Origin: an uncultured Tenacibaculum sp.
GTDB taxonomy: Bacteria > Bacteroidota > Bacteroidia > Flavobacteriales > Flavobacteriaceae
Length of the DNA stretch: 64,000 nt
Direction: 5' to 3'
Assembly (NCBI GenBank): GCA_947492185.1
Contig: CANLMR010000001.1
Coordinates: 1,078,433-1,142,432 of the forward strand
In this document: positions 1 through 64,000 of the stretch, piece by piece
Numbering within the stretch: position 1 is the stretch's first letter
Layout of the letters: each line of letters begins with the position of its first letter
Made by a program: the position numbers and the translations under genes
Notes under the pieces: generated by a model
What the model saw: only the letters and a program-made list of their open reading frames with translations
The model's database searches: none
What the model was told of the DNA's origin: nothing

Positions 1-742
1 GTTTAATTCAATTGATTTAGAAAAATTATCTGGAACTATTATAGGAGTTCCTGTGGTAAATGTTCCTTCAATTTTAGTAAATGAAAGGCGATTTGTAGAT
101 GGCGTTGATTTGAATAGAATTATGCCTGGAGATAAAGACGGTAATAGGAGTGAAATTTATGCGAATAGAATTGTAAATAGAATCGTTAAAAATTTTGATT
201 TTTTACTTGATTTGCATACAGCTAGTTTTGGTAGAGTAAATTCATACTATGTTAGAGCTGATTTATCATCTAAAATAGCCAAACAATTGGCGTTAATTCA
301 AAACCCTCAGATTATATTAAACGCTCCTCCTAAAGATGGAACTTTAAGAGGAGCAGCTTCTGATTTAGGAATTGATGCTATTACAATTGAAGTTGGAGAT
401 CCAGATAAATTTCAAAAAGGCATGATTCGTTCAAGTTTAACAGGTGTATACAATACACTTTCATTTTTAAACATGTACGATGAGGATATGGATAAAGAAG
501 AAGATAAAGTTATAATTTGTAAGAAATCATATTGGATTTATAGTCAAATAGGTGGAATTATTCAAGTGCATGTGCAGTTAACACAACAATTAAAAAAAGG
601 AGAATTAATAGCTACAGTTAGAGATGTTTTTGGTCAAGTTTTAAAAGAGTATTATGCTCCAGAAGATGGAATTGTTATTGGTAAAAGTATTAACCCAATT
701 GGTCAAACAGGAAGTAGAATAATTCATCTAGGAATTTCATAA
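1..742 (+). CDS. succinylglutamate desuccinylase/aspartoacylase-family (M14-like) protein, 5' truncated by window edge
   Basis: Open frame runs to base 1; motifs DLNRIMPGD, DLHTASFGRVNSYYVRAD and a C-terminal GIVIGKSINP barrel-like segment. The ORF-track start at 53 is an internal GTG. Confidence 0.75.
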   Translation, partial: FNSIDLEKLSGTIIGVPVVNVPSILVNERRFVDGVDLNRIMPGDKDGNRSEIYANRIVNRIVKNFDFLLDLHTASFGRVNSYYVRADLSSKIAKQLALIQNPQIILNAPPKDGTLRGAASDLGIDAITIEVGDPDKFQKGMIRSSLTGVYNTLSFLNMYDEDMDKEEDKVIICKKSYWIYSQIGGIIQVHVQLTQQLKKGELIATVRDVFGQVLKEYYAPEDGIVIGKSINPIGQTGSRIIHLGIS

Positions 743-751
743 TTATTAAAA

Positions 752-790
752 AGCCTTAACTATACTATACAAGTTAAGGCTTTTTTTATA
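752..790 (+). terminator. intrinsic terminator
   Basis: AAAAAGCCTTAACT...AGTTAAGGCTTTTTTT stem with T-run. Confidence 0.85.
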
Positions 791-803
791 GTACTTTTGT
801 CTA

Positions 804-2915
804 ATGAATTTAATTGATGAAAAGGACTTATTACAGAAACTAAAATCGAACTTTGGATATGATAGTTTTCGGTTGAAGCAGCAAAAAATTGTTGAGAACA
901 TATTAGCAAAAAATAATACATTGGTAATTATGCCAACTGGAGGAGGAAAATCAATTTGTTTCCAATTGCCAGCGTTATTCTTTGATGGAATTACTTTAGT
1001 GATTTCTCCATTAATCGCTTTAATGAAAGATCAAGTTGATAGCTTAAAAGCAAATGGAATTCCTGCAACGTATTTTAACAGTAGTCAATCAAATGAAGAG
1101 CAACAACATGTTTTTGATGCTATAGCAAATAAACAAGTAAAACTGCTTTATGTTGCGCCAGAAAGCCTTCCTTTTCTACAGAATATCTTAAATCAAAATT
1201 ATATTAGTTGTATCGCTATTGATGAAGCACATTGTATTTCATCTTGGGGACATGATTTTCGCCCTTCATATAAACAATTAGCCTTTTTAAAAAAATCATT
1301 ACCAGAAGTTCCTGTTGTTGCATTAACTGCAACTGCTGATAAAGCTACACAAGAAGATATTCTTGAACAGCTAGCTATACCAAATGCAATTCGTTATGTT
1401 AGTTCTTTTAATCGCGAAAATATTGCATTAGAAGTTCGTCCAGCAAATGATAGAGTAAATCAGATTATAAAGTTTATCAACCAGAGAGTTAATGAATCTG
1501 GAATTGTGTATTGTTTAAGTAGAAAAGCTACAGAACAATTAGCTAGTAAATTATCACAAAACGGTATAAAAGCAAAAGCATATCATGCAGGTTTATCGTT
1601 TGAAGAGAGATCAACTATACAAGAAGGTTTTATTAAAGATGATATTCCTATTATATGTGCAACAATTGCATTCGGAATGGGAATTGATAAATCTAACGTT
1701 CGTTGGGTAATTCACTATAATATGCCGAAAAATATTGAAGGTTATTATCAAGAGATAGGACGTGCAGGAAGAGATGGATTAGCATCTCATGCCCTACTTT
1801 TTCATAGTTATGCAGATGTTATTCAATTACGACAATTTATTGCTAACACAGGAAATCAAGAATTACAAGAAGCAAAATTAGAAAGAATGAAACAGTTTGC
1901 AGAAGCAACTGTTTGTAGAAGAAGGATTTTATTAAGCTATTTTGGAGAGCTAGTTGAAGAAGATTGTGGTAATTGCGATATATGTAAGAATCCACCACAG
2001 TTTTTTGACGGAACGTTAATCGCACAAAAAGCATTGTCTGCTATTTATAGATTGAAAGGTAAAGAAGCCATGGGAACTGTAATTGATGTATTGCGCGGAG
2101 CCCAAAATGCAACAGTATTAGATAAAAATTATAATACGTTAAAAACGTATGGAGTTGGAAAAGATATTTCTTGGAGAGATTGGCAACATTATATGATTCA
2201 ATTAGTTAATCAGGGATTTTGTCAAATAGCTTTTCATTTGAATAATACATTGCAATTGACAGCTTTCTCAGAGAAAATATTATTTAAAGGTGAAAAAGTT
2301 AGATTAACTGTTCCAACAGTAATTCAAAAAGAAACTCCTGCTCAGAAAAAAGTTCAGAAGAAGAAAACAGCTACAAAAGATACGTTGTTTGAAAGACTGC
2401 GAAAATTAAGATATCAAATTGCTCAAGAAGAAGACATTGCTGCCTATTTAGTTTTTAGTGATGCGACTTTAAGAGAGCTAGAAACTCAGCGACCTCAAAC
2501 GGATAATGAATTCCTTGCAATTAGTGGAGTTGGACAAAGAAAGTTAGAAGTTTATGGAGGCGAGTTTATGGAAGAAATCAGGTCTTTTATAAAGGAAAAG
2601 AAAAAAGGAAAAAAAGACACCACATTAGAAACCTATAAATTATATCAAGAAGGTTTTTCAGTAGAAGAAATAGCAATTCAAAGAGGATTAAAAGAACAAA
2701 CGATTTTCTCTCATTTAGCGAAGTTGTATCTTGAAGGAAAAGATATAAGTCTTGATAAGTTTATTGATACCAATACATTGAAGTTAATTCAAAATGCCAA
2801 AAAAGTCTTGAAGAATGAAACTGCGTTAAAACCATACTTTGAGTTTTTAGGAGAGAAGGTTACTTATGAACAAATCAGAATCGGATTAACTATTTTGCAG
2901 AAAAAAACAATTTAA
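804..2915 (+). CDS. recQ: ATP-dependent DNA helicase RecQ
   Basis: TGGGKS Walker [20 protein letters not shown]-like and C-terminal HTH regions. Confidence 0.95.
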
Positions 2916-2926
2916 AATAGAGAAAA

Positions 2927-3001
2927 AAGGCTGTCTAAAAATTAAATAGTAACGTCATTACTTCACTTTGTTCGCAATTACGACTTTTTAGACAGCTTGT
3001 A
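2927..3001. terminator. bidirectional terminator with long palindromic (REP-like) interior
   Basis: AAGGCTGTCTAAAAA ... CTTTTTAGACAGCTT between convergent genes. Confidence 0.6.
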
Positions 3002-3007
3002 TTTTAA

Positions 3008-3628
3008 CTATTGTTCTTTTAAATTCTCCATTTCAATAATGATATCATCAAGTTTAGAAAATAAAGTACTGTATAAAATCCTTGTAGATATACTGTAAAC
3101 TACTGTACAAATAATAGAAATTACTACAGCCATAATTAAACCAACACCTAGTATTTGCATTAAAGTAGTTTCTTCAGAAATAAATTTAGATAAAAAACTA
3201 TTCTCCCTAATAGAATATGCCAAACCAAAAATTGAAATTACAGCTAGAGGCAATACAAAAACAAAGAGGTTTTTTGTTGATTTAGTAATAGAGGAAATGA
3301 TTTTTCTATAATTCTTTAAATACGTTAAATTATCTGATTTGATATCAAGGTTATTAAACCTACTTAATAAACTTTTATTAAAAAAGTATAGGCACATAAT
3401 TAAGAATGCACCATATATCCCTATTATATATTGCGAGAAAATTGCCATTCCTATTATTACTAAAATAGCCATAGGAATTAAACCTTTATTATCAAATTCA
3501 TAAGTTCTCTTAATCTTGTTAATTATCGATTTAGATTTCTGATTATATAAATCATTTATTTGTGGAGCAATTAATGAATCTTCATTAATAAATGCTTCAT
3601 TCCATATTTTTTCAATTGATTTTTCCAT
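3008..3628 (-). CDS. integral membrane protein, possible ECF sigma partner
   Basis: hydrophobic segments; start overlaps the upstream sigma ORF by 17 nt. Confidence 0.6.
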   Translation of the reverse strand: MEKSIEKIWNEAFINEDSLIAPQINDLYNQKSKSIINKIKRTYEFDNKGLIPMAILVIIGMAIFSQYIIGIYGAFLIMCLYFFNKSLLSRFNNLDIKSDNLTYLKNYRKIISSITKSTKNLFVFVLPLAVISIFGLAYSIRENSFLSKFISEETTLMQILGVGLIMAVVISIICTVVYSISTRILYSTLFSKLDDIIIEMENLKEQ

Positions 3629-4094
3629 CTAATAATTCTTTTAATTGTTTTTTAATTCTGTTTATTCTAACTGCAATATTGTTAGCGCTAGTTCCAATAA
3701 TAACAGCAATTTCTTTGTAAGGATTTTCTTCTAAATGCAATAAAATAATCGCTCTATCTACTTCTGAAAGCTTTTTAATAGCATCGTATAACAAATTCAA
3801 ATGTTCGTTTTCAAAAGCGCTATTATTCTCTGATAGTTCGTTTGAAAATTCAACTTTTCTACGTTGTCTTTGGTTTTTCTTACTTAACGTTAAACAAACA
3901 TTTAAAGTAATTCTATAAATCCATGTAGACCATTTAGACTTTTCTTGAAAAGCTTCTCTTGTTTTCCAAATTTGTAAACAAGCTTCTTGATAAAAGTCTT
4001 CAAAATCTTCCTGAGAATCTGTATACGCTCTACAAATCTTTATAATTAAACCAGCATGAGGTAGAATAGAAGTTGTATAAAAATCGTTACTCAA
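3612..4094 (-). CDS. ECF-type RNA polymerase sigma factor
   Basis: DFYQEACLQIWKTREAF...WSTWIYRITLNVCL sigma2 region; LSEVDRAIILLHLEENPYKEIAVIIGTSANNIAVRINRIKKQL sigma4 region. Confidence 0.9.
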   Translation of the reverse strand: MSNDFYTTSILPHAGLIIKICRAYTDSQEDFEDFYQEACLQIWKTREAFQEKSKWSTWIYRITLNVCLTLSKKNQRQRRKVEFSNELSENNSAFENEHLNLLYDAIKKLSEVDRAIILLHLEENPYKEIAVIIGTSANNIAVRINRIKKQLKELLDGKIN

Positions 4095-4170
4095 AATTTA
4101 GTATTTACCTGATTAGTAAATCGAGAATTTAAAATATTACAAGAAAGGTAAAATTTTTAAATTATTTTAT

Positions 4171-4188
4171 TTTCAATAATTTTTGAAA
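4171..4188. promoter_or_regulatory. putative operator copy 1, TTTCAATAATTTTTGAAA
   Basis: inverted repeat; second copy with 1 mismatch at 4742-4759. Confidence 0.55.
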
Positions 4189-4216
4189 GTTTCGAATTTA
4201 GTTGTATGTTTGTCTT

Positions 4217-4723
4217 ATGAAATTAGAAGACGCAAAAATAAAATACATTCATACTTGGGGGAGTTTAGCTACTAGTTGGGGCATAAATAAAACTATGGCT
4301 CAAGTACATGCGTTATTACTAGTTTCTACAAAACCATTATCTGCAGATGAAATTATGGAAGCCTTAAAGATATCTAGAGGTAATGTAAATATGAATGTTA
4401 GAGCCTTAATTGACTGGGGAATTGTAAGAAAAGAATTTGTAGTAGGAGAGCGTAAAGAATTCTTCGTTGCAGATAAAGATATTTGGGAACTTTTTAAACA
4501 AGTGACTAAAGAACGAAAGAAAAGAGAAATTGAACCAGTATTAAAAATACTTGATGAATTAAAGAGTGGAGTAGAAGATAATTCTGAAGAAGCAGAAACA
4601 TTTAAAAAAGTTATGAATGATTTATCTTCGGTAACAACCACAGTAAATGGAATTTTAGATAAAGCTATTAAAGCCGATGAGCATTGGTTGCTTTCTAATT
4701 TTACCAAAATGATAAAAAAGTAA
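4217..4723 (+). CDS. GbsR/MarR-like HTH transcriptional regulator
   Basis: PLSADEIMEALKISRGNVNMNVRALIDWGIVRKEFVVGERKEFFVADKDIW winged helix; ATG at 4217 preferred to the track's upstream TTG. Confidence 0.85.
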   Translation: MKLEDAKIKYIHTWGSLATSWGINKTMAQVHALLLVSTKPLSADEIMEALKISRGNVNMNVRALIDWGIVRKEFVVGERKEFFVADKDIWELFKQVTKERKKREIEPVLKILDELKSGVEDNSEEAETFKKVMNDLSSVTTTVNGILDKAIKADEHWLLSNFTKMIKK

Positions 4724-4741
4724 AAAAATTTAAACACAAAC

Positions 4742-4759
4742 TTTCAATAATTTCTGAAA
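4742..4759. promoter_or_regulatory. putative operator copy 2, TTTCAATAATTTCTGAAA
   Basis: 17/18 identical to 4171-4188; immediately upstream of the next ATG. Confidence 0.5.
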
Positions 4760-4761
4760 AT

Positions 4762-5118
4762 ATGAAAATAATAAATAGAATAATAATTATACCTTTTGCA
4801 CTGCTGTTATTAGCAGGTTTATTCGAGCAAGGGTTGTTGACCTTAGCAGCTCTCTTAGCAATTCCTTTAGGGTTTTTACAAGTTTTATTTTGTCTAAGAA
4901 TAATAATTTCCTGGAAATCAATAAACAGAAAGGTTAAAGTATTTGAATTAAGTTACTTCATTTTAGTGGGAGTTTATTTTTTGCTATTCAATTACTCAAC
5001 TTCTGGAGCATTGTGGGATAATAAATTAATACAATTGGTTGTCTATTGTTTACCAGTACTTCTAGCATTTAGTGTCACATTCCTTTTAGAAAAAATAAAT
5101 TATGAAAACATTGAATAA
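4762..5118 (+). CDS. small integral membrane protein
   Basis: ORF with several hydrophobic helices; overlaps the next CDS. Confidence 0.7.
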   Translation: MKIINRIIIIPFALLLLAGLFEQGLLTLAALLAIPLGFLQVLFCLRIIISWKSINRKVKVFELSYFILVGVYFLLFNYSTSGALWDNKLIQLVVYCLPVLLAFSVTFLLEKINYENIE

Positions 5119-5923
5119 CCACACCATACTTTACGATGAAGATTGTCCTTTATGCAAGGCGTATACGAGTACATTCATTAGTGCAAAGATGCTCGATAAA
5201 GAAGGACGAAAACCCTATTGTGAAATTACTGAACATGAAAGAGAATTTATTGATGTTCCCAAAGCTGCAAATGAAATTGCATTAGTAGATACTGAGAAAA
5301 ATGAAGTTATCTATGGAATTGATAGCCTACTAAAAGTAATTGGTTTTTCTTTTCCTTTAGTAGAAAAAGTAGGAAATATAAAATCGATAAAGTTCTTTCT
5401 AAAAAGGTTGTATTCTTTTATTTCCTATAACAGAAAAGTTATTATGCCTTCTGAAAAAAAAGAAGATAATAATTTAGAGTGTTCTCCAAGTTTCAATTTG
5501 AAATATCGATTATTTTACATTGTTTTTGGTTTAATAATTACTGTAGTTACACTTTTTCATTTTTCTGAATTGATAACTATTCTTCCAAAATCAAGCTACA
5601 ATAGAGAAATCTTACTCGCCATAGGAATGTTACTTTCTCAGTATATGTTTGTGCTAAAAGAAGATTATCAAACCCGAATTAATTATATGGGTAATGTGAT
5701 CACTGTATCTTTATTTGGTTGTATTGCATTGGGGCAATTATTAATCTTAAATAGTCTGATTGAACTTTCTCAATTTATAATCTTATTCGGTTTTTCAGGA
5801 ACAGTAGCACTTATGTTTTTTGAGCATAAAAGAAGAATTAAACTTCTCCAATTGCCAACGTATTTGACCTGGACGTGGATAGGTTACCGATTAATAATTC
5901 TAATGATAATATTAAATGTATAA
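5102..5923 (+). CDS. DCC-family thiol-disulfide oxidoreductase-like (DUF393) membrane protein
   Basis: N-terminal ILYDEDCPLCKAYTSTF. Confidence 0.75.
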   Translation: MKTLNNHTILYDEDCPLCKAYTSTFISAKMLDKEGRKPYCEITEHEREFIDVPKAANEIALVDTEKNEVIYGIDSLLKVIGFSFPLVEKVGNIKSIKFFLKRLYSFISYNRKVIMPSEKKEDNNLECSPSFNLKYRLFYIVFGLIITVVTLFHFSELITILPKSSYNREILLAIGMLLSQYMFVLKEDYQTRINYMGNVITVSLFGCIALGQLLILNSLIELSQFIILFGFSGTVALMFFEHKRRIKLLQLPTYLTWTWIGYRLIILMIILNV

Positions 5924-5926
5924 GTA

Positions 5927-6820
5927 ATGAAAATAGTTATAGCTGGAGGGACTGGATATTTGGGAAAGTTGCTTACCGAATATTATAAACAAGAAAAAGA
6001 GAATGAAATTTACATTTTAACAAGAAGTCAAAAATTGAATTCTAAAAATGTAAACTATATACAATGGGATGGTAAAACCAAGGGATATTGGACTGAGCTA
6101 CTTGAAGAAACAGATGTTTTAATAAATCTAACAGGGAAATCTGTAAACTGCAGATATACTAAAGAAAATAAAGCAGAAATTTATGCAAGCAGATTACAGA
6201 GCACAGCATTATTATGTGAAATTGTTCAAAACTTAATAATACCACCTAAAGTTTTTATCCAGTCTTCTTCAGCTACTATTTACAGGCATTCAGAAGATAA
6301 ATTAATGACTGAAAAAGATGGAGAAATAGGAGTAGATTTTTCTATGGATGTTTGTAAAAAATGGGAACAAGTATTTAATAGTTATGAGTTACCAAAAACA
6401 CGAAAGATTATTACGAGAACTTCGATTGTATTGGGTAATCAAGGAGGAGCTTTTCCTCTTATGAAGAGAATGACCAAATTTGGTTTAGGAGGACAACAAG
6501 GAAAAGGGAATCAATTTATCAGTTGGATTACCGAGAAAGACTATGTACTAGCAATTGACTATTTAATACATAAGCCATCAGGTGTTTACAATTTATGTGT
6601 TCCTAATCCAATTACAAATAGAGGATTTCAAAAGGAACTTCGTAGGAAATTAAAAGTTCTAGTAGGGATTAATACTCCAAAACTGTTATTAAGTATAGGT
6701 GCGAAGATTATCGGAACGGAAACAGAATTGTTATTGAAAAGTAGAAAAGTTTATCCTCAAAATCTTCTTGATTTAGGTTTTGAGTTTGGTACTACAAAGT
6801 TTAATGAATTAAAAATTTAG
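5927..6820 (+). CDS. TIGR01777-type NAD-dependent epimerase
   Basis: MKIVIAGGTGYLGKLL Rossmann motif; SSSATIYRHSEDK. Confidence 0.85.
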   Translation: MKIVIAGGTGYLGKLLTEYYKQEKENEIYILTRSQKLNSKNVNYIQWDGKTKGYWTELLEETDVLINLTGKSVNCRYTKENKAEIYASRLQSTALLCEIVQNLIIPPKVFIQSSSATIYRHSEDKLMTEKDGEIGVDFSMDVCKKWEQVFNSYELPKTRKIITRTSIVLGNQGGAFPLMKRMTKFGLGGQQGKGNQFISWITEKDYVLAIDYLIHKPSGVYNLCVPNPITNRGFQKELRRKLKVLVGINTPKLLLSIGAKIIGTETELLLKSRKVYPQNLLDLGFEFGTTKFNELKI

Positions 6821-6823
6821 CTT

Positions 6824-7294
6824 ATGCCAACAATTGTTTTATTTACAAAGATTAAAGCAAAAAAAGAATTAGTTTTTGATTTATCTAGAAGTATTGATTT
6901 ACACAAAATTTCAGCTCAAAAAACAGATGAAAAAGCAATTGCAGGAAGAAAGTCAGGATTGATTGAGTTGGATGAAACGGTAACTTGGCGAGCGAAACAT
7001 TTAGGTATTTATCAAAATTTCACTTCGAAAGTAATAGGATGTCGTCCTTCGGAATATTTTGCCGATAAAATGGTGTCTGGTGCGTTTAAAAGTTTTAAGC
7101 ATGAACATTTTTTCTCACATGAGAATAATACAACAACATTGGTTGATGTTATGGAGTTTATGAGTCCACTGGGTTTTTTAGGTAAGCTTGTTGATTTCTT
7201 CTTCTTAAAAAGATATATGAAACAGTTTTTAATTGAAAGAAATGATACTATTAAATTATATGCAGAATCAGACAAATGGAGGCAAATTCTATAA
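6824..7294 (+). CDS. SRPBCC family protein
   Basis: polyketide-cyclase/SRPBCC-like sequence following the TIGR01777 epimerase. Confidence 0.65.
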   Translation: MPTIVLFTKIKAKKELVFDLSRSIDLHKISAQKTDEKAIAGRKSGLIELDETVTWRAKHLGIYQNFTSKVIGCRPSEYFADKMVSGAFKSFKHEHFFSHENNTTTLVDVMEFMSPLGFLGKLVDFFFLKRYMKQFLIERNDTIKLYAESDKWRQIL

Positions 7295-7369
7295 AAAGAA
7301 CCTTCATCAGTGTTTTTATCGTAAGGTTGATGAATAGCTGTAGAAAATAAAATAGCAATAAAATAATTT

Positions 7370-8194
7370 TTAGTTTCCTATACTACCCAACTCTATTCCT
7401 TCAGAGTAGGCAACCTGAATTTTATTGTCACTAAATGCTTTTTTTACAACTTCATGTGTGTCAAAAGTAACTTGCCAAAAATGTTCAGGATGAACAAAAG
7501 GACGAATCGTTAATTCAATACTATGTGAATCAAAATTTTCTATTCCAATTTCAGGTTTAGGTTCATTTAATATGTTGTCAATATTACTTAAAGCATTTTC
7601 AATAATACCTTTAACTCTAGGAAAACTTTCAGCATATGGCATGGTTACATTAATCTCTAAACGGACCATTCCTTTTTTTGAATAATTAGTTACGACGCCG
7701 TCCGTAATTTTAGCATTAGGGATAATTAAAGTTTTGTTTCCTGGTGAAATTATGGTAGTACTAAAAATCCCAATTTCATCTACTTTACCAAATTTCTCTT
7801 CAACTTGAATCCAATCTCCAGATTTGTAGGGTTTTAAAGTGAGAATTAAAATTCCTGAAGCAAAGTTTCCTAAACTTCCTTGTAATGCCATCCCTACAGC
7901 AAAACCAATTGCCGCTAGCAATGCAACCAAACTAGAAAGATTTACTCCTAAAATTGAGGCTATTACCAATAAAAGAGATCCTTTTAAAATAAAAGAAATT
8001 AAAGACACTAAAAAAGGACGAATTGTATCGTCAAAACCAGCTTTCTCTAAAACTTTAGTTAAGACATTTACCAACTTATTTACTAGTTTCATACCTACCC
8101 ATAAAATAAGTCCACCTAATAATAATTTTGGTAAATAAACAAAGGTCTTTTCTTGTATGAATTGTAATATGCTTTCTAGGGTAATTGATTCCAT
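7370..8194 (-). CDS. small-conductance mechanosensitive channel (MscS family)
   Basis: AAIGFAVGMALQGSLGNFASGILILTLKPYKSGDWIQVE...VDEIGIFSTTI...IIPNAKI. Confidence 0.93.
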   Translation of the reverse strand: MESITLESILQFIQEKTFVYLPKLLLGGLILWVGMKLVNKLVNVLTKVLEKAGFDDTIRPFLVSLISFILKGSLLLVIASILGVNLSSLVALLAAIGFAVGMALQGSLGNFASGILILTLKPYKSGDWIQVEEKFGKVDEIGIFSTTIISPGNKTLIIPNAKITDGVVTNYSKKGMVRLEINVTMPYAESFPRVKGIIENALSNIDNILNEPKPEIGIENFDSHSIELTIRPFVHPEHFWQVTFDTHEVVKKAFSDNKIQVAYSEGIELGSIGN

Positions 8195-8256
8195 TATAGA
8201 GGTATATAAATTGATGTTAGTAAAACTAATTATTTTTTATAATAATAGAAATCAAT

Positions 8257-8733
8257 TTAGTTTATTTTTCCATCATGAAAAGCAGCTCTTTTCCAATTAC
8301 CAGATTTATAAACCCAAATATTTGTAACTCGATAACTATTTTCTTTTATAGTTGAATCTCTTTTAGAACTCACGTATACTCTGGCAGTAACAATAGCTGT
8401 TTTGTTATGGAAAACTGTTTCAATTTGATCCATTTTGTAGTAAAGTACTTCTAATTGACCTAATTTAATTTCTTTAGCTCTTTTCTTTAAATATTGAAAC
8501 CAACTTTCCTTTCGGATAGCTTTAGAAGAACTATTTGTATGAATATAATTTGTAGTAATCATTTCTTCAAGAGTATTAATGTCACCCTTTTGAAAAGCAT
8601 TATTAAAAGTTTCAATAGCTATGTTTAATTTTTCTTTAGACGAATAATCCTCAACTTCAGCGTTTTTATTAGAGCAGTTTAATAAAAAGTAAGATAAAGT
8701 TAATAGGAAAAAGAACTTATGTTTGGATTTCAT
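8257..8733 (-). CDS. SnoaL/DUF4440-like lipoprotein
   Basis: lipobox LLNCS; NTF2-like body. Confidence 0.7.
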   Translation of the reverse strand: MKSKHKFFFLLTLSYFLLNCSNKNAEVEDYSSKEKLNIAIETFNNAFQKGDINTLEEMITTNYIHTNSSSKAIRKESWFQYLKKRAKEIKLGQLEVLYYKMDQIETVFHNKTAIVTARVYVSSKRDSTIKENSYRVTNIWVYKSGNWKRAAFHDGKIN

Positions 8734-8797
8734 TTTTCTGGATAAAAAAAGCCTTGTAGTTTTAAATACAAGGCTTTATAAATTAATATTTTAATGT

Positions 8798-9421
8798 TTA
8801 AAAAGTTCTAATTTCTATTACTCCATTAGCACCTCTTGATCCATATTTAGAGGCTTCAGGGCCTTTTAAAACTACTACAGACTTAATAGTTGTAGGAACA
8901 ACATTTAATAACTCCGTTTGATCTACAGCAGTGTTATTTAAAACGAATAAAGGTGTAGTACTACCATTTACACTATTATATCCTCTAATATTAATAACGT
9001 TGTCAATAGATACATTAACTCCAGGAACTTGTCCTCGTAAATAATCGTAAAAATCTCTGAATTGAATAGCTCCAATATTCTTAGATGTTGGACTTCTATT
9101 TATACCTAAATCGTTACTGTCACCAATAATAATTTGTACTTTATCACTTCCGTTATAGATAATTTTACTGATACCAACTTTTGGAGAAAAAGCACTAATT
9201 TCCTTTGGTGTTTCTGTAAACTTTGCTTTAAAAACACCTTTTTTATTAGTCCATCTTTTAAGTCTAACATTGTCAAATAAAATAACAGCACCTGGTACTG
9301 GTTTATTTTGAGCATCTCTTACCTCTATAGTAAGTTTCTTTTCTGATTGTGCATTAATTTCTGATTGCACAGGGAATAAGAATACACCTAATAAAAATAA
9401 TAAAACGTAACTCTTCTTCAT
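8798..9421 (-). CDS. short carboxypeptidase-regulatory plus TonB-plug domain protein without beta-barrel
   Basis: signal peptide; NKPVPGAVILFDN; VINIRGYNSVNGSTTPLFVLN; LKGPEASKYGSRGANGVIEIRTF then stop. Confidence 0.8.
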   Translation of the reverse strand: MKKSYVLLFLLGVFLFPVQSEINAQSEKKLTIEVRDAQNKPVPGAVILFDNVRLKRWTNKKGVFKAKFTETPKEISAFSPKVGISKIIYNGSDKVQIIIGDSNDLGINRSPTSKNIGAIQFRDFYDYLRGQVPGVNVSIDNVINIRGYNSVNGSTTPLFVLNNTAVDQTELLNVVPTTIKSVVVLKGPEASKYGSRGANGVIEIRTF

Positions 9422-9636
9422 AATTGTGGGATTTAAAATTACATACTAAAGATACGTTTTTTATTGATATAACGCTATTTACCTAGTTAATAAGGTGTTA
9501 AAAGTCATTTTTTTAAACATTTATAAATGTAATTTATAATTATTACTTACAAAGTAAAACAAGAGAAATAAAAAAACCTGAGTAATTATACTCAGGTCTT
9601 AAATATGTTCAAGTTATAAGGTTAGTTCTGTTGTAT

Positions 9637-9840
9637 TTATATATTATTTGTATCAATTTTATATCTTTTGATGTACGCTTTAAGAGCGTAACCAACTCCA
9701 AAACCTAATGCAATACCTGAAATTATACCAAATATAATACCTACTGGAAGATTACCAGTTAAAGTTCCAAAATTCACTCCTAATGAAGCTCCTAAGCCTG
9801 TGGCAAAGATTAAACTAAAGATAAAATAATTATTACTCAT
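9637..9840 (-). CDS. small Gly-rich membrane protein
   Basis: ORF with two glycine-rich hydrophobic helices. Confidence 0.55.
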   Translation of the reverse strand: MSNNYFIFSLIFATGLGASLGVNFGTLTGNLPVGIIFGIISGIALGFGVGYALKAYIKRYKIDTNNI

Positions 9841-9946
9841 TTTTTATATGCTTTTACATATTAGAAGAATAATAATCTTTTTTGTTACATATTGTTACTA
9901 ATTTTTTTATATAGGTTAAAAATTAAAAAACAAAGAAATCTAGATT

Positions 9947-10501
9947 TTATAAGGCTTCCAAATCTTTTTTAGCATATAAAATTTCTATTGATAAATTCAC
10001 CCAATTTTGAGTTTTTGAATCGAAATATTCTTTTTTTATTACAGATTTTATTCTGTTGTTTTCTAAAATTTCAACTTTTTTAACTGAAACAAATTCATTT
10101 TCAATGGTTAATAGCTCAATTGTGTTATTTGAGTATTTATATAAACTTCCAAATCCTTTTTTAGAATAATCAATGTATCCGTTAGGATCATCAGGATAAC
10201 CAAATAATAAACTTTGATCAGGAATCATAAAACTGATTAACTTGGCATTAGAGTCTGTTAAATTGTTTGGTCTAATTTCTAAATCGTAAACTGTATTATC
10301 AAAATAATAAGAAGCTATTTCTGTCATTAGATTGGTTGAAGTTATTTCATCACCATTTAAATCTACGGCTTTATCTGAAGTCATCTGTTCAATTTCATAG
10401 TTTCCACTAAAAGGAAAACTTTCATTTTCGAATTCAGTTTCAGAGCATGAATAAAAAATGGATAATACAAGTACTGATAGATGGTAAATTGTTTTTTTCA
10501 T
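9947..10501 (-). CDS. hypothetical lipoprotein
   Basis: start adjusted to MKKTIYHLSVLVLSIFYSCSE. Confidence 0.6.
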   Translation of the reverse strand: MKKTIYHLSVLVLSIFYSCSETEFENESFPFSGNYEIEQMTSDKAVDLNGDEITSTNLMTEIASYYFDNTVYDLEIRPNNLTDSNAKLISFMIPDQSLLFGYPDDPNGYIDYSKKGFGSLYKYSNNTIELLTIENEFVSVKKVEILENNRIKSVIKKEYFDSKTQNWVNLSIEILYAKKDLEAL

Positions 10502-10591
10502 AGTTGTAGTTTTTAAATTAAATTGGTTATGCAATTTGTATCAAAAACAATACCATAAAAATCCAAAATTCTATAGTGTTTTAAAATAAAA

Positions 10592-10620
10592 AAACCTCTC
10601 TAATTTAGAGAGGTTTATAT
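10592..10620 (-). terminator. terminator of icmF
   Basis: AAAAACCTCTCTAATTTAGAGAGGTTT. Confidence 0.75.
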
Positions 10621-10639
10621 TGTTTATACCTTAAAAGTA

Positions 10640-13600
10640 TTACATGTTTCTTCTATATTGACCACCAACTTCAAATAAAGCAGATGTTATTTGTCCTAAA
10701 GAACACACTTTTGAAGCTTCCATTAATTTTTCGAAAATGTTCTCATTTTGAACTGCAGCTTGTTGAATTAAACTCAATTGTTTAGCAACTTCTTTTTTAT
10801 TTGCCTCATTGAGGCTTTCTTTAGTTTTAATTTGGAATAGTTTTTCTTCCTCTGTTGCACGAATTACTTCTTGCGGAGTAACCGTTGGAGATCCTTTAGA
10901 ACTTAAGAAAGTATTTACTCCAATAATTGGGAATTCACCAGTATGCTTTAAAGTTTCATAATACAAACTTTCTTCTTGAATTTTAGAACGTTGGTACATA
11001 GTTTCCATTGCTCCTAAAACACCACCACGTTCCGTAATTCTATCGAATTCAGTTAATACCGCTTCTTCAACTAAATCAGTTAATTCCTCAATAATGAAAG
11101 AGCCCTGAATTGGATTCTCATTTTTAGCTAATCCTAATTCTTTATTAATAATCAACTGAATTGCCATTGCTCTACGAACACTTTCTTCTGTTGGTGTTGT
11201 AATCGCCTCATCGTATGCATTTGTATGTAAAGAATTACAGTTATCGTAAATCGCATATAATGCTTGTAATGTAGTTCTAATATCGTTGAAATCAATTTCC
11301 TGTGCGTGTAAAGAACGCCCAGAAGTTTGGATGTGATATTTCAACATTTGTGCACGTGCGTTTGCTCCGTATTTATATTTTAATGCTTTAGACCATATTT
11401 TACGAGCTACACGTCCGATTACTGCATATTCAGGATCAATACCATTTGAGAAGAAGAACGATAAGTTTGGTCCAAACTTGTTAATGTCCATTCCTCTTGA
11501 TAAATAGTATTCTACATAAGTAAATCCGTTAGCTAAGGTTAATGCTAATTGAGTAATAGGATTTGCTCCAGCTTCTGCAATATGATAACCAGAAATAGAA
11601 ACAGAATAGAAGTTTCTTACGTTTTTCTCAATAAAATATTCTTGAACATCTCCCATTAAACGTAAAGCAAATTCCGTAGAGAAAATACAAGTGTTTTGTG
11701 CTTGATCTTCTTTTAAAATATCTGCTTGAACTGTACCTCTCACCTGAGATAATGTATTGGCTTTAATTTCAGCATACACATCAGCAGGTAAAACTTGATC
11801 TCCAGTAATACCTAATAATAACAATCCTAATCCATCATTTCCTTCTGGTAAGTCTCCATTATATTTAGGTCGGTCAATTCCTTTATTATCGTATATTTCT
11901 TTTAGCTTCGATTCAACTTTTGCTTCTAAACCATATTCCTTTATATATTTTTCACAGTTCTGATCAATAGCTGCATTCATAAAGAATCCTAAAAGCATTG
12001 GTGCTGGCCCATTAATTGTCATAGATACAGAAGTCATAGCGTGACTTAAATCGAATCCAGAATATAATTTCTTAGCATCATCTAAACAACAAATAGAAAC
12101 TCCAGCATTACCAATTTTTCCATAAATATCTGGTCGATGTCCAGGATCATTTCCATAAAGTGTAACCGAATCAAAAGCAGTAGATAAACGCTTCGCAGGC
12201 ATTCCTAAACTAACATAGTGGAATCGTCTGTTTGTTCGTTCTGGTCCACCTTCACCGGCAAACATTCTAGTTGGATCTTCTCCAGTTCTTTTGAAAGGAT
12301 ATAATCCTGAAGTATATGGGAATTCTCCAGGAACATTTTCTTGTAAATTCCAGCGTAATAAATCTCCCCAAGCTTGATATTTCGGTAAAGCTACCTTTGG
12401 AATATCAGAATGAGAAAGTGATTTCGTATGTGTTTCAATTTTAATTTCCTTATCTCTAACTTTAAATGAGTAGATAGGGTCTTTATATTTTTGAACTTTA
12501 GTAGCCCAGTTTAAAATGATTTCCCAGTTGTAAGGATCTAGGTTCATTTTAATTTTATCGAATTGTGCAAATAGTAATTTAGCAAATGGGTGCTCGTCAT
12601 TCTGAACTTGTTTCAGAATTTCATCTTGATCTACTCCGTTTTTAGTAAGGAAAGATTCCTTCACTTCATTCGGAATGACAGATAAAATAGTTTGATAAAT
12701 TCCGTATAATTTTTGAGCTACTTTCTCTTGTTCACCAGCTTTTTTATCATAAGCTCTATTACTCTCAGCAATTTCAGATAAATAACGAGTTCTTGCTGGA
12801 GGAATTACAAATATCTTTTCAGACATTTCTTTTGTGATTTCAAAAGTAGATTTTAAATCAGCTCCAGTTTTCTCAACAACTTTATCCATAATCGCTTTAT
12901 ATAACGAATTCATTCCTGGATCGTTAAATTGAGAAGCAATAGTTCCAAAAACTGGCATTTCGTCCATTGGGATATCCCAAAGATTATTATTACGCATGTA
13001 TTGTTTCTTTACATCACGTAATGCATCTAAAGCCCCTCTTTTATCAAACTTATTGATAGCAACTAAATCAGCAAAATCAAGCATGTCAATTTTCTCTAAC
13101 TGAGTTGCAGCTCCAAATTCAGGAGTCATCACATATAAAGAAGCATCTGAGTGTTCTATAATTTCAGTATCAGATTGACCAATTCCTGAAGTTTCTAAAA
13201 TGATTAAATCAAATTCAGCAGCTTTTAAAACTTCAACAGCCTCGTTTACATATTTAGATAAAGCTAAATTCGATTGACGTGTTGCTAAAGATCGCATGTA
13301 TACGCGTTCGTTATTAATAGCATTCATACGAATACGATCACCTAATAAGGCTCCTCCTGTTTTTCTTTTAGAAGGATCAACAGAAATTAAACCGATTGTC
13401 TTTTTAGGGAAATCAATTAAAAAACGACGAACTAATTCATCTACTAAACTTGATTTTCCTGCTCCACCAGTTCCAGTAATACCTAAAACTGGAGTTTTTG
13501 AAGTTTCATTTTTCTTGTGAATAACATCCATTGTTTCCTTAGATACTTCTGGAAAGTTTTCAGCAGAAGAAATTACACGAGCAATACTTCCAATCTCTTT

Positions 13601-14080
13601 ATCAGCTAAATGATTTACTTCTCCGTTTAAAACATCTCCAATAGCAAAATCCGATTGCTGAACAAGGTCATTAATCATACCTTGCAATCCTAATTCACGT
13701 CCATCATCTGGAGAATAAATACGAGTAATTCCATAATCCATTAATTCTTTAATTTCTTCCGGAAGAATTACTCCACCACCACCACCGAAAATTTTAATAT
13801 GATTAGCACCTTTTTCTTGCAGTAAATCATACATATATTTGAAGTATTCATTGTGTCCTCCTTGATAAGAAGTCATTGCAATAGCATTTGCATCTTCTTG
13901 AATAGCACAGTTTACAACTTCTTCTACACTTCTATCGTGACCTAAATGTATAACTTCAACTCCTGTAGATTGTATAATTCTACGCATAATATTAATCGCA
14001 GCATCATGTCCGTCAAATAAAGACGCAGCTGTTACAATTCGTACCTTATGTTTAGGTTTATAGGGTGCTATTTGTTCCAT
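10640..14080 (-). CDS. icmF: fused isobutyryl/methylmalonyl-CoA mutase with B12-binding and G-protein chaperone domains (IcmF-type)
   Basis: [11 protein letters not shown]12-binding, [22 protein letters not shown] domain, [31 protein letters not shown] mutase. Confidence 0.93.
12594..12671. repeat. REP-like palindromic element inside the icmF coding sequence
   Basis: CGTCATTCTGAACTTGTTTCAGAAT ... GATTCCTTCACTTCATTCGGAATGACA; outer arms GTCATTC/GAATGAC, inner stem ATTCTGAA/TTCAGAAT. Confidence 0.75.
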
Positions 14081-14150
14081 TCGTAAATTTAGTTGTTTAA
14101 ATGAGCTGCAATTTACGGATTTCCTAAAAAATAGAACGAATTCTTAGGGA

Positions 14151-14474
14151 TTATAAGTAGTTAAAGAAACTATATAATTTTCTAGATCTTAAATAGTTTA
14201 AATTCGACTCATTTTGATAAGCCTCTCTTTCAAAACTTAAGTTTAAATAAGCTAAATAAGCATTTCTGTATTTTACAAGTTTAATCATCCACTCAAATGC
14301 ATAAAAAAGATAGAAGAAAATAACGAAGAGTTCTCTCTGTTGTCGTAAATGAATTTTTTCATGATTAACTAAAATCTCATTTTCTTTTAATTCTTTGTTT
14401 TTCAAAAAAATAAAAGGATATAATGTAATTCCTTCATAACCTTTCGGTACAATATGTTTTGAGATGAAAATCAA
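14151..14474 (-). CDS. small protein with HEKIH motif, M56-like fragment
   Basis: ENEILVNHEKIHLRQQRE. Confidence 0.55.
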   Translation of the reverse strand: MIFISKHIVPKGYEGITLYPFIFLKNKELKENEILVNHEKIHLRQQRELFVIFFYLFYAFEWMIKLVKYRNAYLAYLNLSFEREAYQNESNLNYLRSRKLYSFFNYL

Positions 14475-15385
14475 TTTAACAGATTTTTATTTTCAAATAT
14501 ATAAGTTTTAATAGTATTAATTAATGATTCTAACACAGGGTTTCTATTATCAGAATCCCAAACAACAGAAAGCGTTGTATGTTGATTAATGTTATCAAGT
14601 TCAATAAATTGAACATTCATATTATATCCCAATTGTAGAGATTTCGGAACAATGGATAATCCAAAACCGTTTTCTACCAATTTGTAAATCGAAGCTGCAT
14701 GTATTGTATTATGGGAAACAATTGGAGTAAAACCATTATCTGTGAAAATCTGCATTACTTTTTCGTAATAAGAAGGGCTATAAGATGGATCAAAGAGAAT
14801 GAAAGATTCGTTTTTTAATTCTTGTAAGCTTTTAAAGTTTTGAAAATTAATATGATGATTTTTGGGCAGTACCAAACAAAAGTTTTCTTTTAGAATAGGT
14901 TGAATAGTTAAGCCTCTTGGTACAGTGTCTAATCGCACAAAACCAATATCAATTTTTTGATGTAATAAATTATCAATTTGTTTTTGATTGTCCATTTCTG
15001 TCAATCCGAATTGAACATTTGGATGTTTTTCTTTGAATTTTACCAATACATTAGGAATAATTTCTTGCATGGCAGATCCGACATAACCAAACTCCAATTT
15101 TCCTTGTTTTCCATCATGGATAAGTTTCGCATGATTAATAATGTTATCTAAATTTTTCAAATTCCGAGTAAGTTCGGACTTTAAATAAGTTCCAGAAGGA
15201 GTTAAAACGACCTTTCTATTATGTCTTTCAAATAATTGAATGCCTAAGTCATCTTCCATTTGTTTAATCTGTCTACTCAATCCAGGTTGTGATATAAACA
15301 AACGATCAGCCGCCTTCCTAAAGTGTAATTCCTCGGCTACAGCTAAAAAGTATTTAAGGTGTCTTAATTCTAATTGATAACTCAT
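14471..15385 (-). CDS. LysR-family transcriptional regulator
   Basis: ELRHLKYFLAVAEELHFRKAADRLFISQPGLSRQIKQMEDDLGIQLFER. Confidence 0.95.
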   Translation of the reverse strand: MSYQLELRHLKYFLAVAEELHFRKAADRLFISQPGLSRQIKQMEDDLGIQLFERHNRKVVLTPSGTYLKSELTRNLKNLDNIINHAKLIHDGKQGKLEFGYVGSAMQEIIPNVLVKFKEKHPNVQFGLTEMDNQKQIDNLLHQKIDIGFVRLDTVPRGLTIQPILKENFCLVLPKNHHINFQNFKSLQELKNESFILFDPSYSPSYYEKVMQIFTDNGFTPIVSHNTIHAASIYKLVENGFGLSIVPKSLQLGYNMNVQFIELDNINQHTTLSVVWDSDNRNPVLESLINTIKTYIFENKNLLN

Positions 15386-15462
15386 GATTATTAAATATTG
15401 ATAAAAATGATATTGTTAAGCATCAAAAATAAAAGTAATTTTGTATAAAACGAACTAGAAAC

Positions 15463-16953
15463 ATGTTTAAATACGGAATAGATCACTTAACGGTAGATAA
15501 AGTTTTAGCTATCGCAAATGGTAATTTGAAAGCGGAAATTACTGATGAAGCTAAAAATAAAGTAAATGATTGTAGAAAGAAGGTTGAAACTATGGCAAAT
15601 TCTGATGCTGCTGTTTACGGAATAAACACTGGATTTGGACCTTTATGTGATGTGCAAATTACACCAGAAGAGACAAGTAAACTTCAGGAGAATTTATTGA
15701 TTACACATGCTGTTGGTGTTGGTGAACCAATTGATAAGTTGTTATCTAAAATCATGATGATTTGTAAAGTACATGCCTTATGTCAAGGATTTTCAGGTGT
15801 GCGCATAGAAATGATTAATCGTGTTATTTATTTCATAGAAAATAATATTTTACCAGTAGTTCCAGAGCAAGGCTCTGTTGGCGCTTCTGGAGATTTAGCA
15901 CCATTATCACATTTGTTTTTACCACTTTTAGGAGAAGGTGAATTTTGGGTTGAGGATAAGATTTTTCCTGCAAGAGAAGTTTTAGCGAATCATAACTTAG
16001 AACCTTTAACCTTAATGGCTAAAGAGGGATTAGGATTAATTAATGGAACTCAGTTCATTTTGTCTCATGCAATTGTTGGGTTAAAGAAGATGGAATACCT
16101 ATTAAATTTAGCAGATGTTGCAGGAACAATGAGTTTAGAAGGATTTCAAGGAAGTGCTTCTCCATTTAGATCAGAATTGCACAACATCCGTCCTTTTGAA
16201 GGAAATATGAAAGTGGCAGAGAGAATTCGAATGTTATTAAAAGATTCTCAAAATGTTGAAAATCATTTAGAGTGCGATCGTGTACAAGATCCATATTCAA
16301 TTCGTTGTATGCCACAGGTTCATGGTGCATCGAGAAATGCATTCAATCATTTAAATGATTTAGCTGAAATTGAAATGAATTCGGTTACAGACAATCCAAT
16401 TGTGTTAAGTGAAACAGAAGCAATTTCTGGAGGGAACTTCCACGGTCAACCTTTAGCAATGGTGCTAGATTATGCTTCTATAGCTGCGTCTGAATTAGGA
16501 AATATTTCTGATAGAAGAAGTTATTTATTATTGGAAGGAAAATATGGTTTACCGAGATTGCTAACTGAAGCAGGAGGTTTAAATTCTGGGTTTATGATTC
16601 CACAATACACCACAGCCGCTTTAGTAACAGAAAATAAATCTCTTTGTTTTCCACCTTCGGCAGATAGTATTCCAACTTCATTAGGACAAGAGGATCATGT
16701 TTCGATGGGAAGTATATCAGGAAGAAAGTTCAATCAGATTTTAGGTAATCTGGAGAAAATTTTAGCTATAGAATTAATGTATGCAGCGCAAGCAATGGAG
16801 TTTAGAAGACCAAATACATTTTCAGAGATTATAGAAAATAATTTCAAATTAATTAGAAGTAAAGTCGCTAAGTTAGAGGAGGATCGAGTGTTAAAAGATG
16901 ATATTAACGCAATGATTAGTTTAGTAAGTGAAAAAAAATTTATTGTAGCATAA
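15463..16953 (+). CDS. hutH: histidine ammonia-lyase
   Basis: GSVGASGDLAPLSHLFLPLLGEG MIO motif; VTDNPIV; GNFHGQPLA. Confidence 0.95.
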   Translation: MFKYGIDHLTVDKVLAIANGNLKAEITDEAKNKVNDCRKKVETMANSDAAVYGINTGFGPLCDVQITPEETSKLQENLLITHAVGVGEPIDKLLSKIMMICKVHALCQGFSGVRIEMINRVIYFIENNILPVVPEQGSVGASGDLAPLSHLFLPLLGEGEFWVEDKIFPAREVLANHNLEPLTLMAKEGLGLINGTQFILSHAIVGLKKMEYLLNLADVAGTMSLEGFQGSASPFRSELHNIRPFEGNMKVAERIRMLLKDSQNVENHLECDRVQDPYSIRCMPQVHGASRNAFNHLNDLAEIEMNSVTDNPIVLSETEAISGGNFHGQPLAMVLDYASIAASELGNISDRRSYLLLEGKYGLPRLLTEAGGLNSGFMIPQYTTAALVTENKSLCFPPSADSIPTSLGQEDHVSMGSISGRKFNQILGNLEKILAIELMYAAQAMEFRRPNTFSEIIENNFKLIRSKVAKLEEDRVLKDDINAMISLVSEKKFIVA

Positions 16954-16967
16954 AAAGTAAGTATATC

Positions 16968-18962
16968 ATGACATTTAAAGAACAGATTAAACAAGGAATA
17001 CCAAGTGTTTTACCAACAAAAAAAGAATATGATACAACTGTTAACCATGCCCCAAAAAGAAAAGAAATACTTACAAAAGAAGAAAAACAATTAGCGTTAA
17101 GAAACGCTTTACGTTATTTTGATAAAAAACATCACGAAGAATTATTACCAGAATTTTCTCAAGAATTAGAAAAGCATGGTAGAATATACATGTATCGATT
17201 CCGTCCAGATTATGAAATGAAAGCTAGAGGAATTAATGAGTATCCAGGGAAATCAACTCAGGCTAAATCTATTATGTTAATGATTCAAAATAACTTAGAT
17301 TATGCCGTTGCACAACATCCACATGAATTGATTACTTATGGAGGTAATGGTGGAGTTTTCCAAAACTGGGCGCAATATGTATTAACAATGCAATACTTGT
17401 CTGAAATGACAGATGAGCAAACATTAGTTATGTATTCTGGTCATCCAATGGGATTATTCCCCTCTAACAAAAATGCACCTAGAGTTGTAGTTACAAATGG
17501 TATGATGATTCCTAATTATTCTCAACCAGATGATTGGGAAAAGTTTAATGCGTTAGGCGTAACTCAATACGGACAAATGACTGCGGGTAGTTACATGTAT
17601 ATTGGTCCGCAAGGAATTGTTCATGGAACTACAATTACTGTGTTAAACGGATTCAGAAAAATAGGTAAATCTCCAAAAGGAAATGTATTTGTAACTGCTG
17701 GATTAGGAGGAATGAGTGGAGCACAACCAAAAGCAGGAAATATTGCAGGTTGTATTACAGTTTGTGCAGAAGTAAATGAAAAAGCCGTTCATACACGTCA
17801 TTCTCAAGGATGGGTTGATGAAGTGATTTCTGATTCAGATGTATTAGTAGAAAGAGTACAAAAAGCCAAAAAGGATAAAGAAATAGTTTCAATTGCATAC
17901 TTAGGAAATGTAGTTGAAGTTTGGGAAAAATTTGATGAGGCAAACGTATATGTTGATTTAGGTTCAGATCAAACTTCGTTGCATAATCCTTGGGCAGGAG
18001 GATATTACCCTGTTGGATTATCGTTTGAAGCATCAAATGATATGATGGCAAGCAATCCAGATGAGTTCAAGAAAAAGGTTCAAGAATCGTTACGAAGACA
18101 AGCAAAAGCTATAAACAAGCACACGGCAAAAGGAACTTATTTCTTTGATTACGGAAACGCATTCTTATTAGAATCGAGTAGAGCAGGAGCTGATGTAATG
18201 AGTGAAAAACCAACATTAGGTAGAGAATTCAAATACCCAAGTTATGTTCAAGATATAATGGGGCCAATGTGTTTCGATTATGGATTTGGACCATTTCGTT
18301 GGGTTTGTGCTTCAGGAAAACTAGAAGATTTAGAAAAAACAGATCAAATTGCTTGTGAAGTTCTAGAGGGAATTATGAAAGATTCTCCGGAAGAAATTCA
18401 GCAACAAATGGCCGATAATATTCAATGGATTAAAGGCGCGCAAGAAAATAAATTGGTTGTAGGTTCTCAAGCAAGAATTTTATATGCTGATGCTGAAGGA
18501 AGAATTAAAATTGCCAAAGCATTCAATAAAGCAATTAAGAAAGGAAAAATCGGACCAGTTGTTTTAGGTAGAGATCATCATGATGTTTCTGGAACAGATT
18601 CTCCATATCGAGAAACTTCAAATATTTATGATGGTTCAAGATTTACAGCAGATATGGCTATTCATAATGTAATTGGAGATAGCTTTAGAGGAGCAACTTG
18701 GGTATCAATCCACAATGGAGGTGGAGTTGGTTGGGGAGAAGTAATTAACGGAGGATTTGGCATGCTTCTTGATGGAACTAAAGAAGCGTCAAAGCGTTTA
18801 AAATCAATGCTTTTTTGGGATGTGAATAATGGAATCGCTAGAAGAAGTTGGGCCAGAAACCAAGAAGCTGTTTTTGCAATTAAACGTGCTATGCAGGCAG
18901 AGAAAAAGCTTAAAGTTACTTTGCCTAACTTAGTAGACGATTCATTGTTTAACAACTTTTAA
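16968..18962 (+). CDS. hutU: urocanate hydratase
   Basis: GGNGGVFQNWAQY; HPMGLFPS; TAGLGGMSGAQPKA; RDHHDVSGTDSPYRETSNI. Confidence 0.95.
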   Translation: MTFKEQIKQGIPSVLPTKKEYDTTVNHAPKRKEILTKEEKQLALRNALRYFDKKHHEELLPEFSQELEKHGRIYMYRFRPDYEMKARGINEYPGKSTQAKSIMLMIQNNLDYAVAQHPHELITYGGNGGVFQNWAQYVLTMQYLSEMTDEQTLVMYSGHPMGLFPSNKNAPRVVVTNGMMIPNYSQPDDWEKFNALGVTQYGQMTAGSYMYIGPQGIVHGTTITVLNGFRKIGKSPKGNVFVTAGLGGMSGAQPKAGNIAGCITVCAEVNEKAVHTRHSQGWVDEVISDSDVLVERVQKAKKDKEIVSIAYLGNVVEVWEKFDEANVYVDLGSDQTSLHNPWAGGYYPVGLSFEASNDMMASNPDEFKKKVQESLRRQAKAINKHTAKGTYFFDYGNAFLLESSRAGADVMSEKPTLGREFKYPSYVQDIMGPMCFDYGFGPFRWVCASGKLEDLEKTDQIACEVLEGIMKDSPEEIQQQMADNIQWIKGAQENKLVVGSQARILYADAEGRIKIAKAFNKAIKKGKIGPVVLGRDHHDVSGTDSPYRETSNIYDGSRFTADMAIHNVIGDSFRGATWVSIHNGGGVGWGEVINGGFGMLLDGTKEASKRLKSMLFWDVNNGIARRSWARNQEAVFAIKRAMQAEKKLKVTLPNLVDDSLFNNF

Positions 18963-18968
18963 AACTTA

Positions 18969-19514
18969 ATGATCATGAAGTATGTGAAATTTTTACCTTT
19001 TTTAGTATTCCTAATTACATCTTGTAGCTCAGTTAGAGTAGCAACTGATTATGATACAAAAGCAGATTTTAATCAATATCAAACCTTTGCATTTTATAAA
19101 CCTGGTATAGATAAAGCTTCAATTTCTGATTTAGATAAGAAGAGGATTATGAGAGCAATCGAAGCAGAATTGCTTGCTAAAGGAATGCAAAAATCTTCTA
19201 CTCCAGATGTGTTGGTGAGTATTTTCACGAAATCTAGAGAAAGAATTAATGTAAATGATAATAACTGGGGCTGGGGCTTTGGTTGGGGATGGAGCCCATG
19301 GATGTGGGGCGGTGCTGGCCGATTAAATGTAAATCAGTACACAGAAGGAACATTATTCATTGATATAATAGATGCAAGTAAAAAGGAGTTAATTTGGCAA
19401 GGAATAGGGTCGGGTGCTCTAGCGTTTAGGAATATAGAAAAGAGAGAAGCTCGAATTAAAGAGTTTGTAAAAGAAATACTTGAGAAATATCCTCCAGGAG
19501 CAGAAAAAGAATAA
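18969..19514 (+). CDS. DUF4136-like lipoprotein
   Basis: lipobox ITSCSS; VATDYDTKADFNQYQTFAFYKPG. Confidence 0.85.
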   Translation: MIMKYVKFLPFLVFLITSCSSVRVATDYDTKADFNQYQTFAFYKPGIDKASISDLDKKRIMRAIEAELLAKGMQKSSTPDVLVSIFTKSRERINVNDNNWGWGFGWGWSPWMWGGAGRLNVNQYTEGTLFIDIIDASKKELIWQGIGSGALAFRNIEKREARIKEFVKEILEKYPPGAEKE

Positions 19515-19526
19515 TATTCAATTACT

Positions 19527-19577
19527 TGAAAAATTAAGCGTCAAATTAAGAATTTTCTTAGTTTGACGTTTTTTTTG
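19527..19577 (+). terminator. intrinsic terminator
   Basis: GCGTCAAATTAAGAA...TTCTTAGTTTGACGTTTTTTTT. Confidence 0.75.
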
Positions 19578-19622
19578 TAACAAATAGTCTTTTCAATCTA
19601 CTTATTATAAAATTTATAACGA

Positions 19623-20516
19623 ATGAAACTAACCATTAAAAATTTAACAAAGACATATAAAAACGGTGTAAAAGCTATTGACAACTTAAATTTAGAGATA
19701 GGAAAAGGAATGTTTGGGTTATTAGGACCTAACGGAGCGGGGAAGTCATCTTTAATGAGAACAATAGCTACATTGCAAAGCCCAGATAAAGGATCTATTA
19801 CTTTTGATGGGATTAATATTTTACAGGATAAAATTGCGCTTAGAAAAGTATTAGGATATTTACCACAATCTTTTGGGGTATACCCAAAAATGTCAGCCGA
19901 AAATTTACTAGATTATTTTGCAACTTTAAAAGGAGTTTCATTTAAAACTGATCGACAAAAATTAGTTAAAGAAGTTTTAGAGATTACAAATTTATATGAG
20001 GTAAGAAAGAAATATGTAGCAGGTTATTCAGGAGGAATGAAACAGCGTTTCGGTATAGCACAACTTCTACTTAATAATCCAAAATTAATTATTGTTGATG
20101 AACCAACAGCAGGTTTAGATCCAGCAGAAAGACGTCGTTTTTTAAACGTACTTCGAGAAGTTGGTACTAATAGTACTGTGATTTTTTCAACTCATATTGT
20201 AGAGGATGTAAAAGAATTGTGTAATGAAATGGCAATTTTAAATGGAGGTAGAATTTTAAAACATTCAACACCAATAGAAGCTACAAAAGAAATTGAAGGG
20301 CTTATTTGGACAAAAAAAATAGATCGTGATGATTTAGAAAAACATGAAAAAGAGTATAATGTATTATCATCTAATTTTAATCAAGACAATACATTAACCA
20401 TTCGAGTATTTGCTGAAGAAAAACCTTCTGATGATTTTGAATCCGTAGCTGCTCAACTTGACGATGTATATTTTATCGCATTAAAAAAAGACGAACCAGA
20501 AGTTTCTTTAGCTTAA
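19623..20516 (+). CDS. ABC transporter ATP-binding protein
   Basis: GLLGPNGAGKSS; YSGGMKQRFGIAQ; LIIVDEPTAGLDP. Confidence 0.95.
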   Translation: MKLTIKNLTKTYKNGVKAIDNLNLEIGKGMFGLLGPNGAGKSSLMRTIATLQSPDKGSITFDGINILQDKIALRKVLGYLPQSFGVYPKMSAENLLDYFATLKGVSFKTDRQKLVKEVLEITNLYEVRKKYVAGYSGGMKQRFGIAQLLLNNPKLIIVDEPTAGLDPAERRRFLNVLREVGTNSTVIFSTHIVEDVKELCNEMAILNGGRILKHSTPIEATKEIEGLIWTKKIDRDDLEKHEKEYNVLSSNFNQDNTLTIRVFAEEKPSDDFESVAAQLDDVYFIALKKDEPEVSLA

Positions 20517-20534
20517 TCAATACCTAAAATTATT

Positions 20535-23500
20535 ATGTTTACTACAATTTATAAACACGAAATAAGGTATTGGTTTAAGAAACCTGCCTTTTATATATAT
20601 TTAGCTATACTTTTTGTTGTTTCGATACTTTTTTCTACTTCAAGTGCTGGTTTTTTCGACACAGTTAGAGTTAGTGTTGGAGGAAATGAAATAGTAAATT
20701 CACCTATAAGTATAAATGGTTTGTTTAATTTAATGAGCCAAATAACCTTCTTTTTACTGCCTTCAATTATCGGGGTTACAATTTTTAGAGATTATAAAAG
20801 TGAAATGCATTCCATTTTATATTCCTATCCTTTTACAAAATCAAACTATTTATTTGCTAAGTTTTTTAGTGGTTTAACAATAGTTTCCTTGATTGTATTA
20901 GTAGCTGGAATAGGTATGGTAATCGGATTTAGATTGCCTGGAACAAATCCTGAGATAGTGGGTGCGTTTAACTTCAATTCATATTTACATTCATATTTGG
21001 TGTATGTTATACCTAATTTACTATTATTTGGTGCTATAGTTTTTGCTGTAGTAACCTTTAGTAGAAATATTGCTGCTGGTTTTATTAGTGTATTAATCGT
21101 AATGTTAATACAGGGTTTAATGGTTTCTATGATTGCTCAGCAAGAAAACAGACTTTTAACTGGCCTGGTTGATCCTTATGGTTTTTCTGCATTAGATTAT
21201 TATACACGCTACTGGACTTTAGCCGAGCAAAATGAGTTAGTACTTCCATTAGGTAGTATTGTTATTTACAATAGATTAATTTGGTTTGGTATTTCTAGTT
21301 TGGTTTTTGGATTTGTTTACAAAAAGTTTTCTTTTAGTCAAGGTGCAATTACATTCAATTGGTTTAAAAAAGAAAGAGAAATTAGAGCAATAAAGAAAAA
21401 CTTTGGTGGTATAACAAGAGTTAGATTACCTAAAGTAACATATGATTATTCTTTACTACATAACCTCAAAAGTGTATGGAAGCTATCTAAAATAGATTTC
21501 AAATATGTGGTTAAATCCTTACCATTTATTGCAATAGCATTAGTTGGAGTTATTTTAACTGTTGTAGGATTATCTCAAACAGGTTTAGTTTTTGGAACTG
21601 AAACATTACCCGTAACATGGAAAATGTTACAAACCAGTATGGGAACTTTTTCATTTTCAATGATTATTATCACGTTTTTGTATGCAGGTTTATTAGTGCA
21701 TCGAGGAAGTATGGTTAAAGCTAATCATTTAGTTGATGTAACTCCAACTCCAAATTGGGTGTTATGGTTGTCTAAATTAACAGCTTTATTAAAAGTACAG
21801 CTAGTAATTCTTGCATTAGTAATGTTGTCTGGGGTGATTTATCAAACTTATAAAGGTTATTACAATTATGAATTTGGTCATTATTTTTACGAACTATTCG
21901 TTTTACGATTTTTGCACTATGCAATATGGGCTATTTTAGCATTGTTTGTACAAACAATCCTACGAAACCCTTATGTAGGATTAGTTGTATTATTAGTAAT
22001 AAGTATTGGAACACCTTTTTTAGGAAACATTGGAATAGAACAATCAATCTTTAAATTTAATCAAGGTCCAAGTTTTAATTATTCAGATATGGATGGTTAT
22101 GGTTCTTCATTAGGAAGATATTTGACCTATAAAGGGTATTGGCTATTATTTGGTTCGGTTTTATTAGTATTAGCAAGTTTATTTTGGGTGCGTGGAATTC
22201 CTCATTCTTTTAAAGAGCGTCTAGCTATTTTCAAACAAAGATTTAATATTAAAACTGGAGCTATTTTAGCTGTAGTATTTGTGCTTTTCTTAGGATTAGG
22301 AGGAAGGATTTATTATGAAAATAATATTAAAAATGAGCGTAGATCTAGTAAAGAAGGAGAAGAACTTAGAGTAGAGTGGGAAAAGAAATATAAAAAGTAT
22401 CAAGGTAAAGCTCAACCTAGAATTGTAGCTGTAAATGTGAATATGAATATTTACCCTAAAGCATACAATTTTAACTCTTCAGGTACATATACAATGATTA
22501 ATAAGACAGCTGAAGTTATTGATAGTTTGTTTTTAAACCATAATGATTATCCTAGTACGTTTAAGTTTAATAAAGATACTGATTTAGTACAAGAGGATAC
22601 GATTTTCAATTTTGATATTTATAAATTAAAGAAACCATTACAACCAGGAGATAGTTTAGAGCTAAATTTCACAGTGAAAAATAAACCAAATACTTTCTGG
22701 AGAAAGAATTCACCAGTTCGTGAGAATGGTACATTTATGAATAGCGGAATATTTCCTTCTTTAGGTTATTCAGATGGAAGTGAGTTAAGAGATGATCAAA
22801 CACGAAAAAAATATGGATTGCCTAAGAATGATCTTAAACCACATCCTTCAGATACTACTGCATTAGGAGATACTTATATTTCAAAAGACAGTGATTGGGT
22901 TGATTTTGAAGCTACGGTTTCTACTAGTAATGATCAAATAGCTATTGCTCCAGGGTATTTACAAAAAGAATGGGAAGAAGATGGGCGTAGATATTTTCAT
23001 TATAAAATGGATAGTAAAATTTTAAATTTCTATGCTTTTAATTCTGCTAGATATGAAGTAAAGAAAGATAAATGGAATGATGTAAATCTTGAAATCTATT
23101 ATCATAAAGGACATGAGTTTAATTTGGATAGAATGATGGATGGTATTAAAGCTTCTTTAGATTATAATTCTAAAAACTTTAGTCCGTATCAACACAAGCA
23201 AGTTCGAATTATTGAATTCCCTAAAACAGGAGGAAGCTTTGCGCAATCATTCCCAAATACAATTCCGTATTCAGAATCTATAGGTTTTATAGCAGATGTT
23301 AATGAAGAAGATGAAGGTGTAGATTATCCTTTTGCAGTTACAGTTCATGAATTAGCACATCAATGGTGGGCTCATCAAGTTATAGGAGCTGATGTTTTAG
23401 GAGCTACAATGCTTTCAGAAAGCTTATCTGAATATGTATCGTTAAAAGTTTTAGAACATAAAGCAGGTAAAACAGAAATGCGTAAATTTTTAAAGAAATC

Positions 23501-24188
23501 ATTAGATGGATATTTAACACAAAGAACTTTTGAGAGAAAGAGGGAAAAACCACTAATGTATAATGATGGTCAAGGATATATTCGTTATCAAAAAGGATCT
23601 TTAGTCTTTTATGCGCTTAGTGATTATATAGGTGAAGAAAATCTTAATAATGCGTTGAAAGAATATGTTGAGAAAGTTAAATTTCAAGAAGCACCATACA
23701 CAACATCTATTGAAATGGTTGATTATATTAGAGAGAAAACTCCTGATAGTTTACAATATGTAATTAAAGATATGTTTGAAACTATTACTCTTTATAGAAA
23801 TAAAATAGTTGAAACTTCTTTTAAGGAATTAGACAATGGTAAATATCAAGTAGATATTGAATTTAATGTAAGTAAATATCGCAATGATGATTTAGGTAAA
23901 CGTTATTATGGAGAAAAAGTAGGAGATACTCTATCTTATAAAACAGATAAAATGAAAAAGCCTATTTTATCAGTTCCTTTAGCTGACTATATTGATATAG
24001 GTATCTTCGGAGAAGAAGAAGTAGAAGGAAAGAAGAAAGAAGTAGAGCTGTATTTTAAGAAGCATAAGATTAATTCAATAAATAATAAAATCTCTATTAT
24101 AGTTGATAAAAAGCCTGTAGAGGTTGGTGTTGATCCTTACAATAAATTGATAGATACACAATCCGGTGATAATAGAAGAAAATTATAA
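20535..24188 (+). CDS. ABC-2-like permease fused to M1 aminopeptidase-like domain
   Basis: N-terminal transmembrane helices; C-terminal VTVHELAHQWWAHQVIG zinc motif. Confidence 0.92.
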   Translation: MFTTIYKHEIRYWFKKPAFYIYLAILFVVSILFSTSSAGFFDTVRVSVGGNEIVNSPISINGLFNLMSQITFFLLPSIIGVTIFRDYKSEMHSILYSYPFTKSNYLFAKFFSGLTIVSLIVLVAGIGMVIGFRLPGTNPEIVGAFNFNSYLHSYLVYVIPNLLLFGAIVFAVVTFSRNIAAGFISVLIVMLIQGLMVSMIAQQENRLLTGLVDPYGFSALDYYTRYWTLAEQNELVLPLGSIVIYNRLIWFGISSLVFGFVYKKFSFSQGAITFNWFKKEREIRAIKKNFGGITRVRLPKVTYDYSLLHNLKSVWKLSKIDFKYVVKSLPFIAIALVGVILTVVGLSQTGLVFGTETLPVTWKMLQTSMGTFSFSMIIITFLYAGLLVHRGSMVKANHLVDVTPTPNWVLWLSKLTALLKVQLVILALVMLSGVIYQTYKGYYNYEFGHYFYELFVLRFLHYAIWAILALFVQTILRNPYVGLVVLLVISIGTPFLGNIGIEQSIFKFNQGPSFNYSDMDGYGSSLGRYLTYKGYWLLFGSVLLVLASLFWVRGIPHSFKERLAIFKQRFNIKTGAILAVVFVLFLGLGGRIYYENNIKNERRSSKEGEELRVEWEKKYKKYQGKAQPRIVAVNVNMNIYPKAYNFNSSGTYTMINKTAEVIDSLFLNHNDYPSTFKFNKDTDLVQEDTIFNFDIYKLKKPLQPGDSLELNFTVKNKPNTFWRKNSPVRENGTFMNSGIFPSLGYSDGSELRDDQTRKKYGLPKNDLKPHPSDTTALGDTYISKDSDWVDFEATVSTSNDQIAIAPGYLQKEWEEDGRRYFHYKMDSKILNFYAFNSARYEVKKDKWNDVNLEIYYHKGHEFNLDRMMDGIKASLDYNSKNFSPYQHKQVRIIEFPKTGGSFAQSFPNTIPYSESIGFIADVNEEDEGVDYPFAVTVHELAHQWWAHQVIGADVLGATMLSESLSEYVSLKVLEHKAGKTEMRKFLKKSLDGYLTQRTFERKREKPLMYNDGQGYIRYQKGSLVFYALSDYIGEENLNNALKEYVEKVKFQEAPYTTSIEMVDYIREKTPDSLQYVIKDMFETITLYRNKIVETSFKELDNGKYQVDIEFNVSKYRNDDLGKRYYGEKVGDTLSYKTDKMKKPILSVPLADYIDIGIFGEEEVEGKKKEVELYFKKHKINSINNKISIIVDKKPVEVGVDPYNKLIDTQSGDNRRKL

Positions 24189-24194
24189 ATTTTA

Positions 24195-24222
24195 AACCTC
24201 CTGAAAAGGAGGTTTTTTATTT
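24195..24222 (+). terminator. intrinsic terminator
   Basis: AACCTCCTGAAAAGGAGGTTTTTT. Confidence 0.85.
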
Positions 24223-24261
24223 TCGAACTATATCTTCTGGGTAAAGTAATATATTTGTATT

Positions 24262-24429
24262 ATGAAGAAAATATTGAAGCCCACTCCAGATGAGTATTAT
24301 GTAAACGAACAAGGCTATAGAGTTTTTAAAGAGGCTTACCATTTAAGAAGAGGATACTGTTGTAAAAGTGGGTGTAAACATTGTCCGTATGGGTATGATA
24401 AAAGAACAGATAGTATTAAAAAAGTGTGA
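24262..24429 (+). CDS. DUF5522-like small Cys-rich protein (missing from the ORF track)
   Basis: manual translation MKKILKPTPDEYYVNEQGYRVFKEAYHLRRGYCCKSGCKHCPYGYDKRTDSIKKV*. Confidence 0.8.
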   Translation: MKKILKPTPDEYYVNEQGYRVFKEAYHLRRGYCCKSGCKHCPYGYDKRTDSIKKV

Positions 24430-24450
24430 CTTTTTAATAAATAAAGTATC
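24426..24450 (+). promoter_or_regulatory. GTGAC-N15-GTATC promoter-like box upstream of the DUF4197 gene
   Basis: same architecture and 15-nt spacing as four boxes at 32.7-33.45 kb. Confidence 0.6.
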
Positions 24451-24473
24451 AAAACAATAAACAAGTTTTAAAA

Positions 24474-25184
24474 ATGATTAAAAGAGTAGTATTAGTATTT
24501 GTGGCATTACAATTTGTTGCCTGTGCAGAGTTACAAAAAATAGCAAGTCAATTACCTCAAGGAGGAGCTTTAACGCAAGCTCAAATTGGGTCGGGTTTAC
24601 GTCAAGCTTTAGATAATGGAATTCAACACCAAGTTTCTAAACTTACTGCTACAGATGGTTTTTATAGAAATGAACTAGTTAAGATTTTATTACCTAAAGA
24701 GTTACAGGTTGTAGATCAAGGCTTAAGAAAAATAGGTTTAAGTAGTTTGGCAAATGAAGGAATTAAAGCATTAAACAGAGCAGCGGAAGATGCGGTTAAA
24801 ACTGCTACACCAATTTTTGTAAATGCTGTTAAAGATATTACATTCAATGATGCTAAAAATATCTTACTAGGCAATGATAATGCGGCTACTTCGTATTTAC
24901 AAGGAAAAACAAATTCTGCTTTATATTCTAAATTTAATCCAGTTATTAAAAACTCATTTGGTAAGGTTGGAGCAGATAAAATTTGGGCAAACCTTATTAA
25001 TAAATACAATAGTATTCCATTTGTTACTAAAGTGAATCCTGATTTAACTGATTATGTTACAACAGAAGCTTTAAATGGTGTATTTACCATGATTGCTGTT
25101 GAGGAAAAAGGAATTCGAAATAAAATAGGATTACGCAATACGGATTTACTAAGACGTGTTTTTGCTTTGCAAGATAATAGGTAG
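24474..25184 (+). CDS. DUF4197 domain lipoprotein
   Basis: lipobox-like VACAEL; IGSGLRQALDNGIQHQVSKLTATDGFYRNELVKILLPKEL. Confidence 0.88.
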   Translation: MIKRVVLVFVALQFVACAELQKIASQLPQGGALTQAQIGSGLRQALDNGIQHQVSKLTATDGFYRNELVKILLPKELQVVDQGLRKIGLSSLANEGIKALNRAAEDAVKTATPIFVNAVKDITFNDAKNILLGNDNAATSYLQGKTNSALYSKFNPVIKNSFGKVGADKIWANLINKYNSIPFVTKVNPDLTDYVTTEALNGVFTMIAVEEKGIRNKIGLRNTDLLRRVFALQDNR

Positions 25185-25245
25185 TGTTAAATATTTGAAA
25201 TTCAGATTTTTATTATTATATTTAATGTGAAAATCTAATTAGCAA

Positions 25246-25431
25246 ATGTCACGTGTAATTCAATTAAATAGATACAAGAAACACTTACAAGAGCGCTATA
25301 ATAAACTTGTAGAACGTTCTAAAGACTATAAGTATGTTGATGAAGCGAAAAGTGATATGGCATCGTATAAAGCAATGAAAATTCGAGAAAAAATTAATAG
25401 AGTTAATTACTTAGACAATTCTCTGGTGTAA
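25246..25431 (+). CDS. small hypothetical protein
   Basis: 61 aa ORF in an intergenic slot, basic composition. Confidence 0.5.
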   Translation: MSRVIQLNRYKKHLQERYNKLVERSKDYKYVDEAKSDMASYKAMKIREKINRVNYLDNSLV

Positions 25432-26166
25432 TTTTTTGAAATAGTCAAAAGCTTTTAACATTCTGCTGCCGTACCATGAAAATAGTTCTCCATCTACAAA
25501 TACTGTTTTAGCATGGTGAGTACATCTTCCAATTTCAAAAGCATGCTCTTCTTTGAAAGGGTATGGTTCTGATGAAAGTAAAACTAAATCTGGATCTCCT
25601 TCGAGTCGTATTTTTTTTAATACAACTTCAGGATATCTTTCCTTGTCCTTGTAAATATTATCAAACTTGTTCAGTACTAGAATGTGATTGATAAAAGTAT
25701 TATTTGCAGCAACCATCCATGGGTTTCTCCAAATAAAATAAGCAACCTTTTTAGGTTCTATATCTTTTATGAATTCCTTGAAATCTGTTAGCTTAAAATT
25801 AAGCTTATGAATAATGTTTTGAGCTTCAGTTCTACAAGAAAAAAAAGAGCCATATTCTTCAATAAGGTTTACGGTATCCGATAGTGTATAGATTTCAGAA
25901 ACATGTACTTCTGCTATTTCAGAGCAAGCTTCAACAATTTCTTTTGTGTTTTCTTCTTTATTACAAAGAATAATATCAGGCTGTAAAGCTTTTATTTTTT
26001 CAAGTTTAATGTTCTTTGTTCCTCCAACAATCGTTTTTGTTTGTTTGAGATGAAACGGATGTACGCAAAACTTTGTAATACCTACTATTCTATCTTCTAA
26101 TCCCAAATCAATTAATAGTTCAGTTTGACTTGGGACTAGAGATATAATTCTTTTATAGTTCTTCAC
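25411..26166 (-). CDS. BtuF-like helical-backbone metal/cobalamin-binding protein
   Basis: RIISLVPSQTELLIDLGLEDRIVGITKFCVHP. Confidence 0.85.
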   Translation of the reverse strand: MKNYKRIISLVPSQTELLIDLGLEDRIVGITKFCVHPFHLKQTKTIVGGTKNIKLEKIKALQPDIILCNKEENTKEIVEACSEIAEVHVSEIYTLSDTVNLIEEYGSFFSCRTEAQNIIHKLNFKLTDFKEFIKDIEPKKVAYFIWRNPWMVAANNTFINHILVLNKFDNIYKDKERYPEVVLKKIRLEGDPDLVLLSSEPYPFKEEHAFEIGRCTHHAKTVFVDGELFSWYGSRMLKAFDYFKKLHQRIV

Positions 26167-26188
26167 TTTCGAAGTGTCTTTGATAGAC

Positions 26189-27436
26189 TTATTTTTTAAG
26201 ATTTACAACCGCTGTACTAGTAGTTTTATATGGGTACCCTCTCCAGAAAAAACCTCCTTTATTGTATTGCCATACTAATTCTTTAGCAGCAGTAACTTCC
26301 CAATATCCAAAATCACCTTCAGTAATAATTGTATTTCCGTTTTCAGTTCTATAAGCTCCCGAAACTTTAGATGAAAATAAATTCGTATCTGTATAAGACC
26401 AAACTGCAGTAGGAGGAGTATTAAAATCAAAAGGATTAGGAAGTTGTAATTCGAATACTACCGATTGATTTTGATCAGAACCATTATTGAAAATTAACAT
26501 ATTTCCAGCTCCAGGTAAGTTGTCGTTAATAATATTACATGCATGGTTATTGGAGAATAATTGCGTTCCTGTGTTTTTTGAAGTAGAAGGATTTCCAAAT
26601 CTATATAATAAGTTTCCTCCTTTATTATAATTCCCTCCAGTATTGGTTTTAGCTTGTTCAGTTGTTGTACTATGATCTATTGCCCAAACCTCATGATAAA
26701 AGTTTACGCTAATAAAAATAATATCGTTTTTCTCATCATATTCTAGAGCATTTGCGTGCATAATATCCCCATTGTCAAGATTGTTGAAATTGACATCAAT
26801 TAACTGAGGATTATCAGAAACAGAACCAAAATTCATTTTTGTATTATCTGCATCCTGAATTAAATGATCCCATGAACTCCATTTCCATACAATTTGGTTT
26901 GTTGAAGGGTTAACTTCAATAACCGATTCTATATATACATCTTTATCTAATTGGTATCCTCTATCTTGAGCTTCAATAGCAGTTTTCTTTTCCCAAACTA
27001 ATGCAATAATATTACCGTTTGGAAGCCTTTCTATATCATGATGTAAATTGTAATCATCCGTAGAGTATACAAATTGCCAATCAATTGAATTGTCTGGGTT
27101 TATAACTTGTATTTGTCCTCCAGATCCTCCAAAAGTGATTTTATCATTATCAGTTTTTAAGATAGCTAAAAGTTTACCGCTATCTTCTAAATATGCATCA
27201 TTTCCTAATTCATTAGTTAACGTCCATTCGTGGAATTTTTTTCCATCTTTCTGAAGTAAGTATACTTCATCAGCACCAGCATCTGAAACCAAAACAAGAT
27301 TATCACTAATTTTTTCTGGTTCATAAACCAAAACTTCATCCGTTAATTCAGGAACAACAGGAGCTTTTTCTGTATCATTAGAACAAGACCATAATAATAA
27401 AGTAACTGCTAGGATAAGGAATAGATTATTTTTCAT
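26189..27436 (-). CDS. aryl-sulfotransferase-like lipoprotein
   Basis: lipobox LWSCSN; INPDNSIDWQFVY...HHDIERLPNGNIIAL repeats. Confidence 0.7.
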   Translation of the reverse strand: MKNNLFLILAVTLLLWSCSNDTEKAPVVPELTDEVLVYEPEKISDNLVLVSDAGADEVYLLQKDGKKFHEWTLTNELGNDAYLEDSGKLLAILKTDNDKITFGGSGGQIQVINPDNSIDWQFVYSTDDYNLHHDIERLPNGNIIALVWEKKTAIEAQDRGYQLDKDVYIESVIEVNPSTNQIVWKWSSWDHLIQDADNTKMNFGSVSDNPQLIDVNFNNLDNGDIMHANALEYDEKNDIIFISVNFYHEVWAIDHSTTTEQAKTNTGGNYNKGGNLLYRFGNPSTSKNTGTQLFSNNHACNIINDNLPGAGNMLIFNNGSDQNQSVVFELQLPNPFDFNTPPTAVWSYTDTNLFSSKVSGAYRTENGNTIITEGDFGYWEVTAAKELVWQYNKGGFFWRGYPYKTTSTAVVNLKK

Positions 27437-27463
27437 TGTATTAATTAAAGTTTGAATGGCAAT

Positions 27464-28282
27464 TTACGATAAATTTAAAATTTCTTCCATCTCATTCTGA
27501 AGGGCTGCAGCTTTTTCAGACGAAGCTTTAGCAAAATCCTTACCATTACCAGCATAAATAATTCCTCTTGATGAATTAATTAATAGACCAATGTTTTCAT
27601 TCATTCCATATTTACAAACATCTTGTAAGTTTCCTCCTTGAGCTCCTACTCCTGGAACTAACAAAAAACTATCTGGTATAATTTGTCTTATTTCACCTAG
27701 ATATTCTGCTTTGGTTGCTCCGACAACATACATTAAGTTTGATGAATTTTGCCACGTTTTAGAGGTTTCTAAAACCTTTTTATATACTTCTTGATTGTCA
27801 ATTTTTTGTGTTTGAAAGTCAAATGCTCCTTGATTTGAAGTAAGCGCTAGCAAAATGGTGTGTTTATTTTCAAATGCTAAAAACGGTTCAACGGAATCTT
27901 TACCCATGTAAGGAGCAACTGTAACAGAGTCGAAAGATAAATCTTCAAAAAAAGCTTTTGCGTACATCGTTGAGGTGTTTCCAATATCTCCACGTTTTGC
28001 ATCAGCAATTGTAAAAATTTCAGGATGATTTTCATTAATGTAGTTAATCGTTTTCTCTAAAGCTTTCCAACCTTTAATACCGTAAGCTTCATAAAAAGCG
28101 GTGTTTGGTTTATAAGCAACACATAAATGATGAGTTGCATCAATAATTTCTTTGTTAAAAGCAAAAATTGGATCTTCTTCAGCTAATAAATGTTCTGGAA
28201 TTTTATTTAAATCTACATCTAACCCAATACATAAAAAGGATTTCTTTCGTTTAATTTCTGCTACTAGTTGTTGTGTTGTCAT
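27464..28282 (-). CDS. pyrF: orotidine 5'-phosphate decarboxylase
   Basis: [42 protein letters not shown]. Confidence 0.93.
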
Positions 28283-28347
28283 TTTTTACAGATGATAAGA
28301 GTTGCGCAAAAGTAAATATTTTAAACTTTCTAGTATCTTTGTTTTAG

Positions 28348-29424
28348 ATGTTTCGATATATTTTCAGTAAAGTTTTATATGGTTTTTTAACTCTCTTTGG
28401 AGTAGTTACTGTCATTTTCTTTTTATTTAACGTTTTACCTGGTGATCCTGCTAGGATGTTAATGGGACAAAGAGAAGATAGTAAACAGCTAGAAATTATA
28501 AGAAAAAAGTACGGTTTTGATCAATCGTTGTCTACTCAATATTTATATTATTTAAATGATGTTTCTCCAATTTCGTTTCATGATTCGGAAGCTAGTAACT
28601 ATACATCTTTAACAACTGGAAAGTACAATCATTTCACTTTGTTAAAAGTAGGCCAAACTGTAATTGTTTTAAAGTATCCTTACCTTAGAGATTCTTTTCA
28701 GAAGAATGGTAAAAGTGTTAGTGAAGTAATTAAAGAAACATTACCTAATACAGCCGTTTTGGCAATTGCCTCCATAACCGTTGCATTAATATTAGGAGTC
28801 CTGCTAGGAATTTTTTCTGCGTTGTTTAAAGATACATTTTTTGATAGATTGATAGCAGTTATAAGTACTTTAGGAATGAGTATTCCGTCGTTCTTTTCAG
28901 CTATTTTATTTGCTTGGTTTTTCGGATTTGTTTTACATAAGTATACCAATTTAGAAATGACGGGAAGTTTATATGAAGTTGATGATTTTGGAGAAGGAAC
29001 TTACATAAAATTGAAGAATTTGATTTTGCCTGCCTTGGTTTTAGGAATTCGTCCGTTAGCTGTGGTAGTTCAATTAATGCGAAATTCTTTACTGGAAACA
29101 CTTAGTCAAGATTATATTCGAACTGCTCGAGCGAAAGGTCTAAATAATTATAAAGTAATTAAGAATCATGCCTTAAAAAATTCTTTGAACCCTGTTATAA
29201 CTGCAATTTCAGGATGGTTTGCATCGATGCTAGCTGGAGCTGTTTTTGTAGAATATATTTTTAATTGGAACGGACTAGGAAAAGAAATAGTAAATGCATT
29301 AAACACTTTAGATTTGCCAGTAATAATGGGAAGTGTTTTAGTAATCGCTACTTTATTTATTACAATTAATATTTTAGTAGATGTAATTTATAGTTGGTTA
29401 GATCCAAGAGTAAAACTAAATTAA
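28348..29424 (+). CDS. dipeptide/oligopeptide-type ABC transporter permease
   Basis: FFLFNVLPGDPARMLMGQR; DYIRTARAKGLNNYKVIKNHALKNSLNPVIT. Confidence 0.93.
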   Translation: MFRYIFSKVLYGFLTLFGVVTVIFFLFNVLPGDPARMLMGQREDSKQLEIIRKKYGFDQSLSTQYLYYLNDVSPISFHDSEASNYTSLTTGKYNHFTLLKVGQTVIVLKYPYLRDSFQKNGKSVSEVIKETLPNTAVLAIASITVALILGVLLGIFSALFKDTFFDRLIAVISTLGMSIPSFFSAILFAWFFGFVLHKYTNLEMTGSLYEVDDFGEGTYIKLKNLILPALVLGIRPLAVVVQLMRNSLLETLSQDYIRTARAKGLNNYKVIKNHALKNSLNPVITAISGWFASMLAGAVFVEYIFNWNGLGKEIVNALNTLDLPVIMGSVLVIATLFITINILVDVIYSWLDPRVKLN

Positions 29425-29900
29425 TGATGAAAAGTAGTATTTACATAATTATTAGTATTCTATTATTATCTAGTTGTGCGTCTTTAAAAAGGAAACAATT
29501 TTCAGTTGAAGCATTGAATGAAAAGCTAGTTACACTAGATCGAGATTCTATTACTTTATCTCAAATTTTAGAGAAAAATAAAGGTAAACAGATTTTTGCT
29601 CAAATTTTCGCGAGTTATTGTCCTGTAAGTCAAGATAGTTTTGATGATGTTTTAAAATTTCAAAAAGAAAACCCTGAAAAAGTCTATATTTTCCTTTCTG
29701 TTGATCATTCATATTATGATTGGAAAAGAGGTTTAAAATATGTGAAGCCTAAAGGTCAATTTTACTACATACCTAAAAAAGGAGATGGGGCACTAGGTAA
29801 ATTTTTAAAACTAAAAAGTATTCCTCGTTTTCTAAAAATTAATAAACAAGGTGGGATAGAAGTGTATAAAACAGCAAAAGTTTCTGAAAAACTAAAATAA
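29424..29900 (+). CDS. TlpA-like thioredoxin-fold lipoprotein with non-CxxC site
   Basis: start adjusted to MMKSSIYII; FASYCPVSQDSF replaces WCxxC. Confidence 0.75.
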   Translation: MMKSSIYIIISILLLSSCASLKRKQFSVEALNEKLVTLDRDSITLSQILEKNKGKQIFAQIFASYCPVSQDSFDDVLKFQKENPEKVYIFLSVDHSYYDWKRGLKYVKPKGQFYYIPKKGDGALGKFLKLKSIPRFLKINKQGGIEVYKTAKVSEKLK

Positions 29901-30388
29901 TGAAAAAGGTACTATTTATATTTTTACTTATTATAATTTTAAGTTGCTCCAAAAGAAATGAAACTGAATTTTCTCAACAAGCTTTAGAGGATACTTTTAT
30001 GAGTATAGTAGGAGAGGAATTGACTTTTAAAGAAGTGATTGAAAAGTATAAAGGGAAAAAGATTTTAATTGATATTTGGGCAACTTGGTGTGGGGATTGT
30101 ATAAAAGGGATGCCTAAAATTGTTGAATTACAAAAAGTTTTTCCTGACGCAGTGTTTCTCTTTTTATCAATTGATGATTCTTTAGAAGCTTTGCAAAAAG
30201 GAATTAAAAAGTATACTGTAAAAGGTGAACATTATTTAATGCCTTCAGGATGGGATGGAGATTTTGGTGAATTTTTAGGTTTATCATGGATACCGAGATA
30301 TTTAGTAATAGATGAGAAAGGTAAAATAGCTGTTTTTAATGCTGTTAAAGCGAATGATGAGAAAATCTTACAGGCTTTAAAGCTGTAA
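29900..30388 (+). CDS. TlpA-family thioredoxin-like lipoprotein
   Basis: IDIWATWCGDCIKGMPKIVELQK. Confidence 0.88.
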   Translation: MKKVLFIFLLIIILSCSKRNETEFSQQALEDTFMSIVGEELTFKEVIEKYKGKKILIDIWATWCGDCIKGMPKIVELQKVFPDAVFLFLSIDDSLEALQKGIKKYTVKGEHYLMPSGWDGDFGEFLGLSWIPRYLVIDEKGKIAVFNAVKANDEKILQALKL

Positions 30389-30509
30389 TTCAAGTTAATA
30401 TTACGTTTTCGTAAAAAAATAAGAGCAATTGTTTTAGTGTTCGGTATTATAAATTAGTTTTGTTTACTTATAAAGACAACTAATTTAAAACCAACATAAC
30501 TGTATTAAA

Positions 30510-31268
30510 ATGAGAAAAAAGATTGTAGCAGGTAACTGGAAAATGAATAATGACCTAAATGAAACAAATGAGTTAATTTCAGGGTTAAAGAAAGAAATGA
30601 ATGATATTACTTTAGATAATACAAGAGTTATAATTGCTCCTTCATTTGTTAATTTACAGCAAGCCATTTCTGAAACTAAAGGATCAAGTATAGAAGTTTC
30701 TGCTCAAAATTTACATCAAGCTAAAAATGGTGCTTTTACGGGAGAGATATCTTCAGATATGTTAGCTTCAATTGGTGTTGATGTTGTAATTTTGGGACAT
30801 TCAGAAAGAAGAGCATATTTTAATGAAACTGATAAAAGCTTAGCGGAGAAAGTAACAACTGCAATCGGAAATGGATTTGATGTAATCTTTTGTTTTGGAG
30901 AGCAGTTAGAAGAAAGAGAAGCCGAGAATCATTTTAATGTGATAGAATCTCAATTAAAAAATGCACTTTTTGATTTATCATCCGAAGCTTTTGATAAAAT
31001 TATTTTAGCTTATGAGCCTGTTTGGGCAATCGGAACTGGTAAAACAGCATCAGCTGATCAAGCTCAAGAAATGCACGCATTTATTAGAAGCTTATTGGCA
31101 AAAACATACAATACAGAATTAGCAGAGAACGTATCTATTTTATATGGAGGGAGTGTAAAACCTGCTAATGCACAAGAAATTTTTTCTAAACCAGATGTTG
31201 ACGGAGGGTTAATTGGTGGAGCATCATTAAAAGCCAAAGATTTTTCGGAGATAGTAAAATCAATTTAA
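30510..31268 (+). CDS. tpiA: triosephosphate isomerase
   Basis: VAGNWKMN; ILGHSERR; AYEPVWAIGTGKTA; YGGSVKPANA. Confidence 0.97.
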   Translation: MRKKIVAGNWKMNNDLNETNELISGLKKEMNDITLDNTRVIIAPSFVNLQQAISETKGSSIEVSAQNLHQAKNGAFTGEISSDMLASIGVDVVILGHSERRAYFNETDKSLAEKVTTAIGNGFDVIFCFGEQLEEREAENHFNVIESQLKNALFDLSSEAFDKIILAYEPVWAIGTGKTASADQAQEMHAFIRSLLAKTYNTELAENVSILYGGSVKPANAQEIFSKPDVDGGLIGGASLKAKDFSEIVKSI

Positions 31269-32102
31269 TTGGATAATATTTATATAGAATACACTTTTAA
31301 AGTATCACCTAAAGAACCAGCTACAGAAATATTAATAGCGGAATTAAGTGGTGTTGGCTTTGAAAGTTTTGTTGAAAATGATAATGGAGTTGTTGCTTAT
31401 ATCAACCAAAATGATTGGAATAAGAATTTATTAGATAATATTTTTATTCTAAAATCTGATGAATTCCAAATATCAAATTCATTTAAAGAAATAGCTCAAG
31501 AAAACTGGAACGAAGAATGGGAGAAAAATTTTACTCAAATTCAAGTTGATGATAAAGTGAGTATTAGAGCTCCGTTTCATGAAAATCCTAACTTACCTTA
31601 TGATATTGTAATTGAACCAAAAATGAGTTTTGGTACCGGTCATCATGAAACTACACATATGATGGTCCAACATTTGTTAACAACTGATGTAAAGGATAAG
31701 AAAGTTCTTGATATGGGGTGTGGTACTGGAATTCTTGCCATTTTTGCTGAGATGAAAGGAGCAAAGCATATTGATGCAATTGACATTGATAACTGGAGCT
31801 ATTTAAATTCTATAGAAAACGCAGAACGAAATAATTGTAATCATATTAATGTATATGAAGGGGATGCATCTCTTTTGGTAAATAAAAAATATGATATTGT
31901 AATTGCTAACATTAACCGTAATATTCTTTTATTAGATTTAAAGATCTATGTAAATTGTTTAAATGAAAAAGGAATAGTACTTTTAAGTGGATTTTATGAA
32001 GAGGATATTCCTATCATAGATGAAGAAGCTAGAAAGTATAATTTAACACTAGATACAGTTATAAAAAGAAATAATTGGGTAGCAGTTAAATATTTAAAAT
32101 AA
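31269..32102 (+). CDS. prmA: ribosomal protein L11 methyltransferase
   Basis: MSFGTGHHETT; LDMGCGTGILAIFAEMKGA; TTG start. Confidence 0.93.
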   Translation: MDNIYIEYTFKVSPKEPATEILIAELSGVGFESFVENDNGVVAYINQNDWNKNLLDNIFILKSDEFQISNSFKEIAQENWNEEWEKNFTQIQVDDKVSIRAPFHENPNLPYDIVIEPKMSFGTGHHETTHMMVQHLLTTDVKDKKVLDMGCGTGILAIFAEMKGAKHIDAIDIDNWSYLNSIENAERNNCNHINVYEGDASLLVNKKYDIVIANINRNILLLDLKIYVNCLNEKGIVLLSGFYEEDIPIIDEEARKYNLTLDTVIKRNNWVAVKYLK

Positions 32103-32105
32103 TAG

Positions 32106-32387
32106 ATGAAGATGAGTACGATTGAAAAAATTCAAGAAGAATTAGATGTCCTTGTTCAAGAAACAAGAGAACATGAGATAATTTTGTACAATGATGATGT
32201 AAATACATTCGATTTTGTAATAGACAGTTTAATTAATGTATGTGATCATACAGTTGAACAAGCAGAACAATGTACAATTTTAGTGCATTACAAAGGGCAG
32301 TGTGCTGTTAAAACAGGAGAATATAAAGAACTAGAACCTAGATGTACTAAGTTGCTAGAGTTGGGTTTATCCGCTGAAATCGTTTAG
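32106..32387 (+). CDS. clpS: ATP-dependent Clp protease adaptor ClpS
   Basis: IILYNDDVNTFDFVIDSLINVCDHTVEQAEQCTILVHYKGQCAVKTG. Confidence 0.93.
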   Translation: MKMSTIEKIQEELDVLVQETREHEIILYNDDVNTFDFVIDSLINVCDHTVEQAEQCTILVHYKGQCAVKTGEYKELEPRCTKLLELGLSAEIV

Positions 32388-32391
32388 TTTA

Positions 32392-32664
32392 ATGGAAAAT
32401 GTTTTAAGATATTATGACTTTTCAGATTTTTTTAAAGATGAATCTGGAACTTTTGAAGGAAAACTGATTTCTTTTACATCATTAAATTCAGAACATTTTT
32501 TAATTTTTGTAAACGATAGAGAAAAATATGATTTATATGTTTCTAAATTCAGTTCAGAAAAAGAAATAGGAAAGAAACCTCCAGAGATACTGGAGTTATT
32601 GATGAAAAACTACGATAAATCAATACCAGAACACCGAGTAATTTTAAGGAAATATTTATACTAA
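32392..32664 (+). CDS. hypothetical protein
   Basis: ORF directly following clpS. Confidence 0.55.
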   Translation: MENVLRYYDFSDFFKDESGTFEGKLISFTSLNSEHFLIFVNDREKYDLYVSKFSSEKEIGKKPPEILELLMKNYDKSIPEHRVILRKYLY

Positions 32665-32669
32665 AAGTA

Positions 32670-32700
32670 AAAGATCAAATTTTTTTTGATCTTTTTTTTT
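32670..32700 (+). terminator. intrinsic terminator
   Basis: AAAGATCAAATTTTTTTTGATCTTTTTTTTT. Confidence 0.8.
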
Positions 32701-32708
32701 ATCCATGT

Positions 32709-32969
32709 GTGACTTATCAAAAAATGTTGTGTCTTATTAAATGTAACAACGAATGAGAAGTTGTTACAAACTTAAAAAGTTCATTGTAATAATAGATATC
32801 CCTTAAAATTTAGAAGGCCAAATCCCCAAAAAAAGAACTTCTTTTAGTATGGTTTCAGAAAGAAGAAGTTCAGGCTTTATAAAATATAAGTTAAAATAGT
32901 AGTAGTTAGTTTTTATACTAAGTTTGGTTAGACAAAAGAGCCTCAGGCTAAAGTTTGAGGCTTCTTTTT
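32709..32969 (+). ncRNA. putative tandem sRNA unit 1 (promoter box, body, 41-nt element, terminator)
   Basis: GTGAC-N15-GTGTC at 32709-32733; 41-nt element at 32893-32933; terminator GAGCCTCA...TGAGGCTTC+T5. Confidence 0.65.
32893..32933 (+). repeat. 41-nt invariant element, copy 1
   Basis: AAAATAGTAGTAGTTAGTTTTTATACTAAGTTTGGTTAGAC. Confidence 0.97.
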
Positions 32970-32995
32970 AAACAAAAAAGAAATTTTAAAGGATT

Positions 32996-33165
32996 GTGAC
33001 TTTTTAAATATTAAAGTGTCATAATAATAGAAACAACAAGTATTTTTAATTGGTTGTTTTAAATTTAAAAATATATAGTTAGTAAAATAGTAGTAGTTAG
33101 TTTTTATACTAAGTTTGGTTAGACATGAAGCCTCAGACAACAAGTTTGAGGTTTTCTTTTTTTTT
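32996..33165 (+). ncRNA. putative tandem sRNA unit 2
   Basis: GTGAC-N15-GTGTC at 32996-33020; 41-nt element; terminator AAGCCTCA...TGAGGTTTT plus T-run. Confidence 0.65.
33084..33124 (+). repeat. 41-nt invariant element, copy 2
   Basis: identical to copy 1. Confidence 0.97.
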
Positions 33166-33187
33166 AGAGGTTTTTTTAGAAAAAAAA

Positions 33188-33404
33188 GTGACTTATCAAA
33201 AAATGATGTGTCTTAATTAATGTAACAACGAAAGAAATATACAAAATATATTATCCTGTTAGGATAGTTTAATTCCCAATAAAGACTTTAAATAGTCAAT
33301 ATAATTTTAAGTGTAAATAGTTAGAAAAATAGTAGTAGTTAGTTTTTATACTAAGTTTGGTTAGACGATGAGACCCTAGGTGAAAGCCTGGGGTTTCTTT
33401 ATTT
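33188..33404 (+). ncRNA. putative tandem sRNA unit 3
   Basis: GTGAC-N15-GTGTC at 33188-33212; 41-nt element; terminator GACCCTAGG...CCTGGGGTT. Confidence 0.65.
33326..33366 (+). repeat. 41-nt invariant element, copy 3
   Basis: identical to copy 1. Confidence 0.97.
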
Positions 33405-33419
33405 AAGAATGTTTTTTTT

Positions 33420-33634
33420 GTGACTTATTGAAAAAAGTTGTGTCTTAATTAATGTAACAATGAAAGAAATAAAAAAAATATTCTATTTAAGATAGTTTGA
33501 TTCCCAATAAAGACCTTAAATAGTCAATATGATTTTTAAGTGTAAATAGTTAGAAAAATAGTAGTAGTTAGTTTTTATACTAAGTTTGGTTAGACTTTAA
33601 ACCTTGAGTTCTTTACTCGAGGTTTTTGTTTTTA
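33420..33634 (+). ncRNA. putative tandem sRNA unit 4
   Basis: GTGAC-N15-GTGTC at 33420-33444; 41-nt element; terminator AACCTTGAGT...ACTCGAGGTT plus T-run. Confidence 0.65.
33555..33595 (+). repeat. 41-nt invariant element, copy 4
   Basis: identical to copy 1. Confidence 0.97.
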
Positions 33635-33892
33635 TATAAATGTTAATTTTTAAAGATTAAGTTTAAATTCATTACAAGATGTTTTATTTAACTGATTTCT
33701 CTAGTAAATTAGTAGGTTAAAATTGCAAATAGTTTATTTTTAACGTCTTAAACGTTTAATAAAACACAAAAATGTTTAAATGTTAACATTTAAGATAATT
33801 CTGTGAAATAACAAATAAATGTTAAAATGGTGAATAAAATGTTATATTTTCGTTAAAAATTTTTTATAAACCATTAAAAACTAAATTTAAAA

Positions 33893-34729
33893 ATGAGAAA
33901 AATGAAATTCTCCCGAATTGCATTATTACTAGTTGGGGCTAGTTTTTTCGCATGTCAAACAGAAAACAACGAGCAACCAGCTGAAGCTGTACAAAGTGAT
34001 GTTTCTCCTGAAATTGTAGCTAAATTAGCTAACTTTGATGTTAACACTAACAATGTTAAAAAGGTAGACTTCTATTTACCTGACGGTTCTACTATTCCAA
34101 TGATTCAAATGGAAGAAGACATTCATATGTCTGAAGATCAAATCATGGGATTACCAAACCTTCAAGGTGTTACTGGAAAGAATTACCATACGAATAACTT
34201 AGTTGCACAAAACACAGTAATTGATATCATTGGTTATACTGGTGGTGGTGGTTTTGGTCTTTCTAATAAAGGTCAAACAGGATTACAATGGGCTGTAAAC
34301 AACTATAACAGATTAAACTTATCAATTAGATTTAATCTTACTTTTGGTACTAATTACCAAACTAAAGATATGGTAGTGTATAACAACCCTAACCAAAGTG
34401 GTTCTGGTGGTTCTGCAGGTTTCCCTGTAGGTGGAGCACCACACAAGTTTGTACAAATCTACGGTTTAGATGGATTTAGTAATAACGTGAACGAGCACGT
34501 AATTACTCATGAAATTGGTCACTCAGTAGGTTTCCGTCACTCTGATTATTTTTCAAGACAAAGTTGTGGACAAAACGTAAACGAAGGTTCTGCAGGTGTT
34601 GGAGCTAATCCAATTCCAGGTACTCCTTCAGGATACGATCCAACGTCTATCATGTTAGCTTGTTTTAGTGGAAGCACTAATGGAGAGTTTAATAACAATG
34701 ACGTTACAGCATTAAACTACTTATACTAA
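33893..34729 (+). CDS. M57-like (HEIGH) metalloprotease lipoprotein
   Basis: lipobox FACQT; VITHEIGHSVGFRHSDYF; SIMLACF. Confidence 0.88.
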   Translation: MRKMKFSRIALLLVGASFFACQTENNEQPAEAVQSDVSPEIVAKLANFDVNTNNVKKVDFYLPDGSTIPMIQMEEDIHMSEDQIMGLPNLQGVTGKNYHTNNLVAQNTVIDIIGYTGGGGFGLSNKGQTGLQWAVNNYNRLNLSIRFNLTFGTNYQTKDMVVYNNPNQSGSGGSAGFPVGGAPHKFVQIYGLDGFSNNVNEHVITHEIGHSVGFRHSDYFSRQSCGQNVNEGSAGVGANPIPGTPSGYDPTSIMLACFSGSTNGEFNNNDVTALNYLY

Positions 34730-34744
34730 AAACATAATTTTTTA

Positions 34745-34778
34745 GTACTAAAAAACCCGAGGAAATTCCTCGGGTTTT
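34745..34778 (+). terminator. intrinsic terminator
   Basis: AAAAACCCGAGGAAATTCCTCGGGTTTT. Confidence 0.9.
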
Positions 34779-34783
34779 ATATT

Positions 34784-35179
34784 TTAATAAAATACAGTTT
34801 GTGAATAATCGAGTATTCGCAAACTACCATCATATAGTTTAATGTTAATTTGAGGGTATTTTATATCGTTATATTCGTTTTTGAGAGTAAGATTAATATC
34901 TTCTGGATATACTGGGCTTTCTTTGTCTTTAAAAGATAAAAAGTATTTCCCATCTCTATTTATTAATTGCGCTATGTCTGAAGCAAGCTCACTTTTATCT
35001 TCATTTACTAATTGAACCTCAATGTATTCAATTTTTCCAACTTCAAAAATATCAACATTAACTTTGTATATAGAATCTGTTTTTTCTACTGTTGAATAAA
35101 ATAAATTTCCATCTCTATTTTGTGCTATTGATGTAAATGTAATTGCGAATAAAAATAATATTAACGTAATTTTTTTCAT
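34784..35179 (-). CDS. hypothetical secreted protein
   Basis: signal peptide MKKITLILFLFAITFTSIAQ. Confidence 0.6.
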   Translation of the reverse strand: MKKITLILFLFAITFTSIAQNRDGNLFYSTVEKTDSIYKVNVDIFEVGKIEYIEVQLVNEDKSELASDIAQLINRDGKYFLSFKDKESPVYPEDINLTLKNEYNDIKYPQINIKLYDGSLRILDYSQTVFY

Positions 35180-35404
35180 ATGCTATCTAATTGAAATGAT
35201 TATTAAATACATGCGCAAGTTACAAAATACTCATTAAAATAAATAAGAACGTTGGCTTGCCTATATTTTTATATACAATGTTAATAGCTAAATTCATGCC
35301 AAAGAATTTTTTAATATAGAAGAAAAAATAAAAACTCTACACTGTTAAGTGTAGAGTTTTCGATTTAAATGGTTGACTTAATTAAGTCTTTTATAAAGGG
35401 ATTA

Positions 35405-36895
35405 TTATTGTACCGCTTTTAAGGCATCAATATTTCCGTATCCAAAGCTAGAGTTTCTATTAGGATAAAACTCTCCAGCTCTTTTCATTTTATCTAAAAC
35501 TTGAGAACGAGACCAACCTGGATTCCTTGCCCAAACTAATGCAGCAATACCTGCAGTTGTAGCTGTAGCAACAGAAGATCCTCCAACATAATTAGCATCT
35601 CCATTATTAGAACTTAATACAGGTACAAAATTACCAGAATTACGTTCCATTTCAATAGTGAAATCTATTTTTGATCCAGAGTGACAGTTTCCACATCTAG
35701 AATATCTTCCCTCTTTTAATCCAGTAACAGCAACAGTTTCATTCATGTTTGCTGGGAAAATAACTCCATACCAATTAGTAAGTCCAGTAGAAGTACCACC
35801 AGCAGCAATGATTAATTTACCTCTGTTGTAAGCATATCTTATAGCGTCAGCTACTCTAGAGCTACTAAAAGGAGAACCAATAGACATAGATACAATTTTA
35901 ATATCACTTCTATTACCAATAGCTGTTAAAGCTTCAGCTACACCTCTTTTTTCATGATAATCATCAATTAACACATTCTGTACAGAACGGTAAGAAACTA
36001 AATTTGCATTATATGCAACACCAACAGGTAAATTATCATTATTTCTTGGAGCAGTTGCTACAGAAGCCATACTAGTTCCATGTCCACATTTATCATTTAC
36101 ACCATCATAATTGTTAGACCATGCCCACCAAGAATCAACATAAGTTCCATATTTTTGAACAGTTCTTCCAGAAGAATACCCGTCATTGAAATACTGATTC
36201 ATCCATTTTTGATTAGGAGATAATCCAGAGTCAATAACAGCAACGGTAATTCCTCTACCAGTACTATAATTCCATGCAGCAGGAATGTTATGAATGTCAA
36301 AATTCCATGGTACTCTAGCTCCTGGAGCTACTGTACGATAGTCAGAAGAAGAAAGTGTTCTAGAGCTAAATCCACAACCAAAACCTTCTCCAGATCTTGC
36401 TGCAGCTCCGTCATTGTTTTGTTGAAGGCTATATGAAGCTGGTTCTAAATAACGAACCCTACTATCTTTTAAAAGAGCTTCAATAGTTTCTTTACTTTCA
36501 ACAGTTATATCAATAATATTTAATGTTTCATCAATATAAAGTTCATCTTTAGCTTTAGCAGAAGCGCCTTTGTTTTCAATGTTTTTAATTAACTGAATTA
36601 AATCATCTTTAATAGATTCAGAATTCGCATTTCTTTGATATTCATCAGGAGAATTTCCATAACCAATAGTAAGCATGTTTTCTCCGTGTTTAACTGCACT
36701 CCATATAGTATGAGCATCTGTTTCCATCCAAAAGAAATCACCTTGAGTATCTATTGACTCTTGGATTTTAGCGTTGATTTGTTCTTTCGTTAATAGTTCA
36801 GTTTGTTGTTCTACGTTTTCTTGAGGTAAGTCTTCAGTTTTAGAACATGAGACAATAGCCATAGCCATAGCTAAGCTAAGTATTAGTTTTTTCAT
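35405..36895 (-). CDS. S8 subtilisin-like serine protease lipoprotein
   Basis: TVAVIDSGL, CGHGTSMASV, GGSSVATATTAGIAALVWA; start adjusted to MKKLILSLAMAMAIVSCSK. Confidence 0.92.
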   Translation of the reverse strand: MKKLILSLAMAMAIVSCSKTEDLPQENVEQQTELLTKEQINAKIQESIDTQGDFFWMETDAHTIWSAVKHGENMLTIGYGNSPDEYQRNANSESIKDDLIQLIKNIENKGASAKAKDELYIDETLNIIDITVESKETIEALLKDSRVRYLEPASYSLQQNNDGAAARSGEGFGCGFSSRTLSSSDYRTVAPGARVPWNFDIHNIPAAWNYSTGRGITVAVIDSGLSPNQKWMNQYFNDGYSSGRTVQKYGTYVDSWWAWSNNYDGVNDKCGHGTSMASVATAPRNNDNLPVGVAYNANLVSYRSVQNVLIDDYHEKRGVAEALTAIGNRSDIKIVSMSIGSPFSSSRVADAIRYAYNRGKLIIAAGGTSTGLTNWYGVIFPANMNETVAVTGLKEGRYSRCGNCHSGSKIDFTIEMERNSGNFVPVLSSNNGDANYVGGSSVATATTAGIAALVWARNPGWSRSQVLDKMKRAGEFYPNRNSSFGYGNIDALKAVQ

Positions 36896-37155
36896 TTTTG
36901 AAGGGTTTTTAAGTTTTGTGATAGCGAATATATTAAAAAAAACATAAAAATTTAAAAGAAAACATAATTCTGTGTGTTTTAAATTGACAAATTGATAATA
37001 AAAAGCATAAAAAATCTTAAAAAAGTAGTTTAAAAGCATCTTTTTGCTTAGTTGCTTAGCAGTTTTGATGAAGTGCATAAAAAACCACATCTTTTTTTAG
37101 AGATGTGGTTTTTTAATTGCTATAAAATTATGTTATTAAAAAAACAAAGCCAAAG

Positions 37156-38133
37156 CTATTCAATAATTACTCTTGTAGGAGTGTCTTTTCCATTTATTAT
37201 TGAAGAGGTTCCTATAGCAACAGCTTTAATAGTTTCTGTTAGCACATTAACATCTAATGTTTCAGCTTCATCAGTAACTTTATGATAATCTGGATCTATA
37301 TCTATTGGGGTAGTTGAAAATGTATGCGAAGGAACTCCTAATCTAGCAAGAGAAGCATTATCTGATCTAAAGAACAAATTGTATTTAGGATATGGATCTG
37401 GGAAAAGTTTATATCCTGTTCCTTCTAAGTTTTTTTGGATTATTGTTCCAAAATTTGATCTTTCAAAACCTGTTAACCAAGCCGTTTTGGGACCGGTTTT
37501 AGGTTCTTTTCCAATTAGTTCTAAATTTATTCCAGCAACAAACTTTGTTGGATCAATTCCTTCACCAAAGTGCTTAGAACCTATTAGTCCCATTTCTTCA
37601 GCAGTAAAACAAACAAATAATATGCTTCTCTCATTATCTCCTTTTTTCTTAAAGTACTCTGCCAGTGCAATAACACCAGTAACTCCTGAAGCATCATCAT
37701 TTGCTCCGTTATAAATTCTATCACCTTCACCATCTTTTATCATTTCTAAATGATCATAGTGAGCAGATACTATTACGAACTCGTCTTTTTTGCTTTTTCC
37801 TTCTAATACTCCCATAACATTAAACATTTTAATATTACGTTGTTCAAAGTTTTGTCTGTATGAAGTTAAGTTTTCATAGTATGATAATCCAATTTTCTTG
37901 AATTCATTCTCAATATATTGAGCAGCTTTTTCAATTCCAGGTGTGCCTGTAGCTCTTCCTTGCATATCATCAGAAGCAAGAGTATATAGATGTTTTTTGA
38001 TTGTAGCTGGATTAAACTCAACTTGTGAAGTTTGCTTTTGATTTTTCTCAGTTTTCTTATTGGCTGGCTTTGTATATTCTTTACAAGAAAAAACAAAAAC
38101 TAATAAGGATAAAAGTATGCTGGTTTTTTTCAT
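37156..38133 (-). CDS. M28 family zinc peptidase
   Basis: VIVSAHYDHLEM; NGANDDASGVTGVIALAEYF; CFTAEEMGLIGSKHF. Confidence 0.92.
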   Translation of the reverse strand: MKKTSILLSLLVFVFSCKEYTKPANKKTEKNQKQTSQVEFNPATIKKHLYTLASDDMQGRATGTPGIEKAAQYIENEFKKIGLSYYENLTSYRQNFEQRNIKMFNVMGVLEGKSKKDEFVIVSAHYDHLEMIKDGEGDRIYNGANDDASGVTGVIALAEYFKKKGDNERSILFVCFTAEEMGLIGSKHFGEGIDPTKFVAGINLELIGKEPKTGPKTAWLTGFERSNFGTIIQKNLEGTGYKLFPDPYPKYNLFFRSDNASLARLGVPSHTFSTTPIDIDPDYHKVTDEAETLDVNVLTETIKAVAIGTSSIINGKDTPTRVIIE

Positions 38134-38198
38134 TCTAGAGTGTTTTAAATTTTAGACTTAGATAATATAATTTTGTAGTTTTGCTTAAAAATTTACTG

Positions 38199-39017
38199 AT
38201 GAATTTATCAAATATTCCAAATATAAAGCATACAAAATCAAATAACTTTTTTTTATTAGCCGGACCTTGTGCGATTGAAGGAGAAGATATGGCATTAAGA
38301 ATAGCAGAAAAAGTTGTAGAGATTACCAATAAATTAGAAATTCCATTAGTGTTTAAAGGAAGTTTTAAAAAAGCTAATAGGAGTAGAATTGATAGTTTTA
38401 CAGGAATAGGAGATGAAAAAGCGTTAAAAATATTAAAGAAAGTTTCAGAAACTTTTAAGGTGCCTACTATTACAGATATTCATGAAGTAAGCGATGCGGA
38501 AAAAGCTGCTGCTTATGTAGATGTACTTCAAATTCCCGCATTTTTAGTTCGCCAAACAGATTTGGTTGTAGCTGCAGCTAAAACTGGAAAAGTTGTTAAC
38601 TTAAAGAAAGGACAATTTATGAGCCCGGAAGCAATGCAACATGCAGTAAAAAAAGTAAAAGACTCTGGGAATAATAATGTTTGGATAACAGAAAGAGGTA
38701 CTATGTTTGGGTATCAAGATATGTTGGTTGATTTCAGAGGTATTCCTACAATGAGAAGTTATGCACCAACTGTTTTAGATGTAACTCACTCTTTACAACA
38801 ACCTAATCAAAGTTCTGGAGTAACAGGCGGGAGACCAGATATGATTGAAACAATTGCGAGAGCTGGTGTAGTAAATAATATTGATGGATTATTTATGGAA
38901 ACACATTTTGATCCTGCAAATGCCAAATCAGATGGAGCTAATATGTTACATTTAGATCATTTAGAAAAAGTATTAACAAATTTAGTAGCTATTAGAAAAG
39001 TAGTAAATACTTTATAA
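38199..39017 (+). CDS. kdsA: 3-deoxy-8-phosphooctulonate synthase
   Basis: FLLAGPCAIEGED; FKGSFKKANRSR; GNNNVWITERGTMFGYQDMLVDFRG. Confidence 0.93.
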   Translation: MNLSNIPNIKHTKSNNFFLLAGPCAIEGEDMALRIAEKVVEITNKLEIPLVFKGSFKKANRSRIDSFTGIGDEKALKILKKVSETFKVPTITDIHEVSDAEKAAAYVDVLQIPAFLVRQTDLVVAAAKTGKVVNLKKGQFMSPEAMQHAVKKVKDSGNNNVWITERGTMFGYQDMLVDFRGIPTMRSYAPTVLDVTHSLQQPNQSSGVTGGRPDMIETIARAGVVNNIDGLFMETHFDPANAKSDGANMLHLDHLEKVLTNLVAIRKVVNTL

Positions 39018-39577
39018 TGGATTTTGATTTTTCTATTACTTCATCAGAACCATTATCTGCTCTAAGTCAATCTTATAATTTATTGACTTGGCAAGAAGTT
39101 GTTAAGTTCGTAAAATCTTTACCTTACGGAAGAAATTCGAATAGAAGTGATTTCTCTTTAGTATTAAAAGAAGGAAAGGGTAGTTGTAGCTCCAAACATG
39201 CATTTTTAAAAGCGTTAGCTTTAGAAAATAATGAAAAAGATATTGAGTTAGTTTTAGCTATTTATAAAATGAATGCTTATAATACTAATATAGGTACTAC
39301 TATAAGTGAATATAAATTAGATTACATACCCGAAGCTCATTGCTACTTAAAAATTTTAGGAGAAAGAGTTGATATTACTACAGAAAACTCAAGTTTTAAT
39401 AAAATTGAAGAAGCAATTCTTACTGAGTTAACCATATTACCTAATCAGGTTTCTGAGTATAAGGTGAAGTTTCATAAAGAGTTCATTGAACAATGGATTG
39501 AAGATGAACAAATCAACTTTTCTTTTGAAAAGATTTGGGAAATAAGAGAAGCTTGTATCTCTTATCTTTCTAATTAG
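39017..39577 (+). CDS. hypothetical protein, translationally coupled to kdsA
   Basis: start overlaps the kdsA stop; transglutaminase-like GKGSCSSKHAFLKALA. Confidence 0.6.
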   Translation: MDFDFSITSSEPLSALSQSYNLLTWQEVVKFVKSLPYGRNSNRSDFSLVLKEGKGSCSSKHAFLKALALENNEKDIELVLAIYKMNAYNTNIGTTISEYKLDYIPEAHCYLKILGERVDITTENSSFNKIEEAILTELTILPNQVSEYKVKFHKEFIEQWIEDEQINFSFEKIWEIREACISYLSN

Positions 39578-39699
39578 AAAACGCTTTAAATTTTAAAATT
39601 CATCCGTCTATACTTTTACCACTTCTTATCGATTAAAAAATATTATAATCATTAAGTTAAATAATTTAACGTTCGATTAGTTAAATAATAACTATGTTT

Positions 39700-39752
39700 T
39701 TTGGAGAAGTACCGTATTGGGGATATTTATATATTGGTGCTTCTCCTTTTAA
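39700..39752. terminator. long hairpin, terminator or RNA element between convergent genes
   Basis: GGAGAAGTACC...GGTGCTTCTCCTTTT. Confidence 0.5.
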
Positions 39753-39759
39753 TATATAA

Positions 39760-40638
39760 TTATTTAAATCTTACAAAAATTGGGTTATTAAAATAATAAC
39801 TTGGAGTATATACAGGTTCATTTTCAACAAAACGATACCAAGGAGAAATATCTGAATCTTCAAAATTCTTTAATAAACATATGTTTTGAGCAGGAGTATT
39901 TCCTTGTGCTAGTAAATACATTTTTTTACCTTCTTCATTTATAATTTCATCTACAATTATTTCTATATGCCCAGGAAACCCAGGTTGAACGAGCATATCT
40001 CCAATTTTTAAATTTTCAATCTTCACTTTAGGAAGTTCACTATGTAAGGAAGCAGTACCTGCATACATAAAAATTAAATTTAAGTAGTTGTAAAAATTAT
40101 TTTTGGAATAATTTGTTGATTTAGTTTTTAGGAATTTGACTTTGTTACCATTAATTTTAGGTCTATATCCTTCTGCAAATTGTTTCCAAGAACAATAATG
40201 ACCTGAGGTAAATTTAAATCCAATTTTATGTTGTTGATTAATACTCCATAAATATTCAGCTCTAATTCTCATTAAAGCATCTGCGCATTGTTGTAATCCA
40301 TTTTTAGGAACTGGAATTTCTAGAATTGCATCGTGCCAGTGTTGTGCAAAATATTCACTTCCATCATAATTAATTATTGGAGCTCCATATTTCTTTAATT
40401 TATAGTTTCTTAAATATTCTTGAAAAGAACTTTTTGAATATTTTACTCGTTTATAACCTTTAGGGGCTTTAACTCTTGATAGAATAGAATCACCAGCGGT
40501 ATTGATGTAGTTAGGTTTGGAAATAGTGTTTTTTACAATTCCTTTGATGTGGTTAGTAATTTGCTTTCCTTTTGAATTAGTTCTTGCTAATAAAAGGAGT
40601 GTTATAAATCCTAAAATTATAAAGATTGCTTTTTTCAT
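39760..40638 (-). CDS. DUF4846-like protein
   Basis: QQCADALMRIRAEYLW...FTSGHYCSWKQFAEGYRP...QPGFPGHIEIIVD. Confidence 0.8.
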   Translation of the reverse strand: MKKAIFIILGFITLLLLARTNSKGKQITNHIKGIVKNTISKPNYINTAGDSILSRVKAPKGYKRVKYSKSSFQEYLRNYKLKKYGAPIINYDGSEYFAQHWHDAILEIPVPKNGLQQCADALMRIRAEYLWSINQQHKIGFKFTSGHYCSWKQFAEGYRPKINGNKVKFLKTKSTNYSKNNFYNYLNLIFMYAGTASLHSELPKVKIENLKIGDMLVQPGFPGHIEIIVDEIINEEGKKMYLLAQGNTPAQNICLLKNFEDSDISPWYRFVENEPVYTPSYYFNNPIFVRFK

Positions 40639-40732
40639 GCTTTTTATAACTATAACCTTTAAAAGATAACTTTAGTATAATTTAAGAAAGGTTCTTAGAT
40701 TAAATAATACATTTGTGTATAAAAACTAAATA

Positions 40733-41314
40733 ATGAAACAATTTATTAAATCCATATGTATATTATCAGCAGTTTTTTTTATGATTACTAGTTATGCTCA
40801 GGAAAAAGCTAAAATTTTAAAATATCCTAAAGATTGGAGATATGAGCGCATAAATTTCCCTCTTGATTTTGCTAAAAATATAGACTGGGAAGGTTTTGAA
40901 GAACTTCGATTTTCACCAGGAATGTTTGATGTTAAAAGTCCTGATTACTTTACTTATTATTTTGTTTTATCAATTAAAAAAGTAGAAATTTCTATAGAAG
41001 AAATTAAAGAAGCTTTAATAAAGTATTATAAAGGATTATGTAAAGCTGTTAATGTAAAAGAAAAATTTAAAATTAATCACGAAGAGATTACTGTAACAAT
41101 TGAAAAAATAAGTAGTTGTTCTTTAAAAGCAAATGTTGTTTTTTTTGATGGTTTTACGGATGGAAGGAGAATTGTATTGGATATGTTAATTGAAGTAAGT
41201 AAAGTAAAAGATACTGAAATGTTGTTATTGACTTCTGTAACGCCAAGTGGTAATGCTGAAAAATTAGATGTATTGCATAAGAATAATATAAAACATAATT
41301 TATCCACAAGATAA
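40733..41314 (+). CDS. hypothetical secreted protein
   Basis: signal peptide; complete ORF. Confidence 0.6.
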   Translation: MKQFIKSICILSAVFFMITSYAQEKAKILKYPKDWRYERINFPLDFAKNIDWEGFEELRFSPGMFDVKSPDYFTYYFVLSIKKVEISIEEIKEALIKYYKGLCKAVNVKEKFKINHEEITVTIEKISSCSLKANVVFFDGFTDGRRIVLDMLIEVSKVKDTEMLLLTSVTPSGNAEKLDVLHKNNIKHNLSTR

Positions 41315-41356
41315 GGCATGATTTTTGTCGTTTAAAAATCGTTTTAAAATAGTAGT

Positions 41357-42307
41357 ATGAGATTTTTAATTTTTACATTATTTATTTCTTTAGTTGGTTT
41401 CGCTCAAGATTTTTCTGAGATCGAATTAAAAACAAAAAAATACCCAGGTTTACTTTCAGCAGAAGTATTAGCAAATGAAATTGAAAAAGACTTTTCTAAT
41501 AAAGAAGATCAAGTTAAAGCATTATATAGCTGGTTGACTTTAAATATTCGTTATGATCTAGAAGAGTTTTATAATCCGAATAGAGTAACTAAAATGACTT
41601 TTAGATATCAAACTTTAGAAGAGAGAGATAGAAAGCTAAAAGCATTGCATGACGGTATAGTAAAAGAAACACTTTCGTCAAGAAAAGCAGTTTGTGAAGG
41701 TTATGCCAGAACTTTTGCAAAAGTTTGTACACTTTTAAATATTGAGAATGCAGTAGTTGAAGGTTATGTAAGAAGTTCTTCTAATAGAATAGGAAGACCA
41801 TTGCAAGGTCCAAATCATTCTTGGAATGCGGTTAAATTAAATAATAAATGGATTTATGTTGATGCTACTTGGGGAGCTGGTTCAGAAAATAACGGAAGAT
41901 GGATTCGTAGATTTAATCCATATTATTATAATATTCCGAAAGGAAAATATTTTAAAACGCATTTACCAGAAAAATCTATTTGGAAATTAAGAGTAGGAAG
42001 AATTGAAAAAAAAGATTTTTACAATCAGCCTATTTACAGCCATGAGTTTTTAAAATCTGATGTGGAATTGAGTTCTCCATCTACAGGGATTTTATATAGA
42101 AATTCTCAAGGAAATGTAAAGTTAGAATTACAGAATGCTGAAGATAAAGAAATACTGGTTGGTTTTTTAGGTTCAACAACAGCTGTAAAACCGAATACAG
42201 TAATCAAAGGAAATAAATCGATAGTAACTATAACACCACCAACTCAAGCAAGAGCACTTTTTCTGTTAATTAATAGAGAAGTAGCAATTGAATTTTTAGT
42301 ACAATAA
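41357..42307 (+). CDS. transglutaminase-like secreted protein
   Basis: AVCEGYARTFAKVCTLLNIENAVVEGY...NHSWNAVKLNNKWIYVDATWGAG Cys-His-Asp. Confidence 0.88.
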   Translation: MRFLIFTLFISLVGFAQDFSEIELKTKKYPGLLSAEVLANEIEKDFSNKEDQVKALYSWLTLNIRYDLEEFYNPNRVTKMTFRYQTLEERDRKLKALHDGIVKETLSSRKAVCEGYARTFAKVCTLLNIENAVVEGYVRSSSNRIGRPLQGPNHSWNAVKLNNKWIYVDATWGAGSENNGRWIRRFNPYYYNIPKGKYFKTHLPEKSIWKLRVGRIEKKDFYNQPIYSHEFLKSDVELSSPSTGILYRNSQGNVKLELQNAEDKEILVGFLGSTTAVKPNTVIKGNKSIVTITPPTQARALFLLINREVAIEFLVQ

Positions 42308-42338
42308 AAAAAACCTCTTGAAAACTCAAGAGGCTTTT
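42306..42338. terminator. bidirectional terminator
   Basis: AAAAAAACCTCTTGAAAACTCAAGAGGCTTTT. Confidence 0.8.
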
Positions 42339-42353
42339 AGGTTTTGTAAGCAA

Positions 42354-45300
42354 TTACTTTTTGGATAAAAATTCATCTTTACTTAAAATCTTAGTCGGCT
42401 TTTTACCTTCTTTTACTTTAAGTTTTTCAAATTTTGAAATTACCTTTTTATTAATCTTTTCAAAATCTTCTTGAGCTTTTTTCAAACGAGCTTTTAATAC
42501 TCCTTGATTTTCTATCTGGGATAAAGAAGGTTTTTCAAATTGATTCGCTACTTCTGAATATAAATCTGAAAGTTTTTCACGAAGTTCTGGTTCAGCTTCG
42601 CCAACATAATTATCACCTGTTGTAACCACTAATGTTTCTTTTAAAGGTTGTAAAGCTTCAATTACTTTAGTCGCTACTTTTTTAAATTTTTTATCGTCTT
42701 TTAATCGATTAGCAGTTTTTAAATACGAATCTACTTTATGAACTAAATATGCTAAATTTTCCATATCATCATATAACTCCATGGTAGTTTTCCTATGTGC
42801 TATTCTATCGCTATCGCTAATCTGCGATTTAGGATCGTTCTGAACTACAATAGTACTATTGTATTCTTTTTTCCCTTTTTTAAGAACTACTTTATATGTT
42901 CCTGCAGGAACTCTTGGAGATGTAAATCCACCAGAAGTAAAGTTTTTACCAGCTGCAACTTTAGGGTTTTTTTGTCTAAAATTCCAGCTAACTACATTAA
43001 TACCTTTAGATTTACCAGGAACTAAAGTGATTAATTCCTTATCATTTTGATCTTTGATGGTTAAAGTCATTTTACCAAACGTATGACGTTTCTTTAGGTA
43101 GTAAATAATCTTAGCTGCAGAGCTAGGATTGTTTCCAACGAATTGTAATTCTGTACTACCACCACCAAATCCTCCTTGTTCTCTAATAATACCAGGCTTA
43201 GAGTTGAAGAAATGAACGTTTTTAGATAACATTCCTTGGTTAATTTCACGTAATGGAGAAATATCATCAATAATAATTACACCACGTCCATGTGTTCCTA
43301 GTACTAAATCATTCGTTTGTTTTTGTAAATCGATAAAATGAACTGCGGTTGCAGGCATCTTGTTCGTAAATCGTGACCAGTTTTTACCGCCATCAATGGT
43401 AATGAATAAACCAAATTCAGTACCTAAGAATAGTAAATCTTCATTTACATAATCTTCTTGAATATTTCTAGCGAAACCAATAATATCATCAGTAACTATG
43501 GATTTCCATGTTTTTCCAAAATCTGTAGTTTTGTATACATAGGTATTCATATCTCCAGAAGTATGGCCGTCAAAAACAGCATAAGCAGTTCCTTTATTAT
43601 GAGAACTTGCTTCTATATGATACACCCAAGTATTTTTAGGTAAACCAGTGATATTACCAACTGTATTTTTCCAAGTTTTTCCTCCATTTTGAGTTACTTG
43701 AACATTACCATCGTCCGTTCCTACCCAAATTACATTTTCATCCAAAGAAGATTCTGCAATTGTAAATATTGTAGTATGTGTTTCAGCACCAGATTTATCT
43801 ACAGAAATACCTCCTGATTCTTTATCTTGTTTTGTTGGGTCATTAGTTGTTAAATCTGGAGAAATTTTCTTCCAGTTATCTCCCATATCTTCACTTACAT
43901 GTAAAAATTGACTTCCCATGTAAAAACGATCTGATTGATGAGCACTAATAGCCATTGGAGCATTCCAGTTAAAACGTAAATCTGCTTCTCCTTTTATAGG
44001 TAATGGTTGTATGTTTTTATTATAGTTTTTATCTACATCGTACCTCCAAACTTGTTGGGCACCTTGCATTTCAGAATAGATAATATTTTTAGTTGGGTGT
44101 TTTAATACTCTAAACCCATCACCAACTCCAACACGTTTCCAATCTCTTGCTTCAATACCTCCAGGAGAAGAAGAAGGTCCGTACCAAGAACCATTATCTT
44201 GTAATCCACCATAAATGTTATAAGGTTCTTGATTATCAACACTAATATGATAAAACTGAGAAAGCGGAAGGTTATCAACCATATCCATAGTTGTTCCACC
44301 ATCCCAACTTCTGTAAACACCACCATCAGTTCCTACAAACATCGCTTCAGGATTTTTAATATCAAAAACGATATCATGGATGTCAGCATGCATTTCACCT
44401 AAGTTTTTAAAGGTCTTTCCACCATCTCTAGAAATAGATCCAAATAGACCTCCTTTCACTAAAATATCTGGATTTGTTGGATGAACAACTAATCTTGAAA
44501 AATAGAAGGGACGAACTACTAAACCAAAATCACTGTTTAATAATTTCCAGTTTTTTCCGGCGTCATCAGAACGATATAAACCTTTATTTTCTTTGCTCTC
44601 AACAACCGCAAAAATTAATTCTGGTTTTGAAGGAGCAATTGCAATTGCAAAACGACCTAAATCTCCTTGAGGAAACCCATTATGGATTTTATTCCATGTT
44701 TTACCAGCATCGGTTGATTTATATAAAGCACTTCCTGGTCCACCAGAATTAAATCCCCAACCTGTTCTTCTGAACTCCCACATTGAAGCATAAAGAATGT
44801 TTGGATTTGTTGGATCCATTATTAAATCGCTGGCTCCTGTTTTTTCGTTAGTATATAAAATTTTATCCCAAGTTTTTCCTCCGTCAGTTGTTTTATAAAC
44901 ACCTCTTTCTTCACTATCACTCCAAAGTGCACCTAAAACAGCAACATATACTTCATTAGAATTATTCGGATTGATTTTGATACTACTAATTCGTTCTGAT
45001 TTATCGAAACCTATCTTTTTCCAGTTTGCGCCTCCATCTTTAGATTTATATAAACCATCACCTAAAGAAACACTATTACGTGTCCAAATTTCCCCAGTTC
45101 CAACCCAAACTGTGTTATCAGGATCACTTGGGTCGATAGCTATACTACCAATAGATTGGGCATGTTTATCAAAAATGGGAGCAAAAGTAGCTCCTGCGTT
45201 TTCAGATTTCCATACACCACCACCAGCAGCACCTGCATAAATTATTTTTGGATTTGTTGGATGATTTTCAAGATCGATAATACGACCACTCATTAAAGCA

Positions 45301-45425
45301 GGACCAATTTCTCGTGCTTTTAAATTTCCGAAAAGTTCTTTTCCTTTAAGAACTATTTCTTGTGCGTTAACGCTTGTAGATATTGTGAATACACTACAAG
45401 CTATAACTTTAATTAGCTTATTCAT
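42354..45425 (-). CDS. VPS10/sortilin-type BNR-repeat secreted protein
   Basis: multiple S.DGG..W..I repeats (KDGGANWKKIGFD, DDAGKNWKLLNS, DGGKNWSRFTN). Confidence 0.88.
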   Translation of the reverse strand: MNKLIKVIACSVFTISTSVNAQEIVLKGKELFGNLKAREIGPALMSGRIIDLENHPTNPKIIYAGAAGGGVWKSENAGATFAPIFDKHAQSIGSIAIDPSDPDNTVWVGTGEIWTRNSVSLGDGLYKSKDGGANWKKIGFDKSERISSIKINPNNSNEVYVAVLGALWSDSEERGVYKTTDGGKTWDKILYTNEKTGASDLIMDPTNPNILYASMWEFRRTGWGFNSGGPGSALYKSTDAGKTWNKIHNGFPQGDLGRFAIAIAPSKPELIFAVVESKENKGLYRSDDAGKNWKLLNSDFGLVVRPFYFSRLVVHPTNPDILVKGGLFGSISRDGGKTFKNLGEMHADIHDIVFDIKNPEAMFVGTDGGVYRSWDGGTTMDMVDNLPLSQFYHISVDNQEPYNIYGGLQDNGSWYGPSSSPGGIEARDWKRVGVGDGFRVLKHPTKNIIYSEMQGAQQVWRYDVDKNYNKNIQPLPIKGEADLRFNWNAPMAISAHQSDRFYMGSQFLHVSEDMGDNWKKISPDLTTNDPTKQDKESGGISVDKSGAETHTTIFTIAESSLDENVIWVGTDDGNVQVTQNGGKTWKNTVGNITGLPKNTWVYHIEASSHNKGTAYAVFDGHTSGDMNTYVYKTTDFGKTWKSIVTDDIIGFARNIQEDYVNEDLLFLGTEFGLFITIDGGKNWSRFTNKMPATAVHFIDLQKQTNDLVLGTHGRGVIIIDDISPLREINQGMLSKNVHFFNSKPGIIREQGGFGGGSTELQFVGNNPSSAAKIIYYLKKRHTFGKMTLTIKDQNDKELITLVPGKSKGINVVSWNFRQKNPKVAAGKNFTSGGFTSPRVPAGTYKVVLKKGKKEYNSTIVVQNDPKSQISDSDRIAHRKTTMELYDDMENLAYLVHKVDSYLKTANRLKDDKKFKKVATKVIEALQPLKETLVVTTGDNYVGEAEPELREKLSDLYSEVANQFEKPSLSQIENQGVLKARLKKAQEDFEKINKKVISKFEKLKVKEGKKPTKILSKDEFLSKK

Positions 45426-45505
45426 AATAAATAAATTGTACAGTGTTATTCTTTTAATAACACTGCACTGTAGTTAAGTTAAGTTAGTATGTATATTGTG
45501 TATTA

Positions 45506-46243
45506 CTATTTCTTTGCTGGTAGAGCAAAAGATGTAGCATCAACTTCTGGATTCAATTTAATTTCTTTGAATTCCATAGTTTGAAATTGACTTCCAATAC
45601 TAAATGGGAAGTAAATTCCATCAACTTCTTGATAATCACTTAAAGTAGATTTTACTGTTTGCCCTTTCATTGGACCTTGATTTACTTGAGACTCCGTAAC
45701 AATAGGAACAAAATTCTCAGTATCAAAATAGTAATGTGTAATGTTTGGTGTTAATTCACCATTAACTAAAACAGGCTTTTTTGTTAATTTGATTTTAAAA
45801 GTTTCTGTACCGTCAATAGTTTCTTTACCAATTAATTCAACAGTGTATCCTTTTTCTTTGTAGTTTAAGAAAGGATCTGGAAATTGTTCTAGTTCATTTT
45901 TTAAATTCTGTGTAGCTTCATTATCACTTTTTTCAGCTTCCATAGTCATTTGGTTTCTTTGCCAAGAAGTTTGCCCGTCAAAAGCAGACCAAACCATTTT
46001 ATTTCCTTGTAATTCAATAGAAACTAATTGTTTTCCATCTTTTGTAGATAACATTTCAAATGGAATTTCCATTCCTTGCATTTTCATGTTACCAATCATT
46101 TGAACTCCTTTTAGTTGTTCTAGTTTTTCTTTTCCACCAATGTTTTCAATATAGTTATTGATAATTTCTTCGGCAGTTTGTGCATAACTAGACACAGAAA
46201 AAAGTAGTGTTAAAGAGAAAAGTAAGGTTTTTAGATTTTTCAT
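45506..46243 (-). CDS. LolA-like outer-membrane lipoprotein-sorting family protein
   Basis: signal peptide; EEIINNYIENIGGKEKLEQLKGVQMIGNMKMQGMEIPFEMLST. Confidence 0.7.
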   Translation of the reverse strand: MKNLKTLLFSLTLLFSVSSYAQTAEEIINNYIENIGGKEKLEQLKGVQMIGNMKMQGMEIPFEMLSTKDGKQLVSIELQGNKMVWSAFDGQTSWQRNQMTMEAEKSDNEATQNLKNELEQFPDPFLNYKEKGYTVELIGKETIDGTETFKIKLTKKPVLVNGELTPNITHYYFDTENFVPIVTESQVNQGPMKGQTVKSTLSDYQEVDGIYFPFSIGSQFQTMEFKEIKLNPEVDATSFALPAKK

Positions 46244-46403
46244 TTTATATTTATTTTAATGATAGTATGTTGTATATGAAGATTAAAAATGAGAAATGTT
46301 ACAAAATTTTTATAAAAAAAAATGCTTTTTTTCAAGTAATTAACATTTCTATTTCTCAAATCTTATAAGATTTGGTTTTTATTTCTTAAATTAAAAACAA
46401 AAA

Positions 46404-47354
46404 ATGTTCAAGAAAATTGTAATTGCATTAATTTATGTTTTTGTTTTAACTGTCCATTCACAAAGTAATGTTCAGATTAAAAATAAAATAAGAAACTACC
46501 CTAATATTAGTAATTCTAAAGAATTATTTAATAGAATAAATCAAGATTTTAAATCAGATCTTAATAAGGTTAAAGCATTATATGCTTGGATTACCTTAAA
46601 TATTAAATATCAGGTTTCTAACAGTAAGTTAATTAAAGAGCCTCAACAAATAGTTTATTTTAATGAGGAAGATTTAGAAAACAAGATTAAAGCAAAAAAC
46701 GATAAGTTAGTTGAAAAAGCTATAAAGAATAAAGCTGGAGTTTGTGAGCATATGGCATTGACTTTGAGTAAAATATGCGGTTATTTTTCCATAGAAAATG
46801 AATTGATTAAAGGATATGTAAGAAATACTCCAGAAGAAATAGGTGTGAAGCCCAAATTTAAAAATCACATATGGAATGCTGTAAAATTAGATAAAAGATG
46901 GGTTTTAATTGATGCTACATTTGGAGTTGATTATGATAGTAAACTCGATAGACCAGAATCTAATTTTATTTATTTTGATATTCCTAAGGAGCAACTTCGG
47001 TTAACACATTATCCAAGTAAAAATAAATGGATAAACTTTCTAAATCAAACCAATATAAATAGTTTTAGTTCTTTGCCAATGTTTTGGGATAGTTTTATAA
47101 AAACTAAAGCAGAGTTGGTTTCACCTAAGAATGGAAAGTTTAATAATGAAGTAAAAAAGAAATATATTACTTTTAAAAACTTAAATGAGAATTTAAAAAT
47201 CACATATAAATTTGATGATGATAGTTTCACTATAATTCCTAAAATAAGACGTTCTAAAAATTATACCAATGTTATTATTAACTCTAATAGAAAAGGAATT
47301 TTAACTTTGTATTTTGATGATAGGTCTGCATTAGCATTTAAAATAGAAGATTAA
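46404..47354 (+). CDS. transglutaminase-like secreted protein, paralogue of 41357-42307
   Basis: GVCEHMALTLSKICGYFSIENELIKGYVR...NHIWNAVKLDKRWVLIDATFG. Confidence 0.85.
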   Translation: MFKKIVIALIYVFVLTVHSQSNVQIKNKIRNYPNISNSKELFNRINQDFKSDLNKVKALYAWITLNIKYQVSNSKLIKEPQQIVYFNEEDLENKIKAKNDKLVEKAIKNKAGVCEHMALTLSKICGYFSIENELIKGYVRNTPEEIGVKPKFKNHIWNAVKLDKRWVLIDATFGVDYDSKLDRPESNFIYFDIPKEQLRLTHYPSKNKWINFLNQTNINSFSSLPMFWDSFIKTKAELVSPKNGKFNNEVKKKYITFKNLNENLKITYKFDDDSFTIIPKIRRSKNYTNVIINSNRKGILTLYFDDRSALAFKIED

Positions 47355-47355
47355 G

Positions 47356-47724
47356 TTATTTTTTCCAGAATCCTTTTTCTTTATTGCTATTTGCTTCACT
47401 TAGAATATATATCAGTATCTCACTATTAATATCTTCAATCGAAAAATATCTTAAGGATTTTACAACTTTTCTACCTTCAGAAATTAGAAGATTATTATGT
47501 TTTTCAAATTCATGATTTCCGTAAAAACATACATCAACATATCCTTTCTTTTTTGAAGGATTTAAATAACAAAAAGGGCTATCATTAAGCATGTAAAAAG
47601 GAATTTTCCATTTAAATTGTAAATCTACTTCAGGAAAGCTTTGTTCTATGATTAATTGTAAGTGTAATACGATTGATTTAAAAGGTTCTTCTAAATTTAA
47701 TATGTATGCTTCGGCAGGTTTCAT
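47356..47724 (-). CDS. DUF1801 family protein
   Basis: FPEVDLQFKWKIPFYML...KKGYVDVCFYGNHEF. Confidence 0.75.
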   Translation of the reverse strand: MKPAEAYILNLEEPFKSIVLHLQLIIEQSFPEVDLQFKWKIPFYMLNDSPFCYLNPSKKKGYVDVCFYGNHEFEKHNNLLISEGRKVVKSLRYFSIEDINSEILIYILSEANSNKEKGFWKK

Positions 47725-47792
47725 AAAAATAAAAGTAATAGATTTTTTGTTAGTGCTGTATTTTTTTAAATTTACTTCAAGGAATCTTATTT

Positions 47793-48830
47793 ATGAGTTT
47801 AGAACGTCAGCTTTTATTTTTGTTTAGTGCATTAGGTGCTTTAAATGGAATTTTTCTAAGTGTTTATTTTCTTTTTTTTACTAAAACTAAAAAACATTCG
47901 AATTACTTTTTATCAGCTTTGCTATTAGTTGTAAGTATTAGAGTGATTAAATCTGTTTTCTTTTACTTTAATCCTAATCTTTCGCAATTATTTATTCAAG
48001 TAGGTCTTTCTGCTTGTGCACTTGTTGGACCGTTACTGTATTTATATGTAAAAAACATTTATAAAGAGAAAATTGACTACAGTTGGATGTGGCACATCAT
48101 TCCTGTTTCTTTAATTGTAATCTCTTTATCTGTAATTTATCCTTATTGGGAGTTTCGTAAAATATGGACTATATATATAATTGATTCAATTTATTTATTA
48201 TGGTTTATTTATGTTATAGTATCAGGTTTTACTTTACGTAATACATTTAAGAAAATCTTTAATAAGAACGAAAAGTTTTCAAAGATTGATTTTTGGGTGA
48301 TTAGTGTTTTTGTTGGTGTTACTTTAATATTAATAGGATATAGGGTTGGATCTTTTACGTCATATATAGTTGGTGCAGTTTCTTCTTCATTTGTATTTTA
48401 TTTGATTTTGCTTTTTTTGTTTTTAAAACGTAGTAATCCAAATGTTTTTATTGAGGAAAAAGTAAAATATGCTGATAAAAAAATTGCGGATAAAGATGTA
48501 AATGAATTACAAGATAGATTAGATAATCTGATTAGAGAACAAGAATTATTTAAAAACTCAAATTTAAAGTTAAAAGATGTTTCAAGAGAATTACATCTGA
48601 CCTCACATTATGTTTCTCAGTTTTTAAATGATAATTTGGGTAAATCATTTTCATCTTACATTAATGAATATCGAATTGATTATGCCAAAAAAATGTTATC
48701 TACAAATTCAACATTTACTATTGAAGCTATAGGTTATGAAAGTGGTTTTAATTCTAAATCTACATTCTTTACTACCTTTAAAAAATATACTGGAGTAACT
48801 CCATCAAAATATAGAGAGTTAGAGTCTTAA
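47793..48830 (+). CDS. AraC-family regulator with N-terminal membrane domain
   Basis: LKDVSRELHLTSHYVSQFLNDNLGKSFSSYINEYRI...GFNSKSTFFTTFKKYTGVTPSKYR. Confidence 0.92.
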   Translation: MSLERQLLFLFSALGALNGIFLSVYFLFFTKTKKHSNYFLSALLLVVSIRVIKSVFFYFNPNLSQLFIQVGLSACALVGPLLYLYVKNIYKEKIDYSWMWHIIPVSLIVISLSVIYPYWEFRKIWTIYIIDSIYLLWFIYVIVSGFTLRNTFKKIFNKNEKFSKIDFWVISVFVGVTLILIGYRVGSFTSYIVGAVSSSFVFYLILLFLFLKRSNPNVFIEEKVKYADKKIADKDVNELQDRLDNLIREQELFKNSNLKLKDVSRELHLTSHYVSQFLNDNLGKSFSSYINEYRIDYAKKMLSTNSTFTIEAIGYESGFNSKSTFFTTFKKYTGVTPSKYRELES

Positions 48831-48911
48831 ATTATAATTCCGAACTTCTATTTTATAATATATAACTTAATCATTAAAATAAGCTAGCATATTGCTGTAA
48901 AAACAAGCGAT

Positions 48912-49658
48912 ATGTATAAAACTGTAATTACATTTACCTTATTCTTTTTAGTAAGTAAAATTTTTGTGCTTGAAGCTCAAAACAGAATTTTATTTATTAC
49001 TTCTAACCAAGCTACTTATGGATCAACTACAATTAAAACAGCTAACCATTTTGGTGAAATAGTTGAGGCATATGATGTGTTTGTAAATAACGGTTTTAAA
49101 GTTGATTTTGTAAGTCCAAATGGTGGAGAAATACCAATTGGCTATGTTAATAAATCGAACCTTAATCATATTAAATATTTTAATGATCCAGTTTTCATCA
49201 AACGACTAAAAGCTACTCTAAAACCGGAAGATGTAGTAGCTAGAAAATATAAGGCAGTTTATTATAGTGGAGGAGGAGCAGCTATGTTTGGCGTTCCAGA
49301 AAATAAATCCATTCAAAAAATAGTAATAGAAATTTATAAAAACAGAGGTGTGGTATCATCAGTATGTCATGGTACTGCTGGCATAGTGAATTTAAAAGAT
49401 GATAATGAACAGCTCATTTATAAAGGAAAGAATGTAACAGGTTTTCCAGATAAGTTTGAAAGAGTTACCAAAGCCTATTATAAAACCTTTCCTTTTTCTA
49501 TTGAGCGAATCATAGAAAAAAATGGAGCTAATTTTCAGTATTCAAAAGCCGGGTGGGATAATTTTTTTGTAGTAGATGGCAGGTTAGTAACTGGACAAGA
49601 TCCTACATCTTCAAGAAGCGTAGCTGAACAAGTAATCAAAATAATTAACAACAAATAA
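48912..49658 (+). CDS. DJ-1/PfpI-type class I glutamine amidotransferase-like protein
   Basis: FVSPNGGEIPIGYVN; VVSSVCHGTAGIVNL. Confidence 0.85.
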   Translation: MYKTVITFTLFFLVSKIFVLEAQNRILFITSNQATYGSTTIKTANHFGEIVEAYDVFVNNGFKVDFVSPNGGEIPIGYVNKSNLNHIKYFNDPVFIKRLKATLKPEDVVARKYKAVYYSGGGAAMFGVPENKSIQKIVIEIYKNRGVVSSVCHGTAGIVNLKDDNEQLIYKGKNVTGFPDKFERVTKAYYKTFPFSIERIIEKNGANFQYSKAGWDNFFVVDGRLVTGQDPTSSRSVAEQVIKIINNK

Positions 49659-49688
49659 CTAATAACAAATAATTAAATTTTTAGAATA

Positions 49689-50099
49689 ATGAGAAAATTA
49701 ATTTTCACACTTGTGTTAACTGTTTTTATATATAACTTTAGTTATAGTCAAAAATCAGATAAAGAATTAATTAAAGAAACACTTTCATTTTATATGGATG
49801 GTGGTACTAATGGTGATTTTGAAACCTTAAAGAAAGCATTCCATGAAAATGCTACAATGAAGTTTATAAGAAATGGTGAATATAAAGCGGTTAAAGTTAT
49901 CCCTTATTTTAAAGAAGGAATGAAAAATGCAAAAAAGCAAAACCGTAAAACTAGAATAACAAATATTGATGTTACAGGACATGCTGCTAATGCAAGAATT
50001 GAATTAATTTATGGTTCATCAGTTTATGTTGATTATATGAATTTATTAAAGATAGAAGGGAAGTGGCAAATAGTTGGAAAGATATTTAGTAAACAATAA
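49689..50099 (+). CDS. NTF2/SnoaL-like secreted protein
   Basis: ELIKETLSFYMDGGTNGDFETLKKAFHENATM. Confidence 0.78.
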   Translation: MRKLIFTLVLTVFIYNFSYSQKSDKELIKETLSFYMDGGTNGDFETLKKAFHENATMKFIRNGEYKAVKVIPYFKEGMKNAKKQNRKTRITNIDVTGHAANARIELIYGSSVYVDYMNLLKIEGKWQIVGKIFSKQ

Positions 50100-50107
50100 A
50101 TTTAGTT

Positions 50108-50563
50108 ATGAATAATAGATTTATACTGTATTTATTTTTCTTTTTTAGTTTAATTATAGCTAATGCGCAAGCACATAAAGGAAATCAAAAAGAAATAGAG
50201 AAGATCTTGAAAAAAGCAAGAATGTTTTCAAGTTATGTTGTGAATTCAGACTATGAGAATATAAAAGCTTCCTACACAAAAGATGCTAAGATTTTTCCAA
50301 ACAATACCAAAATAATTTCTGGATTAGAAGGAATATACCAGTATTGGAAATTGCCAGAGGGGATTTCAATTACTCATCATAAAATTTTTCCTGAAGAAAT
50401 TAATATAGTAGATGAAACTGCTTATGATTATGGCTATTATGAAGGAACTACCAAAAATAAAAAAGGAGAAGAAGTTTCTTGGAAAGGAAAATATGTAATT
50501 GTATGGAAATTAGAAAATGAAGAATGGAAAATGTATTTAGATATTTGGAATAATGTAAAGTAA
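50108..50563 (+). CDS. DUF4440/SnoaL-like secreted protein
   Basis: NTF2-fold pattern, signal peptide. Confidence 0.7.
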   Translation: MNNRFILYLFFFFSLIIANAQAHKGNQKEIEKILKKARMFSSYVVNSDYENIKASYTKDAKIFPNNTKIISGLEGIYQYWKLPEGISITHHKIFPEEINIVDETAYDYGYYEGTTKNKKGEEVSWKGKYVIVWKLENEEWKMYLDIWNNVK

Positions 50564-50623
50564 GAGAATTAGCTTTTGATAAAATTAACAATATTTTATT
50601 AGGAGCTATTCTTTTTTTTATTT

Positions 50624-50642
50624 TACTTTGTGTTTCAAAGTA
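50624..50642. promoter_or_regulatory. putative operator TACTTTGTGTTTCAAAGTA
   Basis: 19-nt dyad shared with 51591-51609. Confidence 0.55.
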
Positions 50643-50649
50643 CTTTATT

Positions 50650-51258
50650 ATGAGTTCAGAAGATTATTTAAAAGATATATCAGAAATTAAAAACTTAATG
50701 AATAAGTCAACAAGGTTTATATCATTAAATGGATTATCAGGAGTTCTTGCAGGAACTTTTGCATTAATCGGAGCTGCATATGCATATTGGTTAGTTACCA
50801 GTAGTAAAAGAGGTTATTTAATTCTAGATGGAGAAATATTTAATTTAGTTTTACTTGATATGTTTTTAGTACTGGTTTTAAGTGTTGGAACGGCGATATA
50901 CTTAACAACTTTGAAGGCGAAGAAGAATAATGAAAAAATTTGGGATGCTACTACAAAGAGATTACTAACAAGCTTTTTGGTGCCTTTAGTGGCAGGAGGA
51001 ATTTACACATTAATAATTTTAAAGCAACAGCGATATGGTCAAACCGGAGCGTTAATGCTACTTTTTTATGGTCTAGCTTTAGTAAATGCTTCAAAATATA
51101 CTTTAGGTTATGTAAAGTATTTAGGCTACACAGAAATAATATTAGGTTTGTTATGTGCAGTTTTTCCAGGTTTCGGATTTTGGTTTTGGGTAATTGGTTT
51201 TGGTGTAATGCATATCGTTTACGGAGTTTTAATGTATTTTAAATACGAACGTAAGTAA
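50650..51258 (+). CDS. integral membrane protein
   Basis: six hydrophobic segments. Confidence 0.7.
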   Translation: MSSEDYLKDISEIKNLMNKSTRFISLNGLSGVLAGTFALIGAAYAYWLVTSSKRGYLILDGEIFNLVLLDMFLVLVLSVGTAIYLTTLKAKKNNEKIWDATTKRLLTSFLVPLVAGGIYTLIILKQQRYGQTGALMLLFYGLALVNASKYTLGYVKYLGYTEIILGLLCAVFPGFGFWFWVIGFGVMHIVYGVLMYFKYERK

Positions 51259-51277
51259 TAGAGATAATAAGAGAGGT

Positions 51278-51574
51278 TTGAAGAATATTCTTAATAACAT
51301 AAATAAAGCGTTTGATCATAGAATCCGATTAGGTATCATGTCTATATTGGTTGTAAATGAATACGCCGATTTTAAAACATTAAAAGAGTTATTAGGAGTT
51401 ACAGATGGGAATTTAGCAAGCCATTCTAAAGCCTTAGAAAAAGTAGGATTTATTATAGTAGAGAAACAGTTTATTGGACGAAAGCCCAATACAAAATATA
51501 TAGCAACACAATTAGGAAAGGATGAATTTAGAAAGCATGTTGAAGCTTTAGAAAAATTGATAAAAGGGAATTAA
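51278..51574 (+). CDS. winged-helix (ArsR/MarR-like) transcriptional regulator
   Basis: DHRIRLGIMSILVVNEYADFKTLKELLGVTDGNLASHSKALEKVGFIIVEKQFIGRKPNTKY; TTG start. Confidence 0.85.
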   Translation: MKNILNNINKAFDHRIRLGIMSILVVNEYADFKTLKELLGVTDGNLASHSKALEKVGFIIVEKQFIGRKPNTKYIATQLGKDEFRKHVEALEKLIKGN

Positions 51575-51590
51575 ATTTTTTTTAAATATT

Positions 51591-51609
51591 AACTTTGAAT
51601 TTCAAAGTT
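51591..51609. promoter_or_regulatory. putative operator AACTTTGAATTTCAAAGTT
   Basis: perfect 9-bp inverted repeat. Confidence 0.6.
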
Positions 51610-51696
51610 CTTTTAAAAAAGGGAAGATTGCTAAAACCGCCTAACTTATAGGGTTGGGCGGCTTCAAAAAAGTAAATAATTTTTAATACTAATAAA

Positions 51697-53106
51697 ATGG
51701 AAAAAGTTAATGAACCAACGGGAAAATTTGGAAAATGGATTAAACATTCTATCTCTGCAAGAATGCTAATGGTAGGATTACTGATTTTAATTTTGCTAAT
51801 ACCATTATCTTATGTAAAAGATATTATTCGAGAGCGAAAGTATAATCAAAAAGCAGTTATTAATGAGATTAATCAAAAATGGGGTGGAGAAGTACTGCTT
51901 TATGGCCCAATGTTAAAAGTTCCTTATAAAACGTATAAAATTAAACGTATTTATAATCAGGAATCAAAAACCCATCAAGAAGAAACTATAGAAAGTATAA
52001 ATAATGCTTATTTTTTTCCGAATAAGTTAGGAATACAAACTGCAGTTAACCCTCAACAAAAAAAACGAGGTATTTATGAAACAGCTGTTTATGGAAGTGA
52101 AATAAATATCAGCGGAAATTTCACAAAACCAGATTTTAATGAATTAGATATTCAAGAAAAAGATATTCTTTGGGAAAAATCTAAATTAATTATTGAGACT
52201 TCAAATTTAAAAGGAGTAAGTAGTTTGGTGGAAATTCAATTTCATAAAAATAATTATGCTTTTGAGTCTAAGTACGATAGTAATCATTCCGTTTCAAAAG
52301 ATAGAATGTATGATGTAGAAACGAGTTCTTATTCATATTTGAACTTGCATAAATTGGAAAGTAAATCAATAAAAAAAGAAGATTTACCATTAGAAAAAAC
52401 AATAGATTTCTCTTTAAAAATGAATGTAAATGGTAGTAAGCAAATTAGATTTATTCCTGTTGGAAAAGAAACCAATGTGAATATTAAATCGAATTGGAAA
52501 ACTGCTAATTTCTTAGGAGAATATTTACCATATAATCCAGATAAAATTAAAGAAGAAGGCTTTGATGCGAAATGGAAGGTGTTGGATATTAACAGACCAT
52601 TTCCTCAGCAATCGTTCAACGGAATTCCTAATTTGAAAAAATATGCATTTGGTGTGAATTTTATGATTCCAGTAGATCAATATCAAAAAAGTGAGCGATC
52701 TGCGAAGTATGGTTTTTTAGTTATAGCACTTACTTTTTTGGTTTTCTTTTTAATTCAAACCATGAGTAAAATAGCTATTCATCCTTTTCAATATTTAATG
52801 ATAGGTATTGCTTTAACGATGTTTTATACATTATTAATTTCTATTTCAGAGCATAGTAATTTTTTAAACGCTTATGTAATTGCAGGAATAGCAGTTGTAG
52901 TTTTGATTACTTTATATTCCAAATCGATTTTAAAAACATTTAAATTTCCAATGTTTATAGCAATTAGTTTAACCGCACTGTATACCTTTATTTTTATAAT
53001 AATTCAATTAGAAAGTTATGCATTATTAGTTGGCAGTATTGGATTATTTGTAATACTGGCTTCAGTAATGTATGCATCAAGAAAGATTGACTGGCAAAAC
53101 GGATAA
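51697..53106 (+). CDS. creD: cell envelope integrity protein CreD
   Basis: SISARMLMVGLLILILLIPLSYVKDIIRER; VNGSKQIRFIPVGKETNVNIKSNW; C-terminal helices. Confidence 0.9.
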   Translation: MEKVNEPTGKFGKWIKHSISARMLMVGLLILILLIPLSYVKDIIRERKYNQKAVINEINQKWGGEVLLYGPMLKVPYKTYKIKRIYNQESKTHQEETIESINNAYFFPNKLGIQTAVNPQQKKRGIYETAVYGSEINISGNFTKPDFNELDIQEKDILWEKSKLIIETSNLKGVSSLVEIQFHKNNYAFESKYDSNHSVSKDRMYDVETSSYSYLNLHKLESKSIKKEDLPLEKTIDFSLKMNVNGSKQIRFIPVGKETNVNIKSNWKTANFLGEYLPYNPDKIKEEGFDAKWKVLDINRPFPQQSFNGIPNLKKYAFGVNFMIPVDQYQKSERSAKYGFLVIALTFLVFFLIQTMSKIAIHPFQYLMIGIALTMFYTLLISISEHSNFLNAYVIAGIAVVVLITLYSKSILKTFKFPMFIAISLTALYTFIFIIIQLESYALLVGSIGLFVILASVMYASRKIDWQNG

Positions 53107-53118
53107 AATCTTTTAATT

Positions 53119-53754
53119 ATGATTACAAAACCAATAACAAAATTACAAAGTACAGTATTGCTATTAGTAGTGTTTTCAGCTTTCTTAACATTATTAAGAG
53201 TACAATTAACGCAAAATTTATCTTACACTTTTTTATTGTGGAATATTTTTTTGGCTGTTATACCATACATGATTGCAGAATTTGCTCAAAAGTTAGATGT
53301 AAAAAGAATAACCAAACTAAAGTTGATGTTTCTAATCGTATTTTGGTTGCTTTTTTTACCAAATTCACCGTATATAATTACAGATTTTATTCATTTTAAA
53401 TCCAATACATCTATGGCTTGGTATGATTTGTTTTTATTATTTACTAATGCATCTACAGGAATGCTTTTAGGTTTATTATCAATGATTACTTTTTATCAAA
53501 TAGTATGTAATAAATGGAGTAAAGAAATTGGGTACTACTTTTCTATAGCAGTGTTTTTTTTATGCGGATTTGGAATTTATCTTGGCCGTTTTTTAAGATT
53601 CAATTCTTGGGATGTCATTTTTTCTCCTTATAGTTTAATCAAGGAAAGTATGTTAAGTTTTACTGAATCAACTGCGTGGTTGTTTACCTTAGGATTTGGT
53701 TCATTGTTATGGATGTTATTTTTAATAATGAGAAGAATTAAGATAAGTATATAG
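53119..53754 (+). CDS. DUF1361 membrane protein
   Basis: LPNSPYIITDFIHF; GRFLRFNSWDVIFSP. Confidence 0.85.
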   Translation: MITKPITKLQSTVLLLVVFSAFLTLLRVQLTQNLSYTFLLWNIFLAVIPYMIAEFAQKLDVKRITKLKLMFLIVFWLLFLPNSPYIITDFIHFKSNTSMAWYDLFLLFTNASTGMLLGLLSMITFYQIVCNKWSKEIGYYFSIAVFFLCGFGIYLGRFLRFNSWDVIFSPYSLIKESMLSFTESTAWLFTLGFGSLLWMLFLIMRRIKISI

Positions 53755-53792
53755 AAACTTCAAGTACATCTCGATTTTCGAGGTGTACTTTT

Positions 53793-54011
53793 TTACGATC
53801 TTAATTTTCGTAAGATATTTTCTAAACCATTTAGTTTTAATTCATAAACTAATCCCATCATTTTTCCTAGCTTACCAGTTGGAAACCCTTTGTTTTTATA
53901 CCATACCATGTAATACTCAGGAATATCAATTAAATACGTTCCTTTATATTTACCAAAAGGCATTTTCATATTAGCAGTGTCGATTAAGAATTGTTTGTTT
54001 GATTCAATCAT
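53793..54011 (-). CDS. DUF3820 family protein
   Basis: MPFGKYKGTYLIDIPEYYMVWYKNKGFPTGKLG. Confidence 0.85.
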   Translation of the reverse strand: MIESNKQFLIDTANMKMPFGKYKGTYLIDIPEYYMVWYKNKGFPTGKLGKMMGLVYELKLNGLENILRKLRS

Positions 54012-54014
54012 TTA

Positions 54015-54590
54015 TTAATTATAATGAAAACCTCCAAAATCTTTATGTTGTTCAATATCAATTTCTAAAAAATTATAGATTTCGTTTATTAGGTAATTAA
54101 CATCTTTATCAGGAATGTAAACAGAAGTAGGATGCATTTCCTCTTGTAAATCATTTTCTTCATTAAATCTAAAGAATGCTAGAGTAGATTTTTTATGTTC
54201 TTCATTAAGTTTTACAATTTTAATTACTAAATCATTACACTTGAAGGTTGTTTTTTTGGTCTGAATCAATCCATAATCATAATAGTAACTAAAACTTTTT
54301 TTAGAAATTATTAAATACTCTTTTCCATATCTATTCCATAAATAATTTCTAACTAACCAAATATCAACTCCTAAAATAACTAAAAAAGGTAATATAGTTC
54401 CTTCATCAAATTCATTGTTTTTAGCAATAAAAAACATAAAATAAAGTAAAACAATAGTTACTAAAATGCATAAAATTAAAAGCCCAAATCTAGCAACAGA
54501 TGAAGATTTAACTATTAATTCGATGTATAAATTTTTACGATCTTTTCTTAAGGAAATTTTATTTGATAACTCTTTCATTTTTTTGAGCAA
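54015..54590 (-). CDS. hypothetical membrane protein
   Basis: ORF with two N-terminal helices. Confidence 0.6.
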   Translation of the reverse strand: MLKKMKELSNKISLRKDRKNLYIELIVKSSSVARFGLLILCILVTIVLLYFMFFIAKNNEFDEGTILPFLVILGVDIWLVRNYLWNRYGKEYLIISKKSFSYYYDYGLIQTKKTTFKCNDLVIKIVKLNEEHKKSTLAFFRFNEENDLQEEMHPTSVYIPDKDVNYLINEIYNFLEIDIEQHKDFGGFHYN

Positions 54591-54602
54591 AACTAAATAA
54601 AA

Positions 54603-55241
54603 TTATTGGTATTTATTTAAAAGACCAAAATCAAAAAGTGTCCAAAAGCTAGCTTTTAATCCACTACATTTAAAACCTGTATTTACCCAAGTATTGCATG
54701 TTTTTATAGGAGAATAGGATCCATTGGCTTCATAAAGTTGAGAGTATGGATACATTTTCTGTTCAATTTTAACTTTATGATTTGAATCATTAAGTTTAAA
54801 AGTTTCAAAAATATACTTGTTTAATTGCTTTAATTGATTTGTATTAATAGGAACTTTTATCCATTTAGGATTTACTGTTGTTTTAGCATTTACTTCTATT
54901 AGCGTAGGGTTGTTTAAAAACAAAGCTCCAAATGCATATTTAAATTTAAAATCGTTCCAAGTTGGTGTATTCAAATAAAAATTAACATCTCCCCAGCCAA
55001 ATCTAACATATTTACTAGAGTAAGATAAATCTAAACCTTTCTTAACTTCTTCTGAAAGATTTTTTTTAGGAATGATAAGACTTAGATGTATTCCGTTGGA
55101 ACTTAAATAAATGTTTTTATCTGTTTTTTCTTGCTTTTTGTTTACAGTAATATAACTTATTACAATAGATAATAGTACATAAACTATAATACTAACTAAA
55201 AAATAGAGTGTAAATTTTAAAGACTTTTTAATGAAGTGCAT
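54603..55241 (-). CDS. DUF2459-like protein
   Basis: NGIHLSLIIP; YVRFGWGDVNFYLNTPTWND; TCNTWVNTGFKCSG. Confidence 0.75.
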   Translation of the reverse strand: MHFIKKSLKFTLYFLVSIIVYVLLSIVISYITVNKKQEKTDKNIYLSSNGIHLSLIIPKKNLSEEVKKGLDLSYSSKYVRFGWGDVNFYLNTPTWNDFKFKYAFGALFLNNPTLIEVNAKTTVNPKWIKVPINTNQLKQLNKYIFETFKLNDSNHKVKIEQKMYPYSQLYEANGSYSPIKTCNTWVNTGFKCSGLKASFWTLFDFGLLNKYQ

Positions 55242-56451
55242 AATTATCGGTACCTTCTACATAGTCTTGTAAATATAGGTATCTTTCTGTTAACTCTCCA
55301 TTATCAGTAGTCATTTGAGCTCTTGCTAAAATTCCATCTTTATCGTTATTGTAAAAAGCAGGAATTACGTGTTTCAAAAACATATCTCCAAACCCTTCAC
55401 TTGCATCTTTCGGTAATTCACAAGGTAAATTATCAACGGCCATTACAACAATTGCATCTTTGTCTCTATAATCTACTTCAGATTCAGTTTTAGCATCATA
55501 ACCATAAATAGGATCAGCAATAGTTGAAGCTCTTAAAGTTGTTGCTACAGGACCATCTACATCACAAGAAATGTCAGCAACATATTTAATTTTAAAGCCT
55601 TCAGATTTTACATCTTCTCTAGTATATAAATATGGAGCGCCATCACCATAAAAATGACCAGCTATAAAGAAATCAGTTTCTTTAGCATAAGGCATAAAGT
55701 TACTTTCATATCCTGAAGGATCTTTATAAAATTCATATTTATCACCAACTTTTCCATCTTTACGTTTAGCATATTCCATTACATCTACTAAACAATAAAC
55801 AGGTTCTGTAAACTTAGAGGTTAAGTATAAAGCATCACTTACTTGTTTTATTTGTAAGTGATCTAAAATTTCTTTAGCACCTTTAGCTACTTTTCCTGTA
55901 CCCGAAAGCAAAATTTTAATATTAGGAAGTTGAATTTTATCTAACTCTCTTTTTACTTCATCTAAATCTGCTAAAGTCTCTACTTTAGGAAGCGAAAAAG
56001 ATCCTTTCTTTAAACCAATAGATCTAATTCCGTTATAAGCACCAACCAAACCTGCATATCTTCCAAAACCAATCAAACGAGCCCCATTTTCTTTAATAAT
56101 GGTTTCGTGATCAAACATTTCAATATTTTTCTCCAACATAGCCTGCAAAAGCTTGCGGTTGTATGGTTGTTTTTTTATTGTATGACTAAAGAAAAAGTAT
56201 TTTTTATTAGGTATTAAGTTTTCTACTGGTACTTCTTTTACACCAAGTAAAACATCACAATCAGAAACATCATTAGTTACGTCAAAACCAGCAGCGGCAT
56301 ATTCTTCATCTTTAAAAACTCGTATGTCAGAACTTTCGACTACAATTTCTGCTTGCGGAAATAAAGTTTTAAATTCCTTTAATTTTTTTGGAGAAAATAC
56401 GACTCTTTTATCAGGTGGGTTTTTACGTTCTTTTATGATTCCGAATTTCAT
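55228..56451 (-). CDS. NAD(P)-dependent alanine dehydrogenase/saccharopine dehydrogenase-like protein
   Basis: MKFGIIKERKNPPDKRVVFSPKKLKEF; ILLSGTGKVAKGAKEIL. Confidence 0.85.
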   Translation of the reverse strand: MKFGIIKERKNPPDKRVVFSPKKLKEFKTLFPQAEIVVESSDIRVFKDEEYAAAGFDVTNDVSDCDVLLGVKEVPVENLIPNKKYFFFSHTIKKQPYNRKLLQAMLEKNIEMFDHETIIKENGARLIGFGRYAGLVGAYNGIRSIGLKKGSFSLPKVETLADLDEVKRELDKIQLPNIKILLSGTGKVAKGAKEILDHLQIKQVSDALYLTSKFTEPVYCLVDVMEYAKRKDGKVGDKYEFYKDPSGYESNFMPYAKETDFFIAGHFYGDGAPYLYTREDVKSEGFKIKYVADISCDVDGPVATTLRASTIADPIYGYDAKTESEVDYRDKDAIVVMAVDNLPCELPKDASEGFGDMFLKHVIPAFYNNDKDGILARAQMTTDNGELTERYLYLQDYVEGTDNYALH

Positions 56452-56664
56452 GGTTGATTGTGTGAAATTTAACAAATTATACTCTATTTGTTGTAAATTA
56501 CAACATTATTGTACAAAAATACACGATTTTACCCTACTGCACAAGTAGTATTTTTTGGTATAGATGTTAAACTATCGTTTTATAATAACAGTTTATTTTT
56601 TACTGAAAAAAAGTGCTCGGAATTGAAGTTTAAAAAGTTAATTTTTAACGCTTTATAAGGAGTG

Positions 56665-56702
56665 AAAAAACTCTTATTGAATTTTCAATAAGAGTTTTTT
56701 AA
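56665..56702. terminator. intrinsic terminator
   Basis: AAAAAACTCTTATTGAATTTTCAATAAGAGTTTTTT. Confidence 0.85.
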
Positions 56703-56732
56703 GTAATATAATTTGGAGGAACTTTTTATAAT

Positions 56733-56918
56733 TTACATAGAAAGTGTGTCTCCCGGATCAGCAATTACTTGACACCAACAAGAAACACCAGTTGGAAGAT
56801 ATGGAGACCCTATACATACACGTCTAGTTCCATCTGGGCATTTAATTGCTCCTCCACTTATTTTTAATTGAGATGTTTTGTCTAAAACTTTACCTAGGTT
56901 TGAAATTGATTTTAACAT
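56733..56918 (-). CDS. double-glycine-leader Cys-rich small peptide precursor
   Basis: MLKSISNLGKVLDKTSQLKISGG leader followed by a 4-Cys core, AIKCPDGTRRVCIGSPYLPTGVSCWCQ. Confidence 0.75.
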   Translation of the reverse strand: MLKSISNLGKVLDKTSQLKISGGAIKCPDGTRRVCIGSPYLPTGVSCWCQVIADPGDTLSM

Positions 56919-57204
56919 AGTTGATTTAATTTTGTTGTCCTTACTCTATTAAAAGCTTTTCAGGTTTCGCTATGTTGGAGTTTATACTAACTCCATTACA
57001 AATATTTAATGAATAGTCTGAAAAAAGAAGTGTATAGAGTTGTTATTTATAAAATATGGAGGTATTTTTTAAAAAAAATGACTACTAAAATAATGTTTAA
57101 TCAATTGCTTTTCAGTGGTTTATGTTGTTTTCTTCTGATTTAGGTTTCAGATGTTAAATAGAGCCTAAAAAAAAACTAATTTTAGAAAACAAAAACTATT
57201 AATT

Positions 57205-57378
57205 ATGAAACTACTATTTATTGAGGATTTAAAAAGTTATGAATTAACAAAAGAAGAACAATATAAAATTTATGCTAAAGAAGGTAAGTTGGATGGTGGA
57301 GTAAATACAGACGGAGATGAAGACTGTTTCCCATTAGCAAATCAACCAAAGGAAAAGAAGAATTCTAAATGTATTTAA
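57205..57378 (+). CDS. small peptide with GG motif (missing from the ORF track)
   Basis: manual translation MKLLFIEDLKSYELTKEEQYKIYAKEGKLDGGVNTDGDEDCFPLANQPKEKKNSKCI*. Confidence 0.55.
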   Translation: MKLLFIEDLKSYELTKEEQYKIYAKEGKLDGGVNTDGDEDCFPLANQPKEKKNSKCI

Positions 57379-57399
57379 AAACACTTATTTAGGAAGCCC

Positions 57400-59097
57400 T
57401 TACAATCCCGTTTCGATTTTTTCAATGAATTGATACGGGGTTATTCCTGTATATTTTTTGAATATCCTAGTGAAGGACTTTGCATTTTTATACCCACCTA
57501 TTTCTGCTATAGCTTGAGTAGTATAGGCTCTAACCGTTTTGTCTTTATTAAGCTTTTCTACAATATACTTTATTCTTAATTCATTAGTATATTCATTGAA
57601 TGTCATTTTTTTATAATCCTTAATAATTTTAGAAAGATACGTAGTATTCGTCCCAACTTTTTTTGCTGTTGTATAAAGATTAAAATCTTCTTTTAAAAAA
57701 AATAAACTGTTTTCAATTTTCTTTAAACCCTCTATAACTTGTAAATGGTGTTCGTTTTTTATGTTTATTCCACTAGTGTTGTTTACGTCTTTTTGAGAAT
57801 TATTGAGCAACTGTTGCAATCGTTTTTTAGCATTTCTTTTTTCTTTTACATTTTTTGAAATGATGAAAATACTTGATATCAAAACAAGTATTAGAAAAAT
57901 ACTAGTTACAATGATTACATTTTTATTTTTAGAGTTAGATTTTTTTAAACTTTGAATTTTTTTATTTAAGAGATAAGTTTCATCTGTACTAAAAATTCTT
58001 TCATTTTCAAGTAGCTGTTCTTTTTTAGCTTTCTCTAGGATCTTTTGATGTTTTTTAAAATAGTAAGATGCAGAATCTTGGTTTTGTTCTTTTACATATA
58101 TTTCACTCAAATACTTATGCGAATTCACATAATTCGGATCTAATAATGTATCTTTTTTAATTTTTAAAAGTTGTAAAAAAGACATTTTAGATTGTTTTAA
58201 ACTATCCAATTCCCAATAATTTATTCCGTTGTTATAATAAGAGTTGTATAAATAAGATAAGGCATTACTTTCGTTAAAGAAATTAATGCTTTTTTGAAAA
58301 TATGGTTTGGCTTTAGAATACTCTTTTTTTAAAGTATATGTTGTTGCTAAATAAGAATACACTTGACCATATCTAAATTTAGATAATTTTAATTCATCAT
58401 CCTTAAGAATTCTTTTAAAGTAGTGAATTGCTGAATCACCATAAGATAGTTGAGTTACTTCTTTTTGGAATCGAGAGTTATAAATAGCACCAGTATTTAG
58501 TAAGGTCTTGTATTTTCTATTAGGATATTTAGAACCTAGAATGGTTTTATTGTTTTCTACTATTTTTAAAGTTGTGTTTATTTTATCAAGAGCATTATCG
58601 AGTTGTCCCATATCCTGATAAATTAAAGCAACATTTCCTTTAATTTTTACAATTCGCTCTATATCATTGGTTATTAGAGCATAATTTTCTGCTTTAAGGT
58701 AATAATCTAAAGCAGTTTTCATTTGGCCTCTTCTTTTGTAAGTATTTCCTAGGAGAATGTATATATCGAAAAGAAGAGTGTAGTTAGATTTATTTTCTTT
58801 TATAAGAGGTAAATATGTATTTATGCTGTCGGAATAAGATTCAAAGTTGAAAGGATATTTATCTCTGGTTTTTAAATATATACCACCAGCATAGCCAAAT
58901 GTTTTATAAGGTATATTAGAACTTTGTTTTAGTTTATTCATGTAAAATAGTGCGCTATCTGTTCCTATTTTTTTATTGGAGTAAAACTTTTGTTTTAATA
59001 TTTGAAGTTGATTTTTATTGATAGTGGTAACTTCCTGAGAAAAACATTGTATAACAGATAAAACTAATAATACAATAAGGCAACTGTAAGTGCGCAT
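57400..59097 (-). CDS. TPR-repeat plus AraC-type HTH regulator
   Basis: TPR-like region, one TM helix, C-terminal IAEIGGYKNAKSFTRIFKKYTGITPYQFIEKI. Confidence 0.9.
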   Translation of the reverse strand: MRTYSCLIVLLVLSVIQCFSQEVTTINKNQLQILKQKFYSNKKIGTDSALFYMNKLKQSSNIPYKTFGYAGGIYLKTRDKYPFNFESYSDSINTYLPLIKENKSNYTLLFDIYILLGNTYKRRGQMKTALDYYLKAENYALITNDIERIVKIKGNVALIYQDMGQLDNALDKINTTLKIVENNKTILGSKYPNRKYKTLLNTGAIYNSRFQKEVTQLSYGDSAIHYFKRILKDDELKLSKFRYGQVYSYLATTYTLKKEYSKAKPYFQKSINFFNESNALSYLYNSYYNNGINYWELDSLKQSKMSFLQLLKIKKDTLLDPNYVNSHKYLSEIYVKEQNQDSASYYFKKHQKILEKAKKEQLLENERIFSTDETYLLNKKIQSLKKSNSKNKNVIIVTSIFLILVLISSIFIISKNVKEKRNAKKRLQQLLNNSQKDVNNTSGINIKNEHHLQVIEGLKKIENSLFFLKEDFNLYTTAKKVGTNTTYLSKIIKDYKKMTFNEYTNELRIKYIVEKLNKDKTVRAYTTQAIAEIGGYKNAKSFTRIFKKYTGITPYQFIEKIETGL

Positions 59098-59309
59098 AAA
59101 CTAATAATGGTTAGCTGAAGGCCTAAATATATAAAAAATCAATAGTATTGGTTTATTATGTGAAATTAAAAACTTTGGATTATACTTTTTTATGTAAACT
59201 TGTTTTTATATTTGCCATCCGTCTTTTTAAGATACATTCAGTCAAAATAGCTTGATTTTTTGATTTTGGTATGTGTTTTGAAAATTAGGATATAATTCTT
59301 TGACATATT

Positions 59310-59705
59310 GGGGACGACTGGTTTTGACAGCAAGACTAGTAAAACTGTAAGCATACCGAGGATTGAAATGACTACTCGTAAAACTTATTTCAACAATTTA
59401 AACGGCGAAAATAATTACGCTTTAGCTGCTTAATAATCTGAATTATAGTAAGATTCAAGCCTAGTCCCGCGAGGCGGGAAAGCTAAATGTCCACGAAAAG
59501 CCTTGGTTTGCGGCGTTTCACTTTTGGGCATCGTAAAAGTAAACATAGAAAATCTAATACTTCGATAGATTTTCGAAACTAAAGAAGATAAGCTAAAAAT
59601 GGGCCGTTCTTAGTCAGCTTTTAGTCGAAAATTAAATAAGAACTAAGTATGTAGAAAGCTTTTTTGCTACTTGTTTGGACCCGAGTTCGATTCTCGGCGT
59701 CTCCA
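59310..59705 (+). ncRNA. ssrA: transfer-messenger RNA
   Basis: 5' GGGGACGACTGGTTTTGACAGC; tag frame GGC GAA AAT AAT TAC GCT TTA GCT GCT TAA (59404-59433, GENNYALAA); 3' GAGTTCGATTCTCGGCGTCTCCA. Confidence 0.96.
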
Positions 59706-59791
59706 CAAAATTTTAATCCCTGTAACTTTTGTTGTAGGGATTATTTTTTTAGATAATTATATGCTTTTTCGATTAAGTTTATTCTATTGTT

Positions 59792-59927
59792 GCACAACGT
59801 GTTTGTATATGGATTGTTGCGTGATTTAAGTACTAAATTTAGCAAATAATAACCGAATAGAAAATCCGAGAGGATTTTCGTAAGTAAGCTAGAACTAGCA
59901 ATAAATTATATACGGTGTTGTAGGTAG
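59792..59927. repeat. attC-like imperfect palindrome A
   Basis: GCACAACGTGTTTGTATATGG...TTATATACGGTGTTGTAGG; inner hairpin AAAATCCGAGAGGATTTT. Confidence 0.7.
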
Positions 59928-59930
59928 TTT

Positions 59931-60356
59931 TTATATTTCAGTCATTTTAATAGTTCTACTCGATGTTCTTCTTTCTCCATCTATTGTATAGCTTGTAATG
60001 ATTTTTAATTCCGAAAATTCTTTATAATTCTGAATACTCTTTTTAATTAAATCAGAAGTTAGTTTAATCTTACTTTTCCTTTCTTGAGAATCAATAGATT
60101 TAAATTCCGAAATCATTATAGTAATATCATTCGATATTTTTCCATTAAAATTAGTCTCGCTTTTCGAAATCAATGGGAATTCACAATTCCAGATTTTTTT
60201 TAAACTCTCAATAGTTTTTTCTCTTGAGTCAGAATATATAATTTCAATTGAATTTGTTTCCGAGTTTATTGCTATTTCAGTTTTTTTTTGAGAGTCAGTT
60301 TTATTTACACAACTCAAAACTAAAATTCCGATTAAAAAGTATAATATTTTTTTCAT
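59931..60356 (-). CDS. hypothetical lipoprotein (cassette gene)
   Basis: MKKILYFLIGILVLSCVNK lipobox. Confidence 0.65.
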   Translation of the reverse strand: MKKILYFLIGILVLSCVNKTDSQKKTEIAINSETNSIEIIYSDSREKTIESLKKIWNCEFPLISKSETNFNGKISNDITIMISEFKSIDSQERKSKIKLTSDLIKKSIQNYKEFSELKIITSYTIDGERRTSSRTIKMTEI

Positions 60357-60378
60357 TAGTTACGTTTTTCTCAAATTA

Positions 60379-60434
60379 CCTACAACGTCCTAAATAAACG
60401 CCCGTTTTAATGGCGTTTATTTTTTGTTGTGAGC
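60379..60434. repeat. attC-like imperfect palindrome B
   Basis: CCTACAACG...AAATAAACGCC/GGCGTTTATTT...TTGTTGTGAGC. Confidence 0.65.
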
Positions 60435-60438
60435 TTTT

Positions 60439-60693
60439 TTACATTCTTGATAATACAGTTATTGTAGTAATTATTGAAACAATTGCACTGATTACAGCTA
60501 TAATCATCAATAATTTTCCAATTTTTTCAATCCAATGAGAAGTCCATTTGAAATCTGTTTCTTGCTCTTCTAAAGATTTCATTCCAAGATAGTTTCTTAG
60601 TTGTCTCGAGTCACTCAATATCTTCCCTAGATAAAATAAAACTACATCATATAAAATGGATTGGATCAATCCAACTAGTGCTGTTAAAATCAT
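60439..60693 (-). CDS. small membrane protein (cassette gene)
   Basis: two hydrophobic segments; 4-nt overlap with the upstream ORF. Confidence 0.55.
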   Translation of the reverse strand: MILTALVGLIQSILYDVVLFYLGKILSDSRQLRNYLGMKSLEEQETDFKWTSHWIEKIGKLLMIIAVISAIVSIITTITVLSRM

Positions 60694-61133
60694 ATCTTTT
60701 GTATTTCTTTTAAAATTATTTCCACAATGTTGTTTCTCAACATTTCTTTCATCTCAGATTCATCTTTTTCCCCTAATACAGTTATTGTCCGCTTAATATT
60801 TATATTACCCGATAATGAGTGATTTGCTGAATTAATTGAGCAATTTAAATTACAATCAATTTGATTTAGTTTACCAGTAGATAAAAAGTCTGTCGAGCCA
60901 TTTACTTCAACATTAATTTGGTAAACTCCTCCATTGAAAGAATGAGTATGTACATAATTGTCATCATGGAATAGTATGTTAACAATATAGGCATTAGGTA
61001 TTTCTCCGTTGATATTAGTATTTCGGTTAACATTTTGATGAGAGTTACTTATCCAAATTTTAGATGAGTCAGAAATCATCATGTTAATTGCGAATGAAAT
61101 TCCTAATAATATGCTTAGTTTGATAAAGTTCAT
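60690..61133 (-). CDS. hypothetical secreted protein (cassette gene)
   Basis: signal-like N-terminus MNFIKLSILLGISFAINMMI. Confidence 0.55.
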   Translation of the reverse strand: MNFIKLSILLGISFAINMMISDSSKIWISNSHQNVNRNTNINGEIPNAYIVNILFHDDNYVHTHSFNGGVYQINVEVNGSTDFLSTGKLNQIDCNLNCSINSANHSLSGNINIKRTITVLGEKDESEMKEMLRNNIVEIILKEIQKI

Positions 61134-61142
61134 TTCTTAATT

Positions 61143-61279
61143 GCTCACAACGGTATTGTATATGAAAAGTAGCGGATTTCAAGCACTAACTTTTCGGTCT
61201 ATAACTGACCTTTAATTTATTCATTTTCTTTCGATTAAGCGACTAAACCGCTATTTTTTATATACGTTGTTGTACACAG
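61143..61279. repeat. attC-like imperfect palindrome C
   Basis: GCTCACAACGGTATTGTATATGAAAAGTAGCGG...CCGCTATTTTTTATATACGTTGTTGTACAC. Confidence 0.7.
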
Positions 61280-62170
61280 TTATTTGTTCAATAGTTGGTT
61301 CATTTTTACTGTTCCCTTTTTTGGATTAGCATTATCACAAAATATTTCCCATTCCAAATAATTTTCGTCATCAAAAGGATGATTTCCAATCTTTATTTCA
61401 GTTAATTTAAATCTACGATTCGGCAAAATAGGTTCATATCTTGATGGGCCATATTTTTCAGACACTTGCATTAAGCCTGTAAATTCGACATCTAAAACAT
61501 CTCTTATTGTATTATCTAAATTGTATGTTTCAAAGGTCATTTTATTAAAAGGACTATATTCATTTCCTTCAATAATCTGTTTTGGTATTTTAAAATCTAC
61601 GTTTAAGTATTTTGCAAGAATTCTACCAATATTTACAGCATAAACTACCAAAGTTGAATGTTTATCTTTGAGTTCAAAATCCAATTCTATTTCAGGATTT
61701 TTCGCTCGATTTAAAATGTCCCTTATTTCATAATCGTACATCGAAGTTGATTGAAAATTATACCTCTTGTAATATTTTTTATCAAATGCTTGATGTGCAG
61801 TATTACTTTTTTTAATATCCACAACATAAACAACTTGTTCATTATTAATTTCAATCGGATGAATTTTGAAATCACTTATTCGCGGCCGAATTTTATCTTG
61901 GATTATTTGCTCCAACCATTCTTTCGTAAAGTCTTTTCTATTGATTGGGTCAATTTTTTCGGGTAGATGTTTATTTACTTTATCTTCTTTTATTCCATAG
62001 ATTAAAATTCCACCATCAGAATTCGCAAATGCACTTACATCTTTAGAAATTTCAGTTGTTTTATTGTTTTGTTTGTCAAGAGAACCTGCTGCTTTATAAT
62101 CAAGGTTTAAATTTTCCTCAACTTTATTTTCTATTAAAGAATTTAGATAGTCAATATTATATTCTGTCAA
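61280..62170 (-). CDS. AlbA_2/Schlafen-like putative DNA-binding/ATPase domain protein (cassette gene)
   Basis: ENLNLDYKAAG...ISKDVSAFANSDGGILIYGIKED. Confidence 0.85.
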   Translation of the reverse strand: MTEYNIDYLNSLIENKVEENLNLDYKAAGSLDKQNNKTTEISKDVSAFANSDGGILIYGIKEDKVNKHLPEKIDPINRKDFTKEWLEQIIQDKIRPRISDFKIHPIEINNEQVVYVVDIKKSNTAHQAFDKKYYKRYNFQSTSMYDYEIRDILNRAKNPEIELDFELKDKHSTLVVYAVNIGRILAKYLNVDFKIPKQIIEGNEYSPFNKMTFETYNLDNTIRDVLDVEFTGLMQVSEKYGPSRYEPILPNRRFKLTEIKIGNHPFDDENYLEWEIFCDNANPKKGTVKMNQLLNK

Positions 62171-62184
62171 TTTATTTGTTGATT

Positions 62185-62901
62185 TTATATTATCGTTATC
62201 ACGAATGGTAGTTCATTATCACCATTCATAATAGGGTTTTGTTTTCCTTCAGTCAGTTCAATAACTTGTTTTTTTGCTAATTCAAATATTTTGTTTGCAT
62301 CAACAATGCGTTCTCTATAATACTCGTGAACGTAAATTGCAATGTCAATCATTAATTTGAGAAATAAATATCCGTAAGCACTTTCGTCAATACTTGCTGC
62401 GAATAAGTATATCGTTCCATTTTCCGATTTAGCAAGTGCACTGTCGAATTTTTCACGGGATTCTTCCTTTGTCAAAGGTCGTTTAACAACTCCTCCATAA
62501 GCATATTTTGGGATTAATCTATTCAATCTTTTAATGTCAAGTTCAAAGTCAATTACATTTCTACAAGTTTCCAAAATATGTAATTGCTTTTTACATTCAA
62601 ATTGTATTTGTCCAGGTTGTATGAAAGTATCTTTTTGTAGTTGAAAAATTTGAGTGCCATCTTTATTTGCTCCGTGTCCGATTAGTAATACAATCAAGTA
62701 ATCAAGTTCATTTAGAATATTCAAATTCTGTAAGACTTTAACTTCTGGCTCTTCCAGTACATTTATTTCTGTATCAAAATCGAAAACTCCTCCAGCGTTA
62801 CTACAAAAGAAATCAATATAGAGTTGAACAATTTTTCTATCATTAATCAACTCTATATCAGTTTTGCTATATCCTTTTATGATTAGAACTGACTTTTTCA
62901 T
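62185..62901 (-). CDS. caspase-like (clan CD/C14-type) protease (cassette gene)
   Basis: LDYLIVLLIGHGANKDG (His) and KQLHILETCRNVIDF (Cys); start adjusted to MKKSVLIIKGYSKTD because the upstream 16 residues read repeat D. Confidence 0.7.
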   Translation of the reverse strand: MKKSVLIIKGYSKTDIELINDRKIVQLYIDFFCSNAGGVFDFDTEINVLEEPEVKVLQNLNILNELDYLIVLLIGHGANKDGTQIFQLQKDTFIQPGQIQFECKKQLHILETCRNVIDFELDIKRLNRLIPKYAYGGVVKRPLTKEESREKFDSALAKSENGTIYLFAASIDESAYGYLFLKLMIDIAIYVHEYYRERIVDANKIFELAKKQVIELTEGKQNPIMNGDNELPFVITII

Positions 62902-62904
62902 AAT

Positions 62905-63043
62905 TGTGTACAACGTTTTTGTGTATGGTTTCGTTGCGTGTTTCAGCAACTAAATTAGCAAATACAAACCTAATAGAAAATCCGCGAGGATTTTCGTAAG
63001 TAGGCGAGTACTAGCAATGAATTATACACGTTGTTAGCATACG
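62905..63043. repeat. attC-like imperfect palindrome D
   Basis: TGTGTACAACGTTTTTGTGTATGG...AATTATACACGTTGTTAGCATAC; inner AAAATCCGCGAGGATTTT. Confidence 0.75.
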
Positions 63044-63047
63044 TTTT

Positions 63048-63509
63048 TTATTCATTTCGTATTATGATATTCTCCGTTAATTTTATTTCGGAAATATCTA
63101 CTTTTTCATTTTTTAATAAAAGGTCGTTTATTACTTTAAATTCCGCACTTCGTCCAGCAATTTTAAGTATTACCTCACTTTCTGCTTTTCCTGCGTAATA
63201 ATTGTCTGTTTCGTTTTCGATTATCTTATAAAAACTATTTTCGGCAAAACTTTTAGTTCTTTGTTTTTTGTCTGATAATTGTTCAATATAGTTTTCACGC
63301 CAATTTACGTTTGGTAACATTTTACGAACGAAAGCTATTGGTAGAAAAATCACGATTTCCATTGCATTACTTTCCTTAATTCCGTTTTGAGTGAGAAAAT
63401 TCAATAACTTTTCATTTTCAAGACTTTCATTTAAATTTCCAATTAGATTAATTGAAGTTTTTACTTCAGATTGAAATTCAGATGATTTTATGTTTGTTAG
63501 ATAATCCAC
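63048..63509 (-). CDS. hypothetical protein (cassette gene)
   Basis: ORF, 3 nt after its upstream neighbour. Confidence 0.55.
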   Translation of the reverse strand: MDYLTNIKSSEFQSEVKTSINLIGNLNESLENEKLLNFLTQNGIKESNAMEIVIFLPIAFVRKMLPNVNWRENYIEQLSDKKQRTKSFAENSFYKIIENETDNYYAGKAESEVILKIAGRSAEFKVINDLLLKNEKVDISEIKLTENIIIRNE

Positions 63510-63512
63510 TTT

Positions 63513-63902
63513 TTATTCCTCCTTTTTAAATTCATAATGCTTATCAAATAGATGGTCTTTGACTTTGTAAATCAATTTTTCTTTGTCAATTTTAACAATT
63601 ATATATTCTCGACTTCCAATAGTCAGAGTTGAGTCAATCAACTTATAAGTCGCATCATATTCATTTCCCATTTGATTAATAAAAATGGTTTTGTCCTTAT
63701 TAAAAGTCAGAGTGGTTTTCAATTCTGTTTTTGAGTCAGATTCCGATTCAGAGTCATTCTCAGTAAGTGGCTCAATATCGTCATCAAAAGAGTTCGTTTC
63801 CGCAATCAAAATCCATTTTCCGATTAATTTTTTTTCAGGTTCAGATTGAGCGGTGCAAGAGTTAATTCCGAAAATTAAAGTTAGGACTATTAATATTCTC
63901 AT
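63513..63902 (-). CDS. lipocalin-like lipoprotein (cassette gene)
   Basis: start adjusted to MRILIVLTLIFGINSCTAQ; KKLIGKWILIAE...LTFNKDKTIFINQMG. Confidence 0.7.
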   Translation of the reverse strand: MRILIVLTLIFGINSCTAQSEPEKKLIGKWILIAETNSFDDDIEPLTENDSESESDSKTELKTTLTFNKDKTIFINQMGNEYDATYKLIDSTLTIGSREYIIVKIDKEKLIYKVKDHLFDKHYEFKKEE

Positions 63903-63916
63903 AGTTTTCCTCAAAT

Positions 63917-64000
63917 GTGTGCTAACGTATTTGTGTATGAAAAGTTGCGATAATATTAGTAGCAATTTTTCATTCATTTTTCATAATTTAAAATTAGTTA
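63917..64000. repeat. attC-like palindrome E (truncated by window end)
   Basis: GTGTGCTAACGTATTTGTGTATGAAAAGTTGCG matches the outer arm of D. Confidence 0.6.

Follow-up and report, generated by a model that had tools for sequence, protein, structure and literature searches.

The four tandem units described here are read as genes for a multicopy small RNA (sRNA) that is induced by an extracytoplasmic-type (ECF) sigma factor and feeds back negatively on the operon of that same sigma factor. This reading is considered likely, at a probability of about 0.72, and rests on no RNA data.

Results

Four self-terminated units in tandem

The window, meaning the whole 64,000-nucleotide stretch of Tenacibaculum DNA analysed, contains four exact copies of a 41-mer on the + strand (chance expectation 0.00), with start-to-start distances of 191, 242 and 229. 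In the organism's own 3.39-Mb genome the copies are confined to this array, even when up to three mismatches are allowed in a 30-nt core. The features are as follows, in window coordinates.

32664..32703, + strand: hairpin and T-run (inverted repeat) that closes the tpiA-prmA-clpS-orf90 operon and sets the array apart
32709..32736, + strand: ECF-type promoter of sRNA unit 1 (GTGAC-N15-GTGTCTTA)
32743..32969, + strand: predicted sRNA 1, from promoter and terminator; start placed from the -10 box, about +/-3 nt
32893..32933, + strand: 41-nt invariant core, copy 1
32938..32969, + strand: intrinsic terminator 1, from terminator scan and compensatory changes
32996..33023, + strand: ECF-type promoter of sRNA unit 2
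33030..33166, + strand: predicted sRNA 2, inferred
33084..33124, + strand: 41-nt core, copy 2
33127..33166, + strand: intrinsic terminator 2, from terminator scan
33188..33215, + strand: ECF-type promoter of sRNA unit 3
33222..33404, + strand: predicted sRNA 3, inferred; folded as far as 33398
33326..33366, + strand: 41-nt core, copy 3
33370..33404, + strand: intrinsic terminator 3, from terminator scan
33420..33447, + strand: ECF-type promoter of sRNA unit 4
33454..33634, + strand: predicted sRNA 4, inferred
33555..33595, + strand: 41-nt core, copy 4
33599..33634, + strand: intrinsic terminator 4, from terminator scan

Each predicted RNA is composed of a variable 5′ body, the common 41-nt core and its own terminator, with predicted sizes of about 227, 137, 183 and 181 nt for units 1 to 4 (the size of unit 3 using an end at about 33404). 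Between 32600 and 33900 there are 4 terminator-like sites where 0.2 are expected, all on the + strand and one per unit. Since the preceding tpiA-prmA-clpS-orf90 operon has a hairpin and T-run of its own, the array is separate from it. The best reading is that of independently promoted, self-terminated tandem sRNA genes, which is inferred from sequence alone, no transcript having been measured.

An initial annotation had proposed a tandem sRNA family, with each unit ordered as promoter-like box, body, 41-mer and hairpin with T-run. The order held by sequence, the 41-mer spacing held exactly, and the reported stop codons in all three forward frames of the 41-mer, its short TTAGT/ACTAA stem and the size estimate of 130-230 nt (predicted here as 137-227 nt) were likewise confirmed. 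The claim that GTTTGGTTAGAC is unpaired held only in part, its mean unpaired probability being 0.38-0.57 in whole-transcript folds. The sRNA family itself is supported as the best reading by the conserved core, the compensatory terminators and the fixed-spacing promoter. Read-through from clpS, named there as an outcome that would refute the proposal, is unlikely given the operon terminator, and its exclusion needs RNA data. Only a promoter-like box had been named; the ECF site, the sigma factor, the putative regulon and the predicted target are new here.

The 41-mer was also considered as a promoter in itself, on account of the resemblance of TAAGTTTG to TAnnTTTG. This was rejected by inspection, as a suitably spaced -33 TTG is missing, and the product would be a terminator hairpin only.

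The promoter motif and its ECF sigma factor

The motif GTGAC-N15-GNGTCWWA lies upstream of 78 of the 88 homologous units, always with a gap of 15 nt, and takes the form GTGAC-N15-GTGTC(T/A)TA in the array itself. Its halves were not found at gaps of 8-14 or 16-23 in any of the 88 units, nor in shuffles. The distance from AC to GTC is 17 nt, the geometry of ECF -35 and -10 elements, a comparison of spacing that draws on general knowledge of such elements. A scan for sigma70-type promoters gave no excess. With at most one mismatch the motif occurs at 18 sites in the own genome as against 1 for the reversed pattern, and in many cases an envelope-type gene has its start codon 20-60 nt downstream of the site.

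One site, elsewhere in the genome (G000:C10:32555), stands immediately before an ECF sigma gene (G000:C10:32622-33191) that encodes 190 aa from a TTG start, with Sigma70_r2 and r4_2 domains and TIGR02937. The gene is divergent from rpoD in the own genome; it adjoins rpoD in every ECF-positive genome examined and is missing there in ECF-negative ones. The motif is carried by 28/30 Tenacibaculum and Polaribacter orthologues and by 11/16 from other genera. Polaribacter orthologues have 9-13 nt between the end of the motif and the ECF start codon, and the motif must therefore be the core promoter of the gene. That the ECF sigma recognises the promoters is supported by sequence only, namely by the 78/88 units and by the restriction of the motif to ECF-positive genomes. 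Across many Flavobacteriaceae genera the ECF gene is mostly TTG-started, rpoD-adjoining and autoregulated (L131-L176). The gene after it in the own genome encodes a 70-aa protein without Pfam match, and no membrane anti-sigma gene was seen beside the ECF gene there.

The ECF operon also includes an MscS channel gene. Other motif sites precede a second MscS channel, an M48 metalloprotease resembling BepA/LoiP, an OmpA-domain protein, a DUF4230 protein, a conserved 485-aa secreted protein and small lipoproteins, and several of these members recur in other genomes. Judged from sequence alone, the motif-linked gene set has the appearance of an envelope-stress regulon.

Two further putative RNAs with terminators were observed just downstream of the ECF-mscS operon and before porT (L124:6340-6440 and 6460-6580; G000:C10). 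The first lies where the sigma operon ends and has the hairpin GGTAGATTTCGGGGGACTTCTATC, the second is preceded by a separate ECF-type promoter near 6462, and neither has an Rfam match. About 14 Tenacibaculum genomes conserve a GATAGATTTCGGGGGACTTCTATC-like hairpin at the same position.

Co-occurrence of sigma factor, motif and sRNA

Thirteen ECF-positive genomes tested for exact motif copies contained 106 (3-14 each), with 1 in total for the reversed control, and ten near-complete ECF-negative congeners contained none. The tally leaves out G070 (3 motif copies) and G064 and G073 (none), the ECF status of which is undetermined. Among near-complete genomes, ECF gene and sRNA were both present in 35 and both absent in 11; one had the ECF gene only and none the sRNA only (Fisher 7e-10). 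A weak 34-bit sRNA match in G006 was taken as noise in this table. The exception, G011 (L316), is near-complete and has the ECF gene without a detectable sRNA. The remaining discordant genomes are incomplete, and G053, first scored as ECF-negative, has the ECF gene next to rpoD. On the rpoD tree about 6 changes are needed, and only 4 independent supported pairs of ECF gain or loss are available, 3 of them concordant, none discordant and 1 uninformative. With so few independent pairs, phylogeny alone is suggestive and does not prove the link between ECF and sRNA.

Conservation of the array

The core was found by blastn in 61 of 99 same-genus (Tenacibaculum/Polaribacter) genomes at 1-7 copies each, so the absence from all other genomes that would have refuted the initial annotation is not seen. 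No blastn match to the core was obtained in 200 other genomes of the family, and none in records of the genus Flavobacterium. The invariant part is ATAGTAGTAGTTAGT-loop-ACTAAGTTTGGTTAGAC, with a loop of variable length. The terminator stems diverge in sequence yet stay paired, with two-sided compensatory changes at 10 pairs. Most species have a single copy, and the locus is syntenic, directly after tpiA-prmA-clpS-orf90 in nearly all genomes; copy amplification has therefore been mostly in place. The M57 protease gene adjoins the array in some genomes only.

No Rfam family matched at gathering score, nor at permissive thresholds, where the best sub-threshold matches were unrelated; Flavo-1, suggested earlier as a check, gave no match, and the MicA, RybB and MicL covariance models left the array unmatched. 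In other genera a covariance model of the sRNA gave 29 matches besides the own genome, of 301 (E 1e-6 to 7e-4). These were not counted as members: those inspected lacked the ECF motif, and the likeness was mostly GTTTGGTTAG plus terminator. The GTTTGGTTAG module stands directly before terminators in other Flavobacteriaceae genera (L211-L229) without an upstream ECF motif, and is sometimes multicopy (G115, G244, G268 and G345). It may possibly represent a related sRNA superfamily.

Elsewhere in the window, a tmRNA gene (59310-59708, + strand; Rfam RF00023, 155.5 bits) and a DUF805b RNA motif (56938-56973, - strand; RF02914, 39.7 bits) were found.

Predicted pairing with the sigma operon

In Tenacibaculum the core shows complementarity to the ECF mRNA shortly before its start codon, with sites at about -18 to -5 relative to that codon. 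The pairing site is AAYYRRAYUUA at -15 in six orthologues and AACUAACUA at -18 in five others. For 14 Tenacibaculum ECF leaders the mean duplex energy was -20.0 kcal/mol; dinucleotide-shuffled versions of the 41-mer gave -14.3, and 0/1000 of them were as low. ECF leaders of genera without the sRNA gave 199/1000. The shuffle test randomises the sRNA and is thus not inflated by kinship among the leaders, whereas Mann-Whitney values are.

The Tenacibaculum mscS leader scored -16.7 as against -12.5 for shuffles, with 1/1000 as low. Outside Tenacibaculum the mscS leaders gave 12-13/1000, with 12/1000 in genera without the sRNA, so the signal is partly compositional; mscS is kept as a secondary predicted target on complementarity only, not as the main one. 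In a ranking of 400 leaders, a sample that covers about 14% of the own genome, that of mscS came 3rd and that of the ECF gene 21st. The leader of the adjacent M57 protease gene was rejected as a target at rank 217/400. Genome-wide matches to the antiseed showed no excess over the reversed control and were not used as target evidence.

Polaribacter ECF leaders, at about 8 nt, gave 133/1000 shuffles as low, which is not significant. The short leader of most Polaribacter-type genomes (L145-L160) probably removes the feedback site, the sRNA being kept, and feedback is not predicted by the model for these species. Since the core stays conserved in Polaribacter, other targets are likely.

Discussion

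Proposed circuit

In the circuit proposed here, an envelope signal would free or activate the ECF sigma, which would then transcribe the four sRNA genes along with its own operon and the envelope regulon, the sRNAs being about 137-227 nt long. In Tenacibaculum the core would pair around two translation starts of the sigma operon, that of the sigma gene and that of mscS, probably blocking translation, and the outcome would be a fast, multicopy negative feedback acting as a repressive arm that damps the response. The copies, promoters, terminators, conservation, sigma-promoter link and complementarity on which this rests are shown by computation. That the units are transcribed, where exactly the transcripts start, and in which direction and how strongly they regulate are inferences from the DNA.

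Alternative explanations

The strongest rival, itself unlikely, holds that ECF-driven sRNAs mainly repress or tune other mRNAs, such as those of outer-membrane or surface proteins and proteases, the pairing with the sigma operon being minor or fortuitous. In its favour, the E. coli sigmaE sRNAs repress mainly outer-membrane proteins (PMC8103513), the core is conserved in Polaribacter despite weak pairing with the ECF leader, and some sampled leaders outscore that of ECF. Among these are the leaders of an 822-aa secreted TonB-receptor-like protein (L267) and a TetR-like regulator (L270), both named from reading N-termini and not from a family search, and leader L271, which has a 13-nt match. 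Against it, 14 species together give a strong signal for the ECF leader; the cross-species tests covered the ECF operon only, and the ranking is of 400 leaders from ~14% of the genome.

It is very unlikely that the GTGAC/GTGTC direct repeat, with its 20-nt period, is an activator site (e.g. for a LytTR response regulator) at sigmaA promoters. The half-sites are indeed direct repeats about two helical turns apart, but in many genera the motif is found in front of the ECF gene itself, in Polaribacter just 9-13 nt separate it from the start codon, genomes without the ECF gene are also without the motif, and its spacing fits ECF -35 and -10 elements.

That the array is a repeated 3′ processing or terminator cassette, or a mobile repeat, and not a set of regulators, is all but excluded. 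The GTTTGGTTAG-plus-terminator module does occur in other flavobacterial genera, in some cases at mRNA ends, but each unit here has its own fixed-spacing promoter, the terminators show compensatory changes, and the element keeps to one conserved locus, is single-copy in most species and lacks insertion-element features. Remote, too, is the coding of small peptides: units 1, 2 and 4 do contain ORFs of 11-17 codons, but none is common to the units, unit 3 has no ORF of at least 10 codons, and the core has stops in all frames.

Relation to known systems

The ECF-sRNA feedback reading resembles the MicA, RybB and MicL sRNAs of E. coli sigmaE (RpoE) in having promoters for an ECF sigma that drives both its own gene and a set of envelope genes, and in pairing near translation starts and feeding back negatively on the sigma response, both of which are predictions for the array (PMC8103513, PMC12249550). 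It differs in that the array sequence is unrelated, the -35 element is GTGAC and not the GGAACTT of E. coli sigmaE (PMC8103513), 1-7 tandem copies lie at one locus in a Bacteroidota host, the sigma mRNA itself is a predicted pairing partner, and in the own genome no gene for a membrane anti-sigma was seen next to the ECF gene.

The FopS family with GibS of Bacteroides thetaiotaomicron is likewise one of multicopy Bacteroidota sRNAs with a common seed; they pair near start codons (PMC11697453), as is predicted from complementarity for the array. Co-expression of FopS copies could give dosage and speed (PMC11697453), a logic common to the array. The 14 FopS copies have canonical sigmaABfr promoters and repress SusC mRNAs (PMC11697453). 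In contrast, the array is tandem at one locus, its seed is close to the 3′ terminator, and its promoter is ECF-type and not of the canonical sigmaABfr kind. Rfp18 of Flavobacterium psychrophilum is a genus-conserved sRNA that affects metalloprotease mRNAs (PMC9723704). Both are flavobacterial and the array happens to adjoin an M57 protease gene, but the leader of that gene is not a predicted target, nor is M57 a constant neighbour. The Qrr sRNAs of Vibrio are several near-identical sRNAs with additive action under one common regulator; they are driven by sigma54 and LuxO, mostly dispersed, and serve quorum sensing. The array shares with Qrr the several near-identical sRNAs under one regulator, here a predicted one, and differs in being tandem with ECF-type promoters. 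No ECF-dependent sRNA in Bacteroidota was found in the open-access literature searched, which is limited evidence of novelty.

Implications

A bolder reading, no more than possible, is that of a Bacteroidota-specific envelope-stress system in which an autoregulated ECF sigma without evident adjacent membrane anti-sigma is restrained chiefly by RNA. The restraints could be the tandem sRNA on the sigma mRNA together with the second ECF-linked sRNA pair (GGGGGAC-loop hairpin) just downstream of the sigma operon. If this were true, the copy number of the array would set the feedback gain.

The sRNA arms of sigmaE type are known mainly from proteobacteria, and the array offers a concrete, testable counterpart in Bacteroidota. 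What is gained is a sigma factor conserved in Flavobacteriaceae and the sequence of its promoters, together with a list of regulon genes, predicted sites of pairing and an sRNA output encoded in several copies. With them comes an ECF promoter consensus for a phylum with poorly mapped alternative sigma factors. The natural series of 1-7 copies may bear on why bacteria multiply sRNA genes.

Follow-up and report, generated by a model that had tools for sequence, protein, structure and literature searches.

A caspase-family protease gene and a gene for an AlbA_2/Schlafen-type protein share one integron-type gene cassette near the end of the window (the whole 64,000-nt stretch of DNA analysed here), and this cassette has the appearance of a singular combination of two defence genes of known kinds, not of a proven new two-part system. 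Elsewhere the genes occur in separate single-gene cassettes, and here they are joined without an attC site between them; for this reason we favor, on balance and with modest confidence, a composite cassette in which two independently acquired anti-phage effector genes were bundled and act side by side. An anti-virus role of both proteins is probable. Defence genes in integrons are already known, as are bacterial Schlafens and caspase-like defence proteases; what is new to us is the composite cassette, together with the mobile-module character of a short caspase family. Here, integron recombination would have brought a caspase and a Schlafen, both effector types with counterparts in eukaryotes, into a single mobile unit. 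Searches of the open-access literature returned neither a description of this pairing nor experiments on these proteins. A comparison with known defence systems, proposed in the first-pass annotation of this DNA, left the pair unassigned, with no PADLOC (2.0.0) match to E=1 for either protein. Coordinates of all features are given in Table 1.

Table 1 Coordinates of the caspase and AlbA_2 genes, their cassette and the surrounding array
Feature	Position	Strand	Details
Integron-type gene cassette	61152..62914	-	Starts with GTT at 62914, includes both genes and ends with its own attC
Cassette start arm (R' half)	62905..62914	-	GTTGTACACA
Cassette end arm (R'' half)	61269..61278	-	TGTGTACAAC
Caspase-family protease gene	62185..62901	-	238 aa, ATG start; assigned by relatives' Peptidase_C14 matches and profile-profile alignment
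Predicted catalytic dyad	62676-62674 (His76 codon), 62565-62563 (Cys113 codon)	-	Acidic Glu111 two residues before Cys
Intergenic gap, caspase/AlbA_2 genes	62171..62184	-	14 nt
AlbA_2/Schlafen-type protein gene	61280..62170	-	296 aa, TTG start; Pfam SLFN_AlbA_2
Predicted RNase triad (span)	61985..62116	-	Glu19 (62116-62114), Asp24 (62101-62099), Glu62 (61987-61985)
attC-like site, caspase and AlbA_2 cassette	61143..61278	-	Runs into the next cassette's first bases
attC-like site, preceding cassette	62905..63039	-	
Array cassette	59917-60386		Arm GTTGTAGGT
Array cassette	60426-61151		Arm GTTGTGAGC
Caspase and AlbA_2 cassette, arm to arm	61269-62914		Arm GTTGTACAC
Preceding cassette	63033-63926		Arms GTTAGCA (63926-63920) and TGCTAAC (63039-63033), read from sequence

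The cassette array sets in ~90 nt past the tmRNA gene (59310-59706), spans positions 59793-64000 and consists of at least four tiling cassettes with small genes; its end coincides with the end of the window and of contig C1. Array cassettes open with GTT and a stretch reverse-complementary to their own end, yielding AAC/GTT borders. In the cassette under study, the opening 10 nt match the reverse complement of the closing 10 nt exactly, with these arms located 13 nt ahead of the caspase ORF and 11 nt past the AlbA_2 ORF. Their complementarity was equalled by none of 300 shuffles, which bears out the earlier placement of both genes within one cassette. The attC-like sites of this and the preceding cassette fold into hairpins, with predicted DNA folds of -12.8 kcal/mol (z -1.8) and -17.6 kcal/mol (z -2.8), respectively. 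Self-complementary ends, AAC/GTT borders and an attC hairpin thus identify an integron-type cassette. No attC was found in the 14-nt gap between the genes, and with this short distance and no recombination site separating them, caspase and AlbA_2 move, and probably are transcribed, together. Borders were tested only near ORF ends against shuffles, because a search by 9-nt complementarity alone proved noisy in AT-rich DNA (60 found versus ~49 expected in window positions 0-57 kb). The neighboring cassette at 60426-61151 is likewise a two-gene cassette: its reading frames (60690-61133 and 60439-60693) share 4 nt, and membrane or signal segments are predicted for each. Similar arrays are found at the starts of contigs C12 and C10 of the same assembly.

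The array resembles anti-phage integron cassettes in its tiling cassettes, attC-like hairpins and AAC/GTT borders, but differs in that no protein of this assembly scored above the family cut-off for an integron integrase (TIGR02249). As the assembly comprises 33 contigs and the array meets a contig end, this absence is provisional. The best match to that model is an Xer-like tyrosine recombinase of 378 aa, encoded at the edge of a contig (6.7e-34; G000 C13:174-968, L073 108-1244), which carries an N-terminal extension and aligns to model positions 9-181 and 240-315 only, leaving 182-239 unaligned. Such matches were judged to be Xer-type and rejected as integron integrases, because the 14 control genomes match the model too. 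The 378-aa recombinase may or may not serve these cassettes.

Coordinates and motifs of the upstream gene are as first described: a 238-aa caspase-like reading frame carrying LLIGHGANKDG and HILETCRN lies 14 nt upstream of the 296-aa gene. The window protein itself has no Pfam caspase match, and its assignment was obtained via relatives. A Hymenobacter relative, 53% identical to it, matches the Pfam caspase family just under the cut-off (2.9e-4), and Peptidase_C14 is matched by the relative on a Bacteroides ovatus plasmid (3.2e-6) and by further ones (L021, 4.3e-17; L022, 1.4e-16; L024, 3.3e-12; L060, 2.6e-13; Leptospira, 6.6e-14). Close and distant clades of the family align over their whole length in a profile-profile comparison (99.8% probability, E=1.7e-28). 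The caspase-type His/Cys motifs noted earlier hold up as well, with G75, H76, G77, C113, R114, Q221 and P223 invariant in all 14 relatives and residue 111 being E or D in each of them. Homology is what the predicted caspase fold rests on, as an AlphaFold model of the window protein built from three sequences reached a mean pLDDT of 35. In profile searches of solved structures, metacaspase-1 (4f6o, E=0.0066) was the best relative of the distant half of the family, and the caspase profiles gave no other useful E-value. A Pfam match to TyeA (E=0.005, under the cut-off) was dismissed as chance, since its location is the caspase core and the relatives match Peptidase_C14 instead; similar sub-threshold Pfam matches of neighboring ORFs were disregarded.

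Metacaspases and MALT1 carry an acidic residue two positions before the catalytic Cys, a feature that predicts a basic P1 residue. The window protein shares with metacaspases and paracaspases (Peptidase_C14) both the His/Cys dyad and this acidic residue, from which cleavage after Arg or Lys is predicted; unlike them, it is only about 240 aa long, has no extra domain and lacks a direct Pfam caspase match.

The downstream gene, for which an AlbA_2 signature had been proposed (LDYKAAG...ISKDVSAFANSDGGILIYGI), is firmly assigned to that family by a Pfam SLFN_AlbA_2 match (E=7.9e-19) that scores 68.8 bits where 25.3 is the cut-off. A relative with 67% identity (L036) has the same predicted TTG start. 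The protein consists of an N-terminal SLFN core (about residues 19-143) followed by a C-terminal region rich in beta-strands (about 160-290), the latter modeled with moderate confidence and strongly variable in sequence among relatives. The AlphaFold model has pLDDT >80 across most of the core and <50 at residues 203-246. Profile searches of the PDB with this protein returned the Schlafen structure 5yd0 as well as Schlafens 5, 12 and 14, and a Foldseek search with the model had the N' domain of SLFN13 (5yd0) as top PDB match (E=2.1e-4), the TM-score of 0.25 being low since only the core aligns. Residues E19, D24 and E62 align with E205, E210 and D248 of rat SLFN13, which form its RNase site and whose individual mutation abolishes or reduces RNase activity (PMC5862951). 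In 19 of 19 AlbA_2 relatives the three positions are acidic (E19, D/E24, E62). We therefore regard the protein as a compact bacterial Schlafen and predicted RNase; because the Schlafen triad is complete, it more likely functions as an effector that carries a sensor domain of its own than as a mere nucleic-acid sensor. With bacterial Schlafens it has in common the SLFN_AlbA_2 domain, the SLFN13 N' domain as top fold match, the acidic triad and the layout of a core plus an extra C-terminal domain, although this beta domain belongs to no named family. Mammalian SLFN13 differs in that its N' domain is two-lobed, compared with the one AlbA_2 unit of ~125 aa in the window protein (PMC5862951). AlbA_2 relatives are mainly solo genes, and several lie on viral contigs alongside phage genes. 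No caspase relative was found in a scan of viral contigs, and neither protein matched in phage records.

The pairing of the two genes is not conserved in the loci examined. This AlbA_2 subfamily was found beside none of 12-14 other caspase loci and the caspase beside none of 19 other AlbA_2 loci, and HMMs of both families run over the fetched loci detected co-occurrence in the window only. At the genome level, a close AlbA_2 relative is absent from 10 of 11 other caspase-bearing genomes and located on a different contig in the remaining one. Both genes also occur alone within 10-nt arms by the same shuffle test, the caspase in four other genomes (L025, L058, L059 and L011) and an AlbA_2 relative in two (L037 and L038). 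A dedicated two-gene system, as the first-pass annotation had envisaged, is not upheld by this distribution, and the outcome it had itself named as refuting, that the genes do not co-occur elsewhere, is what the searched samples gave. Caspase-bearing genomes make up ~1% of the genomes searched; taxa outside this sample may contain a conserved pair, and functional coupling would fit the 14-nt spacing. The solo cassettes represent natural single-gene controls and make the question of whether the two genes work alone or together directly testable. The caspase cassette of Chryseobacterium binzhouense (L011 6001-6717), 72% identical, is interrupted by a stop in frame at codon 17; this copy may therefore be in decay or have its start further downstream. 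On the B. ovatus plasmid (L013 5822-8717), a divergent protein with AlbA_2 and HATPase domains is encoded ~0.5 kb from the caspase; this neighbor was rejected as support for the pairing, as it lies on the opposite strand, belongs to another subfamily with HATPase_c_4 and misses the HMM of the AlbA_2 subfamily. A 297-aa chain termed CbCash (PDB 9ylu, 9ylv and 9ylx) matches the AlbA_2 profiles weakly (E=0.012 for A5, 0.064 for A4) and within residues 36-129 only. The caspase profiles matched no caspase chain of that name and the literature search found no paper so named; the name together with the weak AlbA_2 match could relate to a described system.

Observed here are the sequences, family assignments, cassette borders, active-site conservation and the lack of a conserved pairing; the anti-phage function, catalytic activities, triggers and substrates set out next for the composite cassette are inferred, with each protein most likely serving as an anti-phage effector. 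The variable C-terminal beta domain of the AlbA_2 protein would most likely recognize an infection signal, upon which the Schlafen core would cleave host tRNA or rRNA and thereby abort infection. Next to it, and not as part of a sensor-effector relay, the caspase would act as a short stand-alone cysteine protease of the metacaspase/paracaspase kind, cleaving after Arg or Lys. Alternatively, both proteins might form a two-component system acting in series, in which infection leads the caspase to cleave the Schlafen RNase and so activate or release it. Bacterial immunity offers precedents in proteases that have partner proteins as targets, such as the gasdermin proteases and Craspase. The adjacency of the genes in one cassette with a 14-nt gap, the intact predicted active sites of both proteins, and the low-confidence, possibly flexible residues 203-246 of the AlbA_2 protein, which could hold a processing site, are consistent with such a series. 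Solo cassettes of either gene, the lack of any other examined locus with both, and the missing AlbA_2 subfamily in all but one of the other caspase genomes argue against it, and we consider it rather unlikely.

Two-gene cassettes in integron arrays are often toxin-antitoxin pairs, and given that both genes occupy one cassette, a toxin-antitoxin-like or stress/cell-death cassette was considered, with toxicity residing in either the caspase or the RNase and kept in check by the partner. However, each gene is found in solo cassettes without an obvious antitoxin, both proteins look like enzymes, and relatives of the caspase reside in CBASS, TIR and CHAT loci; this reading is unlikely. It is a doubtful proposition that the cassette constitutes a self-contained protease-gated RNase, in which an infection-triggered caspase would cut the Schlafen between core and C-terminal domain to switch on tRNA cleavage. 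Least probable is the earlier proposal of an AlbA_2 protein that, as a sensor or binder of nucleic acid, has control over the protease or else serves as the protease's substrate: juxtaposition in one cassette and nucleic-acid binding by the SLFN/AlbA_2 core of characterised relatives (PMC5862951) speak for it, but the complete RNase triad makes an enzymatic function probable, beyond sensing alone, and caspases of this family lack the AlbA_2 partner in all other examined loci.

The composite-cassette reading agrees with the wider distribution of the caspase, which by sequence is a member of an unnamed short family also present in defence operons. A locus with SMODS CD-NTase (8.5e-45), SLATT_4 two-helix membrane protein (2.7e-63) and caspase displays the gene order of CBASS (L020 6115-8776). 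Its caspase is ~30% identical to that of the window and has the same catalytic residues, yet the window cassette contains no CD-NTase, SLATT or other membrane protein, and no CBASS CD-NTase was found in its neighbors either. The short caspase of L020, the protease component of this operon, likewise has no PADLOC match. In two further loci (L021 and L022), a protein with at least three predicted transmembrane segments directly precedes the caspase. Small proteins with a single predicted membrane segment precede the caspase both in L060, where a SEFIR/TIR protein follows it, and on Leptospira plasmids, where the gene downstream of the caspase encodes a DEAD/DEAH helicase. The recurrent partner of the caspase is therefore a membrane protein, not AlbA_2, and it is reasonable to infer that the caspase in these operons acts on or through the membrane protein. 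Solo caspase cassettes have no membrane-protein partner, so that the substrate is to be sought elsewhere in the cell. The family accordingly moves between solo cassettes and CBASS, TIR and CHAT contexts, with the window member lacking a PADLOC model. The CHAT context is that of Hymenobacter nitidus (L012 6001-10355), where the caspase is followed by a CHAT protein, an unknown 411-aa protein and an LCAT-like hydrolase; resolvase genes lie nearby, and the region is a possible multi-enzyme defence locus.
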